From positions 1,449,001-1,513,000 of the forward strand of contig NZ_CP139957.1 in the NCBI RefSeq assembly GCF_034343125.1: a DNA stretch of 64,000 bases. Direction: 5' to 3'. The translations under genes and the position numbers were made by a program. Origin of the DNA: Caldicellulosiruptor danielii (GTDB lineage: Bacteria > Bacillota > Thermoanaerobacteria > Caldicellulosiruptorales > Caldicellulosiruptoraceae). Under the pieces are notes generated by a model. The model ran no database searches and was not told the DNA's origin. It saw only the letters and a program-made list of their open reading frames with translations. This document shows positions 1 to 64,000 of the stretch, piece after piece. Positions within the stretch are counted from its first letter, which is position 1, and each line of letters begins with the position of its first letter.

Positions 1-2122
1 CTTCTCGTATATAGTCAAAAACACCCGTGTAAGTTGCAGGATTCGACCGTGGAGTTCTCCCAATAGGTGATTGGTCTATATTTATAACCTTATCAAAATG
101 TTCAAGGCCTATTATATCTTGAAACTTACCTGGTTTTTCTTTGGACTTGTTCAAAATTACACTCGCTGCCTTGTAAAGTATCTCGTTCACAAGAGTGCTT
201 TTACCTGAGCCCGAAACGCCTGTAACACAAGTAAAAAGCCCCACAGGAAAGCTAACATCAATATTTTTAAGATTATTCTCGGATGCACCTTTTATGGTAA
301 GCCATCTACCATCAGGTTCTCTTCTTCTCTCAGGTATCTCAATCTTTTTCTTTCCGGAAAGATACTGTCCTGTGATAGATTCTTCGCATGAAATTATATC
401 ATTTAGCGTCCCTGCTGCAACCACTTTTCCACCGCGCTCGCCTGCCCCTGGTCCAATGTCCACAATAAAGTCAGCCGACCTTATTGTGTCTTCATCATGC
501 TCTACAACAATCAATGTGTTGCCAAGGTCTCTCAGTTTTTTGAGAGTTTTTATTAATCTATGGTTGTCACGCTGATGCAACCCAATACTCGGTTCATCAA
601 GAATATACAAAACTCCAACAAGTCCAGACCCTATCTGGGTAGCAAGCCTTATTCTTTGTGCTTCACCACCAGAAAGTGTACCTGCTGACCGTGAAAGAGT
701 CAAGTAATCAAGACCTACATCTATCAAAAAGTCCAGTCTTGCCAGAATCTCTTTTATTACTGGTTGTGCAATTACTTTATCTTTTCCTTGAAGGTTTAAC
801 TTCTTAAGAAATTCTTTTGCTTGCAATACTGTCATGTCAGCTACATCTGCTATAGACTTACCCTCTATCAAAACTGCCAAAGCCTCTTTTTTGAGTCTTT
901 TACCCTGACAATCAGGGCATGTAAATGTACTCATATACCCTTCAATCTCTTGCTTGACATATTCTGACTGGGTCTCTTTATATCTTCTTTCAAGGTTATT
1001 TACAAGCCCCTCATATTTTGCAAAGTATATGCCACGTGGAGTATAAATTTTTATCTTTTCGTCACCTGTTCCATATAAAAAGATATCCAAAATTTTCTTG
1101 TCCAGTTTTTCAACAGGAGTATTAAGACTGAAATTATACTCTTTTGCAAGTGATTCCAAAATCATTCTTGCATATGAATTTGTCTCAGTAAAGTTCCATC
1201 CATTTATTGCAACCTGACCTATGGGAATAGATTTGTCAGGAATCAGTAGGTCAGGGTCTACCTTTTGCAAATAACCAAGTCCCATACACGTTGGACAAGC
1301 GCCATATGGTGTGTTGAAAGAAAAAAGACGTGGAGTTATTTCTTCATACGAAACTCCACAGTCTACACAGGCAAAGTTTTGAGAAAATACAATCTCCTCT
1401 CCATCAACAATAGATACAGTTACAATTCCACTGGCAAGCTGGAGCGCTGTTTCTATAGACCCGGCAAGTCTTGATTCTATCCCCTCTTTTATTATGAGCC
1501 TGTCTACAATGACATCAATACTGTGTTTTTTGTTTTTGTCAAGTTTTATCTCTTCTTCAAGCTCATACACAATACCATCTACTCTAACTCTTGCAAACCC
1601 ACTTCTTCTCAGTTCATCAAATAGTTTCTGGTACTCACCTTTTCTTCCTCTAATAACTGGCGCAAGTATTTGAATCTTCGTACCCTCTTTAAGTTTCAAT
1701 ACCTCGTCTACCATCTGGTCAACTGTTTGCTGTGAGATGGGTTTTCCACATATATAACAGTGAGGTTTCCCAACCCGTGCAAACAAAAGTCTCAAATAGT
1801 CGTAAATCTCAGTAATTGTTCCAACTGTTGAACGCGGATTTTTAGAGGTTGTCTTCTGGTCAATTGAAATAGCCGGAGAAAGCCCTTCAATATATTCTAC
1901 ATCTGGTTTTTCCATCATTCCTAAAAATTGCCTTGCATAAGAAGAAAGAGATTCTATATACCTTCTCTGCCCTTCTGCATAGATAGTATCAAAAGCCAAA
2001 GACGATTTGCCAGAACCAGAAAGACCAGTAAAGACTATGAGTTTGTCTCGTGGAAGTACCAAGTCAATATTTTTGAGGTTGTGTTCCTTTGCTCCTTTTA
2101 TGACAATATACTCTTTTGACAT
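1..2122 (-). CDS. uvrA: UvrA excinuclease ABC subunit A (3' part beyond window)
   Basis: UvrA is the DNA-damage-sensing ATPase of nucleotide excision repair; it loads UvrB at lesions. About 707 codons from the ATG lie in the window, and the family is usually near 940 aa, so roughly the last quarter runs off the left edge. Visible features are the N-terminal Walker [10 protein letters not shown] near residue 30, cysteine pairs of the zinc modules (CYICGKP, CPDCQGK), the [10 protein letters not shown] segment with a following VVEHDED, and the second Walker [10 protein letters not shown] towards the left edge. The ATG is chosen because a strong GGAGGAG SD lies 8 nt upstream. It follows uvrB by 29 nt, so the pair form a uvrB-uvrA operon. 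Confidence 0.97.
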
Positions 2123-2151
2123 CTTCTTTTCTCCTCCAAACTATAAAGCCA

Positions 2152-4137
2152 TTAAAGAAGTTTTTTGAGTTCAAATATTTTGTCTCTTACTTTTGCCGCC
2201 TTTTCAAACTCAAGTTCTATAGCCAGCTTTTTCATCTCCTGCTCAAGTTCCTTGATATATTCTTCTATCTCTTCCTTTGTCATATTTTTTACAACGTCTT
2301 TCTCTACAACTTCGTATTTCTCTTCCTCTTCAGCCACAGACACTGTCGCTTCAATTATCTGTCTTATACCTTTTCTTACAGTCTGGGGTACAATGCCATG
2401 TTTCTGATTGTATTCTATCTGAATTTTTCTGCGTCGGTTTGTCTCATCAATAGCTCTTTGCATAGCGTTTGTGATTCTATCTGCATACATTATAACTTTG
2501 CCATCAACATTTCTTGCAGCACGGCCAATTGTCTGGATAAGCGAAGTCTCTGACCTCAAAAAACCTTCCTTGTCAGCATCCAAAATTGCTACAAGTGACA
2601 CCTCAGGAAGGTCAAGACCTTCTCGAAGCAGATTTATCCCTACAAGCACATCAAACTTGCCAAGTCGCAAATCTCTGATAATCTGCATACGCTCAATTGT
2701 ATCTATGTCTGAATGCATATATCGAACTCTGATTCCTACATCTTTTAAATACTCAGTAAGACTTTCAGCCATCTTTTTGGTAAGGGTAGTGACAAGAACT
2801 CTCTGGTTCTTTTCCACTCGATTTCGAATCTCGCCAATTAGATGGTCAATCTGACCTTGTACAGGATGAACCTCAATTTCAGGGTCAACAAGCCCTGTCG
2901 GTCTTATAATTTGCTCAACAATGCGAGAAGACATTTTGAGCTCATACGGTCCTGGTGTTGCACTAACAAAAATCACTTGGTTGAGCTTTTCTTCGAACTC
3001 TTCAAATGTCAATGGTCTATTATCATAGGCTGATGGAAGTCTAAAACCATATTCAACAAGGGTATCTTTTCTTGCTTTGTCGCCATTGTACATAGCTCTT
3101 ACTTGAGGTATTGTAACATGCGACTCGTCAATGAACATTATAAAATCTTTCGGAAAGTAATCAAGCAAAGTATACGGTGGACTTCCTGGTGGTCTGCCAG
3201 TTAAATGTCTTGAATAGTTCTCTATTCCTTTACAAAAACCCATTTCCTGAAGCATTTCTATGTCATATCGCGTTCTCTGCTCAAGCCTCTGAGCCTCAAT
3301 AAGCTTCCCCATACTTCTTAGCTCTTTTAGCCTTTGTTCAAGTTCTTCTTCTATACTTTTTATCGCTCTTTTCAACTTTTCAGAAGTTGTCACATAGTGA
3401 GATGCTGGAAATATTGCAACATGGTTTCTTCGACCAATTACCTCACCAGTTATAACATCAAACTCTGTGATTCTTTCTATCTCATCCCCAAAAAATTCAA
3501 TTCTTATCGCCCTGTCTGTATTAGATGCAGGGAAAACTTCAAGTACATCTCCTCTTACTCTAAATCTTCCTCTTCTAAAATCAATGTCATTTCTTTCATA
3601 CTGCATTCTTATGAGCTCTCTTATAACCTCATCTCTGTCTTTTGTCATGCCAGGGCGCAAAGAAATAGTAAGATTTAAATAATCCTCAGGACTACCCAAA
3701 CTGTAAATACAGGATACGCTCGCAACAATAATAACATCTCTTCTTTCAAACAAGGCAGATGTAGCTGAGTGTCTGAGTTTGTCAATCTCTTCATTTATAG
3801 ATGAATCCTTTTCAATGTACGTGTCAGTTTCCGGAATATAAGCTTCAGGCTGATAATAGTCGTAGTAACTTACAAAGAATTCTACTGCATTTTCTGGGAA
3901 AAATTCTCTAAACTCACTACAAAGCTGTGCTGCTAAAGTCTTGTTATGTGCCAACACAAGCGTTGGTCTCTGAACATTTTCTATAACCTTTGCCATTGTG
4001 AATGTCTTGCCAGACCCTGTGACACCTAAAAGGGTTTGAAATTTTTCACCTTTTAAAATTCCTTCTGTTAACATCTCTATTGCTTTTGGCTGGTCGCCAG
4101 TTGGTTTGAAGTCTGAAACAAGCTTAAATTTTTTCAT
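2152..4137 (-). CDS. uvrB: UvrB excinuclease ABC subunit B
   Basis: UvrB is the DNA-wrapping helicase-like subunit that verifies damage handed over by UvrA and recruits UvrC. At 661 aa it is full length. Visible are Walker A GVTGSGKT (residues 38-45), the aromatic beta-hairpin that clamps DNA ([21 protein letters not shown] region, about 91-112), the DESH helicase motif II, the QTIGRAARN motif VI and a C-terminal UVR helix pair rich in Glu and Lys (about 620-658). It is the first gene of uvrB-uvrA. The promoter upstream carries a LexA-like palindrome, so SOS induction is likely. Confidence 0.98.
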
Positions 4138-4155
4138 TTCAAATCACCAAATTTT

Positions 4156-4195
4156 ATTTTATCTCATTTGCTCACAAATTTCAAACGTATGTTTG
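4156..4195 (-). promoter_or_regulatory. Sigma-A promoter of uvrBA with LexA-like (SOS) operator
   Basis: On the minus strand TTGAAA (4179-4184) and TAAAAT (4156-4161) are separated by exactly 17 nt, about 20 bp before the uvrB ATG. Overlapping the -35 is the palindrome CAAACGTATGTTTG (4182-4195). It differs at one position from the Gram-positive LexA consensus CGAACRNRYGTTYG as I remember it. A repressor here would block RNA polymerase. Regulation by LexA is inferred; lexA is not in the window. Confidence 0.7.
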
Positions 4196-4217
4196 GAAAA
4201 TCTATACTCATGTAAAC

Positions 4218-4781
4218 TCAATAATCTATATGTTTGAAGGTCTTTGGATAAAGTTTTTTGTACATCTCGTAACTTTTGAAAACCCTTCTCACAAAATGAT
4301 TTGTCTCTTTAAAAGGAATTTCTGTTATTTCTATGGTGCTTCTTTTTTTAATTGAAAGCCATTTATTTACATTTGTCATACCAGCATTGTAAGCTGCAAC
4401 TGCAAGCTTTGTATCACCAGAGTAGTAGTCCAAAAGATATTTTATATACCATGAACCAAGCTTTATATTGTAGTCAGGGTCATAGAGATATTCATCTGAG
4501 TACTGGATCTTGAGCTTTTGAGCTACCCACTTTGCAGTTAAAGGTGAAAGCTGCATAAGTCCAACAGCGCCTTTTTTTGAAACTGCATACTGGTTAAAGT
4601 TACTTTCAGATTTTATTATTGCACATATCAAATATGGATCTACTCCTATTTCACTGCTATATCTACTTATACTTTCAGAAAACTTCAAAGGATATATTTG
4701 CTTTAGAATAAAAAAATAAAATCTTTCAAATAATAAAAGAAAAACAATTAGCAAGACTATTATTGCAACCTTCTTTTTCAA
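4218..4781 (-). CDS. Membrane-anchored lytic transglycosylase (SLT domain)
   Basis: Predicted peptidoglycan lytic transglycosylase, which cleaves the MurNAc-GlcNAc bond with anhydro-ring formation. Residues 4-22 form a hydrophobic N-terminal anchor. The SLT/lysozyme-like domain follows: IKSESNFNQYAVSKKGAVGLMQL contains the catalytic Glu (in SES) and the GLMQ motif, and AVAAYNAG is the third family motif. The 187-aa length matches minimal single-domain family members. The start is TTG; its last bases overlap the coaE TGA as TTGA, and a GAGGATGG SD sits about 7 nt upstream, so translation is coupled to coaE. It is the last gene of the 430-aa protein/polA/coaE operon. Confidence 0.9.
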   Translation of the reverse strand: MKKKVAIIVLLIVFLLLFERFYFFILKQIYPLKFSESISRYSSEIGVDPYLICAIIKSESNFNQYAVSKKGAVGLMQLSPLTAKWVAQKLKIQYSDEYLYDPDYNIKLGSWYIKYLLDYYSGDTKLAVAAYNAGMTNVNKWLSIKKRSTIEITEIPFKETNHFVRRVFKSYEMYKKLYPKTFKHIDY

Positions 4782-5377
4782 ATCAACCCATCCTCTATGA
4801 GATATTTTTTTATTAAACTTTTTAACTCTTCAATTTCAAAATTATTAATTATAACTCTGTTAGCAAGCTTCTTATGGCTCTTTAATATTCTTTGCCTTTC
4901 TAAAAAAGATTTTATCTCCTTTTCACTCCATCCATTTCTTTTCATTATTCTCTCGATAAGTACATTTTCTTCAGCCTCCACAAACCAAACAACCGAACAA
5001 AGTTTGTTGAGTCCTATTTCAAATAAAAGCGCAGCATCTATGACAATAGAGTATTCTTTAAAGACCTCTAAAACCAAGTAGCTTACCCTTTCAAAAATAA
5101 ACTTATGAGTTATTTTATTCAAAACCTCAAAACGGGATTTGTCAGCAGTAACTAAAGCTCTTAACCTGTTTCGGTCTATCCTCCCTGACACCAATATTTC
5201 CTCCCCAAAAACATCAGTCAACTTTTTCTTGAGTTCTTCGTTCTCTTCCAAAATGGCATGATATACTTTGTCAACATCAATTACTTTAAAGCCGTAACTT
5301 TGCGCTAATATGTTACTGATTGTACTCTTACCTGAACATATCTTCCCTGTAATTCCCAAAACTCTATTTTGTCTCAT
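4778..5377 (-). CDS. coaE: Dephospho-CoA kinase
   Basis: Catalyses the last step of coenzyme A synthesis, ATP-dependent phosphorylation of the 3'-hydroxyl of dephospho-CoA. The P-loop GITGKICSGKST lies at residues 8-19; family members usually have GxTGxxGSGKS, so the Cys before Ser is a small deviation. The central DAALLFEIGL segment is the DxPLLFE substrate motif in variant form, and RxxxRN and RQ motifs follow. At 199 aa it is typical. It overlaps the end of polA by 14 nt and the following transglycosylase by 4 nt, as is common for polA-coaE neighbours in Firmicutes. Confidence 0.95.
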   Translation of the reverse strand: MRQNRVLGITGKICSGKSTISNILAQSYGFKVIDVDKVYHAILEENEELKKKLTDVFGEEILVSGRIDRNRLRALVTADKSRFEVLNKITHKFIFERVSYLVLEVFKEYSIVIDAALLFEIGLNKLCSVVWFVEAEENVLIERIMKRNGWSEKEIKSFLERQRILKSHKKLANRVIINNFEIEELKSLIKKYLIEDGLI

Positions 5378-7916
5378 ACCAGTTCAGCCCTTCTTTCACC
5401 TCAACCACCAGAGGCACTTTTAGAGCTACTGCATTTTCCATCTCTCTTTTTACTATCTCCTTTACTATATCCTTTTCTTCGTATGGGGCTTCAATTAAAA
5501 GCTCATCGTGTACCTGCAAAATTATTTTTGATCTAAGATTATTTTCCTTGAGCCTTTTATATACTTTAATCATTGCCAATTTCATGATATCAGCAGCGCT
5601 GCCCTGAATTGGCGAATTCATTGCAATTCTTTCAGCATAGCCCCTTAGATTTCTGCTTGTAGATTTTATGTCCTTTATATATCTCTTTCTGTTAAACAAA
5701 GTCAAAACAAATCCATTATCACGAGCAAACTTAACAGTGTTATCTAAATACTCTTTAACTTTGGGATAACGCTCAAAATACTTGTTTATAAACTCTGCAG
5801 CTTCTTTTCGCGAAATTTTTACATCCCTTGCAAGGCCATAATCAGAAATCCCATAAACTATACCAAAATTCACTGCTTTAGCTTGACTTCTCATCTCTGG
5901 AGTAACATTGGCTATGTCTACACCAAAAACCTCAGCTGCTGTCTGCGAATGGATGTCAACATTATTTTTGAAAGCATTAATAAGTCTTTCATCCTCAGAA
6001 ACATGGGCAAGTATTCTCAGCTCAATTTGGGAATAATCTGCATCAATCAGTACATGTCCTTCTTCAGGTATAAAAACCTTTCTTATCAACTTTCCCTCAT
6101 CATATTTTACAGGTATGTTTTGTAAATTAGGATCGCTACTTGCCAGTCTTCCTGTGGCTGTACCTGTTTGGATAAAGGTTGTATGAACTCTGCCCGAAGA
6201 AGGATTTATTGCTTGAAGTAATCCCTGACAGTAGGTTGTTAGTATCTTTGTATACATCCTGTAGTCCAGAATAAGAGGAACTATTTCATGTTTGTCAAAA
6301 AGCTCTTCTAAAACCTCGGCATCGGTTGAGTATCCAGTTTTTGTCTTCTTTATAACAGGAAGTCTTAGCTTTTCAAATAAAATATAAGAAAGCTGTTTGG
6401 GCGAGTTTATATTAAACCACTCACCCGCAATCTGGTATATCTGCCTCTCAAGCTTTAATATTTTGCTCTCAATCTCTTTGGTATACTGAAGCAGGGCATC
6501 TCTGTCCACCTTAAATCCTGTTTTTTCCATCTCATATAGAATTGGTATAAGAGGACCTTCTATATTCTTATACACAAACTGGCAAGAATTTAAATCAATC
6601 AATCTCAAAAGTTCACTCCACAATTGTTTTAACAAAACTACCGAAACCATCTTTTTATCTTTTTTGACAGCTTCTACATCAGTGTTCAAGTAGGATATAA
6701 ACAATGTTTCTAATTCATATGAACTTCTTGTGCTGTCAAGAACATAAGAAGCAATCATTACATCCTCGCAATTTTTAATATTATCTGTGTCTTTCAAGTT
6801 GAGTTGATGAAATATATTTTTTAAATCATATACAATTTTCACAGTGTCACTTTTTAAAATCTCCTCTACCAAATGTCTATTCCTGGTCATAAACACAGCA
6901 TTACTTTCTTGATCATACAAATAAAAACACTTCTCGTCCTGTACAAACATTAATGAAATCTCTTTTGATTTTATTTGTGAAATATTTTCAAGCTCTCTTT
7001 GTTCTACGTCAGGAATATCAGTTTGTTGCTGGACAAATTCAAATTGAACCACTTTTGATAGCCCTAACCGTTTTATTATACTCTTGAACTCTAACTGGAC
7101 CAAAATATCATATAACCTTTCCTTGTTCCACTCTCTTATCCTTAAGTCTTCAAGTTTAACATTTAATGGCAGATCACATACAATTGTTGCTAAGCGCTTG
7201 GATAAAAACGCTATGTCTTTACCTGCTTCAAGCTTTTCTCGGATAGAACCTTTAATTTTATCTAAATTTTGGTATATCTCCTCTAAAGATGAGTACTCCT
7301 CCAAGAGTTTCTGGGCACTCTTTTCGCCAATTCCCTTCACCCCGGGAATGTTATCTGACTGGTCTCCAACAAGCGCTTTATAATCAGGTACTTGATTTGC
7401 CCAAACTCCATATTTTTCTTTTATATTTTCAATGGTGTACAAATCTTCAAATGTCCTGTCAAACTTCGTCGAGACAATCTTTACAACCACGTTTTTGTCA
7501 AGTAACTGAAGAGTATCCCTGTCACCTGTAATAATAACAATATCCAAATCAGAATTTTTGAACTGGTTAACAAGTGAGCCAATTACATCATCTGCTTCAT
7601 ACCCTTCAAATTCAACAATTGAAATGTTGAGTGCATAAAGAATTTCTCGAACATAAGGAATTTGTACTTGAAGGTTATCTGGCATAGGTTTTCTGTTAGC
7701 TTTGTATTGTTGGTACTCGCTCTTTCGTGCCTCTCTTCCTCTCTTGTCAAACGCTACAGTAACATAATCAGGTTTTTCTTGTTCTAAATATTTTAAAATC
7801 ACATTTATAAACCCATAAATAGCATTTGTTGGAATATTGTTTGAGGTTGTCAGTTCAGGAAGAGCAAAAAAAGCTCTGTACAAAATGCTGTTTCCATCAA
7901 ATATAACTAATTTCAT
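5364..7916 (-). CDS. polA: DNA polymerase I, proofreading-deficient type
   Basis: DNA polymerase I fills gaps in repair and Okazaki fragment processing. At 850 aa it has three regions: the N-terminal 5'-3' exonuclease (FDGNSILYRAFFA at the start, ITGDRDTLQL metal site, helix-hairpin-helix GVKGIGEKSA), a middle 3'-5' exonuclease-like domain, and the polymerase domain. The last shows motif A DADYSQIELR, the O-helix RSQAKAVNFGIVYG and motif C QVHDELL. The middle domain lacks the DxE metal-binding motif (FVQDEKC at the expected place), so proofreading is predicted lost, as in Taq and Bacillus stearothermophilus PolA. It overlaps the upstream 430-aa gene by 4 nt. Confidence 0.98.
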   Translation of the reverse strand: MKLVIFDGNSILYRAFFALPELTTSNNIPTNAIYGFINVILKYLEQEKPDYVTVAFDKRGREARKSEYQQYKANRKPMPDNLQVQIPYVREILYALNISIVEFEGYEADDVIGSLVNQFKNSDLDIVIITGDRDTLQLLDKNVVVKIVSTKFDRTFEDLYTIENIKEKYGVWANQVPDYKALVGDQSDNIPGVKGIGEKSAQKLLEEYSSLEEIYQNLDKIKGSIREKLEAGKDIAFLSKRLATIVCDLPLNVKLEDLRIREWNKERLYDILVQLEFKSIIKRLGLSKVVQFEFVQQQTDIPDVEQRELENISQIKSKEISLMFVQDEKCFYLYDQESNAVFMTRNRHLVEEILKSDTVKIVYDLKNIFHQLNLKDTDNIKNCEDVMIASYVLDSTRSSYELETLFISYLNTDVEAVKKDKKMVSVVLLKQLWSELLRLIDLNSCQFVYKNIEGPLIPILYEMEKTGFKVDRDALLQYTKEIESKILKLERQIYQIAGEWFNINSPKQLSYILFEKLRLPVIKKTKTGYSTDAEVLEELFDKHEIVPLILDYRMYTKILTTYCQGLLQAINPSSGRVHTTFIQTGTATGRLASSDPNLQNIPVKYDEGKLIRKVFIPEEGHVLIDADYSQIELRILAHVSEDERLINAFKNNVDIHSQTAAEVFGVDIANVTPEMRSQAKAVNFGIVYGISDYGLARDVKISRKEAAEFINKYFERYPKVKEYLDNTVKFARDNGFVLTLFNRKRYIKDIKSTSRNLRGYAERIAMNSPIQGSAADIMKLAMIKVYKRLKENNLRSKIILQVHDELLIEAPYEEKDIVKEIVKREMENAVALKVPLVVEVKEGLNWYETK

Positions 7917-9205
7917 CTTCTATCTTCCCTCTCATTAATTCTTAAAAGTTCTTCTTTTTTGAATGAGTAGTTGTTTTTATAAAAGTATTTGCGCTCAAAA
8001 TCATAGTATAAAAACAATAAAGCCTTTAAGTCATTGCTTGTTTTATAGCAACTCAAATCTTCATAGTAGTTGAAGAAAAACCTATACAGCTCATAACAAA
8101 TATATATTGTTAGGGCTTCATTTGGATACATTCCATTCTCAAATTTTCTATCAAACTCTTCTATATTCATCAAAGTCTCATCTGTAAAAAATTTGTAGTT
8201 TCTTATAACATGCCATTCTGTCTCATCAATGAGTCTCTCAATAGAAGTTCTTATTTCTTTTCCTGTCAAAGAACAAAGCTTAGCATAAAGAAGTAAAATA
8301 TAAGGCAGATGATAATAGGTTTTTATTTGAGTTAACATAAGATTTTTATTGTAAAAGTTAAAATAAATATTTTCATTTGAGGATAATTGTTCTATTTTTT
8401 CTTTAAGACTTAAAATTTCACTTTTACTAAGCTCGTTAGAAATTTTTATATAATAAAAACTGGAAGATTGTAACGAGGATGTATATGAAAGCTCGAAATT
8501 TATAAGCTTTCTGGGCAGATATAAAAAATAAAGTTTTAACATTCTTGCTGGAACACCAATTGATAATTGATACCTTCTCGCAATGTCCATTTTCGAATAC
8601 TTCATAATATCTACTATACCAAAGTACTTTGGATTGTTTGCCAGTTCTAAATTAAGTTCTGCTTCAAAAGATTTCAATTTGGGATTGACGTTTTCAACGC
8701 AATCATAAATTGAACTTCCTTTCTGTACCTTGACTTCTATTTTTATATTTGAGCCTTTTTTTATCCTCGACATCGGTAGTAAATTTTGAAAACAAAAACT
8801 ATTATTTGTCTCATCTATCCAGAACGAATGGAAAAACCCTATACACAATAAGTTTTCTTTTATCTTTGTGGCAAATCTCAAATATATTTTATCCAGTTGT
8901 AAAACACCACAAACTTTTAATAGAAAAAACGATTCTTTAGTTCTCAAAAGAATAATTTGTGTATTCGAGTTATTACACACAAGTCCTTTCTTTCCTCTTT
9001 GAAGCCTTGGCATAAAAACAATTTCTGCTTCTTTAAGGTCAAAAGCCACTCCTATGTTATTAACTTCACAGCTGTCAGTAAAAGAAAGCTTTGCAGAAAA
9101 ACCATCCTTTTCATTTACGACTTCATACGAAACTTTTTTCAAACCTCGACCAGCTTGTGTGAATTCATCGTTTAAAAAAATATATGAAGGAATGTTTGCT
9201 ATCAT
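7913..9205 (-). CDS. Uncharacterised 430-aa protein at the head of the polA operon
   Basis: I do not recognise this protein. It is 430 aa with no signal peptide, no clear transmembrane helix and no nucleotide-binding or metal-binding motif that I can name. The N-terminal half (about 1-190) looks beta-rich. The C-terminal half (about 260-420) is helical and rich in Tyr, Phe, Leu and Lys, with many acidic clusters. The start is ATG, preceded by AGAGGT about 10 nt upstream. Its stop overlaps the polA ATG by 4 nt (ATGA), so it is translationally coupled to polA. That hints at a DNA-metabolism or housekeeping role, but gene order alone cannot show function. Confidence 0.75.
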   Translation of the reverse strand: MIANIPSYIFLNDEFTQAGRGLKKVSYEVVNEKDGFSAKLSFTDSCEVNNIGVAFDLKEAEIVFMPRLQRGKKGLVCNNSNTQIILLRTKESFFLLKVCGVLQLDKIYLRFATKIKENLLCIGFFHSFWIDETNNSFCFQNLLPMSRIKKGSNIKIEVKVQKGSSIYDCVENVNPKLKSFEAELNLELANNPKYFGIVDIMKYSKMDIARRYQLSIGVPARMLKLYFLYLPRKLINFELSYTSSLQSSSFYYIKISNELSKSEILSLKEKIEQLSSNENIYFNFYNKNLMLTQIKTYYHLPYILLLYAKLCSLTGKEIRTSIERLIDETEWHVIRNYKFFTDETLMNIEEFDRKFENGMYPNEALTIYICYELYRFFFNYYEDLSCYKTSNDLKALLFLYYDFERKYFYKNNYSFKKEELLRINEREDRR

Positions 9206-9241
9206 TTTTTCTTATACCTCTTTGACATTCCTATAAAAATT

Positions 9242-9250
9242 ATTATACCA
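9242..9250 (-). promoter_or_regulatory. Extended -10 promoter of the polA operon
   Basis: On the minus strand TGG is followed by a perfect TATAAT (9242-9247), an extended -10 element, about 37 nt before the ATG of the 430-aa gene. No good -35 is visible at 17 nt. The site follows directly on the terminator hairpin of the rubredoxin gene, so terminator and promoter are packed together. Confidence 0.5.
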
Positions 9251-9251
9251 T

Positions 9252-9301
9252 AAAAATACCCTAAGCCATCCCAATAAACTATCAATAGGTGACTTAGGGT
9301 A
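9252..9301 (-). terminator. Rho-independent terminator after rubredoxin
   Basis: TACCCTAAG (9257-9265) and CTTAGGGTA (9293-9301) form a perfect 9-bp stem with a 27-nt loop. Read on the minus strand the stem is followed by TTTTTA. It sits 22 nt after the rubredoxin stop and probably ends the purine operon transcript. Confidence 0.6.
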
Positions 9302-9322
9302 CTCCCGATTTAATTATTGAAT

Positions 9323-9490
9323 TTATTTTTTCTCAAACATGTCTTTGCCAACACCGCAAATAGGACAAACCCAATCGTCTGGCAAATCTTCAAACTTTGT
9401 TCCTGGTGCAATACCATTTTCTGGGTCCCCATTTTCAGGATTATACTCGTATCCACATATGCTGCATACCCAAATTTCCACTTTAAACAT
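9323..9490 (-). CDS. rub: Rubredoxin
   Basis: A 55-aa rubredoxin, a one-iron electron carrier. Translation gives two metal-binding pairs, CSIC at residues 9-12 and CPIC at 42-45, each followed by G, and the aromatic core residues W7, Y14, F33 and W40. The spacing between pairs is that of classical rubredoxins. It is too short for common ORF cut-offs. An AAAGGAG SD lies only 3-4 nt before the ATG. It starts 72 nt after purD and may be the last gene of that transcript or have its own promoter. In anaerobes rubredoxin donates electrons to superoxide reductase (a desulfoferrodoxin is at 60963) and to rubrerythrin. Confidence 0.96.
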
Positions 9491-9562
9491 TCACTCCTTT
9501 TTTAGAATTTAAACTGTCAAATAATTTATACCTCATTTTTCTCTTTTTAAAACACAAATTCT

Positions 9563-10825
9563 CTATTCAATCTCTTTATTTCCTATATCATTTCTGTAGA
9601 ACATATTTTCAAACCAAATCTTCTTAATTTCTTCATATACCTTATCTTTCGCTTCTTTTAGAGTCTTTTCTTTTCTTACTATATTCAACACCCTTCCACC
9701 AGCAGTTTTTATCTTTCCATTTTCTTTCTTTGTATTCGCGTGAAATACTATGGTCCTCTCATCCAGATTTTCTAATCCGCTTATTTCAAAGCCAGTATCA
9801 TATTTGTCAGGATAACCTTTTGAAGCAAGAACAACACACAGAGAATACTCTTGTTCAAACCTTGCCTCAACACCCTTTAAATTTCCTTCTCTCGCTTTTA
9901 CCATTATTTCCATAAGTTCACTTTTCATGAGCGGTAAAATTGCCTGGGCTTCTGGGTCTCCAAAACGTGCATTAAATTCTAAAACCTTTGGACCCTCTTC
10001 TGTCAGGATAAGTCCTCCATATAGTACTCCTTTGAAAGGTCGCCCTTCCTTTCGCATGCCATACACTGCTCTGAGCATTATGTTTTCTAATATATCTTCA
10101 AAAATATCTTTATTAACAAGTTTAGACGGTGAAAAAGCACCCATTCCTCCTGTATTTGGTCCCCTGTCCCCATCAAATGCCTTTTTGTGGTCTCTTGCTG
10201 TTGTAAGAGGAACGATATCTTTTCCATCAGAAACAACAAACACTGAAACTTCCTCGCCTACAAGATAATCTTCAATAACCACTTTGTTGCCTGCAGCTCC
10301 AAAAACCTTTTCTTTCATAATAAGATTCAAGGCATCAAATGCCTCTTGCTGGTTATTTGCAATAATTACACCTTTGCCAAGAGCAAGCCCATCTGCTTTT
10401 ATAACAATTGGATACTGTGATGTTTGATTTATAAATTCTCGGGCATCTTCAAAACTGGTAAACACCTCATACCTTGCAGTTTTTATCCCATATTTTTTCA
10501 TTAAATCTTTTGCGAACGACTTGCTACTTTCTATAATCGCAGCATCTTTTGTGGGTCCAAATGTCTTTATACCAAAAGATTCAAGATAGTCAACAATCCC
10601 GTCAGCCAGTGGATTGTCAGGACCAACAACCACAAAATCTATTCTTTTTTCTAAACAATAGTCCTTTATCTTGTCAAACTCATTTACTTTAATATCAGCA
10701 CACTCAGCTATTTCACCTAATCCTCCATTTCCTGGAATACAAAACAATTCCTTGTAGCCTTCATTGTATATCTTCCAAGCAATAGCATGCTCACGTCCAC
10801 CATTTCCTACAATTAGTATTTTCAT
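9563..10825 (-). CDS. purD: Phosphoribosylamine-glycine ligase
   Basis: PurD (GAR synthetase) ligates glycine to 5-phosphoribosylamine with ATP, step 2 of purine synthesis. It is 420 aa, the normal length. Visible are the N-terminal GNGGREHAIAWK motif, the ATP-grasp core (PIVIKADGLALGKGV) and the DHKKAFDGDRGPNTGGMGAFSP signature, followed by EFNARFGDPEAQ with metal-binding Glu and Asn. It is the last pur gene of the operon and begins 21 nt after purH. Confidence 0.98.
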   Translation of the reverse strand: MKILIVGNGGREHAIAWKIYNEGYKELFCIPGNGGLGEIAECADIKVNEFDKIKDYCLEKRIDFVVVGPDNPLADGIVDYLESFGIKTFGPTKDAAIIESSKSFAKDLMKKYGIKTARYEVFTSFEDAREFINQTSQYPIVIKADGLALGKGVIIANNQQEAFDALNLIMKEKVFGAAGNKVVIEDYLVGEEVSVFVVSDGKDIVPLTTARDHKKAFDGDRGPNTGGMGAFSPSKLVNKDIFEDILENIMLRAVYGMRKEGRPFKGVLYGGLILTEEGPKVLEFNARFGDPEAQAILPLMKSELMEIMVKAREGNLKGVEARFEQEYSLCVVLASKGYPDKYDTGFEISGLENLDERTIVFHANTKKENGKIKTAGGRVLNIVRKEKTLKEAKDKVYEEIKKIWFENMFYRNDIGNKEIE

Positions 10826-10846
10826 GGTTAAAATACCACCTCTTTC

Positions 10847-12388
10847 TTAATGCCTAAAATGTCTTATTCCTGTGAACACCATAGCTATGTTGAACCTGTT
10901 TGCCATTTCAATAGAATCCTTGTCGCGGATAGAACCACCTGGCTGAATAATAGCACTAATTCCTGCTTTGCCTGCAGCTTCAACACTGTCTGAAAATGGG
11001 AAAAATGCGTCGGATGCAAGCACAGCTCCTTTTAAATCAAATCGTGACCTTGAAATTGCATGTTCAACAGCCCATATTCTATTTGTCTGGCCCATTCCTA
11101 TGCCCAAGGTCATTTTATCCTTTGCTACAACTATAGCATTCGACTTCACATGTTTTACAACCTTCCAAGCAAAGATTAAATCTTCCAATTCCTTTTCTGA
11201 AGGTGTTCTTTTTGTGACAACCTGGAACTGATCTGCAAGTAGTATTCTGTTCCTTTCTTGTATTAAAGTACCGCCGTTTACAGATTTTATATCGTAGAAG
11301 GTATTTTCCTTTTCCAAAGATGCTAATTTTAAAATTCTCAAATCTTTTTTTGAACACAGGATGGAAAGAGCATCCTCGTCAAATTCCGGGGCAATTACAA
11401 TTTCAAGAAATATCTTTTTAAGTTGCTCTGCTGTATCCTTGTCAAGCTTTCTATTGAAAGCGACAATACCACCGAATATTGATACCGGATCACTTTCATA
11501 TACCTTTTTGTAAGCCTCACAGATACTATCTGCCGATGCTACTGCACAAGGGTTGTTATGCTTTATAGCAACACAAGTTGGTTCGTCAAATTCCTTCAAA
11601 AGTTCTATTGCACTGTCACTGTCAAGGATGTTGTTGTATGAAAGATCTTTACCATGAAGCTGTTTACAATTCACAACATTTGAAGTTTCAATGAAGGGTA
11701 AAGATATCTTATAAAAACATGCTTTCTGGTGAGGATTTTCACCATATCTTAAGTTCTGCAAAAGTTCAAATGGTACCGTAAAATACTTCGAAAACGACTG
11801 GTCTTTTCGCACATGTTTGAAATAGTTAAAAATCATTGAATCATAATACGAGGTATATTCAAAAACCTTTGTGGCTAAATAAAATCTCGTCTCAAAAGAA
11901 ACCTCTCCATTTTTTTCTATTTCCATTGCTACTGTATCATAATCTTCTGGGTCAACTATTACTGTTGTATATTTGAAGTTTTTTGCAGCTGCTCGAATCA
12001 AGGTGGGCCCGCCTATATCTATATTTTCTATAACGTCGTCAAGCATAACATCTTTTTTGAAAATAGTCTCTTTAAATGGATAGAGGTTAACCACAACCAT
12101 GTCAATTGGTAGAATATCCAGTGCCTTTAAAGTTTCTAAGTGTTCTTTATTATCCTTCATTGCAAGAATTCCTGCGTGAATATTTGGATGAAGAGTTTTT
12201 ACTCTGCCATCCAAAATTTCTGGAAAACGGGTTACATCAGAGATATTTATAACCTCAATCCCATTTTCCGTCAGATACCTCATAGTACCGCCTGTTGAGA
12301 TAATGTCATATCCAAATTCTTTTAGTTTTTTTGCAAATTCCGCTATTCCATTTTTATTGTAAACACTTATAATTGCCCTCTTGTTCAT
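10847..12388 (-). CDS. purH: Bifunctional AICAR transformylase / IMP cyclohydrolase
   Basis: PurH carries out the last two steps to IMP: formylation of AICAR with 10-formyl-THF, then ring closure. It is 513 aa. The N-terminal MGS-like cyclohydrolase domain (about 1-190) shows STGGTMRYL and [16 protein letters not shown]. The C-terminal transformylase domain shows the catalytic Lys-His pair in [11 protein letters not shown] and the terminal QPGGSIRD motif. Its start overlaps the purN stop by 4 nt, so the two are coupled. Confidence 0.98.
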
Positions 12389-13041
12389 ATCTCGATTCCC
12401 ACCCTTTTTAATGTTTCTTTATCTTTTATAATAACTTTTCTGCCTACAACTTCTATCTTATCTTCACAAAGAAGCTTTATAGCTAAAGGATATATCTTCC
12501 ATTCAACCTCTTCAAGTACCCTTTTTTGGAGAGTCTCTGGAGTATCATCTTCCCTTACATATATAGCTTTTTGCAAGATTATTGGCCCACCGTCAGGTAC
12601 TGCATCAACAAAGTGAACTGTTGCACCTGTCACCTTCATTCCATATTCTAACACACTTTTATGCACATTTATACCATACATACCTTTTCCACCAAATGCC
12701 GGAAGTAAGGAAGGATGAATATTTACAATTCTGTTTTTGAACTCTTCCACAAAATACTCTGAAAATATATAAAGGAAACCTGCTAAAATGATGTAATCAA
12801 TTTTCTGATTTTTAAGAAAGCTTACCAAATATTTTTCATACTCCAATGAAGAAGTAAAATCTCTCATGGATATACAAATTGCTTGAATACCGTTTTTTCT
12901 TGCCCTTTCAAGTGCATATGCATCTTTTTTGTTGGATATGACACATGAGATAGTTGCTGGTATCTCTCCAATTTTAATCTGATCAATGATGGCCTGAAGA
13001 TTAGAGCCAGAACCTGAAACAAATACAGCTAATTTTTTCAT
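12385..13041 (-). CDS. purN: Phosphoribosylglycinamide formyltransferase
   Basis: PurN is the 10-formyl-THF-dependent GAR transformylase, step 3 of purine synthesis. It is 218 aa. Visible are [14 protein letters not shown] at the N terminus, the catalytic Asn-His-Asp set ([17 protein letters not shown] with the Asn and His, then [16 protein letters not shown] with His and Asp) and the GMYG folate-loop region. It overlaps purM by 4 nt and purH by 4 nt. Confidence 0.97.
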
Positions 13042-14063
13042 TTTAAAACAACTCCGTCTTCACCTTTTTGAATTGTACCTATCACCCATGCCTTTACTTT
13101 CTCTTGTTCTAATATCTCTAATGTTAAGTCCACATCTTCTTTATCAATTATTAGAACCATACCTACTCCCATGTTAAAAGTTGAAAACATCTCTTTTTCC
13201 TCTACTTTTCCATATTCCTGAATCAACTTAAATATAGCAGGAACTTCCCAGCTACCTTTTTCGATGACGGCAGAGTAACCTTTCGGAAAAGCACGAGGGA
13301 TATTTTCAAAAAATCCACCGCCAGTAATATGAGCTATTCCTTTGACATTTACCTTTTTTAGCACTTTCAACACTGGTTTTACATATATCTTTGTAGGCTT
13401 TAATAACTCTTCCCCAAGTGATATCCCAAGTTCTTCATATATCTTTCTAAGTACATTTGGATTATCATCTATCCCAAAAACTTTTCTTACAAGTGAATAA
13501 CCATTGCTGTGAACACCACTTGAAGCAAGCCCAATTATAATATCTTCTTGGTTAACATCTTTTCCATGCACCGCATTTTGCTTTTCTACAATTCCAACTG
13601 CAAACCCTGCCAAATCGTACTCATCCTCTTTGTAAAAACCTGGCATCTCAGCAGTCTCTCCGCCTACAAGTGAACATCCAGCCATTTTGCAACCTTCTGC
13701 AATGCCTTTCACAATGCTTGCAATCTTGCTACTGTTTAGTTTACCACATGCAACATAGTCTAAAAAGAAAAGTGGTTTTGCCCCATGGCATAAAATATCA
13801 TTCACACACATGGCAACACAGTCTATCCCAACAGTATCATGCTTATCAAGGTAAAATGCAATCTTCAGTTTAGTACCAACTCCATCTGTACCAGAAACCA
13901 AAATATATTCAGAACTTCCAATATTCAAAAGATACATACTCCCAAAACTACCTATGTCAGTAATAACATTAGAATCAAAAGTTTCTCTTGCTATGCTTTT
14001 AATCAAATTCACTGCTTTGTAGCCTTCTTCAATGTTCACACCTGCATCTTTATATGTGGTCAT
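13038..14063 (-). CDS. purM: AIR synthetase (phosphoribosylformylglycinamidine cyclo-ligase)
   Basis: PurM closes the imidazole ring of FGAM to give AIR using ATP. At 341 aa it is full length. Visible are YKDAGVNIEEGYKAVNLIK at the start, the VSGTDGVGTKLKIA motif, DCVAMCVNDILCHGAKPLFFLDY and GGETAEMPGFY, all family signatures. It follows purF by 3 nt and overlaps purN by 4 nt. A distant relative of the same fold lies at 24547-25524. Confidence 0.98.
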   Translation of the reverse strand: MTTYKDAGVNIEEGYKAVNLIKSIARETFDSNVITDIGSFGSMYLLNIGSSEYILVSGTDGVGTKLKIAFYLDKHDTVGIDCVAMCVNDILCHGAKPLFFLDYVACGKLNSSKIASIVKGIAEGCKMAGCSLVGGETAEMPGFYKEDEYDLAGFAVGIVEKQNAVHGKDVNQEDIIIGLASSGVHSNGYSLVRKVFGIDDNPNVLRKIYEELGISLGEELLKPTKIYVKPVLKVLKKVNVKGIAHITGGGFFENIPRAFPKGYSAVIEKGSWEVPAIFKLIQEYGKVEEKEMFSTFNMGVGMVLIIDKEDVDLTLEILEQEKVKAWVIGTIQKGEDGVVLK

Positions 14064-14066
14064 TCT

Positions 14067-15491
14067 TCAAACACCCTCTTCAAGAATATATTTATTAAAA
14101 TTCTCTGGTATCTCGGTTACATACTCCCCGCTAAAACATGCTGTACAAAACTGATGGATTCTCCCATCAAAGACCTCATTTAGTCCGTTTAAGCTTAGGT
14201 ACTCTAATGAGTCAGCACCTAAAATCCTTGCAATCTCCTCAGTTGAGTAATTTGCTGCAATCAACTCTTTTCTGTCAGGTGTATCTATACCATAGTAACA
14301 AGGGAAAACAACTGGAGGAGAGCTTATCCTAAGATGAACCTCTGTTGCTCCTGCATCTCGCAGCATTTTTATAATCTTTCGCGATGTTGTTCCCCTTACG
14401 ATAGAATCATCAATTAAAACCACTTTTTTACCTGCCACATTGCTTTTTAAAACATTAAGCTTTATTTTCACAGCTATTTCTCTTTGGGTCTGCTCAGGTT
14501 TTATAAATGTTCTTCCTATATACCTATTCTTTATAAAACCTTCTGAAAATGGAATGCCAGCTTCTTCAGCGAAACCGATGGCAGCAGTTGTCCCAGAATC
14601 TGGCACACCAATTACAATGTCGCAATCTACATAAGACTCTTTGCAAAGTTGTTTCCCAAGCCTTTTTCTTATTTCATAAACGCTTATTCCTTCCAAGTAT
14701 GAATCAGCCCTTGCAAAATAAATAAATTCAAATACACATAAGTGTTTAGTACCATTTTCATATTTTATACTCTTAATACCATTTCTACTTACTGAAATTA
14801 TCTCCCCTGGTTCGACATCTCGGATATATTCTGCTCCAATAGTGTCCAGAGCACATGTTTCTGATGCAAAACAAATACTATTGTTTATCTTTCCCATCAC
14901 CAGCGGTCTTAGACCATAAGGGTCTCTTACTGCAATAAGTTTGTTAGGCGTTAAAATCAGCAAAGAATATGCCCCTTTTATTTCATCCATAGTTTTTAAA
15001 ATGGCTCCTTCGATATTTTCGGATTTTATTCTGTTGCGAGAAATCAAACTTGCAATAACTTCAGAATCGATAGTTGTTTGAAAGATTGCACCTTCCTGCT
15101 CAAGTTTCTCTCTTATTATATGTGCATTGACAAGATTGCCATTGTGGGCAAGAGCCATATGACCCTTTCTGTATTTTATTACAAGAGGCTGAGCGTTTTC
15201 CCTGTCACTTTTGCCTGTAGTAGAATACCTTACATGACCAACTGCTGAATATCCTTTAAGATGATTTAGCACAACCTCGTTGAACACTTCATTGACAAGT
15301 CCATTGTCCTTGTGATAAATGATATTCCCTGCGTCATTTACAGCAATACCGCTGCTTTCCTGACCTCTGTGTTGAAGAGCATAAAGTCCAAAATAAGTAA
15401 TCTTTGCAACGTCAAGCTTACCGTCCGGGCAATATATACCAAATATCCCACAATGGTCTTTAAAATACTCTTCTAACTCTTTAAAGCACAT
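14067..15491 (-). CDS. purF: Amidophosphoribosyltransferase
   Basis: PurF commits PRPP to purine synthesis by making 5-phosphoribosylamine from glutamine. At 474 aa it is the Bacillus-type enzyme. The N-terminal nucleophile Cys14 (CGIFGIY) is exposed after cleavage of a 13-residue propeptide. The PRPP-binding loop is [14 protein letters not shown]. Cys residues in CTACFSG near the C terminus fit the [4Fe-4S] cluster of this subclass, which makes the enzyme oxygen-sensitive. It overlaps the end of purL by 19 nt; GGAGG precedes the ATG by 7 nt. Confidence 0.98.
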
Positions 15492-17665
15492 GGTATTGCC
15501 TCCTGATATATTCTCTCCATCTCTTTTAAGTCCAAATGAATATTTTTATCATTTATTTTACCATTTACCACAGACTTATCTGTTACTCTTCCTACTACAG
15601 TAAACTCAATGTCATCTAATATATCCTGTATTTTTCTTAAATTATCTTCTTTAAATGTAACTATAAATCTTCCCGGTGTCTCACTGAAAAGATAAAAATC
15701 TTCTCTTAACTCTGTTTTAATTTGTAGCTCAGCACCCTTTGAACCTCTTAATGCACTTTCTATAAGAGCAATTGCAAAACCTCCATCCGAAATATCATGA
15801 ACAGAACTAAAAAGTCCTTTGTTTATACATTCTAAGATTTTGTCGCATACTTTTTTGTGAAGTTTTAAATCAAGTTTTGGAACTCTTCCAGAAACTATCC
15901 TATGATAAAAACTTAAATATTCACTTGCTCCAATATCATCTGAGGTTCTACCAACAACTGCAATTAAGTCACCTTCATTTTTAAACGAAATATCAACAGC
16001 TTTTTCAATATCATCAATTCTACCTATCATTCCAATTACAGGCGTTGGGTAAATAGGCCCTTCTTCTGACTGGTTATAGAATGATACATTTCCTCCAGTT
16101 ACGGGAGTTTCGAAATACTCGCATGCAACTTTCATTCCTTCAATTGTCTTGACAAACTGGTAATAAATTTCCGGATAGTGCGGATTTCCAAAGTTAAGTC
16201 CATCTGTGATTGCAAGTGGCTTTGCCCCCACAGCAACTATATTTCTATAACTTTCTGCAAGCACAAGCTGAACCCCTTCGTACGGATTTAAATAACAGTA
16301 TCTACCATTACTATCTACTGTGACAGCAATTCCTTTCTTTGTCCCTTTTATTCTTAAAAGACTTGCATCATGACCTGGTCTTATGACAGTATCTGTCCTG
16401 ACCATATGGTCATACTGGCGATAGACATACTCTTTGCTTGCAAGGTTAGGATTTGAAATCATCTTGCAAATAACCTCGTTTAAATCATTTGGCTGGGGAA
16501 TTGAATATATATCAAACTTTTCAGCCTCTTTTATTATAGCCGGCTCTTTTACCTCTCTAACATAAGCTGGCGCATGAGCAAGTGCCTTTGCAGGAACCTC
16601 TGCCAAAGTCTTGCCATTTTCAAGAACCCTGAGCATGCCATCATCTGTTACTCTTCCTATTTTTACTGCATGAAGTCCCCATTTTTCAAATATTTTATAT
16701 ACTTCCTCTTCTCTTTCTTTTTTAACAATGACAAGCATTCTCTCTTGCGACTCTGAAAGCATAACCTCAATTGGGTTCATGCCTTCTTCTCTTTTTGGAA
16801 CAAGGGCTACATCTATTTCGATGCCTGTCCCTGCTCTTGCAGCCGTTTCACACGTTGAAGAAGTAAGCCCTGCTGCACCCATGTCCTGAATACCAACAAC
16901 TGCATCTGTCTGAAAAAGCTCTAAACAGGCTTCTAAAAGGAGCTTTTCCATAAATGGGTCTCCAACCTGAACAGCAGACCTTTTCTCTTCAGACTCAACT
17001 GTAAGGTCTGTTGATGCAAATGTAGCACCACCCATTCCATCTCTGCCTGTTGTATGACCAACGTAAAATACAGAGTTGCCTACTCCCTTTGCAACTCCTT
17101 TGAATATTTTATCTTTCTTCATAATACCTACACACATGACATTGACCAAGATATTGTTTTTGTAAACAGGGTCAAACGTGGTCTCACCACCTACAGTGGG
17201 AATACCAACACAATTTCCATATCCTGCAATACCAGCTACAACACCTTCAAACAAGAATTTTGTCCTACTATCATTGAGACTACCAAACTTGAGTGAATCC
17301 AAAAGAGCTATTGGTCTTGCTCCCATTGTAAATATATCTCGTATTATCCCGCCAACTCCTGTTGCTGCACCTTCGTATGGTTCTACTGCTGATGGGTGAT
17401 TGTGACTCTCTACTTTAAAACACACTGCATATCCATCACCAATGTCAACAATCCCTGCGTTTTCCCCTGGGCCTTGAAGTATATGCTCACCTTTTGTAGG
17501 AAGATTCTTTAAAAATGCTTTTGAGTTTTTATATCCGCAATGCTCAGACCACATAACTCCAAAAAGATTTAGCTCAAGCTCATTTGGTTCTCTACCCAGA
17601 ATTTCCACAATCATTTTATATTCATCGTATGTCAGGCCAACCTCTTCATAAAGATGTTTTTTCAA
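15473..17665 (-). CDS. purL: FGAM synthase, large subunit (small-PurL type)
   Basis: PurL converts FGAR to FGAM with ATP and ammonia delivered by PurQ; PurS bridges the subunits. At 730 aa it is the short Gram-positive form that needs separate PurS and PurQ, both present just upstream. Visible are [11 protein letters not shown], the catalytic [22 protein letters not shown] region, and repeated AIR-synthase-like halves ([17 protein letters not shown]). The start is TTG, chosen because GAGGTGAGAGG stands directly upstream. It begins 6 nt after purQ. Confidence 0.98.
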
Positions 17666-17671
17666 AACCTC

Positions 17672-18370
17672 TCACCTCGACTTCAAATAATTGACAATGC
17701 TTAAAAATACTCTATTACCATCTTCACAACCAAGGATTTTCTCACTGCTTCTTTCCGGATGAGGCATAAGTCCAAAAACATTTTTTTCCTTGTTACATAT
17801 ACCCGCTATGTTTAGAATAGAACCATTAGGATTCGTTCCTTCATTGACATTACCATATTTATCACAATACTGTAGTACAATCTGCTGATTTTGAATCATT
17901 TGTTTTAGTGTCTCTTCATCTACAACATAGTTACCCTCACCATGGGCAATAGGCAGGTTTATTACCTCTCCTTCTTTGTAGAGATTAGTAAAAGGAGTGT
18001 CTGGATTCACTACCTTTACGTATTGGTCACTACAGATAAATTTAAGATTTTTATTTCTTATCAGCGCACCTGGCAAAAGATGACTTTCTGTGAGAATCTG
18101 AAATCCATTACATATACCTATAACAAGTCCTCCGTTTTGGGCAAATTCCTCTATTCTTGGCATTACCTTCGAAAATCTTGCTATTGCTCCAGCTCTTAAA
18201 TAATCCCCATACGAAAATCCGCCAGGCAAAATTATACAATCAAATCCCGTTAATTTTTCACCACTGCCGTGCCAAATATACTCGACATCTTCATTTATTA
18301 CATCTTTAATAACATGAAAACAATCACTGTCACAGTTAGAACCTGGAAATACAACAACGCCAAACTTCAT
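17672..18370 (-). CDS. purQ: FGAM synthase, glutaminase subunit
   Basis: PurQ is a class I glutamine amidotransferase that supplies ammonia to PurL. It is 232 aa. The catalytic triad is visible as Cys in GICNGFQIL and His-x-Glu in MPHPERSSE; the oxyanion strand is [18 protein letters not shown]. The start ATG has GGAGT about 6 nt upstream. It lies 3 nt after purS in the order purS-purQ-purL. Confidence 0.97.
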
Positions 18371-18373
18371 CTT

Positions 18374-18622
18374 TTACTCCTCCGAAATATTAAACTTATA
18401 TTCTTCCATAACAGGGTTGCATAAGAGCTTTTCACACATGAGCTTCACTTGTTCTTTTGCTTTTTCAATGTCATTTTCGTTAAGATACACCACAATATAT
18501 TTTCCCATCCTTACTTTTTCTACACTGTCAAATCCCAGACTTTTTAAAGAATTTAACACAGCAATACCAGGTGGGTCTGAAATTGATTTTTTCAAATATA
18601 CAAAGATTTCTGCCTTGAGCAT
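18374..18622 (-). CDS. purS: FGAM synthase, PurS subunit
   Basis: PurS is the small bridging subunit of the PurL-PurQ-PurS complex. With the chosen ATG it is 82 aa (MLKAEIFVYLKK...), the usual size. It shows VYLKKSISDPPG and the SLGFDSVEKVRMGKYIVV strand typical of PurS. An upstream in-frame TTG would add six residues, but the AAGGAG SD lies inside that extension, 9 nt from this ATG, so the ATG is the likely start. Confidence 0.95.
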   Translation of the reverse strand: MLKAEIFVYLKKSISDPPGIAVLNSLKSLGFDSVEKVRMGKYIVVYLNENDIEKAKEQVKLMCEKLLCNPVMEEYKFNISEE

Positions 18623-18659
18623 TCCAATTTCTCCTTTCAAGTAAGTATTTTAAACTTAT

Positions 18660-19379
18660 TTACTTTTTATCAAGTCCAAGCCTTCTCAATATTTCCATAT
18701 ATGCCTCTTCCACATTTCCAAGGTCTCTTCTAAATCTATCCTTATCCAGCTTTTCCTTAGTTGCTGTATCCCAGAACCTACAGGTGTCGGGAGAAATCTC
18801 ATCAGCCAAGATTACCTCTCCTTTGTACCTACCAAATTCAAGTTTGAAGTCTATAAGGTCGATGTTAACTTGTCTTAGATAGTTTTTTAGTACATCGTTA
18901 ATTTTAAAAGAATACTCTTCAATCTTTTTAATCTCATCCTCAGTTGCAAGTTCCAAAGCCAAGATATGGTATTGGTTCACCTGTGGGTCGTGAAGAACAT
19001 CATTTTTATAACAGAACTCTAAGATGGGCCTTTTCAAAAACGTCCCTTCCTCAAGTCCGAGTCTTTTACACAGAGAACCTGCAGCTATATTTCTTACAAT
19101 AACTTCAACTGGAATTATCTGCACCCTTTTAACAGCCGTCTTTCTCTCATCAATTTGCTCAATAAAATGTGTGGGTATCTTGTTGGTCTCTAATATTTTA
19201 AAGAAATGATTTGACACTAAGTTGTTAACAACTCCTTTATTATTAATTATACCTCTTTTTGTACCGTCGAAAGCTGTTGCATCATCTTTGTACTCAATTA
19301 CAACAACATCTAGATTGTCAGTTTCATATACCTTTTTTGCTTTACCTTCATATAAAAGCTTTGTAATAACATAATTCAT
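18660..19379 (-). CDS. purC: SAICAR synthetase
   Basis: PurC ligates aspartate to CAIR with ATP. It is 239 aa from the ATG ([20 protein letters not shown]). The glycine-rich [14 protein letters not shown] loop, the VRNIAAGS motif and [10 protein letters not shown] with [12 protein letters not shown] are visible. A TTG five codons earlier contains the GGGAGG SD, so it is rejected as the start. It is the first pur biosynthetic gene, separated from the permease by 121 nt that hold a hairpin. Confidence 0.97.
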
Positions 19380-19466
19380 TTTAAAGCCTCCCAATTGTCA
19401 ATTAGTGTAAAAGTAAATTCTTTCTTTAATATTAGCCATGCATATTTATACAATGCTTGGATTTTT

Positions 19467-19500
19467 AAAGGGGAGCATGTAGATTGCTCCCCTTTTTCTT
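19467..19500. terminator. Hairpin between the purine permease and purC
   Basis: AAAGGGGAGCA (19467-19477) and TGCTCCCCTTT (19485-19495) form an 11-bp stem with a 7-nt loop. On the plus strand it is followed by a run of T, but no plus-strand gene lies before it. On the minus strand, the direction of the operon, the U tract is mostly taken up in the stem. It may act as a partial terminator that lowers purC expression relative to the permease, or protect the permease mRNA 3' end. Confidence 0.5.
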
Positions 19501-20889
19501 TTAGTGTGCTATAACCATAAATCTCAAAATAAAGAGTATAGCAAGAATGTATGTTACTGGATGAACCTCTTTTGCTTTTCCTCTTAAAAGTTTCACCAGA
19601 ACATAGAATATAATACCTGCTGAAATACCGTTCGCAATGCTGTAAGTAAACGGCATAATTACAATTGTCAAAAATGCTGGAAGAGCTTCTTCAAAATCGT
19701 TAAAGTCAATCTTTTTGATAGAACTTATCATCATAACACCAACAGCAATCAACGCTGGAGCAGTTGCCTGGGATGGCACAAGTCCTATAAACGGCGCAAT
19801 CACTAATGCAAGGATAAATAAAATACCTGTGACCAAGGATGTAAGACCTGTTCTTCCACCTTCTTCTATTCCGGCAGCACTTTCAATATAAGTTGTGACA
19901 GTAGATGTTCCAAATATGCTACCTACAATTGTAGCAATAGCATCAGACATTAGCGCCCTGTCCATATTTGGAATATCTCCTTTTTCATCAAGCATTCCGG
20001 CCTTATCAGCAAGACCTACAAATGTTCCGATGCTATCAAACATATCTATGAGAGTAAATGTCAATATCACCGCAAAAAGACTAAGAAGAACCGCACCTAT
20101 ACCGCCTCCTTGGCCACGTGCCGCAAACAGACCTGCAAAATCAAAGTTGAAGGCAGAGACTTTGAATGACTCCAGTGAAAATCTAAATTTTGACAAATCT
20201 ACTATTTTCAAAGGAAAGCTTATTAGTGTGGCTATAATTATTCCAATAATAATTGCGCCTTTTACTCTTTTTGCAATCAAAATACCGATAATTAAAAGTC
20301 CTATAAGAGCAACAATCGCTCCGCGGGAAGATATTATTGCTGAGTTTATATTCGGGTCATTTGTCAAAGACTTAAAAGCAGATGTAAAATCGCCAAACTT
20401 TGGAAGTTTGGAACCGGCATCTATTACTACTATTCCACTGTTTATAAACCCGATAAAAGCTATAAAAAGTCCAATACCTGCTGTCATAGCATGTTTTAAA
20501 GATTGAGGAATTGAACGAACTATTGCTTGTCTGAGCCCAACTGCCGTGATAATAACAAATATAATACCTGATATAAACACTGCTGCTAATGCCTGTTGTG
20601 GAGTATATTTCATTTGAAGGCATACAGTGTAGGTAAAGAAAGCGTTAAGGCCCATCCCAGGTGCAAGAGCAAATGGAAGATTAGCATAGAGTGCCATTAT
20701 AAGAGTTCCAACTGCTGCACCAATACTTGTTGCAAAAAATACAGCATGCTTGTCAAGCCCGGTCGTGCTAAGAATAGAAGGATTGACAAAGATTATGTAC
20801 GCCATTGTAATAAAGGTAGTAAAACCTGCTAATACCTCTGTCTTCACATCAGTTCTTCTTTCTTTAAGCTTAAAAATATTTTCTAACAC
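19501..20889 (-). CDS. NCS2/AzgA-family purine base permease
   Basis: Predicted proton-coupled hypoxanthine/guanine or adenine uptake permease of the AzgA branch of NCS2. It is 462 aa with about 12-14 membrane segments. Visible are the N-terminal EVLAGFTTFITMAYIIFVNP signature, NLPFALAPGMGLNAFFTYTV (substrate motif), TLIDMFDSIGTFVGLADKAGM and GTSTVTTYIESAAGIEEGGRTGL. The start is GTG with AAAGGTGG about 7 nt upstream. It heads the purine operon; the substrate cannot be fixed from sequence alone (guanine/hypoxanthine PbuG-like or adenine). Confidence 0.93.
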   Translation of the reverse strand: MLENIFKLKERRTDVKTEVLAGFTTFITMAYIIFVNPSILSTTGLDKHAVFFATSIGAAVGTLIMALYANLPFALAPGMGLNAFFTYTVCLQMKYTPQQALAAVFISGIIFVIITAVGLRQAIVRSIPQSLKHAMTAGIGLFIAFIGFINSGIVVIDAGSKLPKFGDFTSAFKSLTNDPNINSAIISSRGAIVALIGLLIIGILIAKRVKGAIIIGIIIATLISFPLKIVDLSKFRFSLESFKVSAFNFDFAGLFAARGQGGGIGAVLLSLFAVILTFTLIDMFDSIGTFVGLADKAGMLDEKGDIPNMDRALMSDAIATIVGSIFGTSTVTTYIESAAGIEEGGRTGLTSLVTGILFILALVIAPFIGLVPSQATAPALIAVGVMMISSIKKIDFNDFEEALPAFLTIVIMPFTYSIANGISAGIIFYVLVKLLRGKAKEVHPVTYILAILFILRFMVIAH

Positions 20890-20907
20890 AAATATACCAC
20901 CTTTCTT

Positions 20908-21036
20908 CGAACATTTTTTAAATATAATATCCGAATGTTTGCCATTTACAAGTACATATTATCAAAGCAAATGACTTTATGTCAATAATTAATTGTGAAC
21001 AAAATTAAGATGTGCTTAAATAATATTCGGAATGAT
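20908..21036. promoter_or_regulatory. CCGAAT/CGAAC motifs near the purine operon promoter (PurBox-like)
   Basis: Three related motifs lie between the htrA terminator and the permease: TTCGAACATT (about 20907-20916, plus), ATATCCGAATGTT (20927-20939, plus) and CATTCCGAATATT (21024-21036, minus). The last two match the Firmicute PurBox AWWWCCGAACWWT at 11 of 13 positions. Their spacing (about 24 and 90 bp) is not the 16-17 bp of known PurR targets, so PurR control is only a guess. Confidence 0.3.
20958..20985 (-). promoter_or_regulatory. Promoter of the purine permease/pur operon
   Basis: On the minus strand a perfect TTGACA (20980-20985) is followed after 16 nt by GATAAT (20958-20963). Transcription would start near 20951 and give a leader of about 60 nt before the GTG. 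I see no purine riboswitch core in that leader. Confidence 0.6.
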
Positions 21037-21042
21037 AATATA

Positions 21043-21085
21043 CAAAAAAACAGGTCACACCTCTTTTTAAAAGATGTGACCTGTT
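21043..21085 (-). terminator. Rho-independent terminator after htrA
   Basis: AACAGGTCACA (21049-21059) pairs perfectly with TGTGACCTGTT (21075-21085), an 11-bp stem. On the minus strand it is followed by a run of seven T. It lies 21 nt past the htrA stop. Confidence 0.88.
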
Positions 21086-21106
21086 CAAATTTTTCCGAAA
21101 TTACTT

Positions 21107-22336
21107 TTAGTCGTTAGTAGTTGTATCAACAGGAGTACCCAAGGTCACTTTAAAGTCCTTGGTCTGGCCATCTCGCAGAACTCTTATGGTTATCACGTCA
21201 CCAATCTTATGATTTGAAAGTATTGATTGAATATCCGAAAATGTAGTAACTTTCTTTCCATCTATCTGCAAAATTATATCTCCTTCTTTTAAACCAGCTT
21301 TTGCTGCACCTGTGCCTGGATAAACCCTTGAAATATACATCCCCATTACATTACCAGATCTGTCATAGTACTCCATAACAGATATACCTATAGTTGGTCT
21401 TAAAACTTTTTTATACCTCATTAAATCGTTTATAATCGGTTTTACATAGTTTATTGGTATAGCAAAACCCATTCCTTCCACACCTGTTTGAGAAATCTTT
21501 GCTGTGTTGATGCCAATAACCTCACCGCTGCTATTTACGAGTGCTCCTCCACTGTTACCTGGATTTATCGCAGCATCAGTTTGAATCAGTGGAATCTGAA
21601 TACCATTTCCCATATCAAGTTTCCTATTGACCGCACTAACAACACCAAATGTAACTGTCCCAGCAAACTCCTGCCCCAGAGGATTTCCTATTGCAACCAC
21701 AAACTCTCCAACTTTTACTTTTGATGAGTCTCCAAGCGGAGCAACAGTCTTTACATATTTCGGATCAATTTTCAAAAGCGCTATGTCACTCAAAGCATCA
21801 GTCCCAATAATTGTAGCCGGCACTTCCTTTTCACCTGATAAAATCACCGTGACAGATTTTGCACCTGATACTACGTGGTTGTTTGTCACAACATAACCAT
21901 CTTTACTAATAATAACCCCAGAGCCCTCACCTATTGTGATTTCCTGTTCTTCATCTGTCCACCAGTTATAAGCTGTTCCTTTGTTTTTAATTCCCACAAC
22001 AGCTGGACCAACCTTTTGTGCCACATCTGTCACAAATGAACTGTTACCAGAATTGAGTACAACTGTTTTTGTAACAGGTTCTGTGGTGGTGGAATTATTC
22101 AAGCTGAAACTGTTCAACGTAGAGTTAACATCATTCTTGAAATTATTAAAGTTTGCACCAAAATATGCCATAAAGAGTATTGAGATTAGTAATGCACCAA
22201 TGAGACCTCCTATTAGCCCTGCAACTATATACTCTTTTGCTGACTTTTTCTTTCTTATTGTTTTAGGAATTTCAAAATTAATAGGACTATATGATGGTTG
22301 ATAGTTTGGAGTTTCAAAATCAAATTTATCTGTCAT
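21107..22336 (-). CDS. htrA: HtrA/DegP-family membrane serine protease
   Basis: Cell-surface quality-control protease. It is 409 aa: a cytoplasmic N-terminal stretch, one transmembrane helix (about residues 35-60, VAGLIGGLIGALLISILFMAYF), a low-complexity linker, a trypsin-like domain and one PDZ domain near the C terminus (about 305-395). The catalytic triad is visible as His in VVTNNHVVSGA, Asp in LSDIALLKID and Ser in NPGNSGGALV. The start is ATG with GAGAGGTG upstream. It follows the two-component genes at 22428-24528, and a WalR-like box precedes it, so envelope-stress control is plausible. Confidence 0.96.
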   Translation of the reverse strand: MTDKFDFETPNYQPSYSPINFEIPKTIRKKKSAKEYIVAGLIGGLIGALLISILFMAYFGANFNNFKNDVNSTLNSFSLNNSTTTEPVTKTVVLNSGNSSFVTDVAQKVGPAVVGIKNKGTAYNWWTDEEQEITIGEGSGVIISKDGYVVTNNHVVSGAKSVTVILSGEKEVPATIIGTDALSDIALLKIDPKYVKTVAPLGDSSKVKVGEFVVAIGNPLGQEFAGTVTFGVVSAVNRKLDMGNGIQIPLIQTDAAINPGNSGGALVNSSGEVIGINTAKISQTGVEGMGFAIPINYVKPIINDLMRYKKVLRPTIGISVMEYYDRSGNVMGMYISRVYPGTGAAKAGLKEGDIILQIDGKKVTTFSDIQSILSNHKIGDVITIRVLRDGQTKDFKVTLGTPVDTTTND

Positions 22337-22399
22337 TTTTGTTCACCTCTCAATTTGTTTTTTCACTTATAATTCTACCCCTTGTTTTTGAAAAAAATA

Positions 22400-22416
22400 T
22401 TAACGAATTGTTAACA
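22400..22416 (-). promoter_or_regulatory. WalR/PhoP-type direct repeat upstream of htrA
   Basis: Read on the minus strand, TGTTAA-CAATT-CGTTAA lies 64 bp before the htrA ATG. It matches the WalR box TGTWAH-N5-TGTWAH at 11 of 12 positions in the WalR orientation. The site also has partial dyad symmetry. The response regulator at 23857-24528 is the obvious candidate to bind it; this is inference. Confidence 0.45.
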
Positions 22417-22427
22417 AATAATAAAAA

Positions 22428-23832
22428 TTATTTTAAATCAAGCGTAAATGTAAACTTTGAGCCAGCTCCTTCCTCACTTTCAACCCAGATGTTCTGTTTA
22501 TGAAGTTTTATAATCTCTTTTACAATTGAAAGCCCTAACCCAACTCCATTTTCGAGGCTTCTTGACTCATCAACCTTATAAAACCTTTCCCAGATAAGCT
22601 TTTGAAGCTTTTCAGGAATACCCACGCCCGTATCTTGTATTGTTATATAAACTTTACCATTTACTACTTCAGAATATATATAAATCTTTCCGCCCAACCT
22701 TGTTATACTTTATAGCATTGTCAAGAAGATTGTGAATAACCCTGCTTATCAAATCCCTATCTGCCTTGACAACAAGTTCTTCATCCACTTGCAGAGTTAC
22801 ATCTATTTCTTTTTCTTCTATCCGCTTTTCAAACTTAATTAGCTCCTCTGCAATCACAGAATAAATCTTAAATTCACTTAAATTAAGATTTATTTTCCCC
22901 CACTCAAGTCTTGACAATTCTAAAAGTTGATTAATCAAGTTATTAAGCTTTATAACTTCCTCCTTTACAAGAGTCAAATAAAAATCTCTTTTGTCATCTG
23001 GAATGGTCTTATCCAATATACCTTCCACAAATCCTCTTATAGAGGTAAGAGGAGACCTGAGCTCATGCGACACATTCGAGATAAAACTTTTTCGCATCAT
23101 CTCCAAGTTTTCTAATTTTTCGGTCATATAATTAAAAGATGAGATGAGTTCATTAATCTCGTCATCACTATTGTTTGGAATAGGAATTTTTTGTGAAAAA
23201 TCACCTTCAGCTATCTTTCTTGAAGCCTGTGCAAGCTTTTTAATAGGAGTGATAATCCTTTGAGTCAGTGCATATGTTATTATCAAAACGACTAAAACTT
23301 CAAACAATGTAATAAGCCAAATTATTCTGTTATACATCTTTAATGTCTGCCTTATTTCATCTGTTGAAGTAATAAGAAGAAGTCCTGACACAACATGATT
23401 ATTTATCACTACCGGATACCCTATCACAAGATATTCTCTTTTTATCATATCCCCTATAAGAAGCTTTTTTACAGTAATCTCGCCTTCAAACAGCCTGTCT
23501 CTTATCTTTCTCAGATTTAAATCATCTATATATACCTGTTCATCCGAGTTTAATATTACATTTGCATTTTTGTTTATCAATAAGATTGAAGCATTCAGAT
23601 AATCCCGCAAAAATCTAATCTCGAATCTAAGTCTATCTTGTTCCAAAAACCCTGTTATATACCAAAGAGCAAGTCCGGTTGCAATTTTCTCAGCTTCACG
23701 AATAAGCTGAGTCTGTTTTTGGGAGACAAAATAGTTTTCTGTCAGATTATTGAGCACCGTCCCAAAAATTAAAAACCCAACTGCAATTATGACTGTATAT
23801 GTCACCACAAATTTGAAATATATAGATTTCAA
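22428..23832 (-). pseudogene. Sensor histidine kinase, frameshifted in the ATPase domain
   Basis: Membrane sensor kinase, broken by a frameshift. From a TTG start (GAGGAAGTG SD) the first frame encodes a TM helix (about 8-28), an extracytoplasmic domain, a second TM (about 168-190), HAMP, the H-box SNVSHELRSPLTSIRGF and the N-box HNLLDNAIKYN, and ends at 22669. The remaining G1/G2 boxes (DTGVGIPEKLQ, GVGLGLSIVKEI) continue in another frame (22428-22697). An extra G in the GGG at 22693-22695 explains it: without it the protein reads NKVGGKIYIY. Either the kinase is inactive in this strain or there is a sequencing error. The partner is the response regulator 25 nt upstream. Confidence 0.85.
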
Positions 23833-23856
23833 TTCTTTTCACTTCCTCAACAAAGC

Positions 23857-24528
23857 CTAAATTTCAAACTTATAACCCACACCCCAAACAGTCTTTATCT
23901 TCCATGGATATTTATCTTTTTCAATCTTTTCTCTTATTCTTTTGATATGTACATCAACTGTACGAGTGTCTCCAACAAAGTTGTAACCCCATATATGGTC
24001 AAGAAGTTGTTCACGGGTAAACACCTTGTTAGGATGTGACGCTAAAAAATATAAAAGCTCTATTTCTTTCGGTGGCATATCTATTATTTTGTCTTCAAGC
24101 TTCACTTCGTATGTAGTGAGATTTACTGTGAGATTTGGATACACAACCACCTTTTCGTCATTTACCTCACCCTGTGTTCTTCGCAGCACTGCTTTTATGC
24201 GGGCAATTAGTTCTTTTGGATCAAACGGTTTTACAATATAGTCATCTGCTCCCAACTCTAATCCAAGTACCTTATCAAATGTCTCTCCCTTTGCAGTGAG
24301 CATTATAATTGGAATGTTACTAATCTTTCTAAGTTCTCTACAGACTTCATATCCATCTTTTTTGGGAAGCATAATGTCCAGTATTACAAGGTCGGGCATT
24401 TCATTTTTGAACATAGCAATTCCATCCATACCATTGTGAGCAACCACCACTTCAAACCCTTCTTTTTCTAAGTAGAGTTTTATTACCTCACATATCTTTA
24501 TATCATCATCAATGACAAGGATCTTCAT
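23857..24528 (-). CDS. OmpR/PhoB-family response regulator (WalR/ResD-like)
   Basis: DNA-binding response regulator of 223 aa. The receiver domain has the acidic pair DDD near residues 7-9, phospho-acceptor Asp in LVILDIMLPKKDG (about residue 52), the switch Thr in IIMLTAKG and Lys in IVKPFDPKEL. The C-terminal winged helix ends with RTVDVHIKRIREKIE and IKTVWGVGYKFEI. It is followed by its kinase and htrA in the order RR-HK-HtrA, which recalls WalR-WalK-HtrC neighbourhoods. I cannot separate WalR from ResD or PhoP-like by sequence alone. Confidence 0.95.
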   Translation of the reverse strand: MKILVIDDDIKICEVIKLYLEKEGFEVVVAHNGMDGIAMFKNEMPDLVILDIMLPKKDGYEVCRELRKISNIPIIMLTAKGETFDKVLGLELGADDYIVKPFDPKELIARIKAVLRRTQGEVNDEKVVVYPNLTVNLTTYEVKLEDKIIDMPPKEIELLYFLASHPNKVFTREQLLDHIWGYNFVGDTRTVDVHIKRIREKIEKDKYPWKIKTVWGVGYKFEI

Positions 24529-24546
24529 CCTATTTCTACCTCTCCT

Positions 24547-25524
24547 TTACACAACTTTATATATTTCATCTATTGGTAAATCATTGATATAAATTCTCTC
24601 TTTACTTTTAGAAATAAATTCTATACCAGGTTTTTCCACAATTTCTCCAACTATGCAGCATTTAATACCATTTTCCCAGAGCTTTTTTACCAGTTCATCT
24701 GCCCTGTTTGTCGTAATTAACATACTTCCACTTGAGATAAGCTTATATGGATTTAAATTAAAAAAAGCGCACACTTTCTGAACAGCACTACTAAGATTTA
24801 TCATATTTTCATATATTATTGCACCTTTACTAGATGCTTTACATACCTCATATATAGCTCCAAAAAGCCCACCTTCTGTAATATCATGCATACTGGAGGC
24901 ATATTCTCTTGCTATCATCCCTTCCTTTACAACACTTAATTTTTCTACAAAGCTTTCTATTTCTTTTTCTTCGAGGCTATTTAATATACCTTTAAGTTTT
25001 TCCTTATACTTGTTATATAAAATAAAAGTACCTTCTAAACCTATTGTTTTTGTGATAACAATTTTATCACCCGGTTTTGCTCCACCTGTAGAGATAAGAA
25101 GCTCTTTTTTTACCTTTCCAAAACCAGTTGAAACAATCAATGGTCTTGTAACTGCAGTTGTCACTTCGCTATGTCCGCCCAAAAGAATCACATTTAATTT
25201 ATTGCAAGCATCTCTTATTTGACCCAATATATTTGCAAATTCATCCTCACTACTTCCGGGGGGAAGAAGCACAGTAGTAAGTACACCCAGCGGCTCAGCT
25301 CCAGCTGCCGCCAAATCATTACAGGCAACAACCACCGACAAAAAACCACTCATACTGTCGCCTGCTGTAATTGGGTCGGTGGTAAGAACAGCTATTTCTC
25401 CTTCGATATCCACAGCAGCACAATCTTCTCCAATATTAGGAAATAGCAAAATGTTTTTGTTGGTCCTTAAGTTGCTAAAGACATACTTCTGCAGTATCTC
25501 TACTGGTACTTTCCCTATATCCAA
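24547..25524 (-). CDS. AIR-synthase-related protein (HypE/ThiL/PurM fold)
   Basis: A 325-aa member of the PurM-like superfamily, whose known members (PurM, ThiL, HypE, SelD) use ATP to activate an oxygen atom. Visible are the metal/ATP region GEDCAAVDIEGE, LTTDPITAGD, ACNDLAAAGAEPLGVLTTVLLPPG and LGGHSEVTTAVTRPLIVSTGFG, which resemble HypE more than PurM. There is no HypE-type C-terminal cysteine and no hyp genes nearby, so the substrate is unknown. The start is TTG with GGGGGT upstream. It ends 18 nt before the response regulator gene. Confidence 0.85.
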   Translation of the reverse strand: MDIGKVPVEILQKYVFSNLRTNKNILLFPNIGEDCAAVDIEGEIAVLTTDPITAGDSMSGFLSVVVACNDLAAAGAEPLGVLTTVLLPPGSSEDEFANILGQIRDACNKLNVILLGGHSEVTTAVTRPLIVSTGFGKVKKELLISTGGAKPGDKIVITKTIGLEGTFILYNKYKEKLKGILNSLEEKEIESFVEKLSVVKEGMIAREYASSMHDITEGGLFGAIYEVCKASSKGAIIYENMINLSSAVQKVCAFFNLNPYKLISSGSMLITTNRADELVKKLWENGIKCCIVGEIVEKPGIEFISKSKERIYINDLPIDEIYKVV

Positions 25525-25550
25525 AAAAAGACCCCCTTTGCCCCTTCAAT

Positions 25551-25910
25551 TTAAAATACTCTATCTGGCAAAAATATATCAAACATCCCTACAACAAAAG
25601 AGGTAATTAAGTTAGCTATAATGGGTACTTTAATACCTGGTACTGACATATTACCGAAATACAAAATAGCAAAAGTAACTAAAAAAGCAATTATTCCTCT
25701 TCCTATAGGGGTTCTATAAAGTGTTGTTATTCTCTCAATTATATATGTTATCACAGATATTGCTACAATTAAAGCTATTCCTATCATCCAATTGCTGAAT
25801 ACAAAGTTAGGGTAGATTAGCTGCATCAAAAGCATCATAAAAGAAGCAACAACAAATCTCACAATTATACCAAGCCAGCTTGCATACCTTTTTTCAGTTT
25901 TTTCACTCAT
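25551..25910 (-). CDS. Small integral membrane protein (DUF2512/YndM-like)
   Basis: A 119-aa protein with four predicted membrane helices (about residues 13-31, 36-58, 68-86 and 94-113) and a short charged N terminus (MSEKTEKRYASW). It resembles the DUF2512 family of small Firmicute membrane proteins of unknown function. An earlier in-frame start exists, but GGAGGT lies 9-10 nt before this ATG, so this ATG is preferred. The SD itself lies in one arm of a long inverted repeat whose other arm is the end of pgsA. Confidence 0.75.
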   Translation of the reverse strand: MSEKTEKRYASWLGIIVRFVVASFMMLLMQLIYPNFVFSNWMIGIALIVAISVITYIIERITTLYRTPIGRGIIAFLVTFAILYFGNMSVPGIKVPIIANLITSFVVGMFDIFLPDRVF

Positions 25911-25916
25911 AACAAA

Positions 25917-25973
25917 AGCACCTCCTATTTGTAGGTTAACCAACTTACAATGCAGTTATTCATGGGAGGTGCT
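25917..25973 (-). repeat. Nested inverted repeat that can hide the SD of the DUF2512 gene
   Basis: AGCACCTCC (25917-25925) is perfectly complementary to GGAGGTGCT (25965-25973). The loop contains a second imperfect hairpin (TTGTAGGTT 25929-25937 with AACTTACAA 25942-25950). In the mRNA the arm at 25917-25925 is the SD of the downstream gene. The other arm is the Ser-Thr-Ser codons just before the pgsA stop, so a ribosome finishing pgsA would open the structure. Translational coupling is inferred. Confidence 0.6.
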
Positions 25974-26492
25974 CTTGAGTCTTTTATATTCATTTACATA
26001 TTTTGTTACATACATGACAAGTGCAAAAATAGCAAAAATTATAGCCAATATGAGGATATGAAAAGAAACCTGCCATCTCAAAATTAACGAAATAATAGCT
26101 ATGTAAAACAAAAAAGTTGAAAGCTTGCCATAGATATTAGCAGAAACAACTATTTTAATTTTCCCATATAAGAGAGCTGAACCTATTATCATAAAAATCT
26201 CTTTTGCAAGGACAATATAAAAAACCCATGAAGGTATATACTCTTTCAAAACAAGGCACCACAAGACAGTAAGTATCATCAACTTGTCTGCAAGCGGGTC
26301 AAACAGCTTTCCAAATTGTGTAACCATATTGTATCTTCGGGCAATAAAACCATCCAAAATATCAGTGAGTCCGGATAATAAAAATACACTTAGCGCTATC
26401 AGATAATTAAACTTTAATTGAGAAAAAAATACTGCAACAAATACTGGTACCAATATAAATCTCAAAATTGTGAGAATATTTGGAAGATTCAA
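25956..26492 (-). CDS. pgsA: CDP-diacylglycerol-glycerol-3-phosphate 3-phosphatidyltransferase
   Basis: PgsA makes phosphatidylglycerophosphate from CDP-diacylglycerol, the committed step to phosphatidylglycerol. It is 178 aa with about five membrane helices. The CDP-alcohol phosphotransferase motif is complete: DGFIARRYNMVTQFGKLFDPLADK, with DG, AR, G and two Asp at the required spacing. The start is TTG (MNLPNILTILRF) with AGAGGTG upstream. The last codons form a stem with the SD of the next gene. Confidence 0.96.
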   Translation of the reverse strand: MNLPNILTILRFILVPVFVAVFFSQLKFNYLIALSVFLLSGLTDILDGFIARRYNMVTQFGKLFDPLADKLMILTVLWCLVLKEYIPSWVFYIVLAKEIFMIIGSALLYGKIKIVVSANIYGKLSTFLFYIAIISLILRWQVSFHILILAIIFAIFALVMYVTKYVNEYKRLKSTSHE

Positions 26493-26567
26493 TAACTACA
26501 CCTCTTTTTTCTTTTGTCACTTTTTATGATTTTATCATATTTTGAAGATAATATCTACATCATATCT

Positions 26568-27212
26568 TTAGCTTACATTCTCACTCTTTTCTACTTTTTC
26601 TAACTTAAATATTGAAACTTCGTAAGCCGTTCTGATTTCTATCCCACCATCTTCTAATTTCTTTTGATAATCTCTACTTTGCACTCTTCCCCATATTTTT
26701 ATGTTATCACCTATTTGGAACGTACTGGCAAAACGTGCATTTCTCCCCCAAGCAATGCAAGGAATATAATCAGACTTTCCATAAAGTCTATTTACAGCAA
26801 GCAAAATATCTGTTATTTCCCTTCCTAAGGGCGTGGTACGGTACTGAGGTTTTTTACATACATATCCATTTAAGAAGATCTCATTGATATTTTTCGAGGG
26901 GTCAATACTCTCAATATTTTTAATGTCCCTTGCAAATACTGTTAAGATGAGTCTGTTGCCTACGTTTGAAGGATTGTTGTATGACCTGAACTGTCCTAAT
27001 ACTTCTGCTAAGTTTCCCTCTTCAAGATTTACATTGATTAAAAGTCTATCAGAAACTGTTACTATTAAGACATCCTTTTGTTGAGAAAGTCGAGGAATTT
27101 CAAGTTTAAATGTAAAAAATCTTTCACCAAAACTTTCATGACTAAATTTAAGTGGAGTAACAACCTTTCCACATAAGTAAACTCTATTGTTTTCTAAAGG
27201 ATTTTTTGACAT
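26568..27212 (-). CDS. SSB-like protein with two OB-fold domains
   Basis: A 214-aa protein that looks like two tandem single-stranded-DNA-binding OB folds. The first (about 1-110) begins NRVYLCGKVVTPLKFSHESFGERFFTFKLEIPR. The second (about 112-205) begins NEIFLNGYVCKKPQYRTTPLGREITDILLAVNR and contains YIPCIAWGRNARFASTFQIGDNIKIWGRVQSRDY, a typical SSB/PriB pattern. It lacks the acidic, Pro/Gly-rich SSB tail ending in DDIPF, so it is unlikely to be the main SSB. ATG at 27212 is preferred because AAGGATG lies about 11 nt upstream; a GTG three codons earlier is almost on top of the SD. Confidence 0.85.
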   Translation of the reverse strand: MSKNPLENNRVYLCGKVVTPLKFSHESFGERFFTFKLEIPRLSQQKDVLIVTVSDRLLINVNLEEGNLAEVLGQFRSYNNPSNVGNRLILTVFARDIKNIESIDPSKNINEIFLNGYVCKKPQYRTTPLGREITDILLAVNRLYGKSDYIPCIAWGRNARFASTFQIGDNIKIWGRVQSRDYQKKLEDGGIEIRTAYEVSIFKLEKVEKSENVS

Positions 27213-27275
27213 GGCAAACACTCATCCTTTCGTACTTTATTAGCCTATTTTTATACTATTCAGCAAAGTAAATTT

Positions 27276-27869
27276 TTAGACATTCAAATTCAAACCACAC
27301 AGACTTTTTAAAGTAGCAGAAATCACACAAACAAATATCCCCTCTTCCTCTTTTTGTAGATTTTCTTTTTCTTTTATTTCTTTCTCGGCAATAATATTGC
27401 CATCAATGGTCTCAACAGCTCTCTGGAAAAATAGGCTCAGGCTTACTTTGTTGTCACTGCTATAATCAAGATGAGTTATATTAATGGTGTTTTGGGATGA
27501 AAAACCTATGTCAACAACCTTACAAGAAGCTTTTTTTAATACCATTGGTAAGCTGTTGTCCATAAAAATTAAAATTTTCTGGTGTTTATCAAAAATACCT
27601 TCCCACTCACATAAGATCTCGTTTTGAAGTACAACAACCAGTTCACAATATTTAATGACATTTTGTGGATAATCTAAATAAAAAATGATATAATCGAATG
27701 GAAGATCAAAATCTGTAAGCAAACTTGTAATTTTTTCATCATTATTTTTTTCATACGCTAAATTTATCTCTAATATTTTTTTACCCCTTTTTTTTACAAA
27801 ATCAACAAAGTAGGTTTTAAACATCTCTTTATACGATAGGTTTTTATACAATACACCTATTTTTATCAT
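27276..27869 (-). CDS. Uncharacterised 197-aa protein
   Basis: I do not recognise a defined domain. The N-terminal half alternates strands and helices (MIKIGVLYKNLSY, PFDYIIFYLDYP, YCELVVVL, KILIFMDN), suggesting a Rossmann-like or Mur-ligase-like alpha/beta fold. The later part (VVDIGFSSQNTINITHLDYSS ... FQRAVETIDGNII) vaguely recalls small clostridial conserved hypotheticals. Near residues 165-180 is a Lys/Glu-rich stretch. It is an independent gene between an SSB-like gene and a deacetylase, with no close coupling to either. Confidence 0.65.
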   Translation of the reverse strand: MIKIGVLYKNLSYKEMFKTYFVDFVKKRGKKILEINLAYEKNNDEKITSLLTDFDLPFDYIIFYLDYPQNVIKYCELVVVLQNEILCEWEGIFDKHQKILIFMDNSLPMVLKKASCKVVDIGFSSQNTINITHLDYSSDNKVSLSLFFQRAVETIDGNIIAEKEIKEKENLQKEEEGIFVCVISATLKSLCGLNLNV

Positions 27870-27936
27870 TTTATTTCTCCTTGCTGTTTTTTTACCGCAT
27901 ATATTAGTGTAGCCATTCTTCTTTCAATTATTTAAG

Positions 27937-28704
27937 TCACCTTTCTATTTTCCTCTGAACACCTTGATGGTCAATATAATAACCATCTTTGTATATTAGT
28001 TCAGATACTGTTACAAATTGATACCCCTGCTTGGAAAGAGTACTGAGTATAATTGGCAGAGCATACTTAGTATTTTTAGCATTATTATGAAACAATACGA
28101 TAGAGCCACTTTTTATTCTCTTCAATACTCTCTGTGCAATCTCTTGTGCAGATAAATCCTTCCAATCAAGTGAATCAACATCCCACTGGATAATGTAATA
28201 TCCCAATGAATAAAGTGTTTTTATTAAAGTATTATTGTAATCACCATAAGGGGGTCTAAAAACTACTGGTTTTTTATTAATAATCTTCATAATTTTACCT
28301 TCACAGCTCTTAATATCTCTAATTATCTCAGATTCAGATAATCTTGACATGTGAAGATGTTTGTCAGAATGGCTTCCTACTTCATGCCCCTGACTGAAGA
28401 TATATTTTACATCTTCAGGATATTTCTCTACCCAAAAGCCTACAAGGAAAAAAGTAGCTTTTGCATTGAATTTTTTGAGTATACTAAGCAGTTCTTTTGT
28501 ATCGTCGTTTCCCCATGCAGCATCAAATGTTAGAGCTATTTTCTTGTCATCCCTGTCAACACAGTAGATTGGTAAAAGCTTTTTTTGATTTGCAACCTCT
28601 ACAGTTAGCTTTGAATAGATAAAAATAATGTTTATTGTGAGCAAAACAAGAATTGTGATTAAGACCAGCTTTATAATCTTGGAAATGTTAAAAACTCTTA
28701 TCAT
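27937..28704 (-). CDS. pdaB: Polysaccharide deacetylase, PdaB-like
   Basis: A 255-aa carbohydrate esterase family 4 enzyme that removes N-acetyl groups from a cell-wall glycan. Residues 9-30 form a membrane anchor or signal. The NodB domain follows: motif 1 ALTFDAAWGNDD (the PdaB form of TFDDG), motif 2 GSHSDKHLHM with the two zinc His, motif 3 RPPYGDYN, motif 4 WDVDSLDW and motif 5 IVLFHNN. In Bacillus, PdaB acts on spore cortex or its precursors. If this organism does not sporulate, a vegetative wall role is more likely. Confidence 0.93.
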   Translation of the reverse strand: MIRVFNISKIIKLVLITILVLLTINIIFIYSKLTVEVANQKKLLPIYCVDRDDKKIALTFDAAWGNDDTKELLSILKKFNAKATFFLVGFWVEKYPEDVKYIFSQGHEVGSHSDKHLHMSRLSESEIIRDIKSCEGKIMKIINKKPVVFRPPYGDYNNTLIKTLYSLGYYIIQWDVDSLDWKDLSAQEIAQRVLKRIKSGSIVLFHNNAKNTKYALPIILSTLSKQGYQFVTVSELIYKDGYYIDHQGVQRKIER

Positions 28705-28761
28705 TGTCTATTTCACAAAGTTTGTTCTAAGGTTAATTTATGAAAATGACAGCAATAATAT

Positions 28762-28800
28762 GAAAAAATAGAGTAGCATATTTTTTACATAATGCTACTC
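28762..28800 (-). terminator. Rho-independent terminator overlapping the end of the DivIVA-like gene
   Basis: GAGTAGCAT (28771-28779) and ATGCTACTC (28792-28800) form a perfect 9-bp stem. On the minus strand the stem is followed by TATTTTTTC. The 5' arm encodes the last residues of the coiled-coil protein and its TAA sits in the loop. Confidence 0.85.
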
Positions 28801-29240
28801 TCTTCTTGAAGTTTAGTTTGAAAACTACCTGTAGCTTTCTCATCAAATTTAGAAATGAAGGATTGCAGTTCTCCTTTTATTCGCTTTATTTCCTCTTTTA
28901 AATTTTGCAGAAGTTTTTCGTGCTCCTCGATTTCAGCAAGAAGAGCTCTTTTTTTGTTTTCCCCCTCTTCAATTGCTTTTGATACGATGCTCTCTGCCTT
29001 TTCCTGAGCAATTATGAGAAGTTCAGCAATTTTTATTTTCTGCTCGTTCAACTTTGAAAGCTCTTCCTCAAGCTTCTTTAAAGTATTCTTTAACTCCTCA
29101 TTTTCTTTCTGAAGCTCTTCGATCTTTTCCTGTTTTTCTTTTATTTCTTTTTCATAGGTCATTTCCAAATTGTTTAAATATTCTATGACAGAACTTGGTT
29201 TAAAACCTCTAAAAGCCCTTGCAAATTTGTATGTTTTCAT
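28785..29240 (-). CDS. DivIVA-like coiled-coil protein
   Basis: A 151-aa cytoplasmic protein: a short N-terminal segment (MKTYKFARAFRGFKPSSVIEYLNNLE) that resembles the DivIVA/GpsB membrane-binding start (F..A.RGY....V..Y), then an almost continuous coiled coil of Lys and Glu heptads (about 28-130) and a Ser/Gln-rich tail. DivIVA-type proteins mark curved membranes and recruit division or wall enzymes; this role is inferred from the N-terminal pattern. The ATG has GGAGGG 5-6 nt upstream; an ORF extension further upstream has no SD. Confidence 0.72.
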   Translation of the reverse strand: MKTYKFARAFRGFKPSSVIEYLNNLEMTYEKEIKEKQEKIEELQKENEELKNTLKKLEEELSKLNEQKIKIAELLIIAQEKAESIVSKAIEEGENKKRALLAEIEEHEKLLQNLKEEIKRIKGELQSFISKFDEKATGSFQTKLQEESSIM

Positions 29241-29312
29241 TTTACCCTCCATATTCTCTTTAGACCTTTTTGAATATTTTAACACAAAAAAGATTATTTT
29301 TGTATATTAAAA

Positions 29313-30041
29313 TTAATCACAGAAAACTAAATCCTTTATCACCTCATATGCCATAATAAATCCTGCAACTGGTGGAACAAACGAAATACTTGCTGGAACA
29401 TGCTTTTTTTCTGTTTCTTCTTTTAAATATCTATAGTCGGGTTTCGACGGTCTTTCCTCAGAATACACAACCTTTAAACTCTTAATATTTTCTTTTCTCA
29501 GAATACTCCTAAGTTTTTTAGCAAGCGGACAATAATGTGTAGAATATATATCAGAAACTTTTATAAGCAAAGGATTTAGTCTGTTGCCCATACCCATACA
29601 GCTTATTATTTTTATGTTCTCATTTGAAGCAAATTTAATAAGTGCAACCTTTGCACCAATATCATCTATTGCATCTACTATATAATCTAAATTCATATTC
29701 CCAAAAATCTTATAAATATTCTCAGATGTAATTTTATTTGATACTATCTTTATTTTCACAAAAGGGTTTATTTCAATTGCCCTTTCAAAAGCAATCTCCA
29801 CCTTGTGTCTACCTATATTTGGAATAGTAGCTATTAATTGTCGGTTCAAGTTAGAAGGAACAACTCTATCTTTGTCAACAATAACAAAATTTCCTACTCC
29901 ACAGCGAACAAGAGCTTCAAACGCAAAACTTCCAACTCCACCAAGCCCACACACTGCTACATTTGCTTTTGATAGTTTTTCAATCTTATCTTCTCCAATC
30001 AACATCATAGTTCTTTGGAAAATATCTGCTGGACCTATCAA
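29313..30041 (-). CDS. tcdA: tRNA threonylcarbamoyladenosine dehydratase (TcdA/YrvM)
   Basis: TcdA uses ATP to cyclise the t6A base at tRNA position 37 to ct6A. It has the ThiF/MoeB/E1-like fold: NVAVCGLGGVGSFAFEALVRCGVG nucleotide loop, VDKDRVVPSNLNRQ with the adenylation Asp/Asn/Arg set, DAIDDIGAKVAL and the late KVVYSEE-P motif of the YgdL/TcdA subfamily. It is 242 aa from the TTG at 30041, which follows GAGAGGAG; the family begins FQRTxxLIGEDKIEKL, close to this start. Another TTG at 30074 lies before the SD and is less likely. A probable 6S RNA gene is immediately upstream. Confidence 0.9.
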   Translation of the reverse strand: MIGPADIFQRTMMLIGEDKIEKLSKANVAVCGLGGVGSFAFEALVRCGVGNFVIVDKDRVVPSNLNRQLIATIPNIGRHKVEIAFERAIEINPFVKIKIVSNKITSENIYKIFGNMNLDYIVDAIDDIGAKVALIKFASNENIKIISCMGMGNRLNPLLIKVSDIYSTHYCPLAKKLRSILRKENIKSLKVVYSEERPSKPDYRYLKEETEKKHVPASISFVPPVAGFIMAYEVIKDLVFCD

Positions 30042-30070
30042 TATTCTTATTCTCTCCTCTCTGAAGAAAA

Positions 30071-30110
30071 TCAAAAAATAAAAGACCCTCTTTTTCTTTT
30101 TGGGGTCTTT
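30071..30110 (-). terminator. Terminator of the 6S-like RNA
   Basis: AAAGACCC (30081-30088) and GGGTCTTT (30103-30110) form a perfect 8-bp stem. On the minus strand the stem is followed by a T-rich run (TTTTATTTTTTG). It sits at the 3' end of the structured RNA and just before tcdA. Confidence 0.85.
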
Positions 30111-30357
30111 CTTCTTTCATGTCAGGAACTCCACCATGCCGTCCTCAGGGAGTTTCCCAGACCCTGCCTCAGCAGGTGGGTATCCTGCCAATAGTTTTGC
30201 ATTACTTCCTGTTTGTCACCCAAGCAAACCTTGGGTGGGAAGCCTATGCGCCACTATTGGACTCCGGATTCCCTTTTTTGATGGTGTTGGCCTGGAACTT
30301 CACCATCTTGTAACGCACACGGCAGAGTTCCTGCCATAGTTTTTTTTGTTGTTTTCT
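30081..30357 (-). ncRNA. ssrS: Probable 6S RNA (SsrS)
   Basis: A non-coding, unusually GC-rich 216-nt block that folds as one long rod, the shape of 6S RNA, which binds the RNA polymerase housekeeping holoenzyme by mimicking an open promoter. The closing stem is CAGGAACTC (30123-30131) with GAGTTCCTG (30325-30333). The apical stem is CCAATAGT (30188-30195) with ACTATTGG (30253-30260), capped by CACCCAAG (30217-30224) with CTTGGGTG (30230-30237). Between them is a large loosely paired central region, as expected for the 6S bubble. It has its own sigma-A promoter and terminator. My memory of Bacillus places 6S-1 RNA next to the tcdA homologue yrvM, which supports the call. The exact family needs a covariance search. 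Confidence 0.7.
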
Positions 30358-30363
30358 AATTTA

Positions 30364-30392
30364 AATATATCACAGATTTTTAGAGTTTTCAA
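30364..30392 (-). promoter_or_regulatory. Sigma-A promoter of the 6S-like RNA
   Basis: On the minus strand TTGAAA (30387-30392) and TATATT (30364-30369) are 17 nt apart, and TGA directly before the -10 makes it an extended -10 promoter. The predicted start is near 30357. All of the -35 and spacer lie inside the last codons of the dehydratase-activator gene (stop at 30370). Confidence 0.75.
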
Positions 30393-31365
30393 TATGATAA
30401 TTCCTGTTAGATGAGTATTTCTGGCATCTATCACCCCACCTTGCTACTAAACTACCATTGCTATAAAAACCAACAACCTCACAATAATTAGAGCAGTCAT
30501 GGCACTCAAATCCTTTTGTCTCAAACTTGCAACCATTGATGTTTTCAAAACCCCTGAATTTTGTAATAAGACCTTTTGTTCTCTCCTTTGCCAGCAGGGC
30601 AATACCTATTGCTCCCATCACATTGTAGAACTTTGGAACTATAATTTGTGTTCCAAGAAGTTGCTCAAAAGCCTTTTTCATTGCTATGTTTGCTGCAACA
30701 CCCCCTTGGAACAGTATTGGGTTTTCCAAGTTTTTTCCTTTTGCCAAATTGGTAAGATAGTTTCTTGCCAGAGCTAAACAAAGCCCAAAAAGAATATCTT
30801 CACAGCGATGTCCAAGCTGTTGTTTGTGAATCATGTCTGACTCAGCAAACACAGCACACCTGCCAGCTATTCTTACAGGATTTTGTGATTTTATTGCTGT
30901 TTCGCCAAACTTTTCAATTGGAATATTAAGTCTTTCTGCTTGTCTATCCAAAAAAGAACCTGTTCCCGCAGCACAGATTGTATTCATAGCAAAGTCAATA
31001 ACAATTCTATCTTTTATTAAGATTATTTTCGAATCTTGTCCTCCTATTTCAATTATAGTTCTTACATCAGGTACAAAATAGATTGCAGCTTTTGCATGAG
31101 CAGTTATCTCATTTTTTACAATGTCTGCTCCTACCACCAGCGATGCTAAATGTCTGCCCGAGCCTGTGGTTCCAACTCCTTTTATCCTCAAACTATCTCC
31201 ATATTTTTCGTAAAGTGTAGCAAGAGCTTTTTGCAAAACCTCTATAGGCTTCCCTTGGGTCCTGAGATACATGTTTTCAATTACCCCACCATTTTTATCA
31301 ATCAAGACTACGTTGGTACTAACAGAACCAATATCAATCCCTAAAAAGAAGCCCTCTTTCACCAT
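30370..31365 (-). CDS. CoA-dehydratase activase-like ATPase (BadF/BcrA/HgdC family)
   Basis: A 331-aa ASKHA-fold ATPase related to HgdC, the ATP-driven electron injector ('archerase') of 2-hydroxyacyl-CoA dehydratases and benzoyl-CoA reductases. Visible are LGIDIGSVSTNVVLID, the GVGTTGSGR loop, IIEIGGQDSKII, the cluster-binding CAAGTGSFLDRQAERL and FAESDMIHKQQLG, and QGGVAANIAM. Beyond the usual HgdC end is a tail with CHDCSNYC and a later Cys, a likely second Fe-S site also seen at the junction of large fused activase proteins. ATG is chosen with AAGGAG upstream. It overlaps the preceding gene by 32 nt. Confidence 0.88.
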   Translation of the reverse strand: MVKEGFFLGIDIGSVSTNVVLIDKNGGVIENMYLRTQGKPIEVLQKALATLYEKYGDSLRIKGVGTTGSGRHLASLVVGADIVKNEITAHAKAAIYFVPDVRTIIEIGGQDSKIILIKDRIVIDFAMNTICAAGTGSFLDRQAERLNIPIEKFGETAIKSQNPVRIAGRCAVFAESDMIHKQQLGHRCEDILFGLCLALARNYLTNLAKGKNLENPILFQGGVAANIAMKKAFEQLLGTQIIVPKFYNVMGAIGIALLAKERTKGLITKFRGFENINGCKFETKGFECHDCSNYCEVVGFYSNGSLVARWGDRCQKYSSNRNYHIENSKNL

Positions 31366-32428
31366 CCTCACTCCTTGCCTCAATTAGGTCTAAAAAAGCT
31401 TCTAAACGCGTTTTAATACCCACATCACTGTCAATTTCGTCTACCACCACATGCATGATAGGAATATCAATTTGATTTTTGATACCATTTAATACTGATT
31501 TTGCTATTATTTCTGGCATACATGTGAGAGGAAAAATATGCAAAATTCCATCATATTTCTGGGCTGCAAAGTATTTTGCATAAGAAATGGTCTCTCTTGC
31601 ATGACCTCCAATTAAAACAGGCATTACATCTTTAGAATATCTCTTAACAATTTGGTCTTTTCTTTTGAATATTGGATATATTAAATGTGTATCGATCCAC
31701 TGGGAAATATAAAGATTTCTTTCAACCTCACATCCCATCTCGCCAAGTATTTTTTCAATGTTCAAACTTGAAAAACAATCAATAATGGTGTATATCTCTC
31801 CTACAATTCCTATTTTTCTGACCTTCTCATTTACAATGTACACGTTGTCAAGCAAAACATTCGCGGTATCAACTAATCTTTCCATTTGGTCAACCCCATA
31901 TACTTGTAACGATTCCTTTCTGAACCTTTCATATATTTTATCTACACTTCCCTTAACCATTTCCCTTGGTCTTAAAAAATGTGCTTTTCTCTCAATCCCA
32001 TCTACTTTTTTGGCTAACCTATATACTCTCTTTAATATACTGGCTATATTTTTTCTTGCAAATATTTTACTTACCTGCTCCAGAAAATTCCTAAGACCAT
32101 AAAATAGAGGTTCAATGACTATCATCTCTATATCATAGCCCAAATCTTTGAGAATCTCCTTTTCAAGTGCACCATAGTATCCAAATCTACACGGTCCACA
32201 TCCACCAAAAATCACAATAGTATCTGCTCCCATTTCAATTGCCTGGATGAAATTCCCCATATTCAATTTAAAAGGCAGGCAAATAAATTCGGGCGAAAGC
32301 CTCTTTCCAATTTCAATAGCGATTCTGTTATTATATGGAGGAACAACCACTTCAAATCCAAGTTCTTCAAAAAGAACTTTGGCAATAACAAAAAGATTAC
32401 CCATGTGTGGAAAGGTAATTTTTCTCAT
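31334..32428 (-). CDS. Acyl-CoA dehydratase activase-related protein (HgdA/DUF2229-like), subunit 2
   Basis: A 364-aa protein of the 2-hydroxyacyl-CoA dehydratase D-component/DUF2229 group. It shows KITFPHMGNLFVIAKVLFEELGFEVVVPP, the conserved Cys in PEFICLPFKLNMGNFIQAIEMGADTIV, GGCGPCRFGYYG, and the C-terminal VDEIDSDVGIKTRLEAFLDLIEAR, whose end is nearly repeated in the neighbouring protein. The Cys residues (CLPFK, GGCGPCR, LTCMPE) are candidate Fe-S ligands. Substrate and reaction are unknown. The ATG at 32428 has GGAGG about 11 nt upstream; an earlier TTG contains that SD. It overlaps both neighbours, so the three genes are tightly coupled. Confidence 0.82.
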   Translation of the reverse strand: MRKITFPHMGNLFVIAKVLFEELGFEVVVPPYNNRIAIEIGKRLSPEFICLPFKLNMGNFIQAIEMGADTIVIFGGCGPCRFGYYGALEKEILKDLGYDIEMIVIEPLFYGLRNFLEQVSKIFARKNIASILKRVYRLAKKVDGIERKAHFLRPREMVKGSVDKIYERFRKESLQVYGVDQMERLVDTANVLLDNVYIVNEKVRKIGIVGEIYTIIDCFSSLNIEKILGEMGCEVERNLYISQWIDTHLIYPIFKRKDQIVKRYSKDVMPVLIGGHARETISYAKYFAAQKYDGILHIFPLTCMPEIIAKSVLNGIKNQIDIPIMHVVVDEIDSDVGIKTRLEAFLDLIEARSEDGERGLLFRD

Positions 32429-33275
32429 CTTTGCTGGTCCTCCATTCAATCATATCTAAATAGGCTTCTATTCTTGTTTGTATCCCCACATCAGCACAGT
32501 GTTCATCTACAGTAATACAAAGATAAGGCAGTCCCAGTTCATTGCATTTTCTCATAATCAGTTCCTGCAAAACAGAGTCAATTCCACATCCAAATGTCAT
32601 AAGGTATACAACACCATTAATTTGAGTATTATTTACTGCCCATTCAAAATAATTGTAGATATCCCTAGCAGAGGACCAAAAGAACTCCTTTGGCAAATCA
32701 GAGGAGATATAAAAAGAATTAAAACGATAATATATGGGGTAAATAGGATTGTAGCCCGCGCTTTTTATAGTTTCCAATATACCTTTGTTTAAAAATTCAT
32801 CAAAAATTACATAGCTATGGGCCAATACCATTATATTTTTAACTTTAGCTATCTTGGCCATAGGAAAATCAAAAAGTTGTTCATTTTTCATACTTTTTTC
32901 TGACATCATTTTTCTCTTTTTTCTTAAATTTATTTCAGGTACCACTAACTTAACTCCATGATAGTTAGCTCTTATGATATCTGGAATACCAATAATTTTG
33001 GGGCATGAATAGGTGCTTGGTAATACAGATACAAGGCGTGGCAAAAACAACACATCTACACTCTTTTTTCTTATAAGATACTCTACATGTCCAATAAAAA
33101 TTTTGGCAGGGATACAAAGTTCATCACAGCCATTTTTAAGCCCATATTCTACCATTTCCTTTGTTGTTTTGCCTGAAAAGATTACTTGAGAATCTTCAAA
33201 GACTTCTGGTATAACTCTTATAAAAAAGTTTTCCATTCCAGCATAGCAAAAACTATTTGGAACTCCTACCTTCAC
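32397..33275 (-). CDS. Acyl-CoA dehydratase activase-related protein (DUF2229-like), subunit 1
   Basis: A 292-aa protein, first gene of the three-gene activase operon. The start KVGVPNSFCYAGMENFFIRVIPEVF, the GCDELCIPAKIFIGHVEYLIRK segment and SVLPSTYSCPKIIGIPDII match the DUF2229 pattern. The C terminus LPYLCITVDEHCADVGIQTRIEAYLDMIEWR is parallel to that of the next gene, so the two are distant paralogues or halves of one ancestral protein. Conserved Cys residues suggest Fe-S binding. A GTG start (33275) is chosen since AAAGGAG lies 10 nt before it and inside a longer TTG-started reading. Confidence 0.8.
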   Translation of the reverse strand: MKVGVPNSFCYAGMENFFIRVIPEVFEDSQVIFSGKTTKEMVEYGLKNGCDELCIPAKIFIGHVEYLIRKKSVDVLFLPRLVSVLPSTYSCPKIIGIPDIIRANYHGVKLVVPEINLRKKRKMMSEKSMKNEQLFDFPMAKIAKVKNIMVLAHSYVIFDEFLNKGILETIKSAGYNPIYPIYYRFNSFYISSDLPKEFFWSSARDIYNYFEWAVNNTQINGVVYLMTFGCGIDSVLQELIMRKCNELGLPYLCITVDEHCADVGIQTRIEAYLDMIEWRTSKDEKNYLSTHG

Positions 33276-33351
33276 TTTATCAATTCTCCTTTTCAAAGAT
33301 TGAGACCATTTTTCTATTTACTTATTTTTCACCACTTTGACAGTAAAAATA

Positions 33352-33383
33352 CAAAAAAATAGGCCCTTCTATTTTCGGGCCTT
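33352..33383 (-). terminator. Rho-independent terminator at the end of nth
   Basis: AGGCCC (33361-33366) and GGGCCT (33377-33382) form a 6-bp GC-rich stem followed on the minus strand by seven T. The nth TAG lies in the loop, so the 5' arm is coding (Lys-Ala-Arg). Confidence 0.8.
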
Positions 33384-34004
33384 GAAATACTCACAAACAT
33401 CTTTTAAAGTACACACTTCACATTTCGGTTTTATTGCCTTGCAAACTGCTCTCCCATGGTAAACCATCAAATTACTAAATATAGTGTACATCTGAGGCTC
33501 AACGATAGATCTTAGCTCAAACTCTATCTTTGTAGCGTCTTTACTATCGACAAGCCCAAGTCTATTTGAAAGTCTTTTGCAGTGAGTATCAACTATTATT
33601 GAAGGTATTCCATAAATATTTGCCATTATTACATTTGCTGTTTTTCTTCCAACTCCCTTGAGTTTTACGAGTTCTTCTATAGTAGTTGGTAATGTACCGT
33701 TATATTTATCAATTAAAATTCTTGCGGTTTCTTTAATACTGTTCGCTTTATTTTTATAAAACCCAACAGGCTTTATATCGTTCTCAAGCTCAGAGATATC
33801 TGCCTCTGCAAAACTTTCAAGTGTAGGATACTTTTTGAAAAGCTCAGCAGTAATCTTATTTACACGCTCGTCTGTGCTTTGTGCTGCCAAAATGGTTGCA
33901 ATCAAAAGCTCATATGGTTTATTATAATTTAAAGTACACTTTGGCTGTGGATAAATCTTTAAAAGTTCTTTTATCACATAGCTTGCTTTTTCTTTTTTAG
34001 TAAT
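33369..34004 (-). CDS. nth: Endonuclease III (base-excision repair)
   Basis: DNA glycosylase/AP lyase for oxidised pyrimidines. The helix-hairpin-helix LKGVGRKTANV carries the catalytic Lys, the catalytic Asp is in IIVDTHCKRL, and the C-terminal [4Fe-4S] site is C-x6-C-x2-C-x5-C (CKAIKPKCEVCTLKDVC). The first ordinary start is GTG at 33977 (202 aa), but no SD precedes it and about nine conserved N-terminal residues would be lost. An ATT codon at 34004 has GGGAGTG 7-9 nt upstream and gives TKKEKASYVIKELL, matching E. coli Nth in length. I therefore prefer the ATT start with 211 aa; 33977 is the fallback. Confidence 0.93.
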   Translation of the reverse strand: MTKKEKASYVIKELLKIYPQPKCTLNYNKPYELLIATILAAQSTDERVNKITAELFKKYPTLESFAEADISELENDIKPVGFYKNKANSIKETARILIDKYNGTLPTTIEELVKLKGVGRKTANVIMANIYGIPSIIVDTHCKRLSNRLGLVDSKDATKIEFELRSIVEPQMYTIFSNLMVYHGRAVCKAIKPKCEVCTLKDVCEYFKARK

Positions 34005-34053
34005 CTTCGTTCACTCCCTAAGAATTTTCTGAGGAAAGGAGAAAAAGGGTAAA

Positions 34054-34539
34054 ATGAATATTCGCAAAGCAACAATTTCTGATATCCCACACCTGCTTTA
34101 TATCTACAACTATGAAGTTTTGAACTCAACATCCACATTCGATATCCATCCTAAGAGCACAGAAGATTTTTTGAAATTGTTCGACAGCCATGGCAACAAA
34201 TACCCTATTTATGTAGCGGAAGAAAATTTCACTATACTGGGTTATGGGTATCTTTCACCATTCTCAGAGAAAGAAGCTTATTCAATCACAGTTGAAGACT
34301 CAATATATATACATCCATTGTACAGATGTAGAGGGATTGGCAAGCAGATTTTGAAGTTTTTAATAGAAAGAGCTAAAGACACAGGGGCTACCAACATAAT
34401 TGCAAAAGTGTGCGCTGAAAACTTTATAAGTTTGCATCTACACAAATCATTCGGTTTTGCAGAAGTTGGAAAGCTTATTAAGGTTGGTAGTAAATTTGGC
34501 AGATTTTTAGATGTAATTATTTTACAGCTAATCCTTTGA
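34054..34539 (+). CDS. GNAT acetyltransferase (phosphinothricin/YncA-like)
   Basis: A 161-aa GNAT-fold N-acetyltransferase of the Pat/YncA group. Visible are IRKATISDIPHLLYIYNYEVLNSTSTFD near the start (the group's N-terminal signature), the acetyl-CoA loop YRCRGIGKQILKFLIERA and the late FISLHLHKSFGFAEVGKL. Family members acetylate amino acid analogues such as phosphinothricin or methionine derivatives; the real substrate is unknown. It has an AAAGGAG SD upstream, is one of few plus-strand genes, is divergent from nth and overlaps the murJ 3' end tail to tail by 23 bp. Confidence 0.9.
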   Translation: MNIRKATISDIPHLLYIYNYEVLNSTSTFDIHPKSTEDFLKLFDSHGNKYPIYVAEENFTILGYGYLSPFSEKEAYSITVEDSIYIHPLYRCRGIGKQILKFLIERAKDTGATNIIAKVCAENFISLHLHKSFGFAEVGKLIKVGSKFGRFLDVIILQLIL

Positions 34540-36087
34540 GCTTTTTGAGAACTTTTATTGAGTTTTCCAATATCCACTGGGCCTCTTTTATTTTCAATAA
34601 ATATATTATTGTACTATATGAAATTGCACCGACAAATCCCCAGATTGAAAGATTAGTTACCTTAGTTATAAATTTTACAGGCGTTTTTATTTGTATCAGA
34701 TTTTTTGCTAAAACAATACTCATAATCATTACAAAAGAAGCAAATAGTGCTTTCACGAAGACTATCATTGAGCTTTTCAGCTCAATCTTTCCTATCTTTT
34801 TAAACAAACTACGCATAAGCAAAAATACTGAAATATACGCAACTATGCTTGTACCCAGAGCCAACCCTTTATGTTTGAGGAATTTGACAAGTACAATATT
34901 CAAAACTATATTAATTCCAACAGCCAAAATGCCGTTTTTCATAGGTGTTAGAGTATCCTGGATCGAATAAAAAGTCCTGCTTAGAATTTCTCTCACCGCA
35001 TACCCTAAATACCCCAAGGAAAAAAACATAAGCGCACCACTTGTCAGATAAGTTGAACGGCTGTCAAACGCCCCTCTTTCATATACAAACTGAACAATTT
35101 CGCGTGATAACACCAAAACTGTAGCTGTAATTGGCACCATAATCAATATGAGAGAATTTATAGAAAGTATCAAATACTTTTTGAACTCTTCTTTTTTTCA
35201 CTTGAAAAAAATCGCGATAAATACGGATAAATTACAGCCGAAATTGAACCACTAAATATACCATAAACCACTCCATTTAGTTTATCTGCAAAGTTCAAAG
35301 CTGAAATACTTCCCTCAGGCAAAAACGAAGCCAAGTACCTGTCAACAAAAGAATTAAGCGACATGACCGACGAACCAATAAATACAGGCAGAACAAGTTT
35401 AAAGAGTTTGTTTATATACGGGTCACGTAGGTTAAAATCTAATTTAAACTTAAACCCATTTTTGACTGCAAACGGTACTTGAAACAATACCATCGAAAAG
35501 TATCCAAGTACAAATGCAACAGCCACACCATAAATATCAAATTCTTTCTTTAAAAAGGCTGAAAAGATGATAATTACATTGAATGGTAGTCCTACAAGTA
35601 CAGGTACCACAAAGTTTTCATTAGACTGAAGAAATCCTTGCAAGATGTAGTTAGCGCCTAAAAAGATTATATAAAAAAATGTGATTCTCATCAGCTGCCA
35701 GGTCAGCTCTTTTACAGACCTATCAAATCCCCTAAATATCATTTCAACTATAAACGGTGAAAAGATAGAACCTATCACCGCCACTACAAGCGCAGCTATG
35801 ACAATTAAAAAAAGGGACTTGCTTGCAAATCTGCTTGCTTTCCCTTTGCTTTCTTTTACCAATATCTCATTGTATATAGGAATAAAGGTGGTGGAAAAAG
35901 AAGCTAAAATACTTGCAAAAAAAACGCCCGGCAACAGCTGGGCTGCAATTAAAGAGTCTAATTTATAACTCGTCCCGTAAAAAGCACCTAAAACAACCTC
36001 ACGCAAAAATCCAAACAATTTTGATAGTATAGTCGCAACGATAACAAAAAAAGTAGCTTTGGTAATTCTTTTAGCACTGTCAGACAT
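34517..36087 (-). pseudogene. murJ: MurJ lipid II flippase, split by a -1 frameshift at A7
   Basis: MurJ (MviN) flips lipid II and is normally essential. ATG 36087 follows GGGGCGG. The first frame (to 35170) encodes the first eight or so TM helices (KLFGFLREVVLGAFYGTS, VGLPFNVIIIFSAF) and stops just after FFSSEKK; the rest (MVPITATVLVLSREIVQFVYERGAF and later TM helices) is in the -1 frame from 35173. A -1 slip, or one more A in the A7 run at 35192-35198, gives SSEKKEEFKKYLILSIN and a normal 523-aa MurJ. The break is an in-frame A AAA AAG heptamer. It may be a recoding site, a polymerase slippage site or a sequence error; true loss is unlikely for an essential gene. It follows manC by 48 nt. 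Confidence 0.9.
35164..35197 (-). other. Candidate -1 frameshift signal in murJ
   Basis: The heptamer A AAA AAG (35197 to 35191, in the zero frame as gaA AAA AAG) is the E. coli dnaX-type slippery sequence. Ten nt downstream AAAGTAT-TTG-ATACTTT (35180 to 35164) forms a 7-bp hairpin that includes the zero-frame TGA. No SD-like stimulator is visible upstream and the hairpin is AU-rich, so the signal is weak by known standards. Confidence 0.4.
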
Positions 36088-36135
36088 ATAAGACCGCCCC
36101 TTCTTAAAAAAATAATGATGAGTTATCAAAAAAGA

Positions 36136-37215
36136 TTATATAAACTTGTCCAGCTTTCGTTCTTTGAGAATTTCAACAATCTTTTTAACATCCTGTGCTC
36201 TGTTTTTTGAACAAACAAGAACTGCATCTTCTGTCTCAGCTATAATTACATCAGACACATTAATTGTGGCGATAAGTCGATTGTTGCCATAAATTATACA
36301 GTCACGTGTATCAATCCCAACATGCAAAGCTTTCACAATGTTACCATCATCGTCTGGTGGAAATATTGCTCCAAGTGAGTCCCATGACCCCACATCATTC
36401 CAGCCAAAATCGCCAGGTACAACTACCACTTCGTCAGCTCTTTCCATTATTCCATAGTCAATAGATATATCCTGAAGAGATGGATATATCTCTTCTACCT
36501 TCTCAAACTCTTGGTCTGTCCAAAGATACTCATATACAGAATAAAACTTATTGTAGATTCTGGGCAGGAATCTATTGAAGTTTTGAATGATTGTGTCTAT
36601 CTTCCATACGAACATCCCACTGTTCCACAGGTAATTGCCGCTTTTTATATATGCTTTTGCCCTGTCAAAGGAAGGCTTTTCGACAAATTCCAAAACCTCA
36701 TAAGCTTTTCTCTCATATCTGTCGCTGGAATCTCTATCAAACTTTATATAACCGTAGCCAGTTGACGGAAAAGTTGGGTTTATTCCAATTGTTATGAGTT
36801 TATCATACTTTTCAGCAATTTCAATGCAGGTATTTATTACATCAGCAAATCCCTCGCTATCTTTAATATAGTGGTCAGATGGAAATACACACATTATTCC
36901 ATCTTCATGTATTTTTTTAATTTTAAGTGCAGCATATAAAACACAAGCTGCAGTGTTTCTTCCAATTGGCTCATAAATAATATTTTTTCTATCTATCTCT
37001 TCATCAAGGACCTTTTCTATCATCTCTTTTTGGTTTATGTTAGTGACAATAAAGATATTCTTCTTAGGGATAACCTTTGATATCCTATCAATTGTTTCAT
37101 TTATCAAAATGTCATTTCCAGAGAGGTTTAAAAATTGCTTTGGAGATGAGCTTCGTGACAAAGGCCAGAACCTTGTACCGCCACCACCTGCCATAACTAC
37201 TGCAAATCTTTGCAT
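36136..37215 (-). CDS. manC: Mannose-1-phosphate guanylyltransferase
   Basis: Makes GDP-mannose from mannose-1-phosphate and GTP for surface glycans. It is 359 aa from the ATG at 37215, which has GGAGGGG 6-7 nt upstream; the longer reading includes that SD. Visible are the nucleotidyltransferase loop VVMAGGGGTRFWPLSRSSSPKQFL, FPSDHYI, the FVEKPSFDRAKAYI motif and the short left-handed beta-helix-like end (GWNDVGSWDSL). There is no phosphomannose isomerase fusion. It precedes murJ, linking it to envelope synthesis. Confidence 0.95.
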   Translation of the reverse strand: MQRFAVVMAGGGGTRFWPLSRSSSPKQFLNLSGNDILINETIDRISKVIPKKNIFIVTNINQKEMIEKVLDEEIDRKNIIYEPIGRNTAACVLYAALKIKKIHEDGIMCVFPSDHYIKDSEGFADVINTCIEIAEKYDKLITIGINPTFPSTGYGYIKFDRDSSDRYERKAYEVLEFVEKPSFDRAKAYIKSGNYLWNSGMFVWKIDTIIQNFNRFLPRIYNKFYSVYEYLWTDQEFEKVEEIYPSLQDISIDYGIMERADEVVVVPGDFGWNDVGSWDSLGAIFPPDDDGNIVKALHVGIDTRDCIIYGNNRLIATINVSDVIIAETEDAVLVCSKNRAQDVKKIVEILKERKLDKFI

Positions 37216-37263
37216 TTTTAAACCCCTCCTCTTCAAGAAATAGTAGGAATCTTCAACATTTAT

Positions 37264-37293
37264 ATTATACAATATTTTTCAAATTTTAAACAA
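37264..37293 (-). promoter_or_regulatory. Promoter of manC-murJ
   Basis: On the minus strand TTGTTT (37288-37293) is followed after 18 nt by a perfect TATAAT (37264-37269). The predicted start is near 37257, 42 nt before the manC ATG. Confidence 0.6.
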
Positions 37294-37311
37294 CGGAAAA
37301 TTCAAAAAGCA

Positions 37312-37929
37312 TTATTTCCTTCTCTCCCCCAATCTTTTGAAAATATCTGTCCAGTCAAGATCAAAATACGCCAGTAAAACACTCAAGTGGTACATCAAGT
37401 CAGAGATCTCATAGATTATCTCTTCTTTTTGACCATTCTTTGCTCCAATTACTACTTCTGTTGCTTCTTCGCCAATCTTTTTAAGAATCTTATCAAGTCC
37501 CTTTTCAAATAAGTAACAGGTATACGAACCTTCCACCTTATTTCGCTTTCTATCATTAATTGTTTTCATTAGTTCAAAAATAATATCAGTTGCAATCTTT
37601 TTTTTATCACCTTCCAAAGCAGTGAAAAAACATGTTTTGTTTCCTGTATGACACGCAGACCCTGTTTGTTCAACAATGGCAAGCAAGGTGTCACCGTCAC
37701 AGTCTAAAAATAAACTTTTCAATTTTTGAACGTTGCCTGAGGTTTCCCCTTTTTTCCATATCTTGTTTCTGCTTCGGCTAAAATAATGCATATACCCTGT
37801 CTGAATGGTAAGCTCTAAAGCTTCTTTGTTCATATACGCCAGCATAAGTACTTCACCTGTTGAGCTATCCTGCACAATAACAGGCACAAGTCCATTTTGG
37901 TCAAACTTCAAAGCTGAAATATCTATCAT
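37312..37929 (-). CDS. hisIE: Phosphoribosyl-AMP cyclohydrolase / phosphoribosyl-ATP pyrophosphatase fusion
   Basis: Bifunctional enzyme for steps 2 and 3 of histidine synthesis. The N-terminal HisI domain (about 1-110) has [27 protein letters not shown] and the zinc/metal sites DCDGDTLL and HTGNKTCF. The C-terminal HisE domain (about 115-205) has [14 protein letters not shown] and [13 protein letters not shown], typical of the alpha-helical MazG-like pyrophosphatase. Last gene of the his operon, one nt after hisF. Confidence 0.97.
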
Positions 37930-37930
37930 T

Positions 37931-38683
37931 TTATATCCTCACCTCAATGTCGTGATTTTTTAAGTAACTCTTTAAATCTCCAATTAAAATCTCCCCAAAA
38001 TGAAATATAGAAGCAGCCAAAGCAGCTTCTGCACCAGCTTTGAAAGCTTCTAAAAAATGCTCTGGCCTACCAGCACCACCTGAAGCAATGACAGGAATGT
38101 TTACGCTGCTACATACAGCCTCTAAAAGGTCTAAATCATATCCTGCTTTTGTCCCGTCTCTGTCCATTGAGGTAAGTAATATCTCTCCTGCTCCCCTCTT
38201 TTCAACTTCTTTTGCCCATTTTACAGCATCAAGTCCTGTATCTATTCTTCCACCGTTTATATACACATGAAAACCATTACTGTGCCTTTTTGCATCAATT
38301 GCCACCACAATACACTGCGAACCAAAAACCTTCGCAGCTTCATTTACAAGGTCGGGATTTTTAACCGCTGCAGAGTTAATCGAAACCTTATCAGCCCCAG
38401 CCAAAAGCAAATTTCTAATGTCATCCAAATTCCTGATTCCTCCGCCTACTGTGAAAGGTATAAAAACCTTCTCAGCTACATTTTTTACGACCTCTATCAT
38501 TATATTTCTCTCTTCATGTGAAGCTGTAATATCTAAAAATACCAGCTCATCAGCACCGAGCTGATTATACTTTTGAGCACTCTCGACAGGGTCACCAGCA
38601 TCAACAAGGTTGATAAAGTTTATACCTTTTACAACCCTTCCTCTATTGACATCAAGACAGGGTATTATTCTCTTTGCAACCAC
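37931..38683 (-). CDS. hisF: Imidazole glycerol phosphate synthase, cyclase subunit
   Basis: HisF is the (beta/alpha)8 barrel that turns PRFAR and ammonia from HisH into imidazole glycerol phosphate and AICAR; the AICAR feeds PurH. It is 250 aa. Catalytic Asp residues are in [12 protein letters not shown] and [14 protein letters not shown]; phosphate loops are [12 protein letters not shown] and [12 protein letters not shown]. It starts 25 nt after hisA. Confidence 0.98.
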
Positions 38684-38708
38684 TTTTCTCCTTCTCCTTT
38701 TTGAAATT

Positions 38709-39422
38709 TTATAGTATATTAATTACCTCCTCTAACTTGAGCTGCCATGTATAAAGAGCTTTTCCTACAATTGCTGCATCAATCCCTATACTTTTAAGTC
38801 TTATAATATCCTCTTTTGATGAAATCCCACCTGATGCTGTCAAAAAACCACCAAAAAGTTTTCGAATATATTTTGCAGCTTCAAAGTTATGCCCTTTCAG
38901 CATTCCATCAGTTGTTATATCTGTGTAAATAAGTCTTTCAAACCCCAGATCTTTTATTTTAAAAATTCCTTCTTCAATAGAAATCTTTGTTGTTTCCTGC
39001 CACCCGGAAAGTTTTACAAAACCATCTTTAAAATCAAGAGAAGCAATAAATTTTTCTTTCCCAAACATCTTCATAACTTCATTTACAAAATCAGGATTTT
39101 TAAAGATTACAGAACCCAAAATGATATAGTCAATTCCTGAAGATATATAAAGCTCAACTGTAGCCTTGTCTCTAATGCCCCCACCGCATTCAACTGTCAA
39201 GCATGTAGTTCTTTTTATGTTTCTTATAACTTCAAAATTCACTGGTCTTCCAACTTTTGCCCCATCCAAATCAACAATATGGATGTATTTAGCACCATTT
39301 TTTTCAAAAAATTTTGCCTGCTCAACCGGATCTAAATTGAACAGCTGAACTTGGTTATAATCTCCCTGAGTAAGTCTTACACACTTTCCATCGATAAGGT
39401 CTATTGCAGGTATAACAATCAT
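38709..39422 (-). CDS. hisA: ProFAR isomerase
   Basis: HisA carries out the Amadori isomerisation of ProFAR to PRFAR. It is a 237-aa (beta/alpha)8 barrel and paralogue of HisF. The catalytic Asp residues are in [15 protein letters not shown] and [13 protein letters not shown]; phosphate loops are ECGGGIRD and [11 protein letters not shown]. The start overlaps the hisH stop by 4 nt. Confidence 0.98.
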
Positions 39423-40024
39423 AGCAAACCTCCAAAGTTTTTAAGTATTTGCAACCCTACTTCCCCACTTTTTTCAGGATGAAACTGAGTAGCAAATATA
39501 TTACCACTTTCTATTGAGGAATCAAACTCTATACCATGCTCACATACTGAAGATACTATTGATTTATCTTTATTTTTCACATAATACGAATGAACAAAAT
39601 AGACAAACTGATCATCCACACCTTTTAAAAGTTTTGAATTTCCTTTAACTTTTATCCTGTTCCATCCCATGTGTGGGATTTTTATGTTTTCTTTTTGAGG
39701 AAACTTTTTGACCTCTCCCTTGAAAATTCTTAAACCCTCACAACTGCCTTCTTCGCTAAATTCGTACAAAAGCTGATAACCCAAGCAAATACCCAAAAAT
39801 AAAGACTCTTTTATTTTTCTTCTCAAGACATCAACAAGACCAAATCTTTCAAGATTAAAAATAGCGACATCAAATGCTCCTACCCCCGGCAAAACAATCG
39901 CATCTGATCTTTCAATTTCGTCTTTGCTTGACGTAACAAAAGCTTCAAAGCCTATGTATTCAAATGCTTTTTGCACACTTCTCAAGTTTCCCATCCCATA
40001 GTCCACAATGCATATCCTTTTCAC
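39419..40024 (-). CDS. hisH: Imidazole glycerol phosphate synthase, glutaminase subunit
   Basis: HisH is the class I amidotransferase partner of HisF. It is 201 aa. The nucleophile Cys is in LGICLGYQLL and the His-x-Glu pair in TQFHPEKSG; YGMGNLRSVQKA and VLPGVGAFDVA are typical. It follows hisB by 3 nt. Confidence 0.97.
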   Translation of the reverse strand: MKRICIVDYGMGNLRSVQKAFEYIGFEAFVTSSKDEIERSDAIVLPGVGAFDVAIFNLERFGLVDVLRRKIKESLFLGICLGYQLLYEFSEEGSCEGLRIFKGEVKKFPQKENIKIPHMGWNRIKVKGNSKLLKGVDDQFVYFVHSYYVKNKDKSIVSSVCEHGIEFDSSIESGNIFATQFHPEKSGEVGLQILKNFGGLL

Positions 40025-40027
40025 AAC

Positions 40028-40612
40028 TTATAGCACTCCTTTTGACGATGGAATTCTATTATCGATTATTGTAGAAGCTTCTTTTAAGGTTCTTCCAACA
40101 GCTTTAAAGATAGCTTCGCAAACGTGATGGTCATTCTCGCCAGTCAGTTTCTTTACATGGACTGTGGTTTTAGAAGACCAAACAAAAGCTTTGAAAAATT
40201 CTACCACCATCTGAGAAGTCATATCCCCAAGCTTTGGTAGTTTAAAATCTACATCAAACGCTAAATAAGGCCTTCCTGAAATATCCACAGCAACCATTAC
40301 AAGTGCTTCATCCATGGGAAGAATTATATGGGCATATCTTTTTATCCCTCTTTTGTCTGATAAAGCTTTTAGAAAAGCCTGGCCCAAAACTATTCCAATA
40401 TCTTCTATGGTGTGATGGTCGTCTATGTATATATCACCCTTCGCTTCAAGTTGAATGTCAAATTTCCCGTGATGAGAAAATAGTTGAAGCATGTGATCAA
40501 AAAAACCTATTCCTGTTGAAATTTTGTAATCACCATTTCCATCAATATTCAAAATCAATCTAATATCTGTCTCTTTTGTCTTTCTCTGAACTTCAGCAAC
40601 TCTTTGACCCAT
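40028..40612 (-). CDS. hisB: Imidazoleglycerol-phosphate dehydratase
   Basis: HisB dehydrates imidazole glycerol phosphate to imidazole acetol phosphate. This is the 194-aa monofunctional form without the phosphatase domain of enterobacterial HisB. The duplicated His-rich metal motifs are visible as FFDHMLQLFSHHGKF with DDHHTIEDIGI, and later GENDHHVCEAIFKA. It begins one nt after hisC. Confidence 0.98.
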   Translation of the reverse strand: MGQRVAEVQRKTKETDIRLILNIDGNGDYKISTGIGFFDHMLQLFSHHGKFDIQLEAKGDIYIDDHHTIEDIGIVLGQAFLKALSDKRGIKRYAHIILPMDEALVMVAVDISGRPYLAFDVDFKLPKLGDMTSQMVVEFFKAFVWSSKTTVHVKKLTGENDHHVCEAIFKAVGRTLKEASTIIDNRIPSSKGVL

Positions 40613-40613
40613 C

Positions 40614-41666
40614 TTATGCCTTCTCCTTTTTAAACCGAATGAGATTTTCTATTATTATATCATTATCCTGAGGCTTGCCCAATGTAATTCTTAAAAGTTT
40701 ATGGCTACCCACATCAAACTTTTTTACAAGAATTTTGTTTGTAACAAGATATTCAAATATTTTGTCGGCATACTCATCTACAACTGTTACAAAGTTTGCT
40801 TCAGACTGTATAACACAGTAGTATCCTTTGAGTTTTTGTATCATCTTATCTCTTTCATTTTTTATGAACTTTATGTTATCTTTTAGTATTTCGAAATTCT
40901 CAAGAACCTTGATAGCAATATGCTGTGTCAAGATGTTTACATTATAAGGCGGTTTTACCTTGTGAAGGTTTTTTATAATGTTTTCATTTGCAATGCCATA
41001 GCCACATCTTATACCCGCAAAACCTATTTTAGAAAAGGTTTTAAGGATTATTGTGTTATTGTATCTTCTTACAAACTCTATATAGTCAATATCGCTGTAT
41101 TCACCATAGGCATTGTCAATTACCACAAGCTTTGAAGGAAATGCTTCTACAAGAGCCTTTAAATTTTCTGTGCTCCATGCAATCCCAGTTGGATTATTTG
41201 GAGTATCAATAAATATTACCTTTATTTTCTCATTTGTCTTTATTCTGTCAATAATCTTATCAATATCAATTTCCCATTGAGAAGTAAAATCAAAAAAACA
41301 AAACCCTACATCAAAAAGTTCAGCAGTTATTCTATACATGGTAAACGAAGGATATAGAAAAAATACCTGGTCATCCTCCTCACAGCATGCTTGAACAATA
41401 AGTTGAATTATCTGGTCTGAACCATTTCCTACAATAAAATTTTCATTTTTCAAATTGTAAAACCTTGCTAAAGCCTCTTTAAGTGGTTGAGAATTGATTT
41501 CGGGATAAAAACACAAATTAGATATACTATTTTTTAAAGTATCTAAAATTATATTTTTTAACTCTTCAGGAAGCTCAAGAAGATTTTCGTTGGCATCTGC
41601 TTTAACCAAACATTCTATTTGAGGTGTAGTATAGTTTGAAAAATTTTCTAATCTTTTTCTAAACAT
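40614..41666 (-). CDS. hisC: Histidinol-phosphate aminotransferase
   Basis: PLP-dependent class I aminotransferase making histidinol phosphate, 350 aa. Visible are VGNGSDQIIQLIVQACC, IDTPNNPTG, VIDNAYGEYSD and the PLP Lys in ILKTFSKIGFAGIRCGYG. It overlaps hisD by 8 nt. Confidence 0.97.
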   Translation of the reverse strand: MFRKRLENFSNYTTPQIECLVKADANENLLELPEELKNIILDTLKNSISNLCFYPEINSQPLKEALARFYNLKNENFIVGNGSDQIIQLIVQACCEEDDQVFFLYPSFTMYRITAELFDVGFCFFDFTSQWEIDIDKIIDRIKTNEKIKVIFIDTPNNPTGIAWSTENLKALVEAFPSKLVVIDNAYGEYSDIDYIEFVRRYNNTIILKTFSKIGFAGIRCGYGIANENIIKNLHKVKPPYNVNILTQHIAIKVLENFEILKDNIKFIKNERDKMIQKLKGYYCVIQSEANFVTVVDEYADKIFEYLVTNKILVKKFDVGSHKLLRITLGKPQDNDIIIENLIRFKKEKA

Positions 41667-42954
41667 CTTCTAACCTCACCTTCAACGAATTTGCATGAAA
41701 AAGGAAACCTTCTTTTTGCGCTATGTTTATTGCATGTTGAGCATCTAAAAAAAACTGTTCTTTTGAATATTTTATTAAGCTCATTTTTTTAACAAAATCA
41801 TAAACCCCAAGAGGAGAAAAGAAACTTGCTGTGCCAGACGTTGGCAGTACATGATTTGGTCCTGCAATATAATCGCCAACAGGCTCAGGTGAATATTCAC
41901 CTATAAAAACTGCGCCAGCGTTTCTAATCTTAAGCAAAACTTCCTCTACATTATTGCTACAAATCTCTAAGTGTTCAGGCGCAATTATATTCGCAATCTC
42001 AGCAGCTTCAGAAAGACTATCCACAACTATTACCGCACCGTTTTTTTCGATAGCTTCTAAAGCAACTGAGTTTTCAAATCTTGCAAGCATCTTCTCAACA
42101 TTCTCAGAAACCTCTTGAGCCACCTGTATAGATGTTGTAACTAAAATACACCTTGCCATGGGGTCGTGTTCTGCCTGAGATAGCAAGTCGGCAGCAATGT
42201 ATTTCGGATTAGCAGAACCATCTGCAATAACCATAACTTCACTTGGTCCTGCCACTGAGTCAATATCCACATACCCAAACAACAATTTTTTAGCAGTTGC
42301 GACAAAGATATTTCCTGGCCCCACAATCTTATCTACCTTAGGTATAATCTGTGTCCCAAATGCAAGTGCTGCAATTGCTTGAGCTCCTCCCACTTTGTAA
42401 ATTATATCAACACCACAAATTTTTGCTGCTGCCAAAGTGTATTTGCTTATATTTTTTTGCTTGTCAGGTGGAGTTACCATAATTATTTTTTCAACGCCAG
42501 CAACTTTTGCAGGAATAGAATTCATTAAAACTGTTGAAGGATAAGAACCTTTTCCTCCTGGAACATAAATCCCTACTTTTTCAAGAGGCCTTATAATCTG
42601 GCCAAGTAGCGACCCATTTTTTACATAAAACCAGCTTTCCTCTTTTTGTCTCATGTGATATTCATAGATATTCTTATACGCTGCATTCAAAGCATCTATG
42701 AAATCTCTATCTTCCCTTTCACATTCAAAATACGCTCTTTCAATTTCTTCCTGGGTCACTTGCAGCTCATCTAAGCAAATATCTTCACAATCAAAAAGTC
42801 GGGTGTAGTAAAGCACAGCCTCATCTTTTTTATCTTTTACCTCAGTGATTATTCTGCGAACCTTCTGTTCAATTTCTTCCTCGTCTTCCCATTTTCTTAT
42901 CTTAGTTGTCTTTATGTAGTTTTCAATCTGTTGTCTACTGGACAAGATTCTCAC
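41659..42954 (-). CDS. hisD: Histidinol dehydrogenase
   Basis: Zinc enzyme that oxidises histidinol to histidine with two NAD. It is 431 aa. The signature [24 protein letters not shown] (zinc-binding Gln and His), IAPEHLEI (catalytic Glu-His) and [17 protein letters not shown] are all present. It overlaps hisG by 4 nt. Confidence 0.98.
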
Positions 42955-43580
42955 TCTTCAATCATCCTTTCTAAACGATTTATAATGTCTTCTATCTGAA
43001 TTTTTAATTTTAGACTTGCCCTGTTTGCAATAAGCCGAGCACTAATGTCGTATAGCTTTTCATACACTTCAAGTCCATTTTCTTTTAATGTCTTACCACT
43101 TTCTACAATGTCTACTATCATATCGGAAAGTCCTAAAATTGGAGCAAGCTCTACTGAACCATTGAGTTTTATTACCTTCACATCTTCACCTCTAACATTT
43201 TCAAAATACTCCTTAGTAATGTTTGGAAATTTAGTTGCGATTGTCTTATCAGGCTTTCCCAAAAGAGTTTTGCTCATCCCTTTAGGCCCTGCCAAGGCTA
43301 CAAAACATTTCCCAATCTTTAAATCCAGAAGTTCATACACCCTTTTGTTCATTTCAAGCAGAACATCTTTGCCCACAACGCCAATATCTGCAACTCCGTA
43401 TTCCACATAAGTGGGTACGTCAAAAGGTTTTACCATGAGAATACGTAAAGAATTTTTATTATCTTCCATCACTAATTTTCTACTTTCATCAGATATATCA
43501 ATGTCTACAAGCGATACTTTCTTCAAAAGTTCAACTGTTTGCTGAGCTAATCTCCCCTTTGGTAGCGCTATGGTAATCAT
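42951..43580 (-). CDS. hisG: ATP phosphoribosyltransferase, short form catalytic subunit
   Basis: First enzyme of histidine synthesis. At 209 aa it is the short HisG that lacks the C-terminal ACT-like regulatory domain and needs HisZ, encoded just upstream with a 4-nt overlap. Visible are ITIALPKGRLAQQTVELL, DIGVVGKDVLLE and the PRPP-binding region GSVELAPILGLSDMIVDIVESGKTLKENGL. Confidence 0.98.
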   Translation of the reverse strand: MITIALPKGRLAQQTVELLKKVSLVDIDISDESRKLVMEDNKNSLRILMVKPFDVPTYVEYGVADIGVVGKDVLLEMNKRVYELLDLKIGKCFVALAGPKGMSKTLLGKPDKTIATKFPNITKEYFENVRGEDVKVIKLNGSVELAPILGLSDMIVDIVESGKTLKENGLEVYEKLYDISARLIANRASLKLKIQIEDIINRLERMIEE

Positions 43581-44758
43581 TTTAAATCCTCCAATATATA
43601 CGTTTTTGCACCATCTTCATTTACATACATAAATCTTTTAACTTTCATACTTTTGCTAATAATAAAAGCTTCTTCTATATTTGCTGGTAATGTATGAAAA
43701 TAGATTTTCTGGCTTTTGTTATTAGAGTTGAGAAGAAGTTTCAACGCCATTTCAAAGTACCCTTCCTTATAAAAAACAAGGTTATCGTATAACTTATCAT
43801 TCCTTGGGGTATTTTTTAATTTCCACTCTAAAATTCTGTCTACACCAATTGCAAATCCAATGGCATACAGTTTTCTACCAAATATTTCGCACAAATTATC
43901 GTATCTTCCACCATTTAATACAGGATAGCCAAGTTTTTGCAAATAGCCCGAGAATATTATACCTGTGTAATAGTTCAGATGTTTTACCATTCCAAAATCA
44001 ATAGTAATATAATTTTGGTAACCCATTTTTACCATATTATTGTATATTTCGCTCAGTCTCTCTATCGCCAGTTTAGACATTTCATTGTTTGCAAATTTTT
44101 TTGCCTCTTTTATCTTATCCTCTCTACCATAAAGTCTTGTGAGGCTTCTGAAAACATCTATCACCTTTTGGGAAATACCTTTTCGAATCAAAAAGTTTTC
44201 AATCCCTATATAATCCTTCTTGTCAACAAGCTTGCAGAGCACTTCTGATGAGGTCTCGTCAATCTCAAAATCTTTAGCAATTCCCTTAAAGAAATTTACC
44301 TCACCAACATCAATTGTAAAATTATTCACGCCGAGTTCAAGTAAACTTTCCACCACAAGCACTAATACCTCTAAGTCTATATAAAAACTATCAGATGTAT
44401 GAAAGTTTTCTATGCCTGCTTGAAAAAATTCCCTTAAATCTCCAGCTTCCTGCTGAAGAAACTGATATGCCTTGCCAAAGTAACACAATTTGAGCGGATA
44501 AACATTTGTTTGAAGCTTAGAAGCAATCTCTGCAACTTTTGGAGTAAATTCATTTCTCAAGGCAATTACAGTTCCATCGCTGTCCATAAACTTTATAGTG
44601 TTACTCCCATTTAAGCTTTTTGACTTTTCATAATCTTCAAAAGTTGAAGGTTCAACCAGTCTGTACCCAAATTTTTTAAACAAAAAGATAGTCTTTTTTC
44701 TTATCTCTTCCAAGGTATCAGACACTGGAGGATAGTAATCCACACACTTTTTGCTCAT
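43577..44758 (-). CDS. hisZ: ATP phosphoribosyltransferase regulatory subunit
   Basis: HisZ is a catalytically dead histidyl-tRNA synthetase paralogue that forms the hetero-octamer with short HisG and gives feedback control. It is 393 aa, with class II synthetase motif 1/2 remnants (LRNEFTPKVAEIASK, YFGKAYQFLQQEAGDLREFFQAGIENF) and a late GGRYDNLCEIFGRKLYAIGFAIGVDRI. It lacks the anticodon-binding domain of true HisS, which confirms the call. First gene of the his operon. Confidence 0.96.
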   Translation of the reverse strand: MSKKCVDYYPPVSDTLEEIRKKTIFLFKKFGYRLVEPSTFEDYEKSKSLNGSNTIKFMDSDGTVIALRNEFTPKVAEIASKLQTNVYPLKLCYFGKAYQFLQQEAGDLREFFQAGIENFHTSDSFYIDLEVLVLVVESLLELGVNNFTIDVGEVNFFKGIAKDFEIDETSSEVLCKLVDKKDYIGIENFLIRKGISQKVIDVFRSLTRLYGREDKIKEAKKFANNEMSKLAIERLSEIYNNMVKMGYQNYITIDFGMVKHLNYYTGIIFSGYLQKLGYPVLNGGRYDNLCEIFGRKLYAIGFAIGVDRILEWKLKNTPRNDKLYDNLVFYKEGYFEMALKLLLNSNNKSQKIYFHTLPANIEEAFIISKSMKVKRFMYVNEDGAKTYILEDLK

Positions 44759-44815
44759 CTTTTTCTTCCTTTCATTACTTTATCATAATGAAGCGATGAA
44801 TAGATATCATGTTAT

Positions 44816-44844
44816 ATTATATTACAAAAGATCTGAAAAAGCAA
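44816..44844 (-). promoter_or_regulatory. Promoter of the his operon
   Basis: On the minus strand TTGCTT (44839-44844) and a perfect TATAAT (44816-44821) are 17 nt apart. The predicted start is near 44809, 50 nt before the hisZ ATG. The leader is too short for a T-box and shows no His-codon leader peptide. Confidence 0.7.
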
Positions 44845-44882
44845 CAAAAAAGTGGAGCCATTATTTAAACACAAGGCCCCAC
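44845..44882 (-). terminator. Rho-independent terminator after the QueT-like gene
   Basis: GTGGAGCC (44852-44859) pairs with GGCCCCAC (44875-44882), eight bp with one G-U in the minus-strand RNA, followed by six T. It directly abuts the -35 of the his promoter. Confidence 0.85.
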
Positions 44883-44894
44883 ATGTTTAAAATT

Positions 44895-45434
44895 TTATAA
44901 AAGTTTTTTGCCATTTAGCTGTTTTTCAAGTTCAATAAATAAAGGCAGACCTAAAAAGTATGTGGCAATTGCCTCTCCCATCCCAATAGAAATTACTGTA
45001 AAAAGATATCTGACAATTGGACTTAAATTTTTTAACCATTCAATTTTCAAGCTGTCTATAAAATATTGCCATATATAAGATGATACAACCACAGCATTTA
45101 CTATAACAGTAGGCAGAGGTAAAAAAGGTTTTTTCTTTATTCTGGTTGTAAGCAGCGCAGCTGCCAGTGTCGCAAGAGAACCAAAAATAACATCATATAT
45201 GCCTGTTATACTCACTACCATACCATACAAGTTTGCTAAAAAACACCCCACAAACAGACCAATGGTGGCTGAAATTGGCATCATGGCAGGAAGAAGAGTT
45301 AGAGCCTCTGATATTCTTATCTGCAGTGGTCCATATGATATAGCTGGCAAAAACGCGGTTAAAACAAAATATAGCGCTGCAATCAGGGCAGCCCTTGCAA
45401 TTACTCTACTGTCAATCTCAATTTTCTTTTTCAC
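44895..45434 (-). CDS. queT: QueT-family membrane protein (putative queuosine-precursor transporter)
   Basis: A 179-aa membrane protein with about five TM helices. The N-terminal ARAALIAALYFVLTAFLPAISYGPLQIRISEALTLLPAMMP is the QueT/DUF988 signature, an S-component of ECF transporters predicted to import a queuosine precursor. The start is probably GTG at 45434: it overlaps the phoU TGA as GTGA and has GGGAAGAG about 8 nt upstream. An ATG 27 nt earlier has a poorer SD. No preQ1 riboswitch is seen because it has no leader of its own; it is apparently co-transcribed with pstB-phoU. Confidence 0.85.
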   Translation of the reverse strand: MKKKIEIDSRVIARAALIAALYFVLTAFLPAISYGPLQIRISEALTLLPAMMPISATIGLFVGCFLANLYGMVVSITGIYDVIFGSLATLAAALLTTRIKKKPFLPLPTVIVNAVVVSSYIWQYFIDSLKIEWLKNLSPIVRYLFTVISIGMGEAIATYFLGLPLFIELEKQLNGKKLL

Positions 45435-46108
45435 TTTGTTTTCTCTTCCCTGCCTTCCCATTCATGTTTATGCATACCTGTTATCTTGTACACAACCCAC
45501 TCGGCTATGTTGGTAGAATGGTCTGCAATTCTCTCCAAGTATTTAATAACCAACAAAAATTGGATACACTGGGAAACTGCTGCCGAATTTTCTTTCATTA
45601 TTTGCTCAAGCTCATCAATAAGGTTTTGATACATTGTGTCAACCAAATCATCACGCTTTACAACAGACTTTGCAAGTTCTATATCAGAATTTACATATGA
45701 ATCTAAAGCATCTTTCAACATCGAACGAGTGATTTCAGCCATTTTAGGAATGTCAATTAAAGGTTTTACATAATCCTCTTTTGCAAGCTTGAGTGTTATC
45801 TGAGAGATATCCTCTGCGTGATCTGCAATCCTTTCAATATCTGTTGCAATTCTCATTGCAGTTATTATGAGCCTTAGGTCGCTTGCAAGTGGCTGCTGGG
45901 TGGCAATAACAATAGCACATTTTTTCTCTATCTCTTCTGTAAGCTCATCAATCTTATCATCGTTATCTATTATTCTCTGCGCAAGTTCAACATCTTTTGT
46001 CTTAAGTGCCAAAATTGCTTTGTTTATAGCCTCTTCTGCCATAGCTCCCATCTTGAGAATATCAAGATGGATTTCTTTGAGCTCATTTTCAAATGTTGGT
46101 CTTGTCAT
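45431..46108 (-). CDS. phoU: PhoU phosphate-signalling protein
   Basis: PhoU links the Pst transporter to the PhoR kinase and represses Pho signalling when phosphate is high. It is 225 aa, made of two three-helix bundles with the repeated metal-binding E/DxxxD patterns (IDNDDKIDELTEEIEK and VVKRDDLVDTMYQNLIDEL; RIADHAEDISQ and RIADHSTNIAEW). It starts 27 nt after pstB and overlaps the queT-like gene by 4 nt at the preferred GTG. Confidence 0.97.
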   Translation of the reverse strand: MTRPTFENELKEIHLDILKMGAMAEEAINKAILALKTKDVELAQRIIDNDDKIDELTEEIEKKCAIVIATQQPLASDLRLIITAMRIATDIERIADHAEDISQITLKLAKEDYVKPLIDIPKMAEITRSMLKDALDSYVNSDIELAKSVVKRDDLVDTMYQNLIDELEQIMKENSAAVSQCIQFLLVIKYLERIADHSTNIAEWVVYKITGMHKHEWEGREEKTK

Positions 46109-46135
46109 ATCGAAAATTCACCTCTCAACATATAA

Positions 46136-46885
46136 TTATCCGAACCTGCCGGTAATATAGTCCTCTGTTCTTTTGTCCCGTGGAGTATTAAATATAGTGA
46201 TTGTCTTGTCAAATTCTATAAGCTCTCCATTTAAGAAAAATCCTGTGAAATCAGAAATTCGAGCAGCCTGTTGCATATTGTGAGTAACTATTATTATTGT
46301 GTAGTTTTTCTTAAGCTGCTCTAAAAGCTCCTCTATCTTTAATGTTGAAATTGGGTCAAGGGCAGATGTTGGTTCATCAAGCAAAATTACCTCAGGCTCG
46401 ACTGCCAAAACCCTTGCAATACAAAGTCTTTGCTGCTGACCTCCAGAGAGTGAAAATGCACTTTTTTTCAGCCTATCCTTTACTTCGTCCCACAGATAGG
46501 CTTTTTTAAGACTGTTTTCTACAATCTCATCAAGTACTTCTTTCTTTTTAATACCATGAATTCTTGGCCCATACGCTACATTGTCATATATGCTCATTGG
46601 GAATGGATTTGGTTTTTGAAATACCATTCCAATTTTTTTTCTGAGTGTGATAACATCAATCTCTTTGTAGATGTCTTTGCCTTCAAAATATACATTTCCT
46701 TCTATTTTAACGTTTTCAATAAGGTCATTCATTCTATTTAAGGTCCTCAAGAAAGTAGATTTTCCACAGCCAGATGGTCCTATTAATGCAGTAATAGCTT
46801 TTTCGTTTATCTTTATGTTTATATTTTTCAGAGCATGGTTTTCACCATAATATAGATTCAAATCCTTTGTTTCTATTATTACCAT
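46136..46885 (-). CDS. pstB: Phosphate ABC transporter ATP-binding protein
   Basis: PstB is the ATPase of the PstSCAB phosphate importer. It is 249 aa. Walker [11 protein letters not shown]-loop [21 protein letters not shown] (the PstB-specific [10 protein letters not shown]), signature LSGGQQQR, Walker [13 protein letters not shown] and the switch His in [10 protein letters not shown] are present. No pstS, pstC or pstA is next to it: upstream is the divergent DUF47-pit pair. A clear Pho box lies upstream. Confidence 0.97.
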
Positions 46886-46944
46886 CTTGAAGCAACCTCT
46901 CCCTACTTTTTGATAGCTTCAACTTATATATTTTATAACTCTAA

Positions 46945-46984
46945 CATTAAATTCTTGTTTAATGTATGTTAAAACTGTGTTAAA
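46945..46984 (-). promoter_or_regulatory. Pho box: four direct repeats with 11-bp period upstream of pstB
   Basis: On the minus strand, TTTAACA (46984-46978), TTTAACA (46973-46967), TTAAACA (46962-46956) and TTTAATG (46951-46945) follow one another at exactly 11-bp steps. This is the architecture of Bacillus PhoP sites (TTAACA-like repeats with about 5-bp spacers on the coding strand). A TATAAA-like -10 follows about 10 bp downstream, before pstB. PhoP-PhoR are encoded at 48743-51172. Confidence 0.72.
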
Positions 46985-47108
46985 TATTATATAATATTCT
47001 TTGTGTGATGTAAAACTTTTTATAAAGTTCGCAGGATTGATAAATAAAAATCTCTTCTATTAAAATGGTCTTTGTGACAAAAATTCTACAAAGAAGGGGT
47101 TGTGAAAT

Positions 47109-47735
47109 ATGTGGAGTATAATTCCAAAAGAAAATCAGTTTTTTGTTTTATTAGAAAATGCTGTTGAAAATGCTTATCAATCAGCAGTGATGTTAAATCA
47201 GCTCCTCAATAACCTCTCAAATATGCATGAGCTAATCTCAAAGCTTGAAAAAGCTGAAAACAATGGGGATGATATTACCCACCAAGTGATTGAACTTCTC
47301 AACAAAACTTTTATCACACCTCTTGACAGAGAAGATTTGTTTGCAATAATCAAAGAGATTGACAACATTGTCGATTCGCTCGAAACAGTTGCTCATAGAT
47401 TTGAAATCTATAACGTAGACACCGTCAAGCCTGAGGCAAAGATCCTATCAGAGATGATCATAAACTGCACAAAAGAATTAAAAGGAGTTGTGGAAAACTT
47501 AAAGGATTTAAAAAATACCAAACTCATAAAAGAAAAAATAATAGAAGTAAATAGAATTGAAGATGAAGGTGATATTGTGTACAGAAACGCAATCAAAAAA
47601 CTTTTTGTCAAAAATAGGGACAAGCCTATCGAAGTAATTATCTGGAAAGAAATTTATGGCTTTTTGGAAGACACGCTTGATGCGTGCGAAGATGTAGCAA
47701 ATGTAATAGAAGGAGTTGTGACAAAAAATGCATAA
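47109..47735 (+). CDS. DUF47/PhoU-like protein paired with Pit
   Basis: A 208-aa all-helical PhoU-like protein of the DUF47 (YkaA) family, commonly encoded before a Pit transporter and thought to regulate it. Visible are FFVLLENAVENAYQSAVML, NGDDITHQVIELLNKTFITPLDREDLFAIIKEIDNIVDSLE and VNRIEDEGDIVYRNAIKKLF, with the repeated acidic E..GD/D...DD metal motifs. The SD is AAGGGG. It overlaps pit by 8 nt. A 7-bp hairpin (TCTTTGT/ACAAAGA) lies just before the SD. Confidence 0.9.
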   Translation: MWSIIPKENQFFVLLENAVENAYQSAVMLNQLLNNLSNMHELISKLEKAENNGDDITHQVIELLNKTFITPLDREDLFAIIKEIDNIVDSLETVAHRFEIYNVDTVKPEAKILSEMIINCTKELKGVVENLKDLKNTKLIKEKIIEVNRIEDEGDIVYRNAIKKLFVKNRDKPIEVIIWKEIYGFLEDTLDACEDVANVIEGVVTKNA

Positions 47736-48726
47736 CATACCGCTTAATTTACTTTTAATAATCATTTTAGCACTGACTTTTGACTTTATAAACGGCTTTC
47801 ATGACACAGCAAATGCTATTGCAACATCAGTTTCAACAAGAGTGTTGACGCCGCGCACTGCCATATTTATGTCAGCAGTATTTAACTTCTTTGGTGCGAT
47901 GATAAACACAGAGGTTGCAAAGACAATTGGCCATGGAATAGTTGACCCAAGATTTGTTACACAAAACCTTGTGCTTGCGGCTGTAATTGCAGCAATTGTG
48001 TGGGACTTGATTACATGGTGGTGGGGAATACCTTCTTCTTCGTCACATGCAATAATTGGTGGTCTTGTGGGTGCTGCAATTGCCTCAACAAAATCATTTG
48101 CCGATATAAATTGGATAGGGTTTATCAAAAAGATTGTTCTTCCTTTGATTGTATCTCCTATCTTGGGTTTTGTATTTGGATATTTATTTATGATGTTTCT
48201 TTACATATTGTTCGCCAAAGTACATCCAACAATTGTGAATAGATACTTCTCAAAGCTCCAAATACTCTCTGCAATGTGGATGGCATATAGTCATGGTTCA
48301 AACGACGCTCAAAAGTCCATGGGAATAATAACCATGGCACTGGTAGGAAGTGGAATTTTGAATGAATTTGTTGTACCTGACTGGGTTAAATTTGCCTGTG
48401 CTCTTGCCATGGCTTTGGGTACATCAGTAGGTGGCTGGCGAATAATTAAAACAATGGGAATAAAGATAATAAAACTTGCACCAATAAACGGCTTTGCAGC
48501 AGAAACTGGTGCAGCACTAACAATCCAGTTTGCAACTCATATTGGTGCACCAGTTTCCACCACTCATGTTATTTCGTCTTCTATTATGGGAGTAGGTGCA
48601 TGTAAAAAGTTTTCAGCTGTTAGATGGGGAGTTGCAAGAAACATTGTTATTGCATGGGTTTTTACAATCCCAATGTGTGCTATTTTGGGAGCTCTCATTT
48701 CTATCTTAATCAATTGGAGAGCATAG
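47728..48726 (+). CDS. pit: Low-affinity inorganic phosphate transporter (PiT family)
   Basis: A cation-coupled phosphate transporter, 332 aa with about ten TM helices. The duplicated PiT signatures are seen: TFDFINGFHDTANAIATSVSTRVLTPR in the first half and WMAYSHGSNDAQKSMGIITMAL in the second, followed by GFAAETGAALTIQFATHIGAPVSTTHVISSSIMGVG. Transcribed with the DUF47 gene, divergent from pstB and convergent with phoR. Confidence 0.97.
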   Translation: MHNIPLNLLLIIILALTFDFINGFHDTANAIATSVSTRVLTPRTAIFMSAVFNFFGAMINTEVAKTIGHGIVDPRFVTQNLVLAAVIAAIVWDLITWWWGIPSSSSHAIIGGLVGAAIASTKSFADINWIGFIKKIVLPLIVSPILGFVFGYLFMMFLYILFAKVHPTIVNRYFSKLQILSAMWMAYSHGSNDAQKSMGIITMALVGSGILNEFVVPDWVKFACALAMALGTSVGGWRIIKTMGIKIIKLAPINGFAAETGAALTIQFATHIGAPVSTTHVISSSIMGVGACKKFSAVRWGVARNIVIAWVFTIPMCAILGALISILINWRA

Positions 48727-48730
48727 CTAT

Positions 48731-48767
48731 AAAAAGGCTGGCCTATTGATGTAGGTCAGCCTTTTTT
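48731..48767. terminator. Bidirectional terminator between pit and phoR
   Basis: AAAAAGGCTG (48731-48740) and CAGCCTTTTT (48757-48766) plus inner CCTA/TAGG form a strong stem with A- and T-tracts on either side, so it can terminate both strands. It includes the last codons and the stop of phoR. Confidence 0.88.
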
Positions 48768-50470
48768 CCAATTGGGATTGTTACTGTAAATTCACTGCCT
48801 ATACCTTCCTGACTTTCAACCCAAACTTTTCCTCCATAAAGCTCTACTATGTGTTTTACAATAGAAAGACCTAAACCTGTGCCTCCAAGCTTTCTTGACC
48901 TTCCCTTATCCACTCTGTAAAATCTTTCAAATACTCTCTCAATCTCTCTTTCAGGAATTCCAATCCCTGTATCTTTAACCTTTATAACTACTATACTATC
49001 TGATTTCTCCACTGTTACCCATACTTTCCCATTTTCTTTATTATAAACAATTGCATTGTCTATTAGATTTATAAAAATCTGCTTTAGCCAATCGCGATAT
49101 ATGTTCATCTCAAGACCCTCTTGGACCTTTACATCAAGTTGAATATTCTTCTTCTCAGCTTTTATTTTTAAAAGTTCAATGCTTTCTGTCATAACTTCTT
49201 CAATCACCACTTTTTCTTCTAAAATGGGCATTGCCACATTTTCTATTTCCGAAAGATAGAGAAGGTCATTGATGAGTCTCACAAGCCTTTCTACTTCAAC
49301 CTCAACAATGTTGAGAAACTTAATGGCAATATCTTTATCATCAATTGCACCATCTTTAAGTGTTTCTACAAAACCCTTTATTGAAGTAAGTGGTGTTTTT
49401 AGTTCATGTGAGACATTTGCCACAAAGTCAGACCGAATTCTTTCTAACTTTTTCAAAAAAGTAACATCACTTAGTATAAAAAGTACCCCTTCTTTATCGT
49501 CTTCATATGTAATTTTTTTCTTGCTTACTTTTAAAAATTTTGATTTATTATGGATGCTAACTTCTATCTCTCTTTCATTTATATCCTGCTGGAAAAGAAA
49601 CTCGAAAAGTTCATATACTCTTACACACTCAAGCAAACTAAATCCAACCTTGAGGTTAGTTTCAAGAATGTTTTCTGCTCCCCTGTTGAACATGAGTATT
49701 CGTTTATTCACATCAAAAAAGATTATACCAATGTCTAATGAGTCTAAAAGAGAAGTGAGTCTTTTTCTCAATACGTTAGATTCGTTTATTTTTTCTTCTA
49801 AAAGCTGATAGATCCTTGAAAAGCTTAGACTCAGCCATCTCAAATCCTTAGTACTTCTTACATCATGTATGCTGAACTTTTCAAGACCTTCTGAAATAAG
49901 CGAAATTAGACCTTTTAATGGCTGATATAAAACAGATGATATCCCCAACGCTAATGCGATACCCAGAAAAGTACATATAATTGCAAATTTTAGAGTATTA
50001 AACAAGACTTTTTTCAAAATTGAGTCAACTTTGTCAAGCAAGACTGAAACTCTTATAAAAATCTCCGTATCGTTAATTTTAACCTTTTTGGCTGCATACA
50101 AAAAGTAATGTCCCAGTGTTTTGCTTTTCCTTATTGAAAACTCTACTTTTCCAAAAACTTTATTAGCATTTGCAATCTCTGGTCTTCTTAAGTGATTTTC
50201 CATTTTTTTCACATCTGCTTCAGAGTCGTAAAGAACAATTCCATTACCACTTACAATGGTTACTCTAAAATACCCCTTGTCATAGATTTCTTTTAGCTTT
50301 TCAATGTCAAAAGACCAAATGTACTTCTCCACTTCATTTATTTTAGCAACAAGCCATCTTTTGTTTTCGTCTATATATACATTTTTATAAGCCTCATAAG
50401 AAAGAATTCCTTGAAGAAGTGTAATGACTACCACAACCAATAAAGTGTAACCAAAAAGCTTTGACCTCAT
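48743..50470 (-). CDS. phoR: Phosphate-responsive sensor histidine kinase PhoR
   Basis: A 575-aa membrane kinase: TM1 (about 6-25), an extracytoplasmic domain, TM2 (about 155-180), a HAMP-like linker, a PAS domain (about 240-330, SLDIGIIFFDVNKRILMFNRGAENIL), H-box FVANVSHELKTPLTSIKGFVETL, N-box INLIDNAIVYNKENG, G1 DTGIGIPEREIE and G2 GGTGLGLSIVKHI. This TM-sensor-PAS-HK layout is that of Bacillus PhoR. It follows phoP by 3 nt. Its last residues are encoded in the terminator stem. Confidence 0.92.
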   Translation of the reverse strand: MRSKLFGYTLLVVVVITLLQGILSYEAYKNVYIDENKRWLVAKINEVEKYIWSFDIEKLKEIYDKGYFRVTIVSGNGIVLYDSEADVKKMENHLRRPEIANANKVFGKVEFSIRKSKTLGHYFLYAAKKVKINDTEIFIRVSVLLDKVDSILKKVLFNTLKFAIICTFLGIALALGISSVLYQPLKGLISLISEGLEKFSIHDVRSTKDLRWLSLSFSRIYQLLEEKINESNVLRKRLTSLLDSLDIGIIFFDVNKRILMFNRGAENILETNLKVGFSLLECVRVYELFEFLFQQDINEREIEVSIHNKSKFLKVSKKKITYEDDKEGVLFILSDVTFLKKLERIRSDFVANVSHELKTPLTSIKGFVETLKDGAIDDKDIAIKFLNIVEVEVERLVRLINDLLYLSEIENVAMPILEEKVVIEEVMTESIELLKIKAEKKNIQLDVKVQEGLEMNIYRDWLKQIFINLIDNAIVYNKENGKVWVTVEKSDSIVVIKVKDTGIGIPEREIERVFERFYRVDKGRSRKLGGTGLGLSIVKHIVELYGGKVWVESQEGIGSEFTVTIPIGKKADLHQ

Positions 50471-50473
50471 GCT

Positions 50474-51172
50474 TTACTCAGACCTTTCATTAAACCTGTA
50501 TCCTACGCCCCTGACCGTTTCTATGTAACGCGGATTTTTCTCATCGTCCTCAAGTTTTCTCCTCAAAAACCTTATGTGTACATCAACAGTTCGTGTATCT
50601 CCATCAAACTCATATCCCCATACCCTTTGCAAAATAAAGTCTCTGTCCAATACCCTGCCTCTATTTTCGATAAGAAGCTTCAGAAGCTCAAATTCTTTGA
50701 ACGAAAGAGATACATCCTGATTATTTTTCCTGACAGTTCTTTTTGAAAAGTCTACTTCTACATCTCCAAACTTGACTTTATCTTCAATCTCAGACTTTAA
50801 ACTCTCAACTCTTCTCAAAAGCGCCTTCACTCTTACAACCAGCTCTTTTACACTAAAAGGCTTTGTTATATAGTCATCTGCACCAAGCTCAAGCCCAAGT
50901 ATCTTATCAATTTCTTCAGATTTTGCAGACAGCAAAATCACTGGTAGATTCTTTGTATCTTTGTTAAATCGAATTTCTTTTAAAACTTCATATCCGTCCT
51001 TGTCACTCATCATAATATCAAGTATGACAAGGTCAACTTTGTTATGCTTTAAAATCTCCAGTGCCAGTACTCCACTGTCTGCTTCAAATGTATTATATCC
51101 TTCTTTTCTAAGATTAAATCTAAGAAGCTCAAGAATATGCTGCTCATCATCAACTATTAAAATATTCTTCAT
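50474..51172 (-). CDS. phoP: OmpR-family response regulator PhoP/PhoB
   Basis: A 232-aa response regulator. The receiver has acidic DDE near residue 8, phospho-Asp in LVILDIMMSDKDG, switch Ser in ILLSAKS and Lys in ITKPFSVKEL. The winged-helix DNA-binding domain ends with GDTRTVDVHIRFLRRKLEDD and IETVRGVGYRF. With phoR, the nearby Pho box and phosphate transporters, the Pho role is well supported by context. The gene starts right after pgeF ends (0-nt gap). Confidence 0.93.
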   Translation of the reverse strand: MKNILIVDDEQHILELLRFNLRKEGYNTFEADSGVLALEILKHNKVDLVILDIMMSDKDGYEVLKEIRFNKDTKNLPVILLSAKSEEIDKILGLELGADDYITKPFSVKELVVRVKALLRRVESLKSEIEDKVKFGDVEVDFSKRTVRKNNQDVSLSFKEFELLKLLIENRGRVLDRDFILQRVWGYEFDGDTRTVDVHIRFLRRKLEDDEKNPRYIETVRGVGYRFNERSE

Positions 51173-51967
51173 TTACCTTCTCACCATCCTCAAGATTGCC
51201 ACCATACTCCCCAATTTCTCTGGGTTTTTGTGGTCTCTTCTGTACGAAAAGAATAGGTCTTGTTCTTCATATGTGCACATATCACAAGATATAATCTGAC
51301 AGCTCTTAATACCATTCTTCTTCAAGTCAAGCAAAATTGCTTTTTTCAAATCGACAAAAAAACTTTCATTTAACTCCAAACAAACCTCATCTCCAAACTC
51401 TCTCAAAAACATCTCGTAAATATCTTTACCCACCTCAAAATGTCTTTCACATATCCCTGGACCAATTGCCACAAGTAAATCTTCAACTGATGATAAAAAT
51501 TTTTTCTTCATAACCTGTAGGGCATTTTCGGTTACATGCTGCAAAGACCCTCTCCAACCAGAATGAACCAGAGAAATTACTCTTTTTTTTGTATCAAAAA
51601 TATAAACAGGAAAACAATCGGCATGCATTGTTATAAGTGTAATTCCAGGGACATTGGTTATAAGTCCGTCTGCCTCTGTCTTTTGATTATACTCAAAAAA
51701 ATCAAACCCTCTTTCTACAATTATTATATCATTTTTATGAACCTGCTTTGCGTAGAAAATATTTCTCTGGTCTATTTGCAATACTTCAAAAAAAACGCGA
51801 AAGTTTTTGTCTACCTCCTCTTTTCGTTCTGTCCATTTATAGCTCAGATTAAAATTATCATGTCCAAAAGCCTGTCGTGTTGTGAAAAAACCCTCTATAC
51901 CATAATCTTCAAATTCACTGATTCTAAATATCTCTACTCCATTTATACTCTCTTTTAAAAATCCCAT
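51173..51967 (-). CDS. pgeF: Peptidoglycan editing factor PgeF / YfiH (laccase-domain) family
   Basis: A 264-aa protein of the YfiH/DUF152 family, now known as PgeF, a purine nucleoside phosphorylase-like or amidase-like enzyme that removes mis-incorporated residues from muropeptide precursors. Zinc ligands are in AKQVHKNDIIIVE (His), ITMHADCFPVYIFD (His, Cys), SLVHSGWRGSLQ (His), and the C-terminal SYRRDHKNPEKLGSMVAIL matches. It is followed at once by phoP. Confidence 0.93.
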   Translation of the reverse strand: MGFLKESINGVEIFRISEFEDYGIEGFFTTRQAFGHDNFNLSYKWTERKEEVDKNFRVFFEVLQIDQRNIFYAKQVHKNDIIIVERGFDFFEYNQKTEADGLITNVPGITLITMHADCFPVYIFDTKKRVISLVHSGWRGSLQHVTENALQVMKKKFLSSVEDLLVAIGPGICERHFEVGKDIYEMFLREFGDEVCLELNESFFVDLKKAILLDLKKNGIKSCQIISCDMCTYEEQDLFFSYRRDHKNPEKLGSMVAILRMVRR

Positions 51968-51989
51968 TTTTCTCCTCCAATCAAAAATT

Positions 51990-52022
51990 TAAAAAAACAG
52001 CAACCCTTCTTTGAGGGTTGCC
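51990..52022 (-). terminator. Rho-independent terminator after tal
   Basis: GCAACCCT (52000-52007) and AGGGTTGC (52014-52021) form an 8-bp stem with a 6-nt loop, followed on the minus strand by seven T. It lies directly past the tal stop. Confidence 0.9.
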
Positions 52023-52676
52023 TTAACTCTTCTTGGGTACCTTTTCCCAGTCTTTTAAAAATCTCTCAATACCAACATCAGTCAGAGCATGTTTTGTCAT
52101 CTGCTCTAAAACTTTGAACGGCACTGTTGCTATATGAGCACCCGCTTTCGCAGCTTCAATAACATGTATAGGATGTCTAATACTTGCTGCAATTATCTCT
52201 GTTTTAATATCAGGATAGTTTTTAAATATCTGGACTATCTCCTTTATAAGCTCTATACCATTTTGTCCAATATCATCAAGTCTTCCGACAAATGGTGACA
52301 CATAAGTTGCACCAGCCTTCGCAGCTAAAAGTGCCTGAGCCGCTGAGAAGATGAGAGTAACATTTGTCTTAATACCTTCTTTTGAAAGAACTGATACAGC
52401 TTTGAGCCCTTCGGCAGTCATTGGAATTTTAATAACTATATTTTTATGAATCTTTGCTAAATCTTTTGCTTCTTCAATCATACCTTCTGCTTTGAGAGAA
52501 ATTACCTCTGCAGAGATTGGACCGTTTACAATAGAACAAATCTCATTGACCACTTCTTTAAAATCCCTGCCCTCTTTGGCAATCAGAGAAGGATTTGTGG
52601 TGACACCACAAATTATTCCCCATGAATACGCTTCTTTTATTTCGTTTATATTAGCAGTATCAATAAAAAGTTTCAT
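52023..52676 (-). CDS. tal: Transaldolase, short MipB/TalC type
   Basis: A 217-aa class I aldolase of the small transaldolase/fructose-6-phosphate aldolase subfamily, linking glycolysis and the pentose phosphate pathway. Visible are [29 protein letters not shown], the Schiff-base Lys in IVIKIPMT, and [36 protein letters not shown] is preferred over a TTG two codons earlier because GAGGTG sits 10 nt before the ATG. TalC and FSA activities cannot be told apart safely from sequence. Confidence 0.96.
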
Positions 52677-52722
52677 CTTCAACTAACACCTCTTTTCAAA
52701 GATTGTATTTTTCGTTTATTAT

Positions 52723-52731
52723 TTTATACCA
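52723..52731 (-). promoter_or_regulatory. Extended -10 promoter of tal
   Basis: On the minus strand TGG is followed by TATAAA (52723-52728), about 47 nt before the tal ATG. The -35 is poor. The 136-bp gap between tal and the next gene shows no clear terminator for the cassette upstream. Confidence 0.4.
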
Positions 52732-52812
52732 AGTGTTGCATAAAAACAATATCATTATTAGCAATTTAAAAAATAACATATTTCTAAATTTCAAATTGTA
52801 CCTTAACCTTGT

Positions 52813-54390
52813 TTATTTATTTTTTATCCTGTTCCTGACTCCAGATAATGATATGTATAAAGAAAAAGGTATGAATGCTAAAATTAATAAGTTTCCTAAC
52901 AATGAATTACTTCCGAAAGCCTGTTTTATAGCGATTATGGTTGCTAATATTGACATAAATTGTATGTTAAGGTTTTTTCTGAGCAAATATGCCTTATCTC
53001 TTTCGATAACACAACATACATTAATTGAATCTAATCCTAACTGATGTCTCAAGTAAGCTGGAATTCCAATGCAAACATTTACTTCACTATCAGTAAATAA
53101 CAAATTAGTATCTTTAATAGCCTCTATATCATCGATAACTAATGCACGAGCTTTTATCCTATTACCTCTATATCCAATAATAACATTGTCAGTTTCGTCT
53201 ATTCCCAATAATTCTAAAGTACTTTTTGATAATCTTACCACATTAGAACTTTCGTCTGTCTCATATGGTCTTATACATTTCAATGTAATTTTAATACTCC
53301 CTATAAATAAATCAAGTATTTTATCAATCAGTTTGCTTATTAAACATTCATTTCTGTTAAGAGAAGAAGATTTTATAGGATATAACACCAAGCGTGGGTA
53401 CCCGCATTCATTCAATATCTTTTCAATATTTTTTATAATTAGATAGAAATCGCCATTTTCCCTCAATAGAGCTTTTGTAATTGCTTGCTCATTTTCGAAA
53501 TATTTTTTCAATATATTCCATTTATATGAATCATTTTCTAATTGCTTTCTAAAATTTTCGAAATAATATTTTGATATTTGTTTTGGCACTATTGCTTCTA
53601 ATACAAGCCTATGAAAATAATTAAGTTTGATAGTGTTTTTATCAATCTTTGAAAACTTAATTTTATCTTTGCTGATATCAATAGAAGCTCCTGTTATTTC
53701 ATTTCGCAACTCGAATTTCTCACATCCATATTTTTCAATCCATGACTTATGTTCTTCTGATATTGTCACAAAGCCTTCGTAAATGTCAGTGACATTTTGA
53801 ATAGCTACCTTTGAAAATATAATATGGTTCTTTTTTTGTAAATAGATTTTTTTGCTACCATTAAAAATATTTCTATATGTTGAGCCAAGAATAAAATAAT
53901 TGCCACTAAGAGAACTATTTGGCTTTACACAGCAATTCTTAACAATTCCCTTCTCAAAATCAATTAAATTAACAATCTGGTTTTCGGTTAACTTATAATT
54001 TTTCATAAATTCTTCAGATAATTCAATTACATTGATTTGTGGATAATACCGTGATAAGCTACAATTTGCTCTAACAACTTCGACCAGGTCATTTTCTATA
54101 TCAATTTTTTTCAAGATCTCCATAATGTTGTTAATTATTGGTATTACTAAATTATATTTGTTTTTTGGAATGTCTTTCCGTATATAAAATGTTAAAGTAT
54201 TTTCTTTTGTAGTTGTTTCAGAATAACTCGCATAATAAATATCTTCTATTCCTTTGTCTCTAAAAACATCAATAATAATATTAGCCAGTTTATCAAAATC
54301 TGGACATAAATTATTTTCAATTCTTATCATTTCCTTTCCTAAACTTTCTTTTAGCTTTCTAATTTTTACCTTTGAAATACATTTTTTCAT
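52813..54390 (-). CDS. Uncharacterised membrane-anchored protein with Cdc48-N-like double-psi barrel
   Basis: Last gene of the four-gene cassette. It encodes 525 aa with no known overall family. Three regions can be described. The first (about 1-370) is a Lys/Asn/Ile-rich region of mixed alpha/beta character with several Cys. The second (about 381-470) looks like a double-psi beta barrel of the Cdc48-N/VAT-N or AbrB-like kind: two half-repeats, VVRLSKSTLELLGIDETDNVII and VCIGIPAYLRHQLGLDSINV. The third is a C-terminal hydrophobic segment (about 480-518) of one or two TM helices, then a basic end. Similar barrels stand before the ATP-grasp domain in YheC/YheD-type proteins as I remember them, which fits the neighbouring ligases. 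ATG 54390 is chosen; the longer reading (54414) has no SD. The SD position is a G7 run. Confidence 0.7.
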   Translation of the reverse strand: MKKCISKVKIRKLKESLGKEMIRIENNLCPDFDKLANIIIDVFRDKGIEDIYYASYSETTTKENTLTFYIRKDIPKNKYNLVIPIINNIMEILKKIDIENDLVEVVRANCSLSRYYPQINVIELSEEFMKNYKLTENQIVNLIDFEKGIVKNCCVKPNSSLSGNYFILGSTYRNIFNGSKKIYLQKKNHIIFSKVAIQNVTDIYEGFVTISEEHKSWIEKYGCEKFELRNEITGASIDISKDKIKFSKIDKNTIKLNYFHRLVLEAIVPKQISKYYFENFRKQLENDSYKWNILKKYFENEQAITKALLRENGDFYLIIKNIEKILNECGYPRLVLYPIKSSSLNRNECLISKLIDKILDLFIGSIKITLKCIRPYETDESSNVVRLSKSTLELLGIDETDNVIIGYRGNRIKARALVIDDIEAIKDTNLLFTDSEVNVCIGIPAYLRHQLGLDSINVCCVIERDKAYLLRKNLNIQFMSILATIIAIKQAFGSNSLLGNLLILAFIPFSLYISLSGVRNRIKNK

Positions 54391-54398
54391 GGCAAACA

Positions 54399-54405
54399 AC
54401 CCCCC
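54399..54405 (-). repeat. G7 homopolymer at the SD position of the 525-aa gene
   Basis: Seven C on the plus strand (G7 in the mRNA) lie 8-14 nt before ATG 54390. Runs of G this long are rare in AT-rich DNA and are prone to slipped-strand change. Here a change in length would alter SD spacing, or the frame of the upstream ATG 54414. Exact run length may also be uncertain in the assembly. Confidence 0.6.
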
Positions 54406-54421
54406 CACAATCATTATGCGA

Positions 54422-55297
54422 CTATTTATTATTTGTTTTTCTTTCTATTAATTCATTTTTTATATATTCGAGAAATTTCTTTGTAATATCAAAACTGTAA
54501 TGTTTGTATAAAGCACGCGTCCCGACAACATCTTCAATTTCATTAAAAAGCAGATTGTTATCTGAATCTAATATAAAATCTATCCCCACAAAATCAAAAT
54601 CGAATATATTAATGATTTTATTAACTATTTCTAACTCTTTCTCGCTCAAATTATACACACTAGAATTGCCTCCTAATGAAATATTAGCTCTAAAATCATC
54701 TATAGAATATCTAATTACAGATGCAATTACTTCTTTTCCAATAACATACACCCTAACATCTTTTCCAGGATTTGAACACAATTCCTGCAAGATAAATTCA
54801 TCTTCTCTTAATATAGAAATTTTATCTAACAACTCATTCATACAATTTGCTTTATATACTTCAAGCCCTCCATGTCCACTTGTAGATTTTATAACAATAG
54901 GAAACTTTAATTCTACATAACTTGGTGAAAAATATTTTCTGTTACAAATCAAGGTTTTTACAGAGGGTATACCATGACTGTTTACAATTTGATGAGTCCT
55001 AGCTTTATTATTGCACACTTCAGTAATTTGCGGAGAATTGAAAACTGTTGAACCTATTATTTGAAAATGATAACCAATAACACTATCTCTACTTCTGTTA
55101 ATAACAAAATCTGGTTTAAGTAATTCTTCTCCTCTATGTGTTATTAGTAATTTATCTCTGTCTATAATAAGATTAATTTCGTCAGTTAATATTAATTTAA
55201 TCTCCATATTTAGTTGTTTAGCATTATCTATAAATTTTTCTGCAAACCACTTATTTTTATAGAAATCTTCTCTGTTATATAGTAATATCCCTCTCAT
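54422..55297 (-). CDS. RimK-type ATP-grasp ligase 2
   Basis: A 291-aa ATP-grasp enzyme that should activate a carboxylate as acyl phosphate and join it to an amine. Features: pre-ATP-grasp region (NREDFYKNKWFAEKF), ATP-binding Lys in KFPIVIKSTSGHGGLEVY, QELCSNPGKDVRVYVIGKEVIASVIRYSIDDFRANISLGG, GIDFILDS and NEIEDVVGTRALYKHY. The last motif has Glu-x-Glu where RimK has Glu-x-Asn. It is a paralogue of the next gene upstream (shared GKDVR..V.G..V.AS..R...DDFRANIS.G). They overlap by 23 nt. Substrates are unknown. Confidence 0.85.
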   Translation of the reverse strand: MRGILLYNREDFYKNKWFAEKFIDNAKQLNMEIKLILTDEINLIIDRDKLLITHRGEELLKPDFVINRSRDSVIGYHFQIIGSTVFNSPQITEVCNNKARTHQIVNSHGIPSVKTLICNRKYFSPSYVELKFPIVIKSTSGHGGLEVYKANCMNELLDKISILREDEFILQELCSNPGKDVRVYVIGKEVIASVIRYSIDDFRANISLGGNSSVYNLSEKELEIVNKIINIFDFDFVGIDFILDSDNNLLFNEIEDVVGTRALYKHYSFDITKKFLEYIKNELIERKTNNK

Positions 55298-56189
55298 TAT
55301 ATTTCAACTCCTGCAATATGTAATCAAAAATATATTCAGATACATTAATACCAGTACATTCATAAATATTTTTTATGTGTGCATTTGAGTTTATTTCACA
55401 AACAATTGGCTGGTCATTTTCACCAAACAATATATCCACGCCAGAAAAATCTGCGCCTACCAATTTAGAAGCTTTTATAGCTGTCTCAATAAAATTGGCA
55501 GGAGGCTGGTATTTATACATCTTAGCTCCACTTGATATATTCGCTCTAAAATCATTTTCAGAAACTCTAAGCATCGATGCAACCACTTTATCGCCTACCA
55601 CGTGCAGCCTGACATCTTTACCTCGGCTAGTATGAATAAACTCTTGATATAAATGTGGTTTTAAATAAAGTCTTTTTCTTAATGATATCAATTGCTCTTT
55701 GTTTTCTGCTAAATAAACTTGCTGACCAAAAGAACCAAAAGCCTCTTTTATAACGATTGGATACTTGAATTCTTTTTCAATAAAATTTATAAAATCATTA
55801 TCATCAGTCTCATAAAACATTAAAGGGGAAAATAAGGTTTTTGGCAGTTTGATTCCATTATCAGAAAGCACTTGATATGTTAATATCTTATCATCACATA
55901 ATTCTATTGTTTTGGCACTATTAAAAAGCCTATATCCCAGTTTTTCTAATTGCTTTGCTAATCTAACATCTTTATCTAAAAAAAGTACGAAATCTGGATT
56001 TTTTTTTAAAATATTAATTTTTACAGAGCATACTCCGTTTTCAATTAAACAATAAATTTCATTGTTTTTTATTAAATCTAAACAAATACCCTTCTTTTCT
56101 GCAGTTTCTTTGTATATCATGTTTATTTCTAAAAACTTTTCTGACTGTAAGCTTCCATTATAAACCAACCAACCATATATTTTAAACAT
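55275..56189 (-). CDS. RimK-type ATP-grasp ligase 1
   Basis: A 304-aa ATP-grasp ligase. It has YPIVIKEAFGSFGQQVYLAE (ATP-binding Lys and glycine loop), QEFIHTSRGKDVRLHVVGDKVVASMLRVSENDFRANISSGAKM, GADFSGVDILFGEN and CEINSNAHIKN with the Glu-x-Asn metal ligands of RimK/LysX. These enzymes add amino acids (often Glu) to a carboxylate. The ATG overlaps the stop of the FGase-like gene (TAATG) and has GGAG about 8 nt upstream. It sits between a hydrolase and a second ligase. Confidence 0.87.
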   Translation of the reverse strand: MFKIYGWLVYNGSLQSEKFLEINMIYKETAEKKGICLDLIKNNEIYCLIENGVCSVKINILKKNPDFVLFLDKDVRLAKQLEKLGYRLFNSAKTIELCDDKILTYQVLSDNGIKLPKTLFSPLMFYETDDNDFINFIEKEFKYPIVIKEAFGSFGQQVYLAENKEQLISLRKRLYLKPHLYQEFIHTSRGKDVRLHVVGDKVVASMLRVSENDFRANISSGAKMYKYQPPANFIETAIKASKLVGADFSGVDILFGENDQPIVCEINSNAHIKNIYECTGINVSEYIFDYILQELKYNERDITI

Positions 56190-56854
56190 TAAATCAGCTC
56201 CTTGATTTCTTTAATACTTTTGCTTAAAGAATTTAAAATTTCGATTATTTTATTTTTATTATAATTTTCATTCAATAATTTCCAATTTATTTCGATTTGA
56301 AAACATGGTATTTTGCAACATCGTGAAATTGTAGAAGATACTGTATTCTTAAATGAGGCAGTAAATATGTAGTCTACTTTTACACCTTCAATATTATACA
56401 ACCTAAAATTGCTTATTAGTATGTTTAATAAATCATATCTATAAAGAATATTCTTACCCCTGCCAGTTCCTATGTCAATATTATGCTTTCTACTTGCACT
56501 CATTATGTGCAAATCTATCAGAACTTTAATATTATTAGTTTTTATAACTTCAATCAGAACATCCTTAAAATAATTTCTTTCGTCATAATTAGCATCATCA
56601 TTAAAGTTTCTCGTTTTGATGGCTCCATAACAACTAACATTTTCACTGAGAAAACGAACAATGGACGCAGTTCTTGTTTCTGCAGGTTTAATCCTCCCTT
56701 TTCTTACCTGCTCAACACTATGAGGAGCTGATAATATTACTGGAATTTTTCCATTTAAAATTATTATACCTTCTTCACCAACTAATTTGTTTCTTATTTG
56801 AAATTCGAATTCTTTGAATGACTCTATTACATAATTATTCATATTTATATTCAT
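56189..56854 (-). CDS. N-formylglutamate-amidohydrolase-like enzyme
   Basis: A 221-aa protein related to N-formylglutamate amidohydrolase (HutG type), a zinc amidohydrolase of the phosphorylase/hydrolase-like fold. Visible are VILSAPHSVEQVRKGRIKPAE (metal His), ETRTASIVRFLSE, the NFNDDANYDERNYFKDVL segment, LIDLHIMSASR (metal His) and an IEINWKLL glutamate near the end. No hut genes are near, so histidine degradation is unlikely; it could hydrolyse an N-acyl amide or act on the ligase product. The first ATG is used; a second ATG four codons later has equally good or better SD spacing. Confidence 0.8.
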   Translation of the reverse strand: MNINMNNYVIESFKEFEFQIRNKLVGEEGIIILNGKIPVILSAPHSVEQVRKGRIKPAETRTASIVRFLSENVSCYGAIKTRNFNDDANYDERNYFKDVLIEVIKTNNIKVLIDLHIMSASRKHNIDIGTGRGKNILYRYDLLNILISNFRLYNIEGVKVDYIFTASFKNTVSSTISRCCKIPCFQIEINWKLLNENYNKNKIIEILNSLSKSIKEIKELI

Positions 56855-58172
56855 TTCCTTTCAAGAAACTATTATTAAGCGAACCAATCTTTCGTACAAT
56901 ATAAGTCCTTGCTGGCCCAACTAGATAAATGGAACCACTAATAAGTAAAGCAGAGTTTTTACTTAATTTTGAAAGTCCTTTTTCAATAGCATTTCTATAA
57001 TCTTCAACATAATCTAAATTAAACCTCTTTGCAATTTTTCTGGCTTCTTCGGCAGAAAAAGCCCTCTTTGAGTGAGGAACAAGCGTAAATATTATATTAT
57101 TAGTTATTTCAGATACAATATAAAGCATCTTCTCATACTCTTTATCTTTAAGAATACCTAAAACAATCCAAACATCTTTTTCTTTTAAATATTCGTTACA
57201 GCTTTTTTTCAAAATGTCCATTCCATCTGCGTTATGTGCACTATCCAAAATTATCAGTGGTTGTTTCGAAACTACTTCAAATCTCCCACGCCACTTGGTA
57301 TTCATGAGTCCTTTAACAAGAGCTTCAACTCTTATACCGTAACGCTCTTGCATATATTCAAAAGTATATACGCAATTAAGTGCATTTTCCACTTGATGAG
57401 TTCCTAACAAACTTATTTCAAGGTTCTTATATATACCTTCTGATGTGTAACAATCAAATATTACTCGGTCTATTGTGTTAGAAATAATATTATAATTACT
57501 TTCAACTTTTACCAACTTAGCACCTTTTTCTTTAGAAACATTTTGAATAATATCATAAACATTTTTATATTTCTGAATACCTACTACAACAGTAGAACCG
57601 GGTTTGATTATTCCAGCCTTTTCAAAAGCAATTTTTTCGATACTATCCCCAAGAAAATTCATATGATCAAATCCTACAGAGGTAATAATACAAAGTTCTG
57701 GTGACATTATTACGTTCGTTGCATCTAACCTACCACCCATACCAACTTCAACTACAGCAAAATCCACTTTTTCTCTTTTAAAGAATTCAAATGCTAATGC
57801 TGTCATAATTTCAAATTCAGTTGGTCGATCTAAAACATCTTTAAATTGAGTTTCAATAATATTTTTTATATCTGAAATAATGGTTACAAATTCATCGTTT
57901 GATATAGGTTTGTTATTAATCTTAATCATTTCATTTAAACATTGTAAATAAGGTGAGGTATATAACCCCACCTTAAAACCAGCTTCTATTAACATCTGAT
58001 TTATAAATGCACAAGTTGATCCTTTCCCATTTGTTCCCGCAACATGAATAACCTTCAAAGAATTTTGAGGATTATTCATAAGATGAAGTAACCTTTTCAT
58101 ATTATCAATACCTAATCTTATACCAAATTTTCTCGTGCTGTCGATAAACTCAAGTGCTTCATTATAATTCAT
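56835..58172 (-). CDS. folC: Folylpolyglutamate / dihydrofolate synthase
   Basis: A Mur-ligase-fold enzyme that adds glutamate to dihydropteroate and folates. It is 445 aa from ATG 58172 ([12 protein letters not shown]). Visible are [15 protein letters not shown] (P-loop), [47 protein letters not shown] and [10 protein letters not shown]. An ATG four codons earlier (58184) is possible. It overlaps the end of valS and the start of the FGase-like gene, so it heads the cassette and may share its transcript. Confidence 0.94.
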
Positions 58173-60819
58173 CTCGAATCTCATCTCTCTTTAATTTTAA
58201 TAATCTATCTATCTGTTCTTCTACAGATTTTAAAATTTGAATATATTTCCTATATTTTTCTTTTTCTTCGTCAACAACTTTCTGTGGAGCTTTCTTTACA
58301 AAGTTTTCATTCCCCAGTAGTTTTTCTGAACGTTCCACTTCTTTTATTAATTTTTCTTTTTCCTCAGTTAACCTTTTTAGTTCTTTTTCTATGTCAATTA
58401 TATCTTTCAATTTAATATAACAAACACCCCATGAAAGAACAATCGAAACACTCTCCTCAGGAACTTTTTCTGAAAGAATGATTTTTTCAACACCTGCAAG
58501 CCTCTTCACATATACTTCCCACAAGTATTTTTGTTCTAACATCAATTTATCATTAGTCTGGATATAAATGTTAGGTTTTATTTTCGGTGAAACATTTCTC
58601 TCTGTTTTCATATTTCTAATACTCTTTATTAATTCAATTAAATTTTCGACAACTCTTATATCGTCAGCTGAATAGTAACACTTCGCTTCTGGCCATTTAG
58701 AAATCACTAAACTCTCTTCATCATGTGGCAAATTTAAATATATTTCCTCTGTTACAAATGGCATAAATGGATGCAATAGTTTCAGAACATTTGTTAATAC
58801 TGTCAACAGCACATACTGAATTTCTTTATTGTTCTCGGCTTCTTTATTGTAAAGTATTGGTTTTGACATTTCAATATACCAATCACAAAATTCATCCCAT
58901 ATAAAGTCGTATAACTTTTGAGCAGCAATTCCAATCTCGAACTTTTCAAGGTTTTCTGTAACTTCTCTGATGAGCGTATCAAGCCGCGACAAAATCCATC
59001 TTTCGGTAAATGTAAACTTTCTTTCATCAGGTTTAAAACTTGTATCAATGTCAAGGTTCATTAGCACAAACCTTGCAGCATTCCAAATCTTGTTTGCAAA
59101 GTTTCTATTAGCTTCAACCTTTTCCATATGAAATCTTGTGTCATTGCCAGGTGATATACCAGTGACAAGGGTAAATCTAAGGGCATCAGCACCGTACTTT
59201 TCTATTACCTCAAGCGGGTCAATCCCGTTGCCCAAGGATTTGCTCATTTTTCTCCCCTGAGCATCTCTTACAATACCGTGTATCAAAACATACTTGAAAG
59301 GTTCTTTCCCCATGTGCTCTAAACCAGAAAAAATCATCCTTGCAACCCAGAAGAAAATGATATCATATGCAGTTACTAAAACATCTGTTGGGTAGAAGTA
59401 CTTCAAATCTTCTGTTTCCTCAGGCCAGCCAAGTGTAGAAAATGGCCACAGAGCAGACGAAAACCATGTATCAAGTGTGTCTTCATCCTGGTATACATTG
59501 GAAGAACCACACTTTGAACATACCTTTACTTCTTCTCTGCTTACCATCATGTTTTCACAGTCACGGCAGTAATAAGCAGGAATTCTGTGACCCCACCACA
59601 GCTGTCTTGATATACACCAGTCTTTTATGTTTTCCATCCAGTTAAAGTATATCTTTTCAAATCTTTCGGGTATAAATTTAATCTTTCCTTCCTTCACAAC
59701 TCTTATAGCAGGCTCTGCTAAAGGTTTCATCTTGACAAACCATTGTTTTGAAACAAGTGGTTCTATTACGGTTGAACACCTATAACAATGTCCCACATTG
59801 TGTGTATAGTCTTTTTCTTTTACAAGAAGACCAAGTTCTTTTAAGTCTTTTACAATATTCTTTCTTGCCTCATACATCTCCTGTCCTGCATATTTTCCTG
59901 CATTTTCGTTCATATACCCTTTTGTGTCTATCACCTGAACCATTGGAAGGTTGTGCCTTTGCCCAATCTCAAAGTCGTTCGGGTCATGAGCAGGTGTTAT
60001 CTTTACAACACCTGTTCCAAATTCCATATCTACATAATCGTCTGCAATTATTGGTATTTCTCTATTCACAAGTGGAAGCACCACTGTCTTCCCAATCAAA
60101 TGTTTGTATCTTCGGTCATTTGGATTTACAGCAACAGCAGTATCACCAAGCATTGTTTCAGGTCTTGTTGTAGCGACAACTACGTGATATGAATTATCCT
60201 TTGCAGGATACTTTATATAATAGAGCTTGCCTTGTTTCTCTTCATACTCAACTTCAGCATCAGAAATGGTGGTATGACAAGTGGGACACCAATTTATCAT
60301 CCTCTCGCCTTTATATATGAGTCCTTTTTCATATAGTCTCACAAAGACTTCTTTTACAGCATTTGAAAGTCCTTCGTCCATTGTGAACCTTTCTCTGTCC
60401 CAATCGCAAGATGCACCAAGTTTTTTAAGCTGTTCAATAATCCTGCCACCGTATACTCTTTTCCACTCCCAGGCACGCTCTAAAAATTTTTCTCGTCCTA
60501 TCATCTCTTTTGTCAAGCCTTCTTCTTTCATCTTCTCAACAATCTTTGCTTCTGTTGCAATACTTGCATGGTCAGTACCAGGGAGCCAAAGAGTACAATA
60601 TCCCTGCATTCTTTTAAACCTAATAAGAATATCTTGGATGGTATTGTTCAGTGCATGCCCCATATGTAGTTGCCCAGTTATATTCGGAGGCGGAATAACA
60701 ATCGTAAAAGGTTTTTTTGAATAATCAATCTTTGCATGGAAATACTTTTTATTAAGCCACATTTTGTAAAGCCTGTCTTCTACCTCTTTTGGATTGTATA
60801 CCTTTTGCACCTTATGCAT
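58162..60819 (-). CDS. valS: Valyl-tRNA synthetase
   Basis: Charges tRNA-Val. At 885 aa it is a class I enzyme with the HIGH motif as HMGH in [16 protein letters not shown], the editing (CP1) domain with [17 protein letters not shown], a GHRIPAYYC motif and zinc-like [15 protein letters not shown] in [11 protein letters not shown] and a C-terminal coiled coil (Lys/Glu-rich, about 815-880). No T-box leader is seen in the 143 bp upstream, so its control differs from that of many Firmicute synthetases. Confidence 0.98.
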
Positions 60820-60962
60820 CCCCCTTAAAATGTTTTGATTTCATTTTTTATATTATTTCAATTTTAATTTTATTTCAAACTTTGTGTTAGAAAGATTAAT
60901 TTGATGGGTATAAAGTAATTGTAATTTAAAAAATTAATTTTTACAAGGGAGGGTCTTAATCA

Positions 60963-61340
60963 ATGATTAAAAGAGGAAATGTATACAAATGTGAAATCTG
61001 TGGAAACATAATAGAGGTTTTGTATGCGGGTGGAGGCCAGATTGTATGCTGTGGACAACCTATGACACTGCTTGAAGCTAACACAGTTGATGCAAGTTTA
61101 GAAAAGCATGTCCCTGTTATCGAAAAGACAGAAGAAGGCATCTTGGTCAAAGTAGGTGAAGTTGCTCATCCAATGGAAGAAAAACACTATATCATGTGGA
61201 TAGAGCTCATTGCCGACAATAAAGTCTATAGAAAATATTTAAAACCAGGCGATGAACCAAAAGCATTGTTTGAAGTTTCGGCTGAGAATGTAGTAGCGTA
61301 TGAATACTGCAATTTACACGGATTGTGGAAAAAAGAATAA
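60963..61340 (+). CDS. dfx: Desulfoferrodoxin (superoxide reductase)
   Basis: Reduces superoxide to hydrogen peroxide without making oxygen, typical of anaerobes. It is 125 aa with two iron sites: the N-terminal Dx centre (CEIC and adjacent CC in VCCGQPM) and the catalytic centre II (His in [22 protein letters not shown], and Cys/His in [10 protein letters not shown]). It is the 2Fe class. SD GGGAGGG. The electron donor is probably rubredoxin (9323). It is divergent from valS and convergent with ackA. Confidence 0.97.
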
Positions 61341-61350
61341 TAAATAATAA

Positions 61351-61404
61351 GGGGTTGCATAAAAAGCTTTTGCTTTCTATTATATTTGCAACCCCCTATT
61401 TTAT
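61351..61404. terminator. Shared terminator between dfx and ackA
   Basis: GGGGTTGCA (61351-61359) and TGCAACCCC (61387-61395) form a perfect 9-bp stem with T/A-rich flanks on either side. It can end both convergent genes. Confidence 0.7.
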
Positions 61405-61413
61405 TTATAAAGT

Positions 61414-62613
61414 TTATTTTGAAAGAAGTCTTTTTGCTTCTCTTGCAATCATAAGTTCTTCGTTTGTAGGAACTATTAAAACCTTTACCTTGCTCTCAGG
61501 TTTGTTTATTTCAAAAACCCTACCTTTTTCTACATTGAAATTTCTTTCTCTGTCGTACAGTACACCCATATATTCTAAATCAGTCAAACATTTGTCTCTC
61601 ACAAGAGCGTTATTTTCACCTATTCCAGCAGTGAATATTATTGCATCCGCTCCACCTAATACTGCTGCGTACTCACCAATATACTTTTTGACCCTGTAAC
61701 AGAACATGTCAATTGCAAGCTGTGCTCTTTCATTTCCCTCATTTGCAGCTTTCTCTAAATCTCTAAAGTCACTGCTCACACCTGATATGCCAAGCACACC
61801 CGACTTTTTATTCAGAAAATCATTCATCTGCTTTACATCCATTTTTTCTTTTTCCATAAGATAGAGTATCACAGCAGGGTCAATTGTTCCGCTTCTTGTC
61901 CCCATTGCAAGACCAGCCAAAGGAGTAAATCCCATACTTGTATCAACTGACTTTCCGTACTTTATTGCACACACACTCGAACCATTTCCAAGATGACAAG
62001 TTATAAGTTTTAACTCCTCAAGAGGTCTCTTTAAGTACTCTGCAGCTTTAATTGCGACATATTTGTGTGATGTCCCATGAAATCCATATTTTCTTATTTT
62101 ATATTTTTCATACACCTCATATGGAAGCGAATACATATACGCATATCTTGGCATTGTTTGATGAAATGCTGTATCAAACACAGCCACATTAGGTTTTCCA
62201 GGAATCTCTTTTTCACATGCTTCAATTCCCATTAAATTTGCAGGATTGTGAAGAGGCGCAAGCTCAATACATTCTCTTATTGCTTTCTTTACCTCTTCAT
62301 TAACAACCACCGCATCACTGAAATACTCCCCACCATGCACAACCCTGTGACCAATCGCATCAATTTCATCCATAGAATGGATAATACCAGCTTCTTCGTG
62401 TGTGAGCATCTCTAAAACAAGTTTAATAGCAACATTGTGGTCTTTTATTTCCTGTTCTTTTACAATCTCTTGACCGTTTTTCTGATGTCTGATAAATGCT
62501 CCCGGTAAACCAATCCTATCAACAACACCCTTACAAAGAGCAACCTCTGTATCGGTATCAATAAATTGATACTTTAAAGATGAACTTCCCGAATTTAATA
62601 CTAAAACCTTCAT
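61414..62613 (-). CDS. ackA: Acetate kinase
   Basis: Makes ATP and acetate from acetyl phosphate, the energy-yielding last step of acetate fermentation. It is 399 aa with the ASKHA motifs [25 protein letters not shown], the [10 protein letters not shown] signature, [10 protein letters not shown] and [16 protein letters not shown]. It follows pta by 26 nt. Confidence 0.98.
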
Positions 62614-62639
62614 TTTCTCATTCCCCTTCTATCAAAAAT

Positions 62640-63637
<998 letters not shown>

Positions 63638-63684
63638 TTTTTGATACTCCTTTCGTTTATTATTTGTCATATTGCACCTTATAT

Positions 63685-63715
63685 ATTATAAAACAAATTG
63701 TATCTTGTATACAAG
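63685..63715 (-). promoter_or_regulatory. pta-ackA promoter with GntR-type palindromic operator
   Basis: On the minus strand TTGTAT (63709-63714) and a perfect TATAAT (63685-63690) are 18 nt apart. The -35 lies inside the perfect 12-bp palindrome CTTGTATACAAG (63704-63715). That palindrome is the core of the Bacillus GntR operator as I remember it, and is typical of GntR-family repressors. The regulator is not in the window. Confidence 0.6.
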
Positions 63716-63838
63716 AATTATTTTACTTTTAAAATAAAATCTAAATTGCAATATTAAATGCAACACTTTTTTTGATGAAACTGGAAATTATAACTTGATT
63801 AAAGCAACAACTGTGTATGATATTAGTTGCCAATATAT

Positions 63839-63864
63839 GCCAGCTTTTCTGTAGGAAAGCTGGC
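63839..63864. repeat. Inverted repeat in the right-hand intergenic region
   Basis: GCCAGCTTTTC (63839-63849) and GGAAAGCTGGC (63854-63864) pair at 10 of 11 positions with a 4-nt loop. No T tract follows on either strand. It lies 45 bp after the end of a partial ORF and may be a terminator remnant, or the end of a mobile element. The rest of 63716-63909 shows nothing else I can name. Confidence 0.4.
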
Positions 63865-63909
63865 GGCTGCCATTTTGTACTATATTTTCCTCTGTCTATA
63901 TAGCACTTC

Positions 63910-64000
63910 TTATACCTCTACTAAAAACTTCTCTATTACCTCTGTTTCGCATATTTCCTTCATCTCCACTAAAAACCTTTCTATACTGCTCTTGTAGTTG
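63910..64000 (-). CDS. C-terminal fragment of an unidentified ORF at the right edge
   Basis: The last 30 codons of a minus-strand reading frame that enters from beyond the window: NYKSSIERFLVEMKEICETE then VIEKFLVEV and stop. It is short, rich in Glu, and repeats a pattern (IERFLVEM, IEKFLVEV). I cannot assign a function; a transposase or a small helical protein end are possible. Reality as a gene is uncertain. Confidence 0.35.
   Translation of the reverse strand, partial: NYKSSIERFLVEMKEICETEVIEKFLVEV

What the first reader, a model, noticed from the sequence alone, without database searches (positions are those of the whole stretch)
46945..46984. Four perfectly phased TTAACA-type repeats form a Pho box for pstB-phoU
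Seen: TTTAACA, TTTAACA, TTAAACA and TTTAATG at exact 11-bp steps on the strand of pstB. Known: Bacillus PhoP dimers bind TT(A/T/C)ACA repeats about 11 bp apart. PhoP and PhoR are encoded 2-5 kb away. Inference: pstB-phoU-queT belongs to the Pho regulon, and the divergent DUF47-pit pair may be affected as well.
Basis: partly seen in the sequence, partly recalled or inferred. Interest (0 to 1): 0.5.

Follow-up and report, generated by a model that had tools for sequence, protein, structure and literature searches.

The report
Phosphate-starvation promoter for pstB-phoU
A row of four short, evenly spaced DNA words in front of the pstB-phoU genes is almost certainly the docking site of the cell's phosphate-starvation regulator PhoP; it is a conventional switch, but comparing it across relatives shows a small set of genes that carry the same switch, including an unexpected chemotaxis receptor.

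Summary
The repeats are there exactly as described (46984-46945, minus strand): TTTAACA, TTTAACA, TTAAACA, TTTAATG at 11-bp steps. The array scores 25 of 28; 0 of 5000 resamples of the intergenic region reach that, and only period 11 does. The same four-repeat pattern occurs 40 times in 12 same-genus genomes, its reversed control 0 times. In this genome arrays precede pstB-phoU, pstS-pstC-pstA, pstS2-phoA and a chemotaxis-receptor gene. In all 47 orthologous promoters of these four operons the last repeat is followed by exactly 9 nt and a TANNNT -10 element; here TTAGAGTTA then TAAAAT. The same 9-nt spacing dominates best-scoring arrays in pst loci of other bacteria (18 of 27). This is the standard PhoP-activated promoter layout. 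Its side remark, that divergent DUF47-pit may be affected, is not: that pair has its own conserved promoter candidate, and the array lies about 90-130 bp upstream of its predicted start. A near-consensus promoter abuts the array on the pstB side, invariant in 12 of 12 genomes, suggesting a basal/starvation promoter switch. No binding or expression was tested. New member of a known kind; modest interest.

The parts
46945..46984 (-). Pho-box array: four 7-mers at 11-bp steps (46984-46978 TTTAACA, 46973-46967 TTTAACA, 46962-46956 TTAAACA, 46951-46945 TTTAATG)
   Evidence: conserved in 12 of 12 genus genomes
46930..46935 (-). predicted -10 element TAAAAT of the starvation promoter (P2), exactly 9 nt (46944-46936) after the last repeat; predicted start about 46923
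   Evidence: 9 nt + TAAAAT/TATAAT in 12 of 12 pstB promoters; same spacing in the other operons
46986..47014 (-). candidate second promoter P1, TTTACA-N17-TATAAT (11 of 12 consensus matches), ending 1 bp before the array; predicted start about 46979, inside the array
   Evidence: such matches are no rarer in shuffles; invariant hexamers and spacing in 12 of 12 genus genomes; not found at this place in sister genus G012
46136..46885 (-). pstB (249 aa), phosphate ABC transporter ATPase
   Evidence: TIGR00972 429.3 bits, cut-off 343.2
45431..46108 (-). phoU (225 aa)
   Evidence: TIGR02135 225.4 bits, cut-off 130.25
44895..45461 (-). queT-like membrane protein (188 aa), ORF overlaps the end of phoU; probable last gene of the operon
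   Evidence: PF06177; no terminator-like site found in 44700-45000
47037..47066 (+). candidate promoter of divergent DUF47-pit, TTGATA-N18-TAAAAT; predicted start about 47073
   Evidence: matching form in 11 of 12 genus genomes (read from the alignment, G007 lacks it) and TTGATT-N18-TATAAT in G012
47109..47735 (+). DUF47 / PhoU_div protein (208 aa), PitR-like
   Evidence: PF01865
47728..48726 (+). pit-type phosphate transporter (332 aa)
   Evidence: PF01384
48743..50470 (-). sensor histidine kinase, PhoR/PnpS-like (575 aa)
   Evidence: best NCBIfam PnpS 387.3 bits, under its cut-off of 400
50474..51172 (-). OmpR-family response regulator, the presumed PhoP (232 aa)
   Evidence: no equivalog cut-off passed; best PDB sequence match RegX3

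Best explanation
The array is a PhoP box that makes pstB-phoU(-queT) a phosphate-starvation promoter. When phosphate is scarce the neighbouring kinase phosphorylates the PhoP-like regulator, PhoP~P dimers line up head to tail on the four 11-bp repeats (about -61 to -22 of the predicted start), and hold RNA polymerase on a -10 element placed exactly 9 nt downstream, where no good -35 match exists. The same layout switches on pstS-pstC-pstA, pstS2-phoA and a chemoreceptor gene. Shown: the repeats, their conservation, the fixed 9-nt geometry and the gene set. Inferred: that PhoP is the protein that binds, that binding activates, and that low phosphate is the signal.
For: (1) 40 hits of the four-repeat pattern in 12 genomes, 0 of the reversed control: 12 before pstB, 12 before pstS, 9 in the pstS2-phoA upstream region, 6 before the chemoreceptor, 1 before a BtrH-like gene in G007 (places set). 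(2) Exactly 9 nt then TANNNT: pstB 12 of 12, pstS 12 of 12, chemoreceptor 11 of 11, pstS2-phoA 12 of 12 (11 as printed, G007's row read by eye because the run was extended too far). (3) Second, divergent pstB-phoU copies in G001, G004, G005: 3 of 3 with the array, 9 nt and TATTAT. (4) Sister genus G012: eight repeats before its pstS2, 9 nt, TACAAT; TTTAACA/TTTAACA/CTAAAAT/TTTAATA, 9 nt, TATCAT before its pstB (read by eye). (5) In 80 pst loci of other taxa, best arrays of score 16 or more: 27 forward, 7 reversed control; TANNNT at spacer 9 in 18 of 27, next best spacer 4 of 27, control 0 of 7. (6) Gene order pgeF-phoP-phoR / pit-DUF47 / array / pstB-phoU kept in 12 of 12 genus genomes and G012. 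(7) B. subtilis PhoP consensus TT(A/T/C)ACA-N4-6-TT(A/T/C)ACA (PMC12404567, passage; PMC3036859, passage) is met by repeats 1 and 2.
Against: Repeats 3 and 4 depart from the published consensus. The regulator passes no PhoB/PhoP equivalog cut-off, and another OmpR-type regulator of the same genome scores higher against the PhoB model (248.6 against 233.0). Six OmpR-type regulators exist in this genome. The genus genomes are close relatives, so their conservation is not 12 independent events. No other array of score 22 or more exists in the window, so phoPR itself shows no strong Pho box. No binding or expression data.
Confidence: 0.92

Rival explanations
1. Two promoters share the site: a housekeeping promoter P1 (TTTACA-N17-TATAAT, 47014-46986) gives basal pstB-phoU in rich phosphate, and PhoP bound to the array from about -5 to +35 of P1 shuts P1 while opening P2. 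This extends the best explanation rather than replacing it.
For: P1 matches consensus at 11 of 12 positions. Both hexamers, the 17-nt spacer and the 1-bp gap to the array are invariant in 12 of 12 genomes, inside and next to a 41-nt invariant run while flanks vary. Among the pstS, pstS2-phoA and chemoreceptor upstream sequences printed, none shows a TATAAT directly before the array (by eye). Basal PhoU would be needed for signalling in rich phosphate (general knowledge).
Against: The scan finds as many such promoters in shuffles (2 found, mean 2.4). P1 is not at this place in G012. Close relatedness of the genomes.
Confidence: 0.35
2. The array is read by another OmpR-type regulator, above all WalR (YycF), whose consensus as I recall it (TGTWAH-N5-TGTWAH) fits the reverse complement of two of these repeats.
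For: On the plus strand the array contains TGTTAAAACTGTGTTAA, an exact match to that recalled pattern. A WalR-like regulator exists elsewhere in the genome (YycF model 337.4 bits, cut-off 340).
Against: The recalled pattern matches twice in the window with 0.88 expected. Most arrays precede phosphate genes (33 of 40), and the orientation and 9-nt spacing to the -10 fit activation of pstB, not of the opposite strand.
Confidence: 0.05
3. PhoP on this array also controls the divergent DUF47-pit pair (repressing low-affinity uptake in starvation).
For: Shared intergenic region kept in all 13 genomes. A palindrome, 46983-46998, carries TATAAT on both strands, so a plus-strand start beside the array cannot be excluded. 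PhoP acts on some pit genes elsewhere (pitH2 of Streptomyces is PhoP-dependent; PMC7866108, passages).
Against: A separate DUF47-pit promoter candidate recurs in 11 of 12 genomes and in G012, placing the array at about -128 to -89 of its predicted start. The pap-pitH1 pair of Streptomyces is not bound by PhoP (PMC7866108).
Confidence: 0.15
4. Chance repeats in an AT-rich intergenic region.
For: The region is 74% A+T.
Against: 0 of 5000 resamples, 0 in five random genomes; 40 hits against 0 control hits.
Confidence: 0.005

Closest known systems
Bacillus subtilis PhoP box (Pho core binding region), TT(A/T/C)ACA-N4-6-TT(A/T/C)ACA
   Same: Direct repeats on the coding strand, four repeats at 11 bp, directly upstream of the -10 element, before pst and phosphatase genes.
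   Different: Repeat word here is TTTAACA; repeats 3 and 4 are degenerate; pstB-phoU has its own array separate from pstS-pstC-pstA.
E. coli PhoB Pho box (two 11-nt units of 7 conserved and 4 loose bases; PMC4415409, passages)
   Same: 7+4 architecture, tandem head-to-tail subunits, site overlapping the -35 region.
   Different: Different 7-mer (CTGTCAT in E. coli per that paper); four or more units here rather than two.
WalR (YycF) box
   Same: Two repeats read on the opposite strand fit the recalled TGTWAH-N5-TGTWAH.
   Different: Gene set and orientation are those of a phosphate regulon.
S. aureus PitR-PitA and PhoU as accessory regulators of PhoPR (PMC13170248, passages and section 5)
   Same: A PhoU-family gene beside pit and a phoU beside pstB, both next to phoPR here.
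   Different: There the control is on PhoPR activity; nothing here tests it. That DUF47 equals PitR is my inference.

Membership tests
PhoP box of Firmicutes | direct repeats close to TT(A/T/C)ACA separated by 4-6 nt | tested here: met
   repeats 1-2 exact (TTAACA-N5-TTAACA); repeats 3-4 differ at 1 and 2 of 6 positions
PhoP box of Firmicutes | four repeats in 11-bp phase | tested here: met
PhoP box of Firmicutes | fixed place just upstream of the -10 element on the coding strand | tested here: met
   9 nt + TANNNT in 47 of 47 orthologous promoters; spacer 9 in 18 of 27 outside loci
PhoP box of Firmicutes | precedes known phosphate-starvation genes | tested here: met
   pstB-phoU, pstS-pstC-pstA, pstS2-phoA
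PhoP box of Firmicutes | a PhoP/PhoR pair is encoded | tested here: inconclusive
   OmpR-type regulator and kinase adjacent, best models YycF/PhoB and PnpS, all below cut-off; RegX3 best in PDB
PhoP box of Firmicutes | binding by PhoP~P | not testable with these tools
   needs gel shift or footprint
PhoP box of Firmicutes | phosphate-dependent expression requiring phoP | not testable with these tools
   needs RNA-seq or reporter
WalR box | TGTWAH-N5-TGTWAH (recalled) | tested here: met
   one exact match on the plus strand, but 2 matches in the window with 0.88 expected
WalR box | site in front of cell-wall hydrolase genes (recalled) | tested here: not met
   arrays precede phosphate and chemoreceptor genes, one BtrH-like gene apart

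The most novel reading that the evidence does not exclude
One 40-bp PhoP array works as a two-way promoter selector: it closes an abutting constitutive promoter and opens a starvation promoter, so that pstB-phoU is always made but by different routes, while pstS-pstC-pstA, split off elsewhere in the genome, is made only in starvation; and the same regulon drives a dedicated chemoreceptor that lets the cells seek phosphate.
Probability: 0.2. Interest if true: 0.5.

Novelty: new member of a known kind. Interest (0 to 1): 0.3.

Why it matters
It gives a clean predicted Pho regulon for a genus of AT-rich bacteria (probably the thermophilic anaerobe Caldicellulosiruptor; name recalled, not tested). 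My two searches that paired the name Caldicellulosiruptor with Pho terms listed no paper on its Pho regulon (listings only). It also gives a sharp, testable sequence rule (four 11-bp repeats, exactly 9 nt, then the -10) that recurs in pst loci of other taxa, and it nominates a phosphate-controlled chemoreceptor as a new regulon member.

Tried and rejected
Rejected: chance origin. Rejected: that every weak pattern hit is a regulon member. Of the nine hits of the three-repeat search, two lie outside the arrays, 1110824 and 1348102, in or at coding sequence, and I treat them as chance. Of the 15 hits, five weak ones (1110809, 75108, 1605319, 1675219, 2141887) were placed against ORFs and none sits before a recognisable phosphate gene; 85403, 584469, 1227263 and 2592306 were not examined; the other six fall at the four arrays. 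Rejected: my own early idea that the array overlaps the DUF47-pit promoter and represses it, after a recurring separate promoter candidate was found. Led nowhere: Rfam search of 44500-47300 (no match); protein-family scores to name the regulator; the first pattern, too strict for repeat 3, gave nothing; a strict 4-repeat scan of the 80 outside loci found only one locus with two arrays, so a weight matrix built from 20 of this genome's own 7-mers was used instead. The first alignment mixed orientations and was redone. Some DUF47-promoter rows printed for G002, G004 and G006 caught a different stretch; for these I rely on the alignment.

Full report
What was checked. The four 7-mers are present exactly where stated, on the minus strand, 46984 to 46945, in an exact 11-bp step, upstream of pstB. 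The array scores 25 of 28 against TTTAACA; 0 of 5000 resamples of the 223-bp intergenic region reach that (highest 22), other periods from 8 to 14 score at most 19, and five random genomes of the same size give none of 24 or more. In the window no other array scores 22 or more except its own shifted register at 23; the reversed control stops at 20.

The same array elsewhere. In the own genome a three-repeat search with up to 3 mismatches gave 9 hits (control 7); the three hits with two or fewer mismatches fall at this site and at one other place. That place precedes a PstS-family binding protein (TIGR02136, 263.8 bits, cut-off 206.6) followed by an alkaline phosphatase (PF00245). Another hit precedes pstS-pstC-pstA (PstS named, pstC and pstA named by me from the ORF starts). 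No pstB follows pstA in the ORF list, and no second pstB-like hit above 38% identity is listed for the own genome. The four-repeat pattern with up to 3 mismatches gave 40 hits in 12 same-genus genomes and 0 hits of the reversed control. I assign them as pstB 12, pstS 12, pstS2-phoA region 9 (three of them overlapping registers in G008), chemoreceptor 6, and one before a BtrH_N/DUF4872 gene in G007.

Geometry. For the orthologous promoters of the four operons, taken by gene and not by pattern, the best array is followed by exactly 9 nt and TANNNT in pstB 12 of 12, pstS 12 of 12, chemoreceptor 11 of 11 (absent from G007 at the cut-off used) and pstS2-phoA 12 of 12, where the array has 5 to 10 repeats by a loose count (the G007 row was read by eye because the script ran on past the true end). 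Second pstB-phoU copies in G001, G004 and G005 show it in 3 of 3, and so do the G007 BtrH-like gene and two promoters of sister genus G012 (the G012 pstB one read by eye). If the -10 lies at -12 to -7, the four repeats lie at about -61 to -22, and the third repeat, the weakest in nearly all pstS and chemoreceptor promoters and in two of the three second pstB copies, covers the -35 region.

Outside the genus. A named-genome scan returned 80 loci encoding PstB relatives. With a weight matrix from 20 seven-mers of the own genome, the best forward array per locus scored 16 or more in 27 of 80 loci against 7 of 80 for the reversed matrix, and among those 27 the element TANNNT stood at spacer 9 in 18, with no other spacer above 4; in the control 0 of 7. 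So the geometry is the common PhoP/PhoB-promoter layout, not a local invention.

Neighbourhood. The order pgeF-phoP-phoR, converging with pit-DUF47, then the array and pstB-phoU holds in 12 of 12 genus genomes and in G012; queT follows in the 12 but was not found in the G012 stretch. In G005 pstB is broken. The regulator is OmpR-type but below every equivalog cut-off shown; the kinase's best model is PnpS, 387.3 bits against a cut-off of 400. One of the other five OmpR-type regulators of the genome scores higher against PhoB (248.6 against 233.0), another is WalR-like and one KdpE-like. The best PDB sequence match of the regulator is RegX3, a phosphate-responsive regulator of mycobacteria (PMC12301784, abstract start seen in a listing). 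The name PhoP therefore rests on position and on the gene set more than on sequence scores.

Second promoter and the divergent pair. On the pstB strand a TTTACA-N17-TATAAT element ends one base before the array; hexamers and spacing are invariant in 12 of 12 genomes and the -10 belongs to a 41-nt invariant run. Promoter-like matches are no rarer in shuffles, and the element is not at this place in G012, so a basal-to-starvation promoter switch remains a hypothesis. For DUF47-pit a separate candidate, TTGATA-N18-TAAAAT, recurs in related form in 11 of 12 genomes (alignment) and as TTGATT-N18-TATAAT in G012; the array is then about 90 to 130 bp upstream of that start, in the wrong orientation for activation.

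Known context. Passages of PMC12404567 and PMC3036859 give the B. subtilis consensus; PMC4415409 (passages) gives the 7+4 Pho-box unit; PMC3348028 (passages) describes PhoB sharing the -35 region with sigma; PMC7866108 (passages) reports that PhoP binds pitH2 but not pap-pitH1 in Streptomyces; PMC13170248 (passages and one section) treats PhoU and PitR as separate regulator clades. The WalR pattern is recalled.

Verdict. A genuine, conserved, conventional PhoP-box promoter. What is new is modest: the regulon list for this genus, the chemoreceptor as a member, and a possible two-promoter switch at pstB-phoU.

Noticed in passing
L093:12222-14228 (-), G000:C1:2793221-2795227: A HAMP/MCP-signal protein (chemoreceptor-like, 668 aa) carries the same array plus 9 nt plus TAAAAT; orthologs in 11 of 12 genus genomes keep it.
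   Followed up: partly
L041:6226-8784, G000:C1:1170225-1172783: pstS-pstC-pstA stands without pstB, about 325 kb from pstB-phoU; each half has its own array.
   Followed up: yes
window 46983-46998: Perfect 16-bp palindrome AATATTATATAATATT overlapping the first repeat, invariant in 12 of 12 genus genomes; it carries TATAAT on both strands.
   Followed up: partly
L094:7531-8580 and following, G007: A BtrH_N/DUF4872 gene with ABC transporter, FtsX and radical-SAM genes behind it carries an array, 9 nt and TATACT in G007.
   Followed up: partly
L047 (G005) near 7900-8679: pstB at this locus is broken in G005, which has a second pstB-phoU copy elsewhere with its own array.
   Followed up: partly
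L044, L045, L046: Second pstB-phoU copies in G001, G004, G005 next to genes resembling a Ppx-type and an EAL-type protein (by eye from the ORF list).
   Followed up: no
window 23866-24084: A second OmpR-type regulator lies in the window and scores higher against the PhoB model than the presumed PhoP.
   Followed up: partly
L129 2909 and 4062: Thermohalobacter berrensis has arrays before both its pstS and its next gene, pstC by position.
   Followed up: no
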